Source: Segetibacter sp.
Lineage (GTDB): Bacteria > Bacteroidota > Bacteroidia > Chitinophagales > Chitinophagaceae
DNA length: 39,134 nt
Direction of reading: 5' to 3'
Assembly: GCA_025963675.1 (NCBI GenBank)
Contig: JAOQAJ010000410.1
Location: 1-39,134, forward strand
Shown: piece after piece, positions 1 through 39,134 of the stretch
Layout of the letters: every line of letters starts with the position of its first letter
Numbering within the stretch: position 1 is the stretch's first letter
The notes under the pieces: generated by a model
The model's database searches: none
What the model was told of the DNA's origin: nothing
Seen by the model: the letters and a program-made list of their open reading frames with translations, nothing else
Program-made: the position numbers and the translations under genes

Positions 1-20
1 GTTGTGTCACTCACTTGTAC
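1..20 (-). repeat. dispersed CAACGATG-family intergenic repeat (subfamily 1), truncated by window start
   Basis: gttgtgtcactcacttgtac = reverse complement of gtacaagtgagtgacacaac at 28405-28424. Confidence 0.75.
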
Positions 21-162
21 TTCTGGTGCTTTATTCAATAGCGTCAAGAAAGCGTCCACTTTGTAATCCCGGCATTTACATCTCCAGTCGATACTAATTC
101 TTTCTAAAAACCGTTTTATTTTCAGGCGTTGAATCTACGAGTTGGTCTTTGAAATTTTATAA

Positions 163-1401
163 ATGAAAATTGTTCATATCAGTCATTTGTATCATCCTTC
201 GTCTGGTGGTGTTCAGTTCTTCTTTAAAAATGTCTCTGAGAGGCTGGTGAGAGATTACGGAGACGACGTTACAGTCGTTACAACCAATTCGTACTATGGT
301 CCTGAGCGAAAAATGTTCAAGAACGTTGGGCCGGCAGAAGAGGTTGTTAACGGAGTAAAAGTTATTCGGTTTCCTTTTGTAAGGTGGCACATTAAACCAT
401 TCGCATTCATTAATAAAGTACTTGCAAAGCTTTCTATCCGAAAGCCGCAATTAATGTTTCTAATGGCAAATGGACCCGTTTCCCCGAAGATGAAAAGGTA
501 CTTGATGAATGTTGATGCAAATGCTTTTTGTGGTTCATCTGCCAACTATTATTACATGCAACTTCCTCTATGGAGAAAGTGTAATTTTTTTTATTTCGGC
601 AGTATCCACTGGGAGGCTGATGAAAGCAAGACAACTTTGTATCCTATCCAGGTAAAGTCTATGAATGCGTCATCACTTTGCCTGGCAAATACCGGCTATG
701 AAAAAAGCAGGTTAATAAAATCAGGAGTAAAAGCTGAAAAGATCTTTGTTTTAGGTGTGGGGGTTGATATGGAGCCTTTTGTAAATGTTGATGTAAAAGA
801 TATAGTAACATTTAGAAAAGATATCGGAGTGCCGGAAGACGGTTTAGTAATAGGATATGCGGGAAGAATTGAAAAAACGAAGAATGTTTTAGTGTTGATA
901 AAAGCATTTGAAAAAATTGCCCTTCAATTTGCTGAAGCATATCTTTTAATAGCAGGTGCCGGCGGCGAGTATGTAAATCATTTGAAAAATTACTGCAGCA
1001 CTTTACCTGATGCAATTGCAACAAGAATAAAATGGCAACCAAACTTCCCGATTGAAAAAAAAACAATGGTTTTTAATAGCATTGATATTCTCGTACTGCC
1101 AAGCCACAACGAATCGTTCGGGATTGTTTTCCTCGAAGCATGGAGTTGCAAAAAGCCGGTGATAGGAGTTTCAATTGGCGCGGTAAGGGATGTGATAAGA
1201 GATGGCGAAGATGGGCTATTAATGGAAATGGATAATGAAGCAAGCCTGGCTGAAAAGCTATCGAAATTAATGTCAGATGCTCAGTTAAGGAAAAGGATGG
1301 GTGAAAACGGCTTTGCCAAAGTGGAAGAGAATTATACCTGGGATATCATTACTGCACGCTTACGTCAGTGTTATATTGATAGCATTCATTCAAAAAATTA
1401 A
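163..1401 (+). CDS. glycosyltransferase family 4
   Basis: 412-aa ORF; N-terminal MKIVHISHLYHPSSGGVQ; C-terminal GT4 motif HNESFGIVFLEAWSCKKPVIG. Confidence 0.9.
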   Translation: MKIVHISHLYHPSSGGVQFFFKNVSERLVRDYGDDVTVVTTNSYYGPERKMFKNVGPAEEVVNGVKVIRFPFVRWHIKPFAFINKVLAKLSIRKPQLMFLMANGPVSPKMKRYLMNVDANAFCGSSANYYYMQLPLWRKCNFFYFGSIHWEADESKTTLYPIQVKSMNASSLCLANTGYEKSRLIKSGVKAEKIFVLGVGVDMEPFVNVDVKDIVTFRKDIGVPEDGLVIGYAGRIEKTKNVLVLIKAFEKIALQFAEAYLLIAGAGGEYVNHLKNYCSTLPDAIATRIKWQPNFPIEKKTMVFNSIDILVLPSHNESFGIVFLEAWSCKKPVIGVSIGAVRDVIRDGEDGLLMEMDNEASLAEKLSKLMSDAQLRKRMGENGFAKVEENYTWDIITARLRQCYIDSIHSKN

Positions 1402-1428
1402 ATTGTTCAGAAGTTAAGTTGTATAAAA

Positions 1429-2049
1429 ATGTTTAGAGAAGAATCACTTTGGATAAAAAATGCAATTCAAAAACTAAAGCCAGTGAACGGCTACAATGAA
1501 GTTGCAAACATTGGCTCATCAACTGACCATTTTAGAAAGGTTATTCAGCCTCACATTCATGACAATATTATAAACACGCTTTTAGGCTCTGGCTGGAATG
1601 TGATTAATGTAGATATGAAAAAAGAGCCTGGAGTTGATTTGGTAGCTGATGTTACCAAAGAAAATTTTGCCGTCCCTTTTAAAGATCGTTTTGCCTTAAC
1701 TATTTGTACAAACCTACTCGAGCACGTTGAAGACATTGAACTGGTTACAAAAAACCTGGTTGCTATCACTCGTTCTGGTGGTCATCTGCTAATAACCGTT
1801 CCATATAAATACAAATTGCATTACGATCCTATTGACAACGGTTTCAGACCAACTCCTCAGCAAATCGTTGATCTGTTTAAAGACGTAGCCGAATATATTG
1901 TTGATTCGAAAATTATAGCTGTATCTGATAGAGACCAGTACCGGATAAAAAAGTCAAAATTCCCCGGTTGGGGTTATAGAGAAAGACTCGCTTACTATTT
2001 TGGAAAGCGGCATAAGACCTCCGGGATTTTGTTTTCTATAAAAAAATAA
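1429..2049 (+). CDS. class I SAM-dependent methyltransferase-like protein
   Basis: 206 aa; VINVDMKKEPGVDLVADVT...LTICTNLLEHVED...GGHLLITVPYKY resembles Methyltransf_11. Confidence 0.65.
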   Translation: MFREESLWIKNAIQKLKPVNGYNEVANIGSSTDHFRKVIQPHIHDNIINTLLGSGWNVINVDMKKEPGVDLVADVTKENFAVPFKDRFALTICTNLLEHVEDIELVTKNLVAITRSGGHLLITVPYKYKLHYDPIDNGFRPTPQQIVDLFKDVAEYIVDSKIIAVSDRDQYRIKKSKFPGWGYRERLAYYFGKRHKTSGILFSIKK

Positions 2050-2157
2050 GGCGCTTTTCTTGAACCGCTACACTCTAGGCATAACAAACTGCACCAAGCC
2101 TTAGTGTTTCTTCGTGTACTTTGTGTCTTAGTGGTTTAAAGGCTCCGCACAGAACTA

Positions 2158-2185
2158 TCAGTACAAGGGAGTGACACAACGATGT
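2158..2185 (+). repeat. dispersed CAACGATG-family intergenic repeat (subfamily 1)
   Basis: tcagtacaagggagtgacacaacgatgt; 28 nt identical to the reverse complement of 12154-12181. Confidence 0.85.
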
Positions 2186-2241
2186 CGAATAAACCTCAAG
2201 AGCTTGTCCCCAAAAAATCAACTCCCAGAAAATACAACGAA

Positions 2242-4092
2242 GTGTGCGGTATTGTAGGCATATTTAATTACAGAGATCAGGTGCAGAATGAAAGGCCCTT
2301 TATTGAATGGGCTTTGAGGAGTATGCATCATCGCGGACCGGACTCTAATGGAACATGGTCGAACCAGCAAAACTACATTGCTGGTTTTGTTCGTTTATCC
2401 ATCCTTGATCTCTCTGAAAACGGCAATCAGCCAATGATCTCAGCATGCGGTAGATATGCACTTTCATTTAACGGTGAAATTTATAATACTGGTGAGTATC
2501 GAAAGCGCCTGCAAAATGAAGGAGTAACATTTCGTTCGACCACTGATACTGAAGTTTTGCTATATGCACTTATGAATTGGGGTGAGGAATATGTGCTGGA
2601 AAATTTTGATGGTTTGTTTGCTTTTGCATTTTACAACGCAGTTACCAATACATTAATTCTTGCCCGTGACCGAAGTGGTATTAAGCCATTATATATCGGA
2701 CATTCATCACACGGAATTGTTTATAGTTCTCAGTATGACCATGTCATAAATCACCCTACTATAAAGGCAAACGCTTTGCATGCTGGTGCTATTGGCGCTT
2801 ACCTTTCTTTGGGTTATGTTCCTGAAAATTCCGGTGTGGTTACTTCTACTTGTATGGTGCCTCATGGTTATTTTTTTCGCATAAATAATGCAGGGTTTAC
2901 CAGGCACCGGTTTTTCAACTATGCACTTAATCAAAAAGGAAAGGCGGCAAAATCGCTTGAACAAATTCTGGAAGAAAACGTAAAGGCTCAACTGGTGAGT
3001 GATGTACCAGTCGGAACTTTTATGTCAGGCGGAGTAGACAGTCCTTTGGTTTCTTATTTTGCTAATAAACATACTCCTATTCAATCGTTCACCATAGGAG
3101 TAGATGATAAAAAAATGGATGAAAGCAGCGCGGCTGCAGAGTACGCAAATATCTTTCAAACAAAACATCTTTGTCAGCATATAACCGAAAAAGATTTATT
3201 GGAAACAATAGCGGATAATACCAAAGCTTTTAGTGAACCATTTGCAGATTTTTCTTCCATTCCGACTCTGTTGTTATCGAAGTTTGCCAGGCAAAAAGTA
3301 ACAGTTGCGCTAAGCGGTGATGGCGGCGACGAACTTTTTTGGGGCTACCCGAGAAATAAAAGAATGCTGCGTGAAGGAATGGTTTTCAGACACAGCAAAT
3401 TGTTGCGGGTTTTGAATTTTGGAAAGGAAAAAGTTACAGGCGCAAAAAGGGTTGTTCGAAAGCGACACTTGGAAGTAACTGATTTTCCTGCCTATTATTA
3501 TCGGTCATTATTTATAACAGGTGCCGAGCAATGGCTGCCTGAAATGTTTGATGATGAGATAGAAGAAGCTTTCTTTTTTAAAAACGTGTATAACGAAGAC
3601 GGGGTGCTGGATGTAAATGAGCACAACATAATGAATGTGCTGCGTAAGCTGGAGTTTGATATTCACTTGCAAAGAATTTTAATAAAAGTTGATAGGGCAA
3701 GCATGTATCACAGTCTTGAAGTACGAGTGCCTCTCTTATGTAATGAGATGATCGACTATAGTTCAACTGTTGATTACACAAGTTGTATGAAAAACGGGCA
3801 GGGAAAATTCAATTTAAAAGAATTGTTGATTGATAAGTCAAATGAAAAACTGGTTTTGCAACCCAAAAAAGGTTTTGTAATTCCAATTGGCGATTGGCTG
3901 AAAAAAGAGTTGAAAAAAGATGTGGAAGAGAAGATCATGAATATGCCATCGGAGCTTTCTCCACTGTTTAAGAGAAAAGAGCTTGAAAAAATATTACATG
4001 AACATAATCACTCAAAGCAGGATTTGGGCTGGCTGATCTGGTCATTATATTCACTTGTTAACTGGCACCAACACCACCGGAATGCATTTTAA
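2242..4092 (+). CDS. asnB: asparagine synthase (glutamine-hydrolysing)-like amidotransferase; ORF track starts at 2182 but GTG at 2242 is the likely start
   Basis: (M)CGIVGIFNYRD with catalytic Cys2, HHRGPDSNG, SGGVDSPLVSYFA, ALSGDGGDELFWGY. Confidence 0.92.
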   Translation: MCGIVGIFNYRDQVQNERPFIEWALRSMHHRGPDSNGTWSNQQNYIAGFVRLSILDLSENGNQPMISACGRYALSFNGEIYNTGEYRKRLQNEGVTFRSTTDTEVLLYALMNWGEEYVLENFDGLFAFAFYNAVTNTLILARDRSGIKPLYIGHSSHGIVYSSQYDHVINHPTIKANALHAGAIGAYLSLGYVPENSGVVTSTCMVPHGYFFRINNAGFTRHRFFNYALNQKGKAAKSLEQILEENVKAQLVSDVPVGTFMSGGVDSPLVSYFANKHTPIQSFTIGVDDKKMDESSAAAEYANIFQTKHLCQHITEKDLLETIADNTKAFSEPFADFSSIPTLLLSKFARQKVTVALSGDGGDELFWGYPRNKRMLREGMVFRHSKLLRVLNFGKEKVTGAKRVVRKRHLEVTDFPAYYYRSLFITGAEQWLPEMFDDEIEEAFFFKNVYNEDGVLDVNEHNIMNVLRKLEFDIHLQRILIKVDRASMYHSLEVRVPLLCNEMIDYSSTVDYTSCMKNGQGKFNLKELLIDKSNEKLVLQPKKGFVIPIGDWLKKELKKDVEEKIMNMPSELSPLFKRKELEKILHEHNHSKQDLGWLIWSLYSLVNWHQHHRNAF

Positions 4093-4096
4093 ACCT

Positions 4097-5272
4097 ATGA
4101 AAATTTGCCTGGTAACAAATGAATTTCCAGCGCTGACAGAAACATTTATTACAACAAAAGCGCTCGAGCTAAGAAGAAGAGGTCACGAGATTACGGTTAT
4201 TAAAAATCAGGACAACGTTGTAAACGACTCTCATGTCAGCCAGGTAAAGCAAGCCGGAATAAAAGTGCTTTCTTATCATAGCCTTCAAACAAAGAAAGGG
4301 ATAGCTAAGGCTTTTTTGTCACATCCTTCCGTGGTAATTAAAACAGTTCCAATATCTGCTTCTGGTAGAAAAAAGTTTAAGCAACATTTACAAAAAAAGC
4401 TGCTTCTCAAAAATTCCTATGATATTATTCATTTTGAATTTTCTGGTCTCGGTGTAGCGTATGAAAATATATTAGATAGTATCAATACTAAACTCGTAGT
4501 CAGTTGCCGTGGTACTGCTGAAAAGGTGAAGCCTATTTCTGAGCCAAATAGAAAAGAGCAATTAAAAAAGCTATTTTCAAAAGTAAATGCCATTCATTGC
4601 GTTTCGCAGGACATGGCAAATACCATCACACCTTTTTGCAGTGAACCTGAAAAGATCTTTGTAAATCGTCCATCGATCGATCAAACAGTATTTAAAAGGG
4701 CTAAGCCATATTCTGCCTCCGGTTCAGCCTTGCAAATTTTTACAATTGGTCGTTTTACCTTTCAAAAAGGATATCTGATAGGATTGATGGCGATGCGCCA
4801 ACTGAAGAATGAAGGGGTAAAGTTTTCATGGAAAATTGTTGGCGATGGTCCGTTGAAGGAAGAAATCCTCTATCACATTCATGCATTGCAACTGGAGGAC
4901 TGTGTCGAACTTCTGGGTAAAAAAAACCGTGACGAAATTCTCGAGCTATATAACAGTGTCGATGTCTTTTTGTTGCCTAGTGTTTATGAGGGTATTGCCA
5001 ACGTTTGCCTTGAGGCGATGAGTATGGAACTTCCGGTAGTGTCAACGAAAAGCGGTGGTATGGAAGAAGTAATTGTTCATGGAGAAAATGGCCTCCTGTG
5101 TGAAATTTATGATCCTGGTTCTATTGCTGAAAATATAAGGTCGTTAGCCAGGGAACGTGCTCAATTAAAAATTCTTGGTTCAAATGCAAGAAAAACAATC
5201 ATAGAAAGATTTACCATAAGCCGACAAGTTGATGTTTTTGAAGAGGAATATGCTAAATTGATCAATACATAA
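4097..5272 (+). CDS. glycosyltransferase family 4
   Basis: MKICLVTNEFPALTETFITTKA start just after the asnB stop; PSVYEGIANVCLEAMSMELPVVSTKSGG. Confidence 0.9.
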   Translation: MKICLVTNEFPALTETFITTKALELRRRGHEITVIKNQDNVVNDSHVSQVKQAGIKVLSYHSLQTKKGIAKAFLSHPSVVIKTVPISASGRKKFKQHLQKKLLLKNSYDIIHFEFSGLGVAYENILDSINTKLVVSCRGTAEKVKPISEPNRKEQLKKLFSKVNAIHCVSQDMANTITPFCSEPEKIFVNRPSIDQTVFKRAKPYSASGSALQIFTIGRFTFQKGYLIGLMAMRQLKNEGVKFSWKIVGDGPLKEEILYHIHALQLEDCVELLGKKNRDEILELYNSVDVFLLPSVYEGIANVCLEAMSMELPVVSTKSGGMEEVIVHGENGLLCEIYDPGSIAENIRSLARERAQLKILGSNARKTIIERFTISRQVDVFEEEYAKLINT

Positions 5273-5275
5273 TTA

Positions 5276-6676
5276 GTGCAATTCTCATTCATAAAATATA
5301 CTCAGCCGGGTTGGCTCTTCAACATTCAGCCTTTAAAAGCCACACCTTTTTCATCGTGTTATTATCATCCGGAGTATTTGCCTTTGCAGGAGGATGTACA
5401 GGTAGAGCAAGATGATTCTTTTGAAACAATTACTGCAAAATATGCCGACGTCGGCTACCAGGCCTGGAACAAAGGGCAGTTAACCTGGTGCAATTCTGAA
5501 GCAAGAGCTTTCTTTGAAAAAATGCCAAAGCCTGGCCTCAAAGACGAATACACTTTTGTGTACAAATACTGGGGGAAGCCGTGGGCGACTTACGCATTAT
5601 TCAGCCGCATTATTTCACTTAACAATCCTTTTAAAGAGATCAATGCTTATACAAAAGCTTCTTCTAAAAAAAGGATTAATCCTTATACGAACCCTTTAGA
5701 TCGTTCCGATTATCATATCTATCATTCAAACCTTGTTGAAGAGGCTCCATTAGTTGCTGTAATTATTCCAACGCTTAACAGGTATCTGTATTTAAAAGAT
5801 GTACTTGAAGACCTGGAAAAACAAGACTACCGGAATTTTCAAGTTATCATTGTTGACCAATCAACACCTTTTAATGAAGATTTTTATAAAGGTTTTAATT
5901 TAAACATTAAGGTAATTTATCAAAAAGAGCGATTATTGTGGACCGCTAGAAACAATGCGATAAAAGCTACTAAAGCCGAATATCTGTTGTTCTTCGATGA
6001 TGACTCAAGAGTAAAACCAGATTGGATAAGTCATCATTTAAAATGCCTTGATTATTTTAATTGTGATATTTCTGCTGGTGTATCACTAGCAAAAGTCGGA
6101 ATGAAAATTCCTGCTAATTATAGTTATTTCCGTTGGGCCGACCAGTTTGATAGTGGAAATGCAATGGTTAAAAGAAACCTTTTTTCTACTATTGGATTGT
6201 TTGACGAGCAATACAATAAACAGCGAATGGGCGATGGGGAATTTGGCACACGCGCTTACCTGAATGGCTATCGTTCTATTTCCAATCCTTATGCAGCAAG
6301 GGTCCATTTAAAAGTTTCCGATGGTGGATTACGCGAAATGGGAAGTTGGGACGGTTTCAGACCAAAAAAATGGTTTGCTCCTAAGCCAATTCCAAGTGTG
6401 GTTTTTCTTTACAAAAAATACTATCCGGAGCATTTATATAGGGCAGTTATTCTCCTGGGAATTATGTTGTCAAATGTTTCTTATAAGAACAAAGGCAACA
6501 ATAAAATGCTCGCTCTAAGTATTGTCCTTACAGTTTTCAAATCCCCACTTTTACTTATCCAATTTCTGAGAGCGAGAAATATTGCGAACGAAATGCTGAG
6601 AAAAGATAACGGGATAAAACTATTACCAAAAACGGCTAACGAGGAAGCCCTTACCCTAAAGGGACAAGAGAGATAG
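5276..6676 (+). CDS. glycosyltransferase family 2 with ~150-aa N-terminal extension
   Basis: GTG start; VAVIIPTLNRYLYLKDVLEDLEKQ...LLFFDDDSRVKPDW. Confidence 0.88.
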   Translation: MQFSFIKYTQPGWLFNIQPLKATPFSSCYYHPEYLPLQEDVQVEQDDSFETITAKYADVGYQAWNKGQLTWCNSEARAFFEKMPKPGLKDEYTFVYKYWGKPWATYALFSRIISLNNPFKEINAYTKASSKKRINPYTNPLDRSDYHIYHSNLVEEAPLVAVIIPTLNRYLYLKDVLEDLEKQDYRNFQVIIVDQSTPFNEDFYKGFNLNIKVIYQKERLLWTARNNAIKATKAEYLLFFDDDSRVKPDWISHHLKCLDYFNCDISAGVSLAKVGMKIPANYSYFRWADQFDSGNAMVKRNLFSTIGLFDEQYNKQRMGDGEFGTRAYLNGYRSISNPYAARVHLKVSDGGLREMGSWDGFRPKKWFAPKPIPSVVFLYKKYYPEHLYRAVILLGIMLSNVSYKNKGNNKMLALSIVLTVFKSPLLLIQFLRARNIANEMLRKDNGIKLLPKTANEEALTLKGQER

Positions 6677-6714
6677 ACACCAAACCTAAAAGCAACAATG
6701 GCTTTAATAATTCA

Positions 6715-7842
6715 ATGCTAACGCCTTTAACTCCCGTCAGGGCTCGCCGACTTCTAATAATAAGTTCCGAGTTTCCACCCAACGTTGGTGGAATTGGTAA
6801 CCATGCTTATAATCTTGCAAAAGCTTTGGTGACCGAAGGTTTTGAAGTATCGGTTGTAGCTGATATCATTGGAGTGGATGATAATCAATTGGAAAAGTTT
6901 TCGTCAAAAGAAAATTTTAAAATATACTGGGTTAAGAGGAAACGTTTTGTTTTCCAAACTTATTTCGCACGTATTTTAAAAGCGCTTTCTCACGCAAAAA
7001 AAGCTGATAAAGTAATTTGTTCAGGCAAGTTCTCTTTATGGATAGGAATTCTGATACGGGCGAGAAATCCTATGAAAGAATTAGTAGCTGTGGTGCACGG
7101 TACCGAACTTGACTTGAGGTCGGCACCGTCAAAAAAAGTAACATCTTATTCAATTAAAAAATTCAATAAGATCATCGCTGTTTCAAATTATACCAAACAG
7201 TTCCTTCCACGATTTTTGCCCACCCGCATTCAGCAATTTGTTATTCATAACGGCATTAATGGAGGAGAATTTAATATCCCTTCAAATTTGCCCCTGACGG
7301 GAAATCCTGCACTAATAACAGTTGGAAATGTTACTGATAGAAAAGGGCAGGACAATGTAATTAATGCTCTGCCTGAGATTGTGTCTGAATATCCTACCGT
7401 ACACTATCATATCGTCGGTAAACCGACCAATAAACAAAAATTAGACAAGAAGGTAGAAATGTTAGGGCTTGGGGATCATATAACATTTCATGGTGCGGTC
7501 AGTAGAGATGAGTTGTTACAAAAAATAGAAAATGCTTCAATCAAACTAATGCTCAGCAATCATACTTCAGATGGAGATTTTGAAGGTTTTGGAATTGCGG
7601 TTTTAGAGGCCAATGCTTTTGGGGTGCCGGCGATAGGAAGCAGAAATTCGGGCATATCAGACGCAATTAAAGATGGCGAGACCGGCCTTCTGGTCGACCA
7701 AAGTAATCCAAAAGAAATTGCTGAGGCTGTAAAAACAGTGCTGACTAATTATCCATCTTTTTCGAAAAATGCCAAAAGTTGGGCGGAACAACATGATTGG
7801 AAAATTATCGTTAAAGAATACGTCGCCGCACTTGAGGCCTGA
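6715..7842 (+). CDS. glycosyltransferase family 4
   Basis: LLIISSEFPPNVGGIGNHAYNLA; EGFGIAVLEANAFGVPAIGSRNSGI. Confidence 0.92.
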   Translation: MLTPLTPVRARRLLIISSEFPPNVGGIGNHAYNLAKALVTEGFEVSVVADIIGVDDNQLEKFSSKENFKIYWVKRKRFVFQTYFARILKALSHAKKADKVICSGKFSLWIGILIRARNPMKELVAVVHGTELDLRSAPSKKVTSYSIKKFNKIIAVSNYTKQFLPRFLPTRIQQFVIHNGINGGEFNIPSNLPLTGNPALITVGNVTDRKGQDNVINALPEIVSEYPTVHYHIVGKPTNKQKLDKKVEMLGLGDHITFHGAVSRDELLQKIENASIKLMLSNHTSDGDFEGFGIAVLEANAFGVPAIGSRNSGISDAIKDGETGLLVDQSNPKEIAEAVKTVLTNYPSFSKNAKSWAEQHDWKIIVKEYVAALEA

Positions 7843-7848
7843 TTGCAA

Positions 7849-9021
7849 ATGAAACTTGGGATTATTTCAGATTGTATTCACTATAAAACTCCCGATGGAA
7901 AAATCGGAACTGAAAACCACATTTTACTCAGGCAATTGCAGGCACTAAGTTCTTATTATTCTGAAACATTGATTTCCTGCCCTTTTGAAGATTATGATCC
8001 TTCAAAAGTTATTTCTGTTTACACAGATAAGAATATTCAGTTTACTACCGTTCCCGTTGTTGGTGGCAACACGCTGACAGCTAAGTTGAAACTACTTTCT
8101 GTTATTAGGAAATGGTGGCGGGCTTATAAGATTATTGATAGGTTTAGTGATGTCGTGTACCAGCGGTTTCCTAATAACCTTAATATTCCGGCATTTTTTT
8201 ATTTTTGGTTAAAAGGGAAAAAAGTATTTGCTACCTATACCGGAACCTGGAATTCATACCCGTCAGAACCAGTGACATACCGTTTTCAAAGGTGGTTGGT
8301 GAGGAATTATTTAAAAGGGCCGGTTTGGGTATACTCTAATGAATTGAAGACTGGTAAACGAATATTTTCAGGATTTAGTCCCTCATACAATTCCCGGGAG
8401 TGGGATGAAGAAACATTACAGGTACAAAAGAGGATTGAGCGAATCGAAAATGTAGGATTGCCTGTTCTCCGGTTGATAACTGTAGGAACTCTGATCAGTT
8501 ATAAAAACCAAACCGGCATCGTTAGGTCCTGTGTTTTGCTGAAAAAGCGAGGTTTGTTATTTTCGTTAACCATTGTTGGCGATGGGCCAATGCGGGCTGA
8601 GTTAGAAAGCTTAGTCATAGAAAGCGGCTTGCAGAATGAAGTAAAACTTGTTGGGAAAAAAAAATATGCAGAATTAAGAGAACTTTATCGGCAACACGAT
8701 TTTGTAGTGCAGGCGCCCTTTTCAGAAGGATTTGGAAAAGTGCCGGTAGAAGGTTTTTTTCATGGAGTAATTCCCGTCATCAATAACATAAGCATGGCTC
8801 GCTATATGACTGGTGGAGAAGATCGTGGATTTTTATTTGATGCAACAGATGAAAAAAATCTTGCTGAAACGTTAGTTAAAATGAAAGAGAGGGTAGCAGA
8901 TTTGCCAAAAATGATCGTGAAAGGAAGGGAGTTTGCAAAAGGGCAGACTTTGGAAGAATGGGCAAAAGAGTATTATCAAACAGTAACAAATTATTTTGGC
9001 AAAGAAGAAGTTCATATTTAA
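7849..9021 (+). CDS. glycosyltransferase family 4
   Basis: LITVGTLISYKNQTGIV, TIVGDGPMRAELESL, APFSEGFGKVPVEGFFHGVIPV; ATG 7849 preferred over TTG 7843. Confidence 0.88.
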   Translation: MKLGIISDCIHYKTPDGKIGTENHILLRQLQALSSYYSETLISCPFEDYDPSKVISVYTDKNIQFTTVPVVGGNTLTAKLKLLSVIRKWWRAYKIIDRFSDVVYQRFPNNLNIPAFFYFWLKGKKVFATYTGTWNSYPSEPVTYRFQRWLVRNYLKGPVWVYSNELKTGKRIFSGFSPSYNSREWDEETLQVQKRIERIENVGLPVLRLITVGTLISYKNQTGIVRSCVLLKKRGLLFSLTIVGDGPMRAELESLVIESGLQNEVKLVGKKKYAELRELYRQHDFVVQAPFSEGFGKVPVEGFFHGVIPVINNISMARYMTGGEDRGFLFDATDEKNLAETLVKMKERVADLPKMIVKGREFAKGQTLEEWAKEYYQTVTNYFGKEEVHI

Positions 9022-10339
9022 CTCCGACAACTTAATAACAAGGTATATAATAGCTTTCTTATTAGGAATAGTAATCGGTTTAAAGTTACTGCCGGTTCCG
9101 GTCTTAGTCGGCATACAGATTTCGTTAGCCATTATTTGCGGTGTACAATGTTTAAGAGGAAACCTCAACGGCTTTTTCACATGGCTGCCATTTGCTGCAT
9201 ATAACGAAGTATATGTTCGCGGTTTTGCTAAATGGTTTCCATACCTCGCCATGCAGTACATGTATATTTTCTGCTTTGCAGTATTGTTTTTTACAGTTCC
9301 GCGGTTAAAGAAACCCCATTCCAATGCGTGGGTCTTCCTGGTGATTTTTACTTTCCTGGAAATAGCAAACAATGTTTACCCTGATAAGGCAGCAATAGGA
9401 CGACAGATTCTAACCCAATCATTTGCGCTTCTGTTTGCCGTTATTTGGGCGTCTTATAATGTATTGAAGCCTGTGCTAATTAATAAGCTGCTGAGCAATA
9501 TTAAAATAGCATCAGTGATACTTGCCGGAATTGTATTTGTAGCGCACCTGACTGGTAAGATAAATTATGGATTGTATTCTAATTCTGATTCAAGCAATGG
9601 ATTAGCCCCGGTTCAATTGAGTGGGTACCTGGGACTTGGATGTATTTTATTCTTCTTATCCATTATGAATCCAGAGGATATTAAGAGCAGAATGATGAAT
9701 ATGACCGTATTAGGCCTCGTGGCTACAGTAATGGTATTGACTTTCTCGCGTGGTGGACTTTATTTCTTAGGTGCAGTTATTTGTTTGTTTTTCATCTACA
9801 ACAGGGACAAACTGGCCAGTTATGCTCGCTTCCTCATTTTTATTCCCATTGGTATATTTATCTACATGTACGTAGTAAATCAAACCGGGGGAAAAATTGT
9901 AGCAAGATATGAGCAGGAAGGAACCAGTAACAGAGACGTCCTGGTAAACATTGGCTTCCAGATTTTTTCACAACACTTGGTGTTCGGAGTAGGAACAGGA
10001 AATTTCAATACAACTATTTTCAGGGAAAAACTTTATCCGGAAGAATCCGGTGCGCATAATGAGTATGTAAGAGCCGCAGCAGAACATGGTATTATTGGCA
10101 TTTTTTTCTATTGGGGTTTTTACCTGTTGTTGTTTTTGGAATTAAGAAAAAGGCGTCAGCCACAAAAGCAATATGCAATGTACTTTTTCGCCTTGTTTTG
10201 CCTGATAATTGTACATAACGGATTAAAAATTTCAATACAACCATTGGTGGTCATGTTGGTAATTGCTACACCAACCTTAGTCTACCGGCTTAAACCAAAT
10301 GTTTACAATACAGAACGCTCAGATAGAGAATTTGCGTGA
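8996..10339 (+). CDS. O-antigen ligase / polymerase family membrane protein
   Basis: 447 aa, many hydrophobic segments; VLTFSRGGL, FGVGTGNFNT, GAHNEYVRAAAEHGIIG typical of Wzy_C/O-antigen ligase; TTG start overlapping the upstream gene by 26 nt. Confidence 0.85.
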   Translation: MAKKKFIFNSDNLITRYIIAFLLGIVIGLKLLPVPVLVGIQISLAIICGVQCLRGNLNGFFTWLPFAAYNEVYVRGFAKWFPYLAMQYMYIFCFAVLFFTVPRLKKPHSNAWVFLVIFTFLEIANNVYPDKAAIGRQILTQSFALLFAVIWASYNVLKPVLINKLLSNIKIASVILAGIVFVAHLTGKINYGLYSNSDSSNGLAPVQLSGYLGLGCILFFLSIMNPEDIKSRMMNMTVLGLVATVMVLTFSRGGLYFLGAVICLFFIYNRDKLASYARFLIFIPIGIFIYMYVVNQTGGKIVARYEQEGTSNRDVLVNIGFQIFSQHLVFGVGTGNFNTTIFREKLYPEESGAHNEYVRAAAEHGIIGIFFYWGFYLLLFLELRKRRQPQKQYAMYFFALFCLIIVHNGLKISIQPLVVMLVIATPTLVYRLKPNVYNTERSDREFA

Positions 10340-10934
10340 TATCGCTGGTTGTCATATCTCCTGTTTTCCAAAATCACTTGCAACAAGGTTAGGCAAATCA
10401 TACGTACAAAAAACACTCGAATGGTTTTTGGTTAATCCCAACCGCTTTTTGTTTCACGTTGTTGAAGGTGGAGTTGTAGCAGGATATTGTGGTGGATTCA
10501 TCCCGCAAAAACCTGGTGATGGAAGTAGCAGTGGAATGCTTCAATATGCTTTTAAGCAAGCCATCAGGGGAATCTTAAGAAATCCTCTTTTGTTATTTCA
10601 TCCTGAAGTAACAGCTAATTATCCTTTTCTCTGGATGAATATTAAACGTAAAATTACTGGTAAGACTAAGCCTTTTAAACCTGTATCTGATGCGAGGCCA
10701 TTTAGAAAGTATGTCGGCCTTGTAGTTATTGGTGTTCATCCTGATTTTAGAGGTAAGGGAGTAGCGCAACAATTGATGGCTGAATTTGAAAACAGGACGA
10801 GGGTGTTTGATCAAAATGAAATGGTGCTATCTGTGAAAAAAGATAACGGAAGAGCCATCAAAGCTTACTCAAAATTTGGGTGGACAACACGCGAAGAAAA
10901 CGGTAATACCTTCATCATGCATAAGTTTATCTGA
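10299..10934 (+). CDS. GNAT family N-acetyltransferase
   Basis: VIGVHPDFRGKGVAQQLMAEFE acetyl-CoA-binding motif; overlaps the upstream ORF by 41 nt. Confidence 0.85.
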   Translation: MFTIQNAQIENLRDIAGCHISCFPKSLATRLGKSYVQKTLEWFLVNPNRFLFHVVEGGVVAGYCGGFIPQKPGDGSSSGMLQYAFKQAIRGILRNPLLLFHPEVTANYPFLWMNIKRKITGKTKPFKPVSDARPFRKYVGLVVIGVHPDFRGKGVAQQLMAEFENRTRVFDQNEMVLSVKKDNGRAIKAYSKFGWTTREENGNTFIMHKFI

Positions 10935-11004
10935 TGTTATTTGCCTTGAAATAATCAGGGACAAGTAAAGCAGGTGCACATTCACTTTTTAAAATCAAAG
11001 AAAC

Positions 11005-12114
11005 ATTCGTACTAAAGTATATATTCCTGACTGGTCTGACCATTACGATAAACCTTATTGTGCACCACCAGTCTACCCATTTTTAGATAGCAATCAACAT
11101 GAAGAAGAATGGTATGAGAGGTACGGAGATTATATAAATAAAATAACCGTCGTTAACAGGATAGAGGATTCCGACATTGTTTTGTTGATGTATGAATTGG
11201 GGTATTACTACAAGAAAAAGAAATTAGATGTTCTGCAGAGGATTAACAAGGAATCGAATTCTCATGATAAAATATTGGTTTGCTGGGTAAAGGGTGACCA
11301 GGGAATAACTCCTTCACTACTCAACTTTCACCTTTACCGGCTTGGAGGTTATAAGTCTAAGAATAAGGGTAACCAGTTTTCGGTACCTGTTTTTATAAAA
11401 GATCCGTTGCCGGAATTTTTTAATGACATTATTCCATTAAATAAAAATAAACCAGAAAAACCTGTTATTGGCTTTTGCGGACAGGGAAAAGCTGGGGTTG
11501 AAAAGGTTATTATAGACCTGGTTCGTGGGTTTAAAAACAGGCTATATAAATACGCTGGCAAATATCCTTTTGACCTTGAAGCATTATCCAGTAGTACTTA
11601 CATGCGATCCAAGATCCTGGATAGTCTCGAGGCATCTCCTCTTGTTCATACCAACTTCATCAGGCATAGAAAATACAGGGCGGGTACCACTTCTGAAACA
11701 GCAAAAAAGGAAAGCACGAAAGCTTTTTTTAAAAACATGGCCGAGGTTGACTATATAGTTTGCTATAGAGGTGCAGGTAATTTTTCTGTAAGGTTATTTG
11801 AAGCGATGGCCTCTGGCAAAATACCGGTTATTATAACATCCGATAACAACCTTCCTTTTGAAGACCGGATCCAATGGGGGCGGTTTCCAATTATTCCGGA
11901 AAAGCAATGGAAAAAGACCGCCCAACTCGTTGCGTCTTTTCACGACAAATTAAGCAATGAAGAATTCGTAGAGTTACAAATGACGTCACGCCAATTATGG
12001 GAAGACTATTTGTCTTATAAAGGCTTTTTCTCTCATTGGGTCGATCGTTATATTTCTACTCAGGCAAAAACAAACTTATCAGTTGAAGAAATGGAGAAAG
12101 ACAAACGCAAATAA
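11005..12114 (+). CDS. exostosin-like (GT47-type) glycosyltransferase; 5' end uncertain (ORF track begins at TTG 11182)
   Basis: VCYRGAGNFSVRLFEAMASGKIPVIITSDNNLPFEDRIQW; in-frame protein-like sequence RTKVYIPDWSDHYDKPYCAPPVYPFLDSNQHEEEWYERYGDYINKITVVNRIEDSDIV lies upstream of 11182. Confidence 0.7.
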   Translation: MRTKVYIPDWSDHYDKPYCAPPVYPFLDSNQHEEEWYERYGDYINKITVVNRIEDSDIVLLMYELGYYYKKKKLDVLQRINKESNSHDKILVCWVKGDQGITPSLLNFHLYRLGGYKSKNKGNQFSVPVFIKDPLPEFFNDIIPLNKNKPEKPVIGFCGQGKAGVEKVIIDLVRGFKNRLYKYAGKYPFDLEALSSSTYMRSKILDSLEASPLVHTNFIRHRKYRAGTTSETAKKESTKAFFKNMAEVDYIVCYRGAGNFSVRLFEAMASGKIPVIITSDNNLPFEDRIQWGRFPIIPEKQWKKTAQLVASFHDKLSNEEFVELQMTSRQLWEDYLSYKGFFSHWVDRYISTQAKTNLSVEEMEKDKRK

Positions 12115-12153
12115 ATAAGAATTGTGAAGATTGAGACCTCATAACCTTTTTCA

Positions 12154-12181
12154 ACATCGTTGTGTCACTCCCTTGTACTGA
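12154..12181 (-). repeat. dispersed CAACGATG-family intergenic repeat (subfamily 1)
   Basis: acatcgttgtgtcactcccttgtactga. Confidence 0.85.
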
Positions 12182-12284
12182 AAATCTTTTCTCAACTTTT
12201 ATTAAAAGTATACAAACTGAATTTTCAACGGTTTCGCAATTTTAAGATGTAAAATATCATCTTTCGCAAGACTAATAGGCCGCC

Positions 12285-12566
12285 GTGACAGAACTATATC
12301 TTAAATATTATTTTGACGTTTCGAGGTATAATCTCCTTTTTTCTATTCTGGTCATAATCCTTACTCAGAACCTGCTTGCTGCCGTTGTATACTTTGGAAC
12401 ATTGGGATCGGTTGTGTCGTTAGCCCTCTTTCGTTACCATCAGAATATCGAGTATTACTTTTATTTAAATGCAGGATTATCAAAAAAAGCAATCATTTTA
12501 AAGTCTTTTATAATTAACCTGGTCATTTCTGTAATTCTTGTAATCATCTTTTGGGGCATACATTAG
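12285..12566 (+). CDS. small polytopic membrane protein paired with ABC ATPase
   Basis: 93 aa, about 3 hydrophobic segments; GTG start; overlaps the downstream ATPase ORF by 16 nt. Confidence 0.65.
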   Translation: MTELYLKYYFDVSRYNLLFSILVIILTQNLLAAVVYFGTLGSVVSLALFRYHQNIEYYFYLNAGLSKKAIILKSFIINLVISVILVIIFWGIH

Positions 12567-13231
12567 ATGTGAGATCTGTTATCCATTCATTTGGCAAAAG
12601 ACAAGTGTTGTCTAGCATAGCTTTTACATGTAGAACGGGAGATGTTATAGGTATATTTGGAAGGAACGGAACTGGGAAATCAACTTTACTAAAAATACTT
12701 TTTGGGACCTTACAGGCAAATGAAAGTGAAGTGTATATAGACAACGAATTAGCCGGTGCTAAAACTGCTATAAATAAACAAGTAGCTTATCATCACCAGG
12801 AAGTTTTCTTGCCAAAACATACAACCGTAAAAAACTTAATCCCATTATACTTTCCCAACGGGGAAAAGCAGAATAAATTATTTTACGATCAACAGATAAA
12901 TAAGATAGAAAATCAGAAAGTGGGAGCACTGTCCCTTGGCCAACAACGCTATCTGCAATTCCTCTTGATTTTGCACTTAGACCATTATTTTGTACTGTTA
13001 GACGAACCATTCTCTATGCTTGAGCCGCTGCTTAAGGAGCTAATAAAAGAAAAGATTGAGTTACATAAAAGTTGTAAAGGTTTCATCATTACTGATCATT
13101 ACTTTGCCGATGTATTACAGGTCGCAAACATTAAAAAAGTGATTACTGACGGAGTGATGAAAGTTGTAGACAAAGACATGGACTTAATCGACCTTGGCTA
13201 TCTTTCAGATAAATTTAGAAGTAGGTTTTGA
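12551..13231 (+). CDS. ABC transporter ATP-binding protein
   Basis: Walker A GIFGRNGTGKSTLLK; signature-like LSLGQQRYLQF; Walker B HYFVLLDEPFS; H-loop ITDHYF. Confidence 0.88.
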   Translation: MGHTLDVRSVIHSFGKRQVLSSIAFTCRTGDVIGIFGRNGTGKSTLLKILFGTLQANESEVYIDNELAGAKTAINKQVAYHHQEVFLPKHTTVKNLIPLYFPNGEKQNKLFYDQQINKIENQKVGALSLGQQRYLQFLLILHLDHYFVLLDEPFSMLEPLLKELIKEKIELHKSCKGFIITDHYFADVLQVANIKKVITDGVMKVVDKDMDLIDLGYLSDKFRSRF

Positions 13232-13322
13232 TATGATGCAAACGATAATGTTTTAACAGCTGGATTGTTTGAAGTAAAAAGATCAGTAGGGCAGAGACCG
13301 ATTTTCGGTATTAGTATAAACG

Positions 13323-14348
13323 ATGAAGATAAAGTTTGCTTTAATAGGCTGTGGAAGGATAGCCGCGAGACACGCAGAACACATTCAGAATTATGGAGAG
13401 CTTGTTGCTGTCTGCGATGTGGTGAATGAGAAAGCGGAGCAATTTGCCCGCAAATACGAGGTAAATGGTTATACAGAAATTGATGAGCTTTTGCAATGTG
13501 AAAAAGAAATAGATGTGGTAGTTATTTGCACACCAAATGGTTTGCATGCACCACATACAATAAAAGCATTGCGTGCAGGGTTTCATGTTTTGTGCGAAAA
13601 GCCAATGGCAATTACTGTTACCGACTGCCACCAGATGATGGCAGAAGCTAAAATGGCAAACAAGAGTCTATTTGCAGTTAAACAAAATCGTTTTAATCCG
13701 CCGGTTGTAGCTGTTAAAGATGCTATAGACAAAGGAATCCTGGGAAAGATTTACAGTATCCAGTTAAGCTGCTTTTGGAACCGAAACGCCGATTATTACC
13801 ATAACTCATGGAAAGGGACAAAGGAACTGGACGGCGGCACCTTGTTTACCCAGTTTAGTCATTTTATTGACCTGCTTTATTGGATGATTGGCGATGTTTC
13901 ACATGCTTATGCACTGACCGGAAACTTTGCCCATAAAGATGTGATAGAGTTTGAAGATACTGGTGTAGTTGCTATAGAGTTCGTTACCGGCGCCGTTGGA
14001 ACAATCAACTATACAGTTAATAGTTATAACAAAAACATGGAAGGTTCACTAACCATTTTTGCCGAAAAAGGAACAGTAAAAATTGGCGGCGAATACTTAA
14101 ATGAACTTGAATACCAGAACGTCGAAGGCTTCGAATTCAACAACATTCCTGCTGGTAATAAAGCCAATAATTATGGAACATACGTGGGTTCAATGTCGAA
14201 TCATGATAAAGTGTATGAAAACCTTATAGATGTTTTATTACACAATGGTTCCATTTCTGCAAGTGCTTTTGAAGGACTAAAGACAGTCGAAATAATTGAA
14301 AAAATTTATCAATCTGCTAAAGAGTTGACTCGAGCTGATGTCTTATAA
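13323..14348 (+). CDS. Gfo/Idh/MocA family oxidoreductase (WlbA/WbpB-like)
   Basis: FALIGCGRIAARHAEHI Rossmann; GFHVLCEKPMAITVTDC. Confidence 0.92.
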   Translation: MKIKFALIGCGRIAARHAEHIQNYGELVAVCDVVNEKAEQFARKYEVNGYTEIDELLQCEKEIDVVVICTPNGLHAPHTIKALRAGFHVLCEKPMAITVTDCHQMMAEAKMANKSLFAVKQNRFNPPVVAVKDAIDKGILGKIYSIQLSCFWNRNADYYHNSWKGTKELDGGTLFTQFSHFIDLLYWMIGDVSHAYALTGNFAHKDVIEFEDTGVVAIEFVTGAVGTINYTVNSYNKNMEGSLTIFAEKGTVKIGGEYLNELEYQNVEGFEFNNIPAGNKANNYGTYVGSMSNHDKVYENLIDVLLHNGSISASAFEGLKTVEIIEKIYQSAKELTRADVL

Positions 14349-14817
14349 ACCTATTTTATTAAAGGCAGGAATTGTAGATGTTACTTTTGGCCACAACGTG
14401 AAAGTGATAGAGCCGGTGAACTTGTATGGCTGCACTATTGGTAAAAACACAAGTATTGGCCCTTTTGTAGAAATTCAAAAAGGTGTAACAATAGGCGAAC
14501 AATGTAAAATTCAAAGTCATTCGTTTATTTGTGAATTGGTAACGATAGGTGATCATTGTTTTATTGGGCATGGTGTTGTGTTTACAAACGACCTGTTTGC
14601 AACAGGTGCGCCCGCGGAAGGACAGAGAGCGTTATGGAAACCCACATGGATTGGCAAGCATGTATCAATTGGAAGTAATGCTACCCTGCTTCCTGTAAGT
14701 ATTTGTGATGATGTAGTAATAGGCGCAGGCGCAGTTGTGACCAAAGACATAACCAAACCAGGAATTTACGCCGGTAATCCTGCACGGTTTATAAGGGAAA
14801 TTCCTTCTTCAACATAA
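14338..14817 (+). CDS. left-handed beta-helix acyltransferase (WlbB/WbpD-like)
   Basis: hexapeptide repeats IGKNTSIGPFVEIQKGVTIGEQCKI...IGSNATLLPVSICDDVVIGAGAVVTKDI; overlaps the upstream ORF by 11 nt. Confidence 0.9.
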   Translation: MSYKPILLKAGIVDVTFGHNVKVIEPVNLYGCTIGKNTSIGPFVEIQKGVTIGEQCKIQSHSFICELVTIGDHCFIGHGVVFTNDLFATGAPAEGQRALWKPTWIGKHVSIGSNATLLPVSICDDVVIGAGAVVTKDITKPGIYAGNPARFIREIPSST

Positions 14818-14834
14818 AGAATTCCCTTTTTTTC
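14793..14834 (+). terminator. candidate rho-independent terminator
   Basis: AAGGGAAATTC ... GAATTCCCTT followed by TTTTTC, overlapping the acyltransferase stop. Confidence 0.4.
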
Positions 14835-14974
14835 AAAATGATTTTTTTATAAGAAAAAGAGAAATTTCTTTAATTTTTATCTCCATTAATAATCACGCTG
14901 CGAATTGCTTCGTTCCTCTTAATGAGGGACTCACAGCTTACACCTTTTGCAGCTAATAAAAACAAATAAACCCT

Positions 14975-16384
14975 TTGTCTCTTTCCGAAAAAATCTATCA
15001 AAATAGTCCTGTAGCTCTTCAAAACGTGCTCATTTCTGCATTTGGATATCAGTGGAAGAAGAGAAGGTTTGGGGGAATATTTCCGGAAGAGTATAAAGCA
15101 GCAAAAGACAGGGAGAGTTACACTGCTGATGATTGGATAAACTACCAACAAAAACATCTTCAGCACATACTCACACATGCTTTTAATAATGTGCCTTACT
15201 ACAGGAGCTCGTTAGAACAAAAATCACTCACAGCAAGTGACTTGCAAAAAATAACCCTGCAAAGTCTAGGTAAACTACCAATACTGTCTAAAGATGATTT
15301 AAGAAAGTTCGGAACAACCAAACTGGTTTCTGCTGTAAAAGAAAAAAATGGTTCTTTTTTGTCGACCAGTGGCAGCACCGGCACGCCTGTAAAAATTTTA
15401 TATTCTCATGCAATGCACCAGCGGTGGTTTGGCATTTATGAAGCGAGAATTAGAAACTGGGCCGGAGTAAGCAGCTTCATTCCGAGAGGGATGATCGGAG
15501 GGCGAAGAATTATAGCCGATGCATCAAATACTCCCCCTTTTTACCGCTATAACTATTTCGAGAAACAAGCCTATTTTTCAGCATACCATATTAGTTCCGG
15601 CAACGCCTGGAATTACCTGGAAGGCATCAGGAAGCACAAAGTAGAATATATGACCGGGTATGCCATGAGTAATTATTTTCTTGCCCGCTTTTTTAAAGAG
15701 AACAATCTCAGTGCTCCGGAATTGAAAACCGTTATCCCATCTAGTGAGAAGCTGACACCGGAAATGAGGCAGCTGTTTAAGGAAGTCTACAATTGCAAAA
15801 CATCGGATAGTTGGGGGAGTGTAGAGGCATGCGGTATTGTAAGCGAATGTGAACATGGAAAACTTCACATAAGTCCTGACGCCAGTATCATTGAAATTTT
15901 AGATGAAGATTTGCAACCGGTAGAGGATGGAGTCGCAGGCGACGTATACTGCACCAGCTTAATAAATTTTGATCAACCGCTGATCAGATATAAAATTGGG
16001 GACAGAATGATACGCAGCAGCGAACACTGTGCTTGCGGAAGAAATATGCCGGTGATCAGGGAGATTGTAGGAAGAACTGAAGATGTTGTTATCGGAAAGG
16101 ATGGACGGGAGATGGTGCGTTTTCATAGCGTTTTTTATGATTTGGAGAAAATAAAGAAAGCGCAGGTGATCCAGGAAGATGTTGAAAAAATTACCATAAA
16201 GATTGAGGCAGAAATGTCGTTAAATAAAGAGGAAGAAGATCTGATCAGGCAACGGGTTGTTAGTCAACTGGGCGATATAAATATTCTGATTGAAGAAGTT
16301 GCCAGTATCCCGTTGAACAGAAATGGAAAATTCCAGGCTGTTATTTCTAAAGTTAAAAGACCGACTGCGGAGAAAATTTTATAG
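14975..16384 (+). CDS. phenylacetate-CoA ligase / CapK-like adenylate-forming protein
   Basis: STSGSTGTPVKILYS; DSWGSVEACGIVSECEHGKLHIS; PLIRYKIGDRM; TTG start. Confidence 0.85.
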   Translation: MSLSEKIYQNSPVALQNVLISAFGYQWKKRRFGGIFPEEYKAAKDRESYTADDWINYQQKHLQHILTHAFNNVPYYRSSLEQKSLTASDLQKITLQSLGKLPILSKDDLRKFGTTKLVSAVKEKNGSFLSTSGSTGTPVKILYSHAMHQRWFGIYEARIRNWAGVSSFIPRGMIGGRRIIADASNTPPFYRYNYFEKQAYFSAYHISSGNAWNYLEGIRKHKVEYMTGYAMSNYFLARFFKENNLSAPELKTVIPSSEKLTPEMRQLFKEVYNCKTSDSWGSVEACGIVSECEHGKLHISPDASIIEILDEDLQPVEDGVAGDVYCTSLINFDQPLIRYKIGDRMIRSSEHCACGRNMPVIREIVGRTEDVVIGKDGREMVRFHSVFYDLEKIKKAQVIQEDVEKITIKIEAEMSLNKEEEDLIRQRVVSQLGDINILIEEVASIPLNRNGKFQAVISKVKRPTAEKIL

Positions 16385-16521
16385 ACGGGTAACTTGCGTA
16401 TCAGCATAACTAAAATAATTGCCGGGAATGATGCACAATGAAAATCGGTTGAACGGAGCGTCGCAAGAATGCTTCATTAAAAACAAATGTTTGTAACCAA
16501 ATTTTTCAGGTTGCATGAAGT

Positions 16522-17547
16522 ATGAGACGCAAAATAATTTATGTTGATAATTTTCTGACCGATCATGGACATACCCCAACTACAGCCCCGACTTTAGTAA
16601 AGTTATTTAGAGAAGAAGGCTACACAGTTTTATCGACCAGCAACAAACAAAACCAGCTTTTGCGGCTTATAGATATGCTTTTTACAATTAGCCGTAATAG
16701 CCGTAATTCAGTTGTTCTGATAGCTACTTACAGTACCTCCGCCTTTAATTTTGCATGGGCTTGTTCTTTGCTTTGTCGCATTTTACAAATACCATTTATT
16801 CCTTGTTTACATGGTGGCAATCTTCCGGAGCGAATAAAAAGTTCGCCGACAAAAGCAGCACAGGTATTTGAACATAGTTTTATGAATGTGGCCGTCTCAG
16901 GTTATCTGAAAAAAAGTATGGATGATCACGCATGGAGATCTTGCGTTATTCCTAATAATATTAATATCGACGCTTACCCTTTTAAACCAAGAACCAATTG
17001 TGCTCCTTCAATTCTCTGGGTCAGATCTTTTCACCAGATTTATAATCCTGCACTTGCTGTTCGCGTTCTTCATACTTTATTAAAGACCTATCCTGGGGCG
17101 ACTCTAACTATGGTGGGTCCGGATAAAGACGGAAGTTTTGAACAATGCAAATCATTAGCAAAGGAGCTTGCCGTGGAAGGCCGGATAACTTTTACCGGGT
17201 TATTACCTCGCGATGAGTGGGTAAAAGTTGCTGCCGGTTGTGACATTTTTATCAATACTACCAACTTTGATAACCTTCCCGTTAGCGTGGTGGAAGCCAT
17301 GGCGCTCGGGTTAATTACCATAAGTACGAATGTTGGAGGTGTGCCTTATTTATTGGATAACGAACAAACAGGATTACTGGTGCCCCCAAATAGTGAGACC
17401 GCTTTTGTAGACGCCATTATAAAGGTTTTAAACAACGATCATCTGGCTGAAAGACTAAGCGTGGCAGCACGCAAAAAGGCAGAAGCGTTTGATTGGCAGC
17501 AGGTGAAAATCTTATGGAACAATTTGTTTGAATCCGTTTCCAACTAA
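16522..17547 (+). CDS. glycosyltransferase family 4
   Basis: INTTNFDNLPVSVVEAMALGLITISTNVGGVPYLLDNEQTGLLVPP. Confidence 0.92.
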   Translation: MRRKIIYVDNFLTDHGHTPTTAPTLVKLFREEGYTVLSTSNKQNQLLRLIDMLFTISRNSRNSVVLIATYSTSAFNFAWACSLLCRILQIPFIPCLHGGNLPERIKSSPTKAAQVFEHSFMNVAVSGYLKKSMDDHAWRSCVIPNNINIDAYPFKPRTNCAPSILWVRSFHQIYNPALAVRVLHTLLKTYPGATLTMVGPDKDGSFEQCKSLAKELAVEGRITFTGLLPRDEWVKVAAGCDIFINTTNFDNLPVSVVEAMALGLITISTNVGGVPYLLDNEQTGLLVPPNSETAFVDAIIKVLNNDHLAERLSVAARKKAEAFDWQQVKILWNNLFESVSN

Positions 17548-17649
17548 TCCTGCAAACTTTTTCCCTTGCAATTTATTCTTCCATTATTCTAAACATTATC
17601 TTGCAGCAGTTGTTACCAACTGCAAACTTTATAATTCGTTCGTGCCTCC

Positions 17650-18660
17650 ATGATAACTGTTATTTGTCCTGTATATAATGAAGCAGCTTACATTAAGCCT
17701 GTTCTTGATTTTTTCATTGGGGCATTACCAGTTAAGAAAGAGTTGATCTTAATTGATGGCAATTCATCAGATGCTACATGCAGTATTATTGAAGACTACA
17801 TGTTGGTCCATAACAACATACAGTTGCTTCATAATGCTGATCGTTATGTTCCATATGCATTGAATAAAGCGATCGTGGCTGCTAAAGGAGAGATCATTGT
17901 AAGGTTAGATGCACATACTGACTACGATATTCATTACTTCGAAAGAATAATAGAGACTTTTCAAAAGACAAATGCGGACATAGTTGGCGGCGCCATGAGA
18001 ATTGCTCCGGGCAACAACACCCAAAATGCAATTGGTTACGCCACCACCACAAGGTTCGGTGTTGGCAATAGTTCTTTTCATTTTGAAGATTTCGAAGGAT
18101 ATACAGAAAGCGTATATCTTGGTGCATGGAAGAAAAACATTTTTGAAAAGACCGGCTTGTTCGATACGAATTTTAAACGCAACCAGGATGATGAATTTCA
18201 CTACCGGGCAAAAAGCATGGGATTTAAAGTGTATCAAAGTCCTGCCATAAAATTGTATTATCATCCTCGTAAAAATCTCAGCCTGCTGTTTAAGCAATAC
18301 TTTCAATACGGGTTGTACAAGCCTTTAGTGCTTAAAAAAGTAAAAACAGCTACTAATCCACGTCACCTCATTCCTTCACTGTTTGTAATCTACCTGGCCT
18401 CATTGCCGGTGTTATTATCGCTCGGCTTTAATTTTACACTCATACCTCTTGCTATATATGCTTTAGTAGCCATCGGTTTTGCTTTTATTAGCAAAAAGCC
18501 TCTTAAAGAAGCCATTCTAATTCCCCTCGTTTATTTTACACTTCACATCGCTTATGGACTCGGTTTTCTTATAGGATTATCTCTTAAGCCACAAATTAAT
18601 GCTAATAAGAAAAAGCAAATAGTTGTTTCGAACCAAAGAGAGCTCACCGTTAATTCATGA
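17650..18660 (+). CDS. glycosyltransferase family 2 with C-terminal membrane segments
   Basis: MITVICPVYNEAAYIKPVLDF; LILIDGNSSDATCSII; IIVRLDAHTDYD. Confidence 0.9.
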   Translation: MITVICPVYNEAAYIKPVLDFFIGALPVKKELILIDGNSSDATCSIIEDYMLVHNNIQLLHNADRYVPYALNKAIVAAKGEIIVRLDAHTDYDIHYFERIIETFQKTNADIVGGAMRIAPGNNTQNAIGYATTTRFGVGNSSFHFEDFEGYTESVYLGAWKKNIFEKTGLFDTNFKRNQDDEFHYRAKSMGFKVYQSPAIKLYYHPRKNLSLLFKQYFQYGLYKPLVLKKVKTATNPRHLIPSLFVIYLASLPVLLSLGFNFTLIPLAIYALVAIGFAFISKKPLKEAILIPLVYFTLHIAYGLGFLIGLSLKPQINANKKKQIVVSNQRELTVNS

Positions 18661-18699
18661 TTGTTTAGTTATAATACCAACATTGGTTTTTTATAGCAT

Positions 18700-18731
18700 C
18701 ACCGTTGCGTCGCAATCACTTTATCGGCAAA
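18700..18731 (-). repeat. variant copy of the dispersed CAACGATG-family intergenic repeat (subfamily 3)
   Basis: caccgttgcgtcgcaatcactttatcggcaa, near match to 25287-25319 (atcgttgcgtcgcatttcgttcatcggca). Confidence 0.55.
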
Positions 18732-19087
18732 TCACTATTCATCTGCAGTCTTAATTTCTATCACATCTTCATTTTCAAATGACCCCTTTTTGCCTCTTTT
18801 TGCCTTTTTCTCAAAACTCCCTAAAATTTCTTAATTCTTAAACTCCCCATTTCAATTTTAGCCTCACCTTTCTCATTTTTAAATCCGCAAAAAAAGCCTG
18901 CAATAAATTCTAATAACATTCATTACAACATACCGACATACTCGACTGAGTTTTTTGCATTTGGAACAAACCCCGCAAATAGAACCAGCCATTCAGGTAT
19001 AAAGGTTAAAATCAATCACATTTATAATTTTAAAATAAAATGGTCGTTTTAATCGATTATTGCAGAATTAAACAGATTATCCAATAA

Positions 19088-20305
19088 ATGAAAATTCCCT
19101 TTTCCCCTCCCTTTATAGATGATGATGTAAAAAATGAGGTGCTGTCCGCACTGGAAAGCGGCTGGATCACCACAGGGCCAAAGGTGAAATCGCTGGAGTT
19201 CGAGACTGCGAAGTATGCAGGCATCGATCATGTACTGTGCGTAAACTCGGCAACGTCTGGTTTAATGCTGGTGTTACATTGGTTAGGAATAGGCAGAGGC
19301 GACGAAGTTATTATTCCTGCTTATACATATTGCGCAACCGCTTTAGCTGTTATGCACGTCGGCGCTACCCCTGTGATGGTTGACGTAAAAGAGGACTTTA
19401 ATATAGATCCTGAAAAAGTAAGGGCTGCAATTACAAATAAAACAAAAGCAATTATGCCGGTTGACTTTGCCGGCTGGCCTTGTGACTATAATGCATTGTT
19501 TGCTGTAGTAAAGGATCCAAATATAAAAAGCCAGTTTAAATGGAAAGGAGAGGTGCAACAAAAATTAGGACGCATTGCTATTCTTGCCGATGCTGCCCAT
19601 TCGTTTGGTGCCGTATACAATAACAAGCGAACCGGAAGTCTTGCAGATATTACCGTGTTTTCCTATCATGCTGTAAAAAACCTCACAACTGCAGAAGGCG
19701 GTGCAATTTGCATCACCATGCCTTCATCTTTCGATAATGCTGACATTTACAAAACACTTAGGTTATGGACCCTGAACGGTCAAACAAAAGATGCGTTTTC
19801 TAAAAATCAGACCGGCGGGTGGAGATACGACGTGGTATACGCCGGTTTTAAAATGAACATGCCTGATGTTTGTGCTGCCATCGGTCTGGCACAAATTCGA
19901 AAATACGATCGTGCGGTTTGGCAGGAGCGGAAAAGGGTTTTTGAATACTTTTCCCGTGAATTCAGTAATGACAACTGGGCCCAGTTGCCCGCCTTTACGA
20001 ACAATGATAGCCAATGTAGTTATCACTTGTATCCTCTCAGAATAAAAGACATCACCGAAGATCTGCGCGATGAAATCATTGAAAGAATTTCGAAAGCCGA
20101 AGTTGCTGTGAATGTTCATTTCATACCATTACCTTTACTAACTGTTTTTAAAGATCTCAATTACCGCATGCAGGATTACCCTGTTACATATAATAATTAT
20201 TCGAGGGAAATATCTTTGCCTATCTATCCGCAACTAGACAATAACCTTTGTGAGCATATCGTTAAAGTAGTCCGAAGTGCTGTAAAAGAAACGCTGGAAC
20301 AATGA
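19088..20305 (+). CDS. DegT/DnrJ/EryC1/StrS family aminotransferase
   Basis: LESGWITTGPKVKSLEFE; ILADAAHSFGA; FSYHAVKNLTTAEGGAI. Confidence 0.93.
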   Translation: MKIPFSPPFIDDDVKNEVLSALESGWITTGPKVKSLEFETAKYAGIDHVLCVNSATSGLMLVLHWLGIGRGDEVIIPAYTYCATALAVMHVGATPVMVDVKEDFNIDPEKVRAAITNKTKAIMPVDFAGWPCDYNALFAVVKDPNIKSQFKWKGEVQQKLGRIAILADAAHSFGAVYNNKRTGSLADITVFSYHAVKNLTTAEGGAICITMPSSFDNADIYKTLRLWTLNGQTKDAFSKNQTGGWRYDVVYAGFKMNMPDVCAAIGLAQIRKYDRAVWQERKRVFEYFSREFSNDNWAQLPAFTNNDSQCSYHLYPLRIKDITEDLRDEIIERISKAEVAVNVHFIPLPLLTVFKDLNYRMQDYPVTYNNYSREISLPIYPQLDNNLCEHIVKVVRSAVKETLEQ

Positions 20306-20901
20306 ATGTGATCAGGTGTTTCGACTTCTTGTTTTCGTTGGTGGGATTGATTATCTTATCACCTGTATTTCTGTTAGTGTCATTTATCATTAAGGTCACA
20401 TCAAAGGGCCCTGTTTTTTTCAAGCAGAACAGGGTAGGAAAGGGTGGGGATGATTTTAAAGTGTTCAAGTTTCGGACGATGTATTTGGAGGCAGAAAAAC
20501 GAGGTTTATTAACAGTTGGGGGCAAAGATAACAGGGTTACTGCCGTCGGCTATTATCTTCGAAGGTTTAAGATAGATGAATTGCCGCAACTGATAAACGT
20601 CCTTAGAGGTGAGATGAGTATAGTTGGACCGAGGCCTGAAGTACGACGTTATGTAGAGATGTACTCACCGGAACAACGAAGGACCCTTCAAGTACTGCCT
20701 GGTATAACTGATTATGCCTCGATAGAATACCGGAATGAGAATGATTTGTTAGCGCTTGCCGAGAACCCGGAAGAGTTTTATATAAACGAAATAATGCCAA
20801 AGAAGATAGAGTTGAATTTTAAGTATATCAATGACCGGAGTTTACAGCAGTATTTTAAAATCATTACAAAAACATTGATTGCTTCAATAAAGGGTAAATA
20901 G
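20302..20901 (+). CDS. initiating sugar (phosphoglycosyl) transferase, PglC/WcaJ catalytic-domain family
   Basis: 199 aa; GPVFFKQNRVGKGGDDFKVFKFRTM; RRFKIDELPQLINVLRGEMSIVGPRPE; ATGA overlap with the aminotransferase stop. Confidence 0.93.
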   Translation: MNVIRCFDFLFSLVGLIILSPVFLLVSFIIKVTSKGPVFFKQNRVGKGGDDFKVFKFRTMYLEAEKRGLLTVGGKDNRVTAVGYYLRRFKIDELPQLINVLRGEMSIVGPRPEVRRYVEMYSPEQRRTLQVLPGITDYASIEYRNENDLLALAENPEEFYINEIMPKKIELNFKYINDRSLQQYFKIITKTLIASIKGK

Positions 20902-21132
20902 CATGATAATAATTAGAAGGTTTTTTATTACTTGTAATGCCACATGAAATAAAAGCAACTTTTTTCTCTCTTTTTTAGTCATTAGAAAAATTGAGAATAG
21001 GTAATAGGTGAAAGAGGTTTGAGAATTGGTTCTGGAACTGAAGATCCATAATCTCCTTGTAAAAAGTTTCGTGATCCTGAAACTTAAACCGTTGGTCAAG
21101 GAAGAGATCGTTCAATTAAACAAAAAGAAGTT

Positions 21133-23100
21133 GTGAAAAACTTAAGGAAATTTTTACTGCGAAATAGAATAGCACCCAAATGGCTGATATTTCTTCTCGA
21201 TCTCTCTATTTGCTGTTTAGCAATTGTATATGCCAATTACCTTCGCTTAAATTTTGATCTTAACCTTATTCATTTTACAGATTTGATTGATGATCTTTTG
21301 GCTACCGTCATCATCAATTCAATTTTATTTTATATTTTCCGAACTTATCATGGCATTATAAGACTTTCAGGGTTTCAGGAAGCCTTCAGAAGTATTTCTG
21401 CAGTTTTCTATTCTTTTTTTATAATGTTATTAATTAATGTTGGGTTGAGAGGGTTTGCAATTGCTCCATTTATTCCAACTTCTGTTCTCTTCATTTACTT
21501 CTTTATATCTTCTTTTTCTGTTTTCGGATACAGGCTTTTGGTTAAGCACTTATATAAAATAAGTGTTAACCAGGAAGAAAACATTCATATTGTTATATAT
21601 GGTGCTGAGCTAAATGGCTCAGTTTTAAAAAAGACCATAGAGCAAACTTCTAACAACCGGTATAAAATTGTCGCGTTCATCGATGATGATGAGAACTTTG
21701 TAGGTAAGACAATTGATAATGTAAAAATTTATTCATTTAGCCAGGTTCAACATGTAATCAAGTCATGGCAAATAAAGATGCTGTTTTTTGCCCGCCAGGA
21801 TTTTGACCTAAACCAAAAGAACAAGATCGTTGATTATTGCCTTGAGCAGAATATCAAGGTGATGAACATTCCGCCAATGGGCGAATGGATACAAGGTCAT
21901 CTTAACATCAACCAACTTCGCCAGGTTAAAATCGATGAACTTCTGGGCAGACCACAAATCAGTTTAAAAAACGAGCATGTAATGAATATGCTTCGTAATA
22001 AGAAAGTTTTGATTACAGGCGCAGCCGGCTCAATCGGTAGTGAACTTGCAAGGCAGATAGCTGGAATTAATACTTATTCATTAATTATTTGCGATCAGAC
22101 AGAGACTGGCCTTTACGAACTTGAATACGAGTTACAAAAGAAATATCATCTTGGTAACAGCTTAAAAGTTTTTCTCGGCGATGTAAAAGATGAGAAAGCG
22201 ATGAACAATATGTTTGCTCAATACATGCCAGACATTGTGTTTCATGCTGCTGCTTACAAACACGTTCCGATGATGGAAAATCATCCGTCGGAAGCGGTAA
22301 GAAATAATGTGTTGGGCACGAAAGTGCTTGCCGATCTGGCAGAATTTTATTCGGTTGAAAGGTTTTTGTTTGTGTCAACAGATAAAGCAATCAATCCGAC
22401 AAATGTGATGGGCGCATCGAAAAGGATTGCTGAGATTTACTGCCAGTCATTGCAGTCACGTGAAACTATTCCAGTTATTGATGAGGGCATTATTCAATTG
22501 ACTCCACGTAAAACCAAAACGAAGTTTATTACAACCAGGTTTGGCAACGTTCTCGGTTCTAACGGTTCAGTCATCCCTCGTTTTCAGGAGCAGATATCTA
22601 AAGGTGGACCGGTTACCGTAACCCATCCTGATATCATCCGCTACTTCATGACCATTCCTGAAGCTTTTTCGCTTGTATTGGAAGCGGTAACTATGGGAAA
22701 TGGTGGCGAGGTTTTTCTATTCGATATGGGCGATCCGGTTAAAATACTTGACCTGGCTAAAAAGATGATAAAACTGGCCGGCCTGACTCCGGGGAAAGAC
22801 ATTGACATTAAATTTACAGGATTGCGGCCGGGCGAGAAGCTATATGAAGAATTATTAAATAAAGAGGAAGAAGTAGTTCCAACGCATAATAGAAAAATAC
22901 TGATCGCAAAGGTTATAGAGTATGATTATGAAAAAATTTCCAGGAGCATAGATAAGGCAGTAAGCATTGCGATGTTAAATAAGGATGATGAAGTTGTAAA
23001 ACAAATGAAACGTATCGTTCCCGAATATATCAGTAACAACTCGATCTATGAAGCAATGGATGAAGAAATTCTCACACCAACCTTTACTTCTCATGGATAG
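21133..23100 (+). CDS. membrane-anchored nucleoside-diphosphate sugar dehydratase, WbpM/CapD/PglF type
   Basis: N-terminal hydrophobic region; VLITGAAGSIGSELARQI; VSTDKAINPTNVMGASKRIAE (Met in place of the SDR Tyr); TTRFGNVLGSNGSVIP; GTG start. Confidence 0.92.
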   Translation: MKNLRKFLLRNRIAPKWLIFLLDLSICCLAIVYANYLRLNFDLNLIHFTDLIDDLLATVIINSILFYIFRTYHGIIRLSGFQEAFRSISAVFYSFFIMLLINVGLRGFAIAPFIPTSVLFIYFFISSFSVFGYRLLVKHLYKISVNQEENIHIVIYGAELNGSVLKKTIEQTSNNRYKIVAFIDDDENFVGKTIDNVKIYSFSQVQHVIKSWQIKMLFFARQDFDLNQKNKIVDYCLEQNIKVMNIPPMGEWIQGHLNINQLRQVKIDELLGRPQISLKNEHVMNMLRNKKVLITGAAGSIGSELARQIAGINTYSLIICDQTETGLYELEYELQKKYHLGNSLKVFLGDVKDEKAMNNMFAQYMPDIVFHAAAYKHVPMMENHPSEAVRNNVLGTKVLADLAEFYSVERFLFVSTDKAINPTNVMGASKRIAEIYCQSLQSRETIPVIDEGIIQLTPRKTKTKFITTRFGNVLGSNGSVIPRFQEQISKGGPVTVTHPDIIRYFMTIPEAFSLVLEAVTMGNGGEVFLFDMGDPVKILDLAKKMIKLAGLTPGKDIDIKFTGLRPGEKLYEELLNKEEEVVPTHNRKILIAKVIEYDYEKISRSIDKAVSIAMLNKDDEVVKQMKRIVPEYISNNSIYEAMDEEILTPTFTSHG

Positions 23101-23104
23101 TAAA

Positions 23105-23112
23105 TAACTTTG
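23105..23112 (+). promoter_or_regulatory. candidate Bacteroidota -7 element (TAnnTTTG) upstream of the CpsB-type gene
   Basis: TAACTTTG about 20 nt upstream of the ATG at 23130; no convincing -33 box. Confidence 0.25.
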
Positions 23113-23129
23113 CAGCAATTGTTTGTTAC

Positions 23130-23879
23130 ATGTTCAATTTTTTTAAGAAATCGGGTAAGCTAGTTGAGCCCGATTTGTCATTTATAGGAATAGATATGCA
23201 TTCGCACCTGCTGCCCGGAATAGATGACGGATTGCAGGAATTAGAAACGTCTGTTTCGTTTATCAGGGATCTCAAAGAATTAGGGTATAAAAAGCTCGTT
23301 TGCACTCCACATATATTATCCGATCTATACCCCAATACACCAGAAACGATTTTACCAAAATTAGAGCTCGTAAGAGAAGCTTTAAAAATAGCTAACATAG
23401 ACATTCAAGTAGATGCGGCGGCAGAATATATGATAGATCATATGTTTTCTGAATTGCTGGCCAAATCTAAAAAAGAAGACCTGTTGACGATTGCAGGAGA
23501 TTACATTCTTGTTGAGATGTCATACCTGTCACCATCTCCAAATTTCGAGCAAACAATTTTTGATTTAAGAATGCTTGGCCTGCAACCAATACTTGCTCAT
23601 CCCGAGCGATATAGTTATTACCACCATCAGTTCGAGCAATACGAAAGGTTTAAAGACCTTGGCTGTAAGTTGCAGGTAAATTTATTGTCACTTTCAGGTG
23701 GATATGGACCTTATGTAAAAAAGACTGCAGAGAAATTATTTAAAAACGATATGGTAGATTTTCTTGGCACCGATATGCACCACGATCGGCATTTAGCTAT
23801 GCTTAAAAATCTTGCAACAAAAAAAGAGTTTTACGAACTGGTGAGCAGCGCAGTATTATTAAATAATACTTTATTGTAA
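23130..23879 (+). CDS. CpsB/CapB/YwqE-type PHP-domain tyrosine-protein phosphatase
   Basis: IDMHSHLLPGIDDG; LVCTPHI; PILAHPERYSYYH; VDFLGTDMHHDRH. Confidence 0.92.
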   Translation: MFNFFKKSGKLVEPDLSFIGIDMHSHLLPGIDDGLQELETSVSFIRDLKELGYKKLVCTPHILSDLYPNTPETILPKLELVREALKIANIDIQVDAAAEYMIDHMFSELLAKSKKEDLLTIAGDYILVEMSYLSPSPNFEQTIFDLRMLGLQPILAHPERYSYYHHQFEQYERFKDLGCKLQVNLLSLSGGYGPYVKKTAEKLFKNDMVDFLGTDMHHDRHLAMLKNLATKKEFYELVSSAVLLNNTLL

Positions 23880-23889
23880 CGGTTTAAAA

Positions 23890-23940
23890 TATCATAATAA
23901 AAAGAGGTGGCTTTACATGCCACCTCTTTTTATTATGATA
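23890..23940. terminator. bidirectional intrinsic terminator between convergent genes
   Basis: perfect 22-bp inverted repeat tatcataataaaaagaggtggc / gccacctctttttattatgata, 7-nt loop, A/T tracts on both strands. Confidence 0.9.
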
Positions 23941-23952
23941 ATATTTTAAGTC

Positions 23953-25113
23953 CTAAGGTTTCAAAATTACTTTCACGCAGTTATCTTCCTTCTTATTAAA
24001 AATTTCATACGCATGAGCTGCCTGCGACAGAGGTAGTCTATGCGTAATAATATCATCTAATCTTATCCTCCCTTCTTCAACCCACCGGCTAAGCTCATCT
24101 ATATAAGTGTGCGCCGGAGCCTGCCCGGCACGAATGGTAAGACCTTTGTCGAATATTTGGTGCCATGGAAAATTATCGTAAGGATATCCATACACGCCAA
24201 CAACTGAAACAGTTCCACCACGACGAACTGCAGACAGGCACATTCGTAACGCATTTATGGTTCCTTTTTCCATTCGTATCACGCTTTTCACGCGGTCAAA
24301 CGTACTGCGGTCTGCTTCCATACCAACAGCATCAATTACCACGTCTGCTCCACGTCCACTAGTCCAGTTCCTGATTTCTTCAATCGCTTTATCGTGATCT
24401 TTTACGTTAATAATTTCTGCCCCACAGACGCTTGCGGCCATTGTTAATCTATAGTCTTCAATGTCAAGCGCAATAACTTTCGAGGCTCCACGTAACCATG
24501 CGGCTTTCATAGCCATTAGACCAACGGGGCCGCAACCAAAAACTGCTACTGTTTCACCCCCTTTCACGCCACCCCAATCTACCGCAGCATATCCTGTCGG
24601 TAATATATCGGTAAGAAACAATACCTGGTCGTCAGTAAGTGTATCAGGTACTTTCCTCGGTCCAAAATCCGCATATGGTACTCTTACATATTCTGCCTGG
24701 CCACCATCATATCCTCCATATAGATCGGTGTAGCCAAATAAACCGCCGCCTTTTCCTGTCAATAATCCACCTTCCGGGCCGTAATTTTCAGTATTAGAAT
24801 TTTCACAATGACCGACCAGCCCTGTGTTACAAAAATAACATCCGCCGCAAGCCACCGGGAACGGAACGACAACACGATCTCCCTTTTTTAATTTGCTGAC
24901 ATTGCTTCCCACTTCCTCAACTATTCCCATAAACTCATGTCCTAGAATCATGTTTCGCGGTTGTGGAAACATGCCATTATATATATGAAGGTCAGACCCG
25001 CATATTGCAGTCGATGTTACCTTGATGATGGCATCTCCCTGTTGTTTTATTTCCGGGTCAGGAACATTATCAACTCTGATATCTTTTGGATTGTGAAAAA
25101 CTGCAGCTTTCAT
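23953..25113 (-). CDS. zinc-dependent alcohol dehydrogenase (glutathione-independent formaldehyde dehydrogenase-like)
   Basis: ICGSDLHIYNG; ILGHEFMGIVEEVGSNV; CGGCYFCNTGLVGHCEN; VAVFGCGPVGLMA. Confidence 0.92.
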   Translation of the reverse strand: MKAAVFHNPKDIRVDNVPDPEIKQQGDAIIKVTSTAICGSDLHIYNGMFPQPRNMILGHEFMGIVEEVGSNVSKLKKGDRVVVPFPVACGGCYFCNTGLVGHCENSNTENYGPEGGLLTGKGGGLFGYTDLYGGYDGGQAEYVRVPYADFGPRKVPDTLTDDQVLFLTDILPTGYAAVDWGGVKGGETVAVFGCGPVGLMAMKAAWLRGASKVIALDIEDYRLTMAASVCGAEIINVKDHDKAIEEIRNWTSGRGADVVIDAVGMEADRSTFDRVKSVIRMEKGTINALRMCLSAVRRGGTVSVVGVYGYPYDNFPWHQIFDKGLTIRAGQAPAHTYIDELSRWVEEGRIRLDDIITHRLPLSQAAHAYEIFNKKEDNCVKVILKP

Positions 25114-25286
25114 TGAATTTGATTTAGCGATAAAAAAATGATGCTTGCTTTTTAAGGAGAGGTTATGTAAAAACGAAAAAAATTATGCCATTTAACCAAA
25201 AGGTATTGGCAATGAAAATGTTTACTTAAAATGAAATAAATAAGACATTAATCCCTTTTTTGGTACAGGCATCTGTTCTTTCATGT

Positions 25287-25319
25287 AACATCGTTGCGTC
25301 GCATTTCGTTCATCGGCAG
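25287..25319 (-). repeat. variant copy of the dispersed CAACGATG-family intergenic repeat (subfamily 3)
   Basis: aacatcgttgcgtcgcatttcgttcatcggcag; core shared with 18700-18731 and 33222-33248. Confidence 0.6.
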
Positions 25320-25366
25320 TTTATAAATGAGCCAATAGAAATTTTAGAGAAATGCAGAAACCGGCT

Positions 25367-25408
25367 ATAAAAAACAATAGAGGGCAATTGCCCTCTATTG
25401 TTTTTTAT
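25367..25408. terminator. intrinsic terminator downstream of ychF
   Basis: perfect 42-nt palindrome ataaaaaacaatagagggcaa|ttgccctctattgttttttat with flanking A/T tracts. Confidence 0.88.
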
Positions 25409-25428
25409 ATTGTTACTCCGACTTACCC

Positions 25429-26529
25429 CTATACATTAAATCTAAAGTGCATGATGTCTCCATCTTCTACCAGATAATCTTTTCCCTGAACTGCAAGTTT
25501 TCCGTTATCGCGGCAAGCTGCTTCTGAGCCGTACTTGATAAAGTCTGTATACTTTATAACTTCAGCCCTGATAAATCCTTTTTCAAAATCTGTATGAATT
25601 ACACCTGCTGCCTGCGGCGCAAACATTCCTTTTGTAATTGTCCATGCACGCACTTCCTGTACACCGGCAGTAAAGTAAGTTGCCAGGTTAAGTAGTCGAT
25701 ATGTCGAAGTGATTAATCTTGCCACACCGCTTTCATGTAATCCCATATCTTCTAAAAACAATTGGCGGTCTTCGAAACTTTCCATTACTGCGATCTCGCT
25801 TTCGATAGATGCACTAATTAAAAGTGTTTCTGCTTTCTCGTTTTTTACGGCCTCTCTTACCGCTTCTGAAAATTTGTTTCCGGTAACAACACTTTTTTCA
25901 TCGACGTTACATACATAAATGACTGGTTTCATTGTTAGCAAAAAAAGGTCGGCAAAATGCTTTTCTTTATCTTCAGGACTTACTTCGAAACCGCGCGCAT
26001 TTTTACCCTGCTCCATAAAAGCTTTGAGTTGCTTAAGCAGGTCTAATCCGTGAAGTAATTCCTTGTCCCCTGTTTTTGACAGTTTTTCGTTTTTTGCAAT
26101 TTTCTTCTCGATTCCGTCAAGGTCTTTTAGTTGAAGTTCTGTGTCGATGATCTCTTTGTCTCTTACCGGATTTACGCTTCCATCTACGTGAATGATGTTG
26201 TCATCTTCAAAACAACGGAGCACATGAATGATGGCATCAGTAGCACGGATGTTTCCCAGGAATTGGTTACCCAGACCTTCACCTTTGCTGGCACCTTTCA
26301 CCAATCCTGCAATGTCTACAATCTCAACGGTCGCCGGAACAACGCGTTGCGGGTTGACGATTTTTTCTAAAGCGATCAAACGCTCGTCAGGAACAGTGAT
26401 TACTCCTATGTTTGGTTCGATAGTGCAAAATGGAAAGTTTGCGGCAACTGCTTTCGCATTGCTTAACGCATTAAATAAAGTTGATTTCCCCACATTTGGC
26501 AATCCCACTATACCTGCTTGAAGACCCAT
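25429..26529 (-). CDS. ychF: redox-regulated GTPase/ATPase YchF
   Basis: GIVGLPNVGKSTLFNALSNAKAVAANFPFCTIEPNIGVI; C-terminal TGS region AAGVIHTDFEKGFIRAEVIKY. Confidence 0.97.
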   Translation of the reverse strand: MGLQAGIVGLPNVGKSTLFNALSNAKAVAANFPFCTIEPNIGVITVPDERLIALEKIVNPQRVVPATVEIVDIAGLVKGASKGEGLGNQFLGNIRATDAIIHVLRCFEDDNIIHVDGSVNPVRDKEIIDTELQLKDLDGIEKKIAKNEKLSKTGDKELLHGLDLLKQLKAFMEQGKNARGFEVSPEDKEKHFADLFLLTMKPVIYVCNVDEKSVVTGNKFSEAVREAVKNEKAETLLISASIESEIAVMESFEDRQLFLEDMGLHESGVARLITSTYRLLNLATYFTAGVQEVRAWTITKGMFAPQAAGVIHTDFEKGFIRAEVIKYTDFIKYGSEAACRDNGKLAVQGKDYLVEDGDIMHFRFNV

Positions 26530-26611
26530 GAGTATTTTTGATTTAGAAATTTAGAGATTTTGGTTACAAGTGGCGGGTTTCTAGTTTTACGTTTTGCGTT
26601 TCACATTTCAC

Positions 26612-26681
26612 CTTACGACTTACGACTTACGACTTACGACTTACGACTTACGACTTACGACTTACGACTTACGACTTACCG
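26612..26681. repeat. tandem heptamer repeat (CTTACGA)x9 plus degenerate tenth
   Basis: 26612-26674 is nine perfect 7-nt units; 26675-26681 is CTTACCG. Confidence 0.97.
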
Positions 26682-26692
26682 CTTTTCGGGCG

Positions 26693-26700
26693 CAAAAGTA
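26693..26700 (-). promoter_or_regulatory. candidate -7 element (TAnnTTTG) for ychF
   Basis: caaaagta = TACTTTTG on the minus strand; no clear -33 box. Confidence 0.3.
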
Positions 26701-26766
26701 GGTATTTGAAACTATAACCGTATTATTGTAGCAGTTAAATCATTATCCTCATAATAAATTGAATTA

Positions 26767-28266
26767 ATGGCATTAAGCAGGATTTGGTCGGCTTTTATCA
26801 TCATAGCAGTTTTAGTTGCAGCATCAAAAGCAGTTTTTTTTGGCGACAAACAGATCTTTAGCCAAATGGTTGTTGGTAAAGCAGATGATGCGTATGATAC
26901 GGTCAGGTATGTGATGGTTGGATCTCCCGAAAATGGCGGTATTACTTCAAAAGAAAGTTTTGCTAAATATCTATCAGGTTATGGATACGTTGCAGCCGAC
27001 TCCGCTCACCGGCCTGGCGTAATTATCGCTGATCAGCTAAACCACGATTCGGTTTCTATACTAAAAGGTGCAAATCAGAATATTGCTACCTATACTTATA
27101 CGTCCGTTCAAAGCAGATTGGTAAAAAAGGCTGATGGGATTATAGAAACCTGTAAAAGCGCAGTTAATATAAGTATAGGTCTTATTGGAATTATGGCTTT
27201 GTTTATGGGCTTTATGAGTATTGCAGAGCGCGCAGGAGGTATTCGATTACTTTCAAAAATTATTGGCCCTTTTTTCTCACGACTTTTTCCTGATATTCCC
27301 AAAGGTCATCCTGCAATGGGACATATGATGATGAATTTTTCGGCAAATCTTCTGGGTTTAGATAATGCCGCAACTCCGTTTGGAATAAAAGCGATGGAGA
27401 GTTTGCAGGAAATAAATCCACAAAAAGAAGCAGCTTCAAACGCCCAGATCATGTTTTTGTGTTTACATGCGGCGGGGTTTACTTTGATACCTGTAAGCAT
27501 TATAGCAGTAAGAGCTTCTTTGAAATCTGCTAATCCAACTGATATTTTTGTTCCCTGTATGATAACGACATTTGTAGCCACAATGGCGGCGATGTTTATC
27601 GTAGCGTTTAAGCAAAAAATAAGATTGTGGCAACCAGTTATATTAGCCTGGGTAGGCAGCCTTTCTATAATTCTTGTAATACTGGTTCTTTATCTTACAT
27701 CATTGGATGCGCCCGCTGTACAATCGTTTTCAAATATTTTAAGTAATGGCTTAATCCTGCTCATTTTTCTGCTGATCGTCTTTGGCGCTCTTTATAAGAA
27801 AATAGATGTTTTCGATGCATTTATTGACGGGGCAAAAGGCGGTTTTGAAACTTCGGTTCGTATTATTCCTTATTTGGTAGGGATGCTGGTAGCTATAAGC
27901 CTTTTAAGAACAAGCGGCACTTTCGATGTTATTATCAACGGCATGAAGTCTTTATTTGCTGCCTTAGGAGCCGACACAAGATTCGTTGATGGATTGCCGA
28001 CAGCTTTAATAAGACCATTAAGCGGCGGTGGAGCCCGCGGCATGATGGTAGATACAATGAAGAATTTTGGGGCCGATTCTTTTCCTGCACGCCTTGCCTC
28101 GATTTTGCAAGGATCTTCTGATACTACCTTTTATGTAATTGCTGTTTACTTCGGCGCTGTAGGTATTAAAAATACACGTTATGCTGTCGGGGCAATGTTG
28201 CTTGCTGACCTCGTTGGCATAATAACAGCTATCACTCTTGCCTATCTGTTTTTCGGCGCTGTATAA
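26767..28266 (+). CDS. nucleoside-recognition (Gate) domain membrane protein, fused SpmA/SpmB-like
   Basis: 499 aa; ANLLGLDNAATPFGIKAMESLQEINP (SpmA-like) and RPLSGGGARGMMVDTMKNFGADSFPARLASILQGSSDTTFYVIAVYFGAVGIKNTRY (SpmB-like). Confidence 0.88.
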   Translation: MALSRIWSAFIIIAVLVAASKAVFFGDKQIFSQMVVGKADDAYDTVRYVMVGSPENGGITSKESFAKYLSGYGYVAADSAHRPGVIIADQLNHDSVSILKGANQNIATYTYTSVQSRLVKKADGIIETCKSAVNISIGLIGIMALFMGFMSIAERAGGIRLLSKIIGPFFSRLFPDIPKGHPAMGHMMMNFSANLLGLDNAATPFGIKAMESLQEINPQKEAASNAQIMFLCLHAAGFTLIPVSIIAVRASLKSANPTDIFVPCMITTFVATMAAMFIVAFKQKIRLWQPVILAWVGSLSIILVILVLYLTSLDAPAVQSFSNILSNGLILLIFLLIVFGALYKKIDVFDAFIDGAKGGFETSVRIIPYLVGMLVAISLLRTSGTFDVIINGMKSLFAALGADTRFVDGLPTALIRPLSGGGARGMMVDTMKNFGADSFPARLASILQGSSDTTFYVIAVYFGAVGIKNTRYAVGAMLLADLVGIITAITLAYLFFGAV

Positions 28267-28404
28267 AGGTGGTTCGGATTGTGTTTGGTGCGAACTGCTG
28301 GAGTAGAAAATCGTTTTTTGAACCTAATCCTATAAATCCCGGCAATCTCATAAATCCGGTTCAGACAAAATTGTTTGTGTGCAAAGCCGACCAAAGGAAA
28401 TACC

Positions 28405-28430
28405 GTACAAGTGAGTGACACAACAATGTT
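28405..28430 (+). repeat. dispersed CAACGATG-family intergenic repeat (subfamily 1)
   Basis: gtacaagtgagtgacacaacaatgtt; 20 nt identical to the reverse complement of 1-20. Confidence 0.75.
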
Positions 28431-28505
28431 AAATGCCGTTACAAAAGTTGGCAACATGATTCCTCTTTTAAAATTCGCTTACCTTGCTAAAAATTGGTCA
28501 TCAAT

Positions 28506-29660
28506 ATGGATTTTCAGTTTACGGAAGAGCAACTGATGATAAAACAGGCGGCAAGAGATTTTGCACAAACAGAATGTCTGCCAGGAGTAATTCAGAGGGA
28601 TGAGCAACAAAAATTTCCGAAAGAGCAGATTACAAAACTTGCCGAGCTCGGGTTCATGGGAATGATGGTGGATCCGAAGTACGGCGGCGCGGGAATGGAT
28701 ACGATCAGCTATGTTTTGGCAATGGAGGAAATTAGTAAAGTAGATGCAAGCGTGAGCGTATGTATGAGCGTAAACAACAGCCTCGTTTGCTGGGGAATTG
28801 AAGCTTTTGGAACCGAAGAGCAAAAACAAAAATACCTGACACCTTTAGCGCAGGGAATAAAAGATGGCGGATTATATATCGGCGCTTTCCTTTTAAGCGA
28901 GCCTGAAGCAGGTAGTGATGCTACGTCTCAACACACGACTGCGGAAGACATGGGCGACCACTATTTAATTAATGGAACTAAGAACTGGATAACCAACGGC
29001 TCAACGGCTTCAGTTTATTTGGTAATGGGACAAACCCACCCAGGCCAAAAAAGCCACGGAATTAATACACTAATTATTGAACGGGATTGGCCGGGCGTAA
29101 CAGTCGGTGGAAAAGAAAATAAATTAGGCATAAGAGGAAGTGACACAACCTCTGTGATGTTTGATAATGTAAAAGTGCCGAAAGAAAACAGGATAGGAGA
29201 GGATGGATTTGGGTTTAAGTTTGCCATGAAGACACTTGCCGGTGGTCGGATAGGTATTGCATCGCAAGCGCTCGGTATTGCAAGCGGAGCATTTGAGCTG
29301 GCAGTAAAGTATGCCAGGGAGCGTAAAGCTTTCGGAACAGAAATTATGCACCACCAGGCAATTCAATTCAAGTTAGCCGACATGGCTACAAAAATTGATG
29401 CGGCGCGATTGCTTTGTTTAAAAGCCGCCTGGCAAAAAGATCAGCAAAAAGATTACGCGGTGAAATCATCGATGGCAAAAGTGTTTAGTAGCGAAACAGC
29501 TATGTGGGCTGCAATCGAGGCAGTACAAATTCATGGTGGCTACGGCTTTGTAAAGGAATATCATGTGGAGCGGTTGATGCGGGATGCAAAAATTACCCAG
29601 ATCTATGAAGGCACCAGTGAAATACAGAGGATAGTGATTAGCCGGGCGCTATTGCAATAA
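28506..29660 (+). CDS. acyl-CoA dehydrogenase
   Basis: MDFQFTEEQLMIKQAARDFA; LSEPEAGSDA; GGRIGIASQALGIA; QIHGGYGFVKEY; YEGTSEIQRIVISR. Confidence 0.95.
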   Translation: MDFQFTEEQLMIKQAARDFAQTECLPGVIQRDEQQKFPKEQITKLAELGFMGMMVDPKYGGAGMDTISYVLAMEEISKVDASVSVCMSVNNSLVCWGIEAFGTEEQKQKYLTPLAQGIKDGGLYIGAFLLSEPEAGSDATSQHTTAEDMGDHYLINGTKNWITNGSTASVYLVMGQTHPGQKSHGINTLIIERDWPGVTVGGKENKLGIRGSDTTSVMFDNVKVPKENRIGEDGFGFKFAMKTLAGGRIGIASQALGIASGAFELAVKYARERKAFGTEIMHHQAIQFKLADMATKIDAARLLCLKAAWQKDQQKDYAVKSSMAKVFSSETAMWAAIEAVQIHGGYGFVKEYHVERLMRDAKITQIYEGTSEIQRIVISRALLQ

Positions 29661-29802
29661 AAACCGGAATATAGAGAATAGTCTTTTTTGTGCTAATTTT
29701 TGCGATTCTTGATATTCAGCTGTCGAATTTTCAATTGTGATTGTTTACCCTTTTGCGTTTGACATAACATTACTTCCTATTTTTACCCCGAAATATAAAA
29801 AC

Positions 29803-30198
29803 ATGTACTTTTTAGACGCTGCAATTAATGAAGTAAATTCTTCGGCTAATTATTTCCCAATTGGTTTACAGTTACTTTTTGCGATTGGATTTGTTGGTTT
29901 GATGATGGGCCTTACCCATTTTTTTGGTCCAAAACGCAGCACTGACGATAAACTTCAAAACTTTGAGAGTGGTATTGAATCTGTTGGAAATGCCCGGCAA
30001 CCAATGGCAGTAAAGTATTTTTTAGTTGCAATCCTGTTTGTATTGTTTGACGTGGAGGTAATTTTCTTTTATCCCTATGCCGTAAACTTTCGTGAGTTAG
30101 GCTGGGCCGGTTTCGGGGCGCTTACAATGTTCGTAGCCTTTTTTCTTGCCGGTTTTTACTATATCATAAAAAAGGGCGCTTTAAAATGGGAAGACTAA
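29803..30198 (+). CDS. nuoA: NADH-quinone oxidoreductase subunit A
   Basis: ESGIESVGNARQPMAVKYFLVAILFVLFDVEVIFFYPYAV; ATG 29803 preferred over GTG 29737. Confidence 0.95.
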   Translation: MYFLDAAINEVNSSANYFPIGLQLLFAIGFVGLMMGLTHFFGPKRSTDDKLQNFESGIESVGNARQPMAVKYFLVAILFVLFDVEVIFFYPYAVNFRELGWAGFGALTMFVAFFLAGFYYIIKKGALKWED

Positions 30199-30220
30199 AT
30201 ATTTTTAATTAAGAATGTAG

Positions 30221-30252
30221 AAGTAGGAAATTTTCCTGCTTTTTGTTTTTTT
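30221..30252 (+). terminator. candidate intrinsic terminator after nuoA
   Basis: aagtagg-aaatttt-cctgctt followed by tttgttttttt; short stem with one G-U pair. Confidence 0.45.
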
Positions 30253-30337
30253 AATAGATTTCCTTCTTTACTATCTTTTTTGGCTGCCAGCTTAGTCTCT
30301 TCGTTCAACATAGTCGTACTTGTCGGTCTACCGGTAG

Positions 30338-30352
30338 GTCACTCACTTTTAC
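30338..30352 (-). repeat. possible degenerate copy of the subfamily-1 dispersed repeat
   Basis: gtcactcacttttac versus gtcactcacttgtac at 6-20 (14/15 identical). Confidence 0.3.
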
Positions 30353-30563
30353 AACAAAACTTTATTCACCTGCCCATAATTCTGCCTTTTTGCATTTTTC
30401 AGAAGGTTTTTTTTATCCATATCAGAATTGTGGCAGGGATTAATAGTAGTTTTTCTTTGCATGTTTTTTGCATCTACTATAAAAAATTATTTCACCCCTT
30501 TTCACGTAGCCGAAAAACAAGTAGAACCGGGTTCGTTTTCCATCGGTCTCTTTGAAACATTTA

Positions 30564-30593
30564 TTTGAATTTGATGTGCTTACAGTACTTTTG
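30564..30593 (+). promoter_or_regulatory. candidate Bacteroidota-type promoter for nuoB
   Basis: TTTG-N18-TACTTTTG, close to the known TTTG/TAnnTTTG consensus, in the 456-bp nuoA-nuoB gap. Confidence 0.5.
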
Positions 30594-30654
30594 CACGTCT
30601 ATTACAACTGTCTTTCAGCTATTAAGATTTCGATAAGACAAGTGTTTCTATTTA

Positions 30655-31257
30655 TTGGCTAATTTTGAGCAGGATTTAAAAATCAGACAAATTATGGCTC
30701 GTCCGGTAAGATTTCATACACAGGTTAAAGAGTTGGAAGCTCCCGAAACATACATGGGAGAAGGTTTTGGAGCAACATCGTTAGAAAAGGTTCTTGGCCT
30801 TGCACGAAAAAATTCTATCTGGCCTTTACCTTTTGCTACAAGTTGCTGCGGTATCGAATTTATGGCAACGATGGGTTCTCACTACGATCTATCAAGGTTT
30901 GGAAGCGAAAGATTGGGTTTCTCACCCCGTCAATGCGACCTGCTGATGGTAATGGGAACAATTGCTAAGAAAATGGCTCCAATCGTAAAACAGGTTTATT
31001 TGCAAATGGCAGAGCCACGTTGGGTTATGGCAGTTGGTGCCTGTGCCTGCTCCGGTGGTATCTTCGACTCATACAGTGTTTTGCAGGGGATTGACCAGGT
31101 TGTTCCAGTAGATGTTTACGTACCTGGCTGCCCGCCGAGGCCTGAAGCTATAATTGATGGCGTTCTGCGTATCCAGGATTTGGTACATAACGAAAGTACG
31201 CGCCGCAGAAACGGAGAACAATACAAAGCTTTGATGGAAAGCTACGGTATACAGTAA
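30655..31257 (+). CDS. nuoB: NADH-quinone oxidoreductase subunit B
   Basis: TSCCGIEFMATMGSHYDLSRFG; VGACACSGGIFDSYSVLQGIDQVVPVDVYVPGCPPRPEA; TTG start. Confidence 0.97.
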   Translation: MANFEQDLKIRQIMARPVRFHTQVKELEAPETYMGEGFGATSLEKVLGLARKNSIWPLPFATSCCGIEFMATMGSHYDLSRFGSERLGFSPRQCDLLMVMGTIAKKMAPIVKQVYLQMAEPRWVMAVGACACSGGIFDSYSVLQGIDQVVPVDVYVPGCPPRPEAIIDGVLRIQDLVHNESTRRRNGEQYKALMESYGIQ

Positions 31258-31276
31258 ATGTTAAATAGCACGTCTT

Positions 31277-31927
31277 TTGGATAACATTTTGGATCCCATA
31301 TTACACTCACCTCGTTTAAAGGAATATCTAAATGAACTTTCTTCTTACATCAGAAATGAAGAAGAAAAGAGAGAAGGTTTTTATGCTACTATAACTGAGC
31401 AGGAAAAAGCGGAATTTATAAATGGGGAAGTTATATTTCATTCACCCGTGATCAGAAAACATAACCAGATTACAGGCAAGCTTTTTACATTATTGAATGT
31501 CTTTGTATCAGCTAAAGATTTAGGATTTGTTGGTTTTGAAAAAATATTAATCAAGCTTAGCCGGAATGATTTTGAACCCGACGTTTGTTTTTTTCGAAAA
31601 GAAGTGGCTGATACTTTCTCCGACAAAACAATGTTTTTTCCGGCGCCGGATTTCATAGCGGAAATCCTTTCAAAATCAACCCAGGCGATCGACCGCGGAG
31701 TGAAGTTTGAAGATTATGCTTTTCACGGGGTGAAGGAATATTGGATAATAGATGCCGACAATGAAACAGTAGAACAGTATTTACTTAATGATGAAAAGAG
31801 ATATGAGCTTTTTGTCAAGTTAAACGAAGGCACGGTGTACTGTAAAACCGTTTCTGTTTTTAATATACCTGTACGTGCTTTGTTTGACGAAACGATATAT
31901 AACGATACATTAAAGCAAATGATATAA
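31277..31927 (+). CDS. Uma2 family (DUF820) PD-(D/E)XK endonuclease-like protein
   Basis: NDFEPDVCFFRKEV; PAPDFIAEILSKSTQAIDRGVKFEDYAFHGVKEYWIIDAD; TTG start; ends directly before the nuoC ATG. Confidence 0.85.
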   Translation: MDNILDPILHSPRLKEYLNELSSYIRNEEEKREGFYATITEQEKAEFINGEVIFHSPVIRKHNQITGKLFTLLNVFVSAKDLGFVGFEKILIKLSRNDFEPDVCFFRKEVADTFSDKTMFFPAPDFIAEILSKSTQAIDRGVKFEDYAFHGVKEYWIIDADNETVEQYLLNDEKRYELFVKLNEGTVYCKTVSVFNIPVRALFDETIYNDTLKQMI

Positions 31928-32515
31928 ATGCCCCTGACTAACCCTGATATAATACAAAGATTAGTTGACAAGTTTGGAGAAGCGCTGACAGAGTTTGATG
32001 AACCTTACGGAATGTTGACATTTGCAGCTCCAAGGGAAATGAACCTTAAAGTGATGCGGTTTTTATACGACGAACCAGAACTGGGATTTCAATTTTTGAC
32101 AGATTTATGTGCTGTTCATTATCCCGAGCGTCCGGGTGAAGAATTAGCTGTTGTATACCATTTGCATAATCTTGTTGAGAACGTTCGCCTAAGATTTAAA
32201 GTTTATCTTCCCATAGAACAACCTGACGCGTTTAGTGCAACCAGCATGTTCGAATCCGCAAATTGGATGGAGCGTGAAACCTATGATTTCTTTGGGGTTA
32301 ACTTTATCGGACATCCAAATTTAAAAAGGATTTTGAACGTTGAGGAAATGGATTATTTTCCAATGAGAAAGGAATTTCCTTTGGAAGACCAAAGTAGAAT
32401 TGATAAGGATGACGAAATGTTTGGGCGCGGCGGAACAACTGATTTTGGAAATCGCGAGGTGAATGAAGAGCCAAGGACGATCAGCGAGGCTGATAAGGAC
32501 AAAACCTGGATTTAG
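31928..32515 (+). CDS. nuoC: NADH-quinone oxidoreductase subunit C
   Basis: FLTDLCAVHYPER; SANWMERETYDFFGVNFIGHPNLKRILNVEEMDYFPMRKEFPLED. Confidence 0.95.
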   Translation: MPLTNPDIIQRLVDKFGEALTEFDEPYGMLTFAAPREMNLKVMRFLYDEPELGFQFLTDLCAVHYPERPGEELAVVYHLHNLVENVRLRFKVYLPIEQPDAFSATSMFESANWMERETYDFFGVNFIGHPNLKRILNVEEMDYFPMRKEFPLEDQSRIDKDDEMFGRGGTTDFGNREVNEEPRTISEADKDKTWI

Positions 32516-32521
32516 AAAAAT

Positions 32522-33166
32522 ATGGATAATGTTTTGAAAGACATATTAGACTCGCCAAAACTTCCTGATTATGTTGAGGAACTAAAAGAGTATTTATTGC
32601 AGGAAGAGGCGAAGCGAAATACTTTCTATGACAGTGTGAGAGATGACGAAAAGGCGGAGTTTATAAATGGTGAAGTAGTTTATCATTCTCCTGCTAAGGA
32701 AAAACACTTAGCAGTGATTGAAAACCTGGGAAACATACTTTCGCGGTTTGTTCGAAAAAGTAAAGCAGGTTTAATAAGAAGAGAGAAAGCTTTGGTAAAG
32801 CTTCGCCGCAATGATTTTGAACCTGATATTTGCTTTTTTAGAAAAGAAATATCAAACGCTTTTGATTCGAATACTATGTTTTTTCCTGTCCCTGATTTTG
32901 TGGTTGAAGTATTAAGTTCAAGTACAGAAAAAATGGACAGAGGAGTGAAGTTTGTTGATTACGCTTTAAACGGTGTAAAAGAATATTGGTTAGTTGATGC
33001 GGATAAAAAAGTTGTTGAACAATACGTTTTAGAAAATGAAAGCTTTGTGTTGGCTGAAAAGGTGCAGCACGCAACGGTGCGATGCAAAGTTTTAGAAGGT
33101 CTTGAAATTCCGTTGGAAGCTATTTTTAATGAAGAAGCGAACGAATTGTTTTTGAGAGAAATATAA
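32522..33166 (+). CDS. Uma2 family (DUF820) endonuclease-like protein, paralog of 31277-31927
   Basis: NDFEPDICFFRKEI; PVPDFVVEVLSSSTEKMDRGVKFVDYALNGVKEYWLVDAD; shares EKAEFINGEV with the first copy. Confidence 0.87.
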   Translation: MDNVLKDILDSPKLPDYVEELKEYLLQEEAKRNTFYDSVRDDEKAEFINGEVVYHSPAKEKHLAVIENLGNILSRFVRKSKAGLIRREKALVKLRRNDFEPDICFFRKEISNAFDSNTMFFPVPDFVVEVLSSSTEKMDRGVKFVDYALNGVKEYWLVDADKKVVEQYVLENESFVLAEKVQHATVRCKVLEGLEIPLEAIFNEEANELFLREI

Positions 33167-33221
33167 TTTTGAATTGTAATGAAGATTGCTTTTGAAACGG
33201 ACGTTGCATAAAGCATTGAAA

Positions 33222-33248
33222 GCACAAGAGTGCGACGCAACGATGATG
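33222..33248 (+). repeat. dispersed CAACGATG-family intergenic repeat (subfamily 2)
   Basis: gcacaagagtgcgacgcaacgatgatg; CAAGAGTGCGACGCAAC shared with 37421-37443 (reverse strand). Confidence 0.7.
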
Positions 33249-33284
33249 AAAAGAGTATCAAAAGCTGACTACAAAAAATAATAA

Positions 33285-34520
33285 ATGTCTGTTGTAGAAC
33301 AACCTAAACATAAGGTACTTCCTGATGGAAGCATAGAGAAAACGACCACCACGTTAAATCTTGGTCCAACCCATCCCGCAACTCATGGTGTCTTCCAAAA
33401 TATTTTGGAGGTCGATGGAGAAAGAATTGTAGATGCGGAGCAAACGGTGGGTTATATACATCGGGCGTTTGAAAAGATTGCCGAACATCGGCCTTTATAC
33501 CAGATAACGCCACTTACCGACCGGTTAAATTATTGCAGCAGCCCAATTAATAATATGGGTTGGCACATGACCTGTGAGAAGTTGTTAGGGCTAACACTTC
33601 CAAAACGCGTTGATTATTTGCGCGTCATTATAATGGAGTTGGCTCGTATTGCTGACCACCTTATTTGTAACTCCGTTGTTGGAGTTGATGCCGGCGCATT
33701 TACCGGCTTTTTGTACGTGATGCAATACCGCGAATTGATTTATGAGATATGGGAAGAGGTTTGCGGAAGCCGTTTGACTACCAATATTGGTCGTATCGGT
33801 GGTTTTGAAAGAAACTTTAATGATGTGGCTTTTCGTAAACTGGAGAAGTTTCTAAATGAGTATCCTAAGGTTTTGAAGGAGTTTGAAAACCTTTTTAACC
33901 GTAATCGTATTTTCATGGAACGGACGCAGGGAGTAGGCGGTATTGCTGCGGAAAGAGCTTTAAATTATGGCTTCACTGGTCCTAATCTAAGAGCTGCAGG
34001 TGTAGACTATGATGTGCGTGTTCATTCTCCCTATAGTAGTTACGAAGATTTCGATTTTACTGTTCCGGTTGGAAAGACTGGTGATGTTTACGACAGGTTT
34101 TTAGTGCGGAATGAAGAAATGTGGCAGTCCCTGGAGATCATTAAGCAGGCTTATCAAAAAGTTCAGGATTTTAAGGGAAAGGATGCGGAGGTTTTTCATG
34201 CTGATGCGCCGGAGTACTACCTGCCTGAAAAGAAGGATGTTTATACTAAAATGGAGGCCCTTATTTATCACTTTAAGATAATAATGGGTGAAACAGATAT
34301 ACCTGCAGGAGAAGTTTATCATTGCGTGGAAGGTGGAAACGGCGAGCTTGGTTTTTATCTTATAAGCGACGGCGGCCGTACCCCGTACCGCCTACACTTT
34401 CGCAGGCCATGTTTTATTTATTACCAGGCTTATACCGAGTTAATTAAAGGCAGCATGTTAAGTGACGCAATCATTTGTATGAGTTCACTTAACCTGATTG
34501 CAGGGGAGATGGATGGGTAA
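33285..34520 (+). CDS. nuoD: NADH-quinone oxidoreductase subunit D
   Basis: LNLGPTHPATHGVFQNILEVDGERI; VGYIHRAFEKIAEHRPLYQITPLTDRLNY; ends MSSLNLIAGEMDG. Confidence 0.97.
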   Translation: MSVVEQPKHKVLPDGSIEKTTTTLNLGPTHPATHGVFQNILEVDGERIVDAEQTVGYIHRAFEKIAEHRPLYQITPLTDRLNYCSSPINNMGWHMTCEKLLGLTLPKRVDYLRVIIMELARIADHLICNSVVGVDAGAFTGFLYVMQYRELIYEIWEEVCGSRLTTNIGRIGGFERNFNDVAFRKLEKFLNEYPKVLKEFENLFNRNRIFMERTQGVGGIAAERALNYGFTGPNLRAAGVDYDVRVHSPYSSYEDFDFTVPVGKTGDVYDRFLVRNEEMWQSLEIIKQAYQKVQDFKGKDAEVFHADAPEYYLPEKKDVYTKMEALIYHFKIIMGETDIPAGEVYHCVEGGNGELGFYLISDGGRTPYRLHFRRPCFIYYQAYTELIKGSMLSDAIICMSSLNLIAGEMDG

Positions 34521-34626
34521 GCCCCTAACCCCCTGAAGGGGGAATAAATGGGCAGCTATTAATATTACTAACTTCTTAAGTCTCATTAGAGATTTAGGGT
34601 AAACACCCTTTAGGGGTTGGGGGCTT
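34518..34626. repeat. short terminal-inverted-repeat (REP/MITE-like) element filling the nuoD-nuoE gap
   Basis: taagcccctaaccccctgaaggggga ... acaccctttaggggttgggggctta imperfect inverted termini. Confidence 0.75.
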
Positions 34627-35127
34627 ATGATACAATTTTCAGAAAAGAGTTTATCTAAAGTACAGGAGATCATAGCAAGATATCCGGAAGGAAAGCAAAA
34701 AAGTGCATTATTGCCAGTGTTACATTTAGCGCAGGAGGAATTCGGGGGATGGCTTGACGTGCCGGTTATGGATTATGTTGCAGAAATACTAAGTATCACA
34801 CCTATTGAGGTTTATGAGGTAGCTACTTTTTATAGTATGTACAATATGAAGCCTGTTGGCCGTTTTGTTTTTGAAGTTTGTCAGACAGGCCCCTGCATGT
34901 TAAGAGGTAGTGATGAGATTATTAATTATATAAAAAGCAAATTAGGAATTGGGGTAGGCGAAACGACGCAAGACGGATTGTTTACTTTAAAGACTGTTGA
35001 ATGTCTAGGTGCTTGTGGATATGCTCCGATGATGCAACTAGGTAAACATTTCAGAGAACATTTAACACCTGAAAAAGTTGACGCTATTGTAGAAGAGTGT
35101 CGGACACTTTCAGCAATAAATAATTAG
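34627..35127 (+). CDS. nuoE: NADH-quinone oxidoreductase subunit E
   Basis: ARYPEGKQKSALLPVLHLAQEEFGGW; VCQTGPCMLRG; VECLGACGYAPMMQL ([2Fe-2S] thioredoxin-like). Confidence 0.96.
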   Translation: MIQFSEKSLSKVQEIIARYPEGKQKSALLPVLHLAQEEFGGWLDVPVMDYVAEILSITPIEVYEVATFYSMYNMKPVGRFVFEVCQTGPCMLRGSDEIINYIKSKLGIGVGETTQDGLFTLKTVECLGACGYAPMMQLGKHFREHLTPEKVDAIVEECRTLSAINN

Positions 35128-35145
35128 ATCTTACTAAACCTTTTT

Positions 35146-35553
35146 ATGAAACTTACTCCCTACATCCACTTCCAGGGCAATGCTGAAGAGGCAATGAATT
35201 TTTATTCAGAAGCGTTAGGCGGGGGTATTATTGCTATCAGCAGATATGGCGATAGTCCCATGCCTTCTGATGAAGATTACAAAGACAAAGTGATTCATGG
35301 AAGGGTGCAGTTCGGAGACAATGTTATCATGATTTCTGATACATTTAAAGAAAATGCTGTAAATACTGATGGAAACATTCAATTGTCAATCGAACTAGCC
35401 CAGGAAGGTGAGATAGACGAAGTTTTTAAAAAGATGTCTGAAGGCGGAACTGTTACGATGGAACTTCAGAATACTTTTTGGGGAGCAAGATTTGGAATGT
35501 TGAAAGATAAGTTTGGTGTAAGCTGGATGTTTAATTACGAGATGAAAAAATAG
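35146..35553 (+). CDS. VOC family protein (PhnB/glyoxalase-like)
   Basis: MKLTPYIHFQGNAEEAMNFYSEALGG; HGRVQFGDNVIMISD; FWGARFGMLKDKFGVSWMFNYE. Confidence 0.92.
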   Translation: MKLTPYIHFQGNAEEAMNFYSEALGGGIIAISRYGDSPMPSDEDYKDKVIHGRVQFGDNVIMISDTFKENAVNTDGNIQLSIELAQEGEIDEVFKKMSEGGTVTMELQNTFWGARFGMLKDKFGVSWMFNYEMKK

Positions 35554-35590
35554 CAGTGGTACATCTTGTAATAGAAATACAATGTAACTA

Positions 35591-35964
35591 ATGGGAATAT
35601 CGAATGCTATATTAACGGTTAGAGAACATAGGAAATCTGAAAAATCTGCTGAAGTTGAATTTTTACTTGATAGTGGAGCCGTACGTATATAGTTTAGTTC
35701 CCGGTAAAATATTAGATCGTTTAGAAATTGAGCCATATAAAGAGGTAAGTTTTTCTTTGGCTGATGGAACCACTATAAAACGAAAGGTAAGTTGAGCATA
35801 TTTGGAATTTGAAGGTGAAGGTGGGCCAGCCCCCGGTAGTTTACGGCGAAGAAGGGGACAGTGCCTTGTTAGGAGTGACGACATTAGAATCGCCGGGTTT
35901 GGTGTTAAATCCATTTACAAGAACTTTGCATCCAATGAGGATGTTAATGATAGGATTAAAGTAA
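35591..35964 (+). pseudogene. degenerate clan AA (retroviral-like) aspartic protease
   Basis: three-frame reading MGISNAILTVREHRKSEKSAEVEFLLDSGA-VYSLVPGKILDRLEIEPYKEVSFSLADGTTIKRKVS*AYLEFEGEGGPAP-VVYGEEGDSALLGVTTLESPGLVLNPFTRTLHPMRMLMIGLK; broken by a frameshift, a TGA and a second frameshift. Confidence 0.85.
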
Positions 35965-36020
35965 TAGAAATATAGGTTCAATAACAATAACTATAAAAAA
36001 GCTCACTTGGGATTTAGGGT

Positions 36021-37370
36021 ATGAGTGTAAAATTATTATTAGATAAAGCAAATATTGAAGGCATTCGTTTTTACCAGGCCTATCGCGAAAACGGCGGTTA
36101 TGCTGCTGTGGAAAAAGCCTTTAAAATGTCTCCTGCAGAAATAGTGGAAGAGGTTAAAAAAAGTGGGTTAAGAGGCCGTGGTGGAGCGGGCTTTCCGACA
36201 GGAATGAAGTGGAGCTTTCTTGCCAAACCTGAAGGTGTTCCCCGTTACCTGGTTTGTAATGCCGACGAAAGTGAGCCTGGAACTTTTAAAGACAGGTATT
36301 TGATGGAGTTTTTACCTCACCTTCTAATTGAAGGTTTGATCATCTCATCATTTGCACTGGGAAGTAACAGAACTTATATATACATCAGGGGCGAGTATGC
36401 CTGGATTCCTGACATTTTGGAATATGCAATTAACGAGGCGAAACAAAATGGATGGCTAGGTAAAAATATCTTAGGGACTGGCTTTGATTGCGAAATCTAT
36501 GTTCAACGCGGAGCAGGGGCCTATATCTGTGGTGAAGAGACTGCTTTAATTGAAAGTTTGGAAGGTAAAAGGGGCAATCCTCGAATTAAACCTCCATTCC
36601 CTGCAATCAAGGGATTATGGGAAAGCCCAACCGTAGTTAATAATGTAGAAACACTTGCTGCCATTGTGCCGATTTTTAATATAGGTGGCGAGGAGTATGC
36701 TAAAATAGGAGTTGGTAAATCAACCGGTACGAAGTTGATTAGTGCATGCGGCAATATTAATAAGCCGGGGGTGTACGAGATCGACATGACTATCAGTGTT
36801 GAGGAGTTTATTTACAGTGATGAATATTGCGGTGGAATCCCTAATGGCAAAAGATTGAAAGCATGTATACCTGGTGGTTCATCTGTACCCATTCTACCCG
36901 CTAACCTATTATTTAAGACTGCAAAAGGCGAAACAAGATTGATGAACTATGAGAGTTTGTCGGATGGCGGTTTTCCAACAGGAAGCATGATGGGTTCCGG
37001 AGGTTTTATTGTACTAGACGAGGATCAGTGTGTTGTTCGTCATACTTTAACCTTAGCCCGTTTTTATCATCATGAGAGTTGTGGACAATGTAGTCCATGT
37101 CGGGAGGGAACCGGCTGGATGAAAAGGGTTTTATATAATATCGAGTACGGAAAAGGTAAGCTTAGTGACATCGATTTGTTGTGGGATATTCAAAGTAAGA
37201 TCGAAGGCAACACTATTTGTCCATTAGGTGATGCCGCAGCGTGGCCAGTAGCAGCAGCAATAAGACATTTCAGAGATGAATTTGAGTGGCATGTACTTAA
37301 CCCTGAAGAAAGCCAGGTTCGGAATTTTGGATTAGCACATTATGCTGATGCAAGAGAGGTTGTTGCTTAG
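36021..37370 (+). CDS. nuoF: NADH-quinone oxidoreductase subunit F
   Basis: GLRGRGGAGFPTGMKWSFL; CNADESEPGTFKDR; YICGEETALIESLEGKRGNPRIKPPFPA; SCGQCSPCREGTGW. Confidence 0.97.
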   Translation: MSVKLLLDKANIEGIRFYQAYRENGGYAAVEKAFKMSPAEIVEEVKKSGLRGRGGAGFPTGMKWSFLAKPEGVPRYLVCNADESEPGTFKDRYLMEFLPHLLIEGLIISSFALGSNRTYIYIRGEYAWIPDILEYAINEAKQNGWLGKNILGTGFDCEIYVQRGAGAYICGEETALIESLEGKRGNPRIKPPFPAIKGLWESPTVVNNVETLAAIVPIFNIGGEEYAKIGVGKSTGTKLISACGNINKPGVYEIDMTISVEEFIYSDEYCGGIPNGKRLKACIPGGSSVPILPANLLFKTAKGETRLMNYESLSDGGFPTGSMMGSGGFIVLDEDQCVVRHTLTLARFYHHESCGQCSPCREGTGWMKRVLYNIEYGKGKLSDIDLLWDIQSKIEGNTICPLGDAAAWPVAAAIRHFRDEFEWHVLNPEESQVRNFGLAHYADAREVVA

Positions 37371-37420
37371 GTGGTAGTTTTTTTTTTATTGACCAGGCAA
37401 CGGAATAAGTATCAAACTCT

Positions 37421-37443
37421 GTTGCGTCGCACTCTTGTACTGA
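37421..37443 (-). repeat. dispersed CAACGATG-family intergenic repeat (subfamily 2)
   Basis: gttgcgtcgcactcttgtactga = reverse complement of tcagtacaagagtgcgacgcaac. Confidence 0.75.
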
Positions 37444-37468
37444 AGCAATCATTGCAACGAAAAAACGG

Positions 37469-38536
37469 ATGAACCATATAAAGAACATAGAAATAAAGAA
37501 TTTTAAATCCATCAGGCATCAAAGAATTGAAGAGTGCCGGAGGATTAATGTTTTTATTGGTTATCCGAACGTGGGAAAGAGTAATATTTTGGAGGCTTTG
37601 AGCTTATATTCAATAAGTAAAGACAACAATAATATTTCTAATCTTGTTCGATTTGAAGAAATACCAACGTTATTTTTTAATGGTGATATTCAAACAGAAT
37701 TTCAAATAAAAATAAATGATAATCATATTGTTCACGGATTTTTATTGGATGGGTTTTTATCAATCAAAAGACAATACTCGGATGATGAAAATTTACTAGT
37801 TTCGGAAAATTTAAGTAAACAAATTACAAATTCCGGGATTGATGAAATATGGAGTTTACAGCTTGATAAAAATAAAGTGGTAAACCGTTTCAGTATAAAA
37901 GAGGTTCGTGAAATATCTCTCGGCCATTTAATAGGTTCAATTAGAAAATATTCTTTCAGAAGGCATAATACTGTAAAGGAAGAATATACCCATTTATCAA
38001 TTCCTTTTGGTGAAAATTTGTTGGCTATCCTCTCATCTTCTCCCAACATTAGAAAGGAGATTGTTCAATTGTTTAAACCTTACGATTTATTATTGAATAT
38101 CGACAAGACGTCTAATACTTTAAGGGTTGCGAAAGATTTAAAGGATGGAACTATTTTTACAATACCCTTTTCTATGATTGCCGAAACTTTGGAACGACTT
38201 ACCTTTCATAAGGTGGCAGTTATGAGTAATGAAAATTCAATTTTACTCTTTGAGGAGCCGGAAGCTCATATGTTCCCTCCATATATAGGCAAGTTTACAA
38301 GTGACATAATATATGATCAAAACAATAATCAATACTTTATAGCTACTCATAGCCCATTTGTATTAAATGATTTTATGGAGGATATGGATAAAGAAGACTT
38401 AAGTATTTATGCTGTGGGTTTACGTGATGGTGAAACGACAATAAGAAAGATAAACGATGAGGAAATAACTGAAATATATCAATACGGCATTGACTTATTT
38501 TTTAATCTTGAGAATTATCTAAAGGATGTTGTTTGA
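37469..38536 (+). CDS. AAA/ABC-type ATPase, OLD/RecF-like
   Basis: IKNFKSIRHQRIEECRRINVFIGYPNVGKSNILEALSLY (Walker A); SILLFEEPEAHMFPPYIGKF (Walker B); YFIATHSPFVLNDF. Confidence 0.9.
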   Translation: MNHIKNIEIKNFKSIRHQRIEECRRINVFIGYPNVGKSNILEALSLYSISKDNNNISNLVRFEEIPTLFFNGDIQTEFQIKINDNHIVHGFLLDGFLSIKRQYSDDENLLVSENLSKQITNSGIDEIWSLQLDKNKVVNRFSIKEVREISLGHLIGSIRKYSFRRHNTVKEEYTHLSIPFGENLLAILSSSPNIRKEIVQLFKPYDLLLNIDKTSNTLRVAKDLKDGTIFTIPFSMIAETLERLTFHKVAVMSNENSILLFEEPEAHMFPPYIGKFTSDIIYDQNNNQYFIATHSPFVLNDFMEDMDKEDLSIYAVGLRDGETTIRKINDEEITEIYQYGIDLFFNLENYLKDVV

Positions 38537-39071
38537 CGTATATAAATGTTTTTTACCGGAATGTTATTTAGACACGTTATTAGTAGAAGTTCTTTTAAAT
38601 AAACCGTTTTCTGTAAACCATAAAAAAGGCAACAGCTCAATAGCTGTTGTTATGAATAATAGTCCTTTAAAAGATAGATTTGCAGTTGGAATAATTGATG
38701 AAGACAAAGTAAGACTTAAAGAACTAGATACCTTTATTCACGTAGAAAGGTTAAGAAAAAATGGACTGAAAATTTATCGTCATTCTAACAAGAACCATTT
38801 TTTTATTCAAATCTGTCCGGCAGTTGAAAGATGGATTTTGAAAGAATGTGAAAAAGCTTCTATTGATATTGCTGCTGACAGGTACAGATTGCCAAATACT
38901 TTAAAAGGGTTAAAAGCGATGAAGGGATTAACTCAAAGAAGTGATGAACGATTCAAGAGATTATTTAGAGATATGTCTGAAAATGAAAGCTGTGATGAAT
39001 TGATTGAATTAAGAAGATGGCTTTTGTTTTTCAGGGAAAATAATTACAACTCAAACTTAGATTTGTTATAA
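38526..39071 (+). CDS. hypothetical partner of the OLD-like ATPase; possible divergent TOPRIM-like protein
   Basis: 181 aa overlapping the ATPase by 11 nt; LLVEVLL ... FAVGIIDEDKVRLKEL gives an E...DxD pattern. Confidence 0.6.
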   Translation: MLFDVYKCFLPECYLDTLLVEVLLNKPFSVNHKKGNSSIAVVMNNSPLKDRFAVGIIDEDKVRLKELDTFIHVERLRKNGLKIYRHSNKNHFFIQICPAVERWILKECEKASIDIAADRYRLPNTLKGLKAMKGLTQRSDERFKRLFRDMSENESCDELIELRRWLLFFRENNYNSNLDLL

Positions 39072-39072
39072 A

Positions 39073-39134
39073 ATGGCGGAAGAAGTAAAAAAAGAAGCTC
39101 CTGCAAACTTTAAAGTAACGATTGACAATATTAC
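39073..39134 (+). CDS. nuoG: NADH-quinone oxidoreductase subunit G, 5' fragment truncated by window end
   Basis: ATG 39073 gives MAEEVKKEAPANFKVTIDNI, in the expected position after nuoF. Confidence 0.65.
   Translation, partial: MAEEVKKEAPANFKVTIDNI

Follow-up and report, generated by a model that had tools for sequence, protein, structure and literature searches.

In a 39,134-nucleotide contig of Segetibacter sp. (hereafter, the window), we find a two-gene module lying between the respiratory genes nuoF and nuoG. The first gene, A, encodes an ATPase, and the second, B, a small protein with TOPRIM-like motifs. Together they form a conserved module, widespread and to all appearances without a name. 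We consider it probable that A and B constitute a compact two-gene sensor-effector defense module resembling AbiL, RloAB, and PARIS. Two features of the family stand out, namely, the residence of the pair in fixed junctions of housekeeping operons and the block replacement of the middle of A between otherwise similar copies.

The position of the pair between nuoF and nuoG, as given in a preliminary description of this DNA, was confirmed, as was the 11-nt overlap of A and B, both on the plus strand (Table 1). The gene nuoG begins 1 nt past the B stop and is cut off after 62 bases by the end of the contig; contig C161, from the same assembly, carries the remainder of a nuoG that is identical over the shared stretch. 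Because hundreds of amino acids of A and B are conserved across several phyla, both ORFs are far beyond chance.

Table 1. Features of the A-B pair and its flanks (window positions)
Feature	Position	Strand	Description	Basis
nuoF	36021..37370	+	upstream flank of the slot	Pfam Complex1_51K, 5.8e-47
Gene A	37469..38536	+	355 aa; ABC/RecF/OLD-class ATPase without nuclease domain, presumed sensor/regulator	ORF, Pfam, PADLOC, model
Walker A GYPNVGKSN, A residues 31-39	37559..37585	+		sequence; nearly invariant among relatives
A middle, hypervariable, ~residues 66-175	37664..37993	+	presumed recognition part	family conservation profile, block swaps among relatives, lowest model confidence
Walker B region LLFEEPEAH, A residues 259-267	38243..38269	+		sequence; nearly invariant
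Gene B	38526..39071	+	181 aa; compact TOPRIM-like, presumed nuclease effector	ORF, fold, motifs shared with RloB/DUF4276; no family model
B motif 1, E12-C-Y-L-D16 (PECYLDT)	38559..38573	+	presumed TOPRIM Glu closing strand 1	invariance (n = 72); hhalign
B motif 2, D58-E-D60	38697..38705	+	presumed TOPRIM DxD closing strand 53-58	invariance and secondary structure
B motif 3, E101 in PAVERWIL	38826..38828	+	resembles RloB AFELWYLL	conservation at least 90%; hhalign to RloB; motif scan
nuoG start	39073..39134	+	cut by contig end	same sequence as contig C161 nuoG

Gene A is the head of a Rad50/OLD-class ATPase without a nuclease domain. It matched AAA_15 (1.3e-14) and AAA_21 (4.6e-8) in Pfam and, among the PADLOC models, ATPase-Toprim_I-B (8e-19), AbiLi (2e-18), GajA (5e-18), and AriA (2.6e-16). 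In the fold search, the nearest solved structures to the A model (pLDDT, 86.8; lowest confidence at about residues 111 to 150) were Rad50, OLD (6p74), PtuA, Retron-Eco8, and GajA. The motifs originally noted in A (GYPNVGKSN, LLFEEPEAH, and ATHSPF) are all present and nearly invariant in relatives, with ATHSPF at residues 292 to 297, after the Walker B region (THSP, 293 to 296). The model ends with the ATPase lobe, so A carries no fused C-terminal nuclease, again as first described.

Across the A family, conservation is found in the 60 N-terminal and 120 C-terminal residues, and about residues 66 to 175 are hypervariable (median pairwise identity: N-terminal part, 0.61; middle, 0.22; C-terminal part, 0.53). 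Close pairs of A genes differ by block replacement of the middle, with DNA identity falling from ∼95% to ∼50% and then rising again. For instance, loci L051 and L059 are 91 to 98% identical in DNA through nuoF and 100 bases into A, 49 to 62% identical over the following 700 bases of A, and 98 to 100% identical at the end of A, followed by a B of 83 to 94% and a nuoG of ∼95% identity. A swapped middle between nearly identical ends was also found for L046/L059 in the nuo slot and L116/L082 in the glyQ/glyS slot, and the L046 middle has its closest counterpart in L031/L084, which belong to a different tree branch. Judged from these alignments, the pattern is that of recombinational exchange of a putative specificity segment, and the middle of A is presumably the phage sensor. 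The swapped block points to the residues that probably sense phage and would thereby make identification of the trigger and domain-swap experiments simple.

Gene B is likely a TOPRIM protein, and we hold with high confidence that it is a divergent, compact one outside every named family tested. In the AlphaFold2 model of B, built with 72 sequences (pLDDT, 95.1; pTM, 0.91), the strand at residues 9 to 11 ends at E12, and the strand at residues 53 to 58 ends at D58-x-D60; E12, D16, D58, and D60 are invariant in the 72 relatives. B thus has the TOPRIM arrangement of an invariant Glu after the first strand and an invariant DxD after a later one. Of the catalytic residues initially proposed, the DxD in GIIDED (D58/D60) is the invariant one, but the Glu placed in LLVEVLL (E23) is not conserved, and E12 in PECYLDT is. 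The model agrees in part with the expected TOPRIM fold: the strand order and the catalytic positions fit, and the best match among ∼350,000 PDB chains is 6nk8, a Burkholderia OLD TOPRIM domain, but that match is weak (E = 0.2; TM, 0.37).

Profile searches placed B in no family. The window B had no match to Pfam, PADLOC, or NCBIfam models at E values up to 10, and no TOPRIM, RloB, or DUF4435 match was listed for the B family (72 members), whose best model matches were all weak. DUF4276 scored 0.033 at best, in 3 of the 72 members, and PADLOC HEC-01B weakly matched one B member (0.0054); the window B itself matched neither. Searching PDB sequences with the B family profile gave chance matches only, and a viral fold library contained no match to B. 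When B was aligned by hhalign to RloB, DUF4276, OLD-TOPRIM, and a single DUF4435 sequence, probabilities were ∼5% or less, a level that serves for motif placement only; E12 fell on the Glu of the DUF4276 EGxTE motif and E101 on the RloB ExW motif. In a motif scan, the order E-C/G-x-x-D/E, DxD, ExW/F was found in 108 of 121 B relatives versus 5 of 699 neighboring ORFs, and in 4 of 10 RloB and 4 of 13 DUF4276 proteins; the pattern was drawn up with B in view and describes likeness rather than providing a blind test. Of the TOPRIM effectors that have an OLD-type ATPase as partner, the compact B proteins may be some of the smallest.

The two genes are tightly linked. When B alone was used as the query against 100 related genomes, 12 sites in 10 of them were identified, with a relative of A directly upstream in 11 of the 12. 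Over all searches, co-occurrence of the second gene with the ATPase, on which the preliminary description had made its reading depend, was strong: of the loci identified through B, 47 of 48 contained both genes, as did 77 of the 80 identified through A, and the two genes overlapped or were at most 10 nt apart in 75 of the 77 paired loci. It is important to note that the 80 A loci are the best matches to the window ATPase and that the loci include some contigs obtained from two collections; the counts therefore show tight linkage and are not an unbiased census. Members of the pair were found in Bacteroidota, Methylococcales, and one Desulfobacterales bin, and the distribution is patchy, with the pair present in 34 of 396 genomes of the family; culturable carriers include Niastella yeongjuensis, Pedobacter cryotolerans, Lacibacter cauensis, and Methylovulum psychrotolerans. 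At the phoH/purC junction, one locus (L119, after 7011) has an intact A followed by a mere 53-aa fragment of B, and another (L087, after 7029) has A and no B; these are decaying or B-less copies. A winged HTH gene, A, and B are consecutive in Geoglobus ahangari pleomorphic virus 1, an archaeal pleolipovirus (L207, 1980 to 3421; hmmsearch: A, 5e-105; B, 2e-32), which perhaps carries the pair for excluding rivals. A tblastn search of phages and plasmids with B alone found none, the archaeal virus copy surfacing only via A, and an IMG/VR scan with A returned distant ATPases, none with a B partner.

A pair that is nearly always intact and patchy in presence could also be a toxin-antitoxin-style addiction pair, with B the toxin and A its neutralizer, stabilized within a core-gene operon and with phage defense secondary or absent. 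In the NetFlax study (PMC10440598), AAA/TOPRIM and AAA/RloB pairs do behave as toxin-antitoxin systems. We nevertheless consider addiction unlikely, since a sensor, and not a simple antitoxin, would be expected to show the middle swaps seen in A, B is comparatively constant in the very pairs whose A middle is swapped, and A is found beside a broken B in L119 and alone in L087.

Based on Pfam annotation of the flanks, the pair occupies the nuoF/nuoG slot in Chitinophagales and the glyQ/glyS slot mostly in Methylococcales. Further slots are parE/parC, phoH/purC, and chorismate synthase/DAHP synthase, where parE was called by similarity and position and purC by sequence, neither via the Pfam scan. 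The housekeeping genes flanking a slot are co-directional. Other A-B copies stand alone, several of them preceded by a small HTH gene. A quick tree built from 71 A+B sequences requires only a single change for each of the nuo (29), gly (12), and par (4) sets of copies, and each main slot forms one side of a branch (SH-aLRT: nuo, 99; gly, 100; par, 99), with the details of the tree uncertain due to long branches. Of the 41 nuo loci that show both genes, 24 have an 8-nt overlap between the end of B and the predicted start of nuoG, which suggests coupled expression, and the pair is presumably cotranscribed with its host operon.

The nuoF/nuoG slot can be empty or filled otherwise. Genomes of the same genus, with nuoF 97% identical, have an ordinary ∼100-base nuoF-nuoG spacer, which is not conserved among relatives. 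Other occupants are a GxxExxY/PDDEXK_3-like ORF, a four-helix-bundle (S23)-like ORF, and glycosyltransferase-like ORFs, all read from sequence, with Pfam confirmation for one PDDEXK_3 case only. On contig C161, the end of nuoF is followed by a PDDEXK_3 (GxxExxY) gene (L176; 1698 to 2063, minus strand) and by nuoG, the start of which matches the end of the window. The same nuoG behind a different occupant indicates that the assembly probably combines two slot alleles; two operon copies per cell are a possible alternative.

Several side observations concern these operons. The glyQ/glyS slot holds, beside A-B, another apparent pair of an ATPase and a small protein (L092, 5429 to 5971, plus strand, with L078, 4855 to 5418, plus strand); the L092 partner has 181 aa, no Pfam match, and a series of E, DxD (VVIIDDDT), and NIESW like that of RloB-type TOPRIM proteins. 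In the window, two Uma2 (PF05685) genes lie around nuoC (31277 to 31927 and 32522 to 33166) and a glyoxalase/3-dmu-9-type gene follows nuoE (35146 to 35553), which suggests that several junctions of the nuo operon are used as insertion slots. An interspersed short repeat, GTTGCGTCGCACTCTTGTAC, occurs at 37421 to 37440 (plus strand, 0 mismatches), in the spacer directly before gene A, and at 33222 to 33241 (minus strand, 1 mismatch). Its 19-base core is present 268 times in the genome versus 0 for the reversed control, and it is probably a REP-like element.

Loyalty of each slot (nuo, gly, and par) to one tree lineage would be expected of a selfish homing-like element, whose nuclease would cleave alleles lacking the pair, with the flanking operon genes as homology arms through which the pair is copied into the same junction. 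Weak coupling between module and host agrees with this (Spearman correlation of pairwise identities in 17 genomes: nuoF-nuoG, 0.64; nuoF-A, 0.23, the latter lowered by the variable middle that A includes), as does the PDDEXK_3 nuclease gene held by other alleles of the nuoF/nuoG slot. However, the spacer of empty relatives is not conserved, glycosyltransferase-like ORFs occupy the slot too, stand-alone copies bring their own HTH gene, and homing needs no ATPase with a hypervariable middle; we therefore judge a homing-like element improbable. We give very little credence to a DNA-repair or housekeeping accessory linked to the function of the host operon. Although A falls within the RecF/Rad50/OLD ATPase superfamily and the start/stop overlaps with nuoG are tight, the host operon varies by lineage (respiration, tRNA charging, topoisomerase, and purine synthesis), the pair is absent from close relatives, and it is carried by a virus.

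The sensor-effector defense reading has precedents. In PARIS, a TOPRIM tRNase stays bound to a hexameric ATPase until a phage protein sets the tRNase free (PMC12409363), and AbiL and AAA/RloB pairs are comparable two-gene cases (PMC10440598). By analogy with PARIS and AbiL/RloB pairs, A most likely senses and B cuts. A would probably oligomerize and keep B inactive, and its variable middle would recognize a phage product, being swapped between strains to track changing phages. B would be a small metal-dependent TOPRIM nuclease (E12, D16, D58, and D60), released or activated by A, and active B would cut nucleic acid (tRNA, other RNA, or DNA) such that infection aborts. The pair would have settled within housekeeping operons, here at nuoF/nuoG, with expression from the host operon, and alleles would enter and leave a single slot, with recombination across the conserved genes on either side as a plausible route.

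Patchy presence, empty slots, the second allele, HTH-led copies, and the virus copy are defense-type mobility and count for a role in phage defense. Counting against it are the housekeeping neighbors of the operon copies and the small number of known defense genes near stand-alone copies; among 116 neighbors of the latter, PADLOC matches were few (PtuA/PtuB, AriA, a helicase, and HEC-03B), and these counts, which have no control set, are not used as support. Guilt by association in defense islands is blind to modules among respiration and tRNA-charging genes, and the neighbors of this pair suggest such a blind spot in the discovery of immune systems. We tentatively suggest that the pair may represent a family of immune modules living inside essential housekeeping operons instead of defense islands. 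Each lineage would be loyal to one junction (nuoF/nuoG, glyQ/glyS, or parE/parC) and be lost and regained via allele exchange through the flanking genes, with specificity changed by cassette exchange of the A middle and the nuclease kept comparatively constant. A literature search on defense genes within nuo or glyQS operons found nothing relevant, and no description of the operon-slot lifestyle or the swapped A middle was found in the open-access journal papers searched.

Among known systems, AbiL (AbiLi + AbiLii) and RloAB are alike in having two genes, a nuclease-free ATPase and a separate TOPRIM/RloB-type protein. The PADLOC AbiLi model covers residues 4 to 326 of the 355 of A (2.3e-18), with ATPase-Toprim_I-B and GajA scoring about equally, and the motif order E..E, DxD, ExW is common to RloB and B. 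B differs in being shorter (181 aa) than the sampled RloB proteins, mostly 214 to 239 aa, in having C13 where EGxTE has Gly, and in that the RloB model (PF13707) does not match B and is not among the matches listed for its family (hhalign probability, <1%). Moreover, we did not find the operon-slot lifestyle described for AbiL/RloAB. PARIS (AriA + AriB) likewise has its ATPase sensor and TOPRIM effector on separate genes, and the PADLOC AriA match to A points the same way. However, the PARIS effector AriB is a DUF4435-type protein, whereas the window B has no DUF4435/AriB match (E up to 10) and none is listed among the 72 members, and AriA is absent from the best 50 listed fold matches of A. 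OLD classes 1 to 3, Gabija GajA, and Retron-Eco8 have an ATPase of the same class as A, judged by both sequence and fold, and the best, if weak, PDB fold match of B is to the OLD TOPRIM domain; in those systems, ATPase and TOPRIM are on one chain, whereas A has no fused TOPRIM. Gabija has a helicase partner and the retron a reverse transcriptase, and neither adjoins the window pair, whose flanks are nuoF and nuoG with no UvrD-like GajB. Unlike in Septu, B has no HNH or PtuB match. DUF4276 and HEC-01B resemble B through weak single-member profile matches, with scores below a usable threshold, and through alignment of E12 with the EGxTE Glu. The split OLD/RecF-class ATPase with a short TOPRIM-like partner, as proposed at the outset, holds up as a conserved pair that PADLOC 2023, Pfam, and NCBIfam models leave uncovered. 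It is a variant of the known split ATPase/TOPRIM type, and its slot lifestyle and swapped middle are the notable parts.
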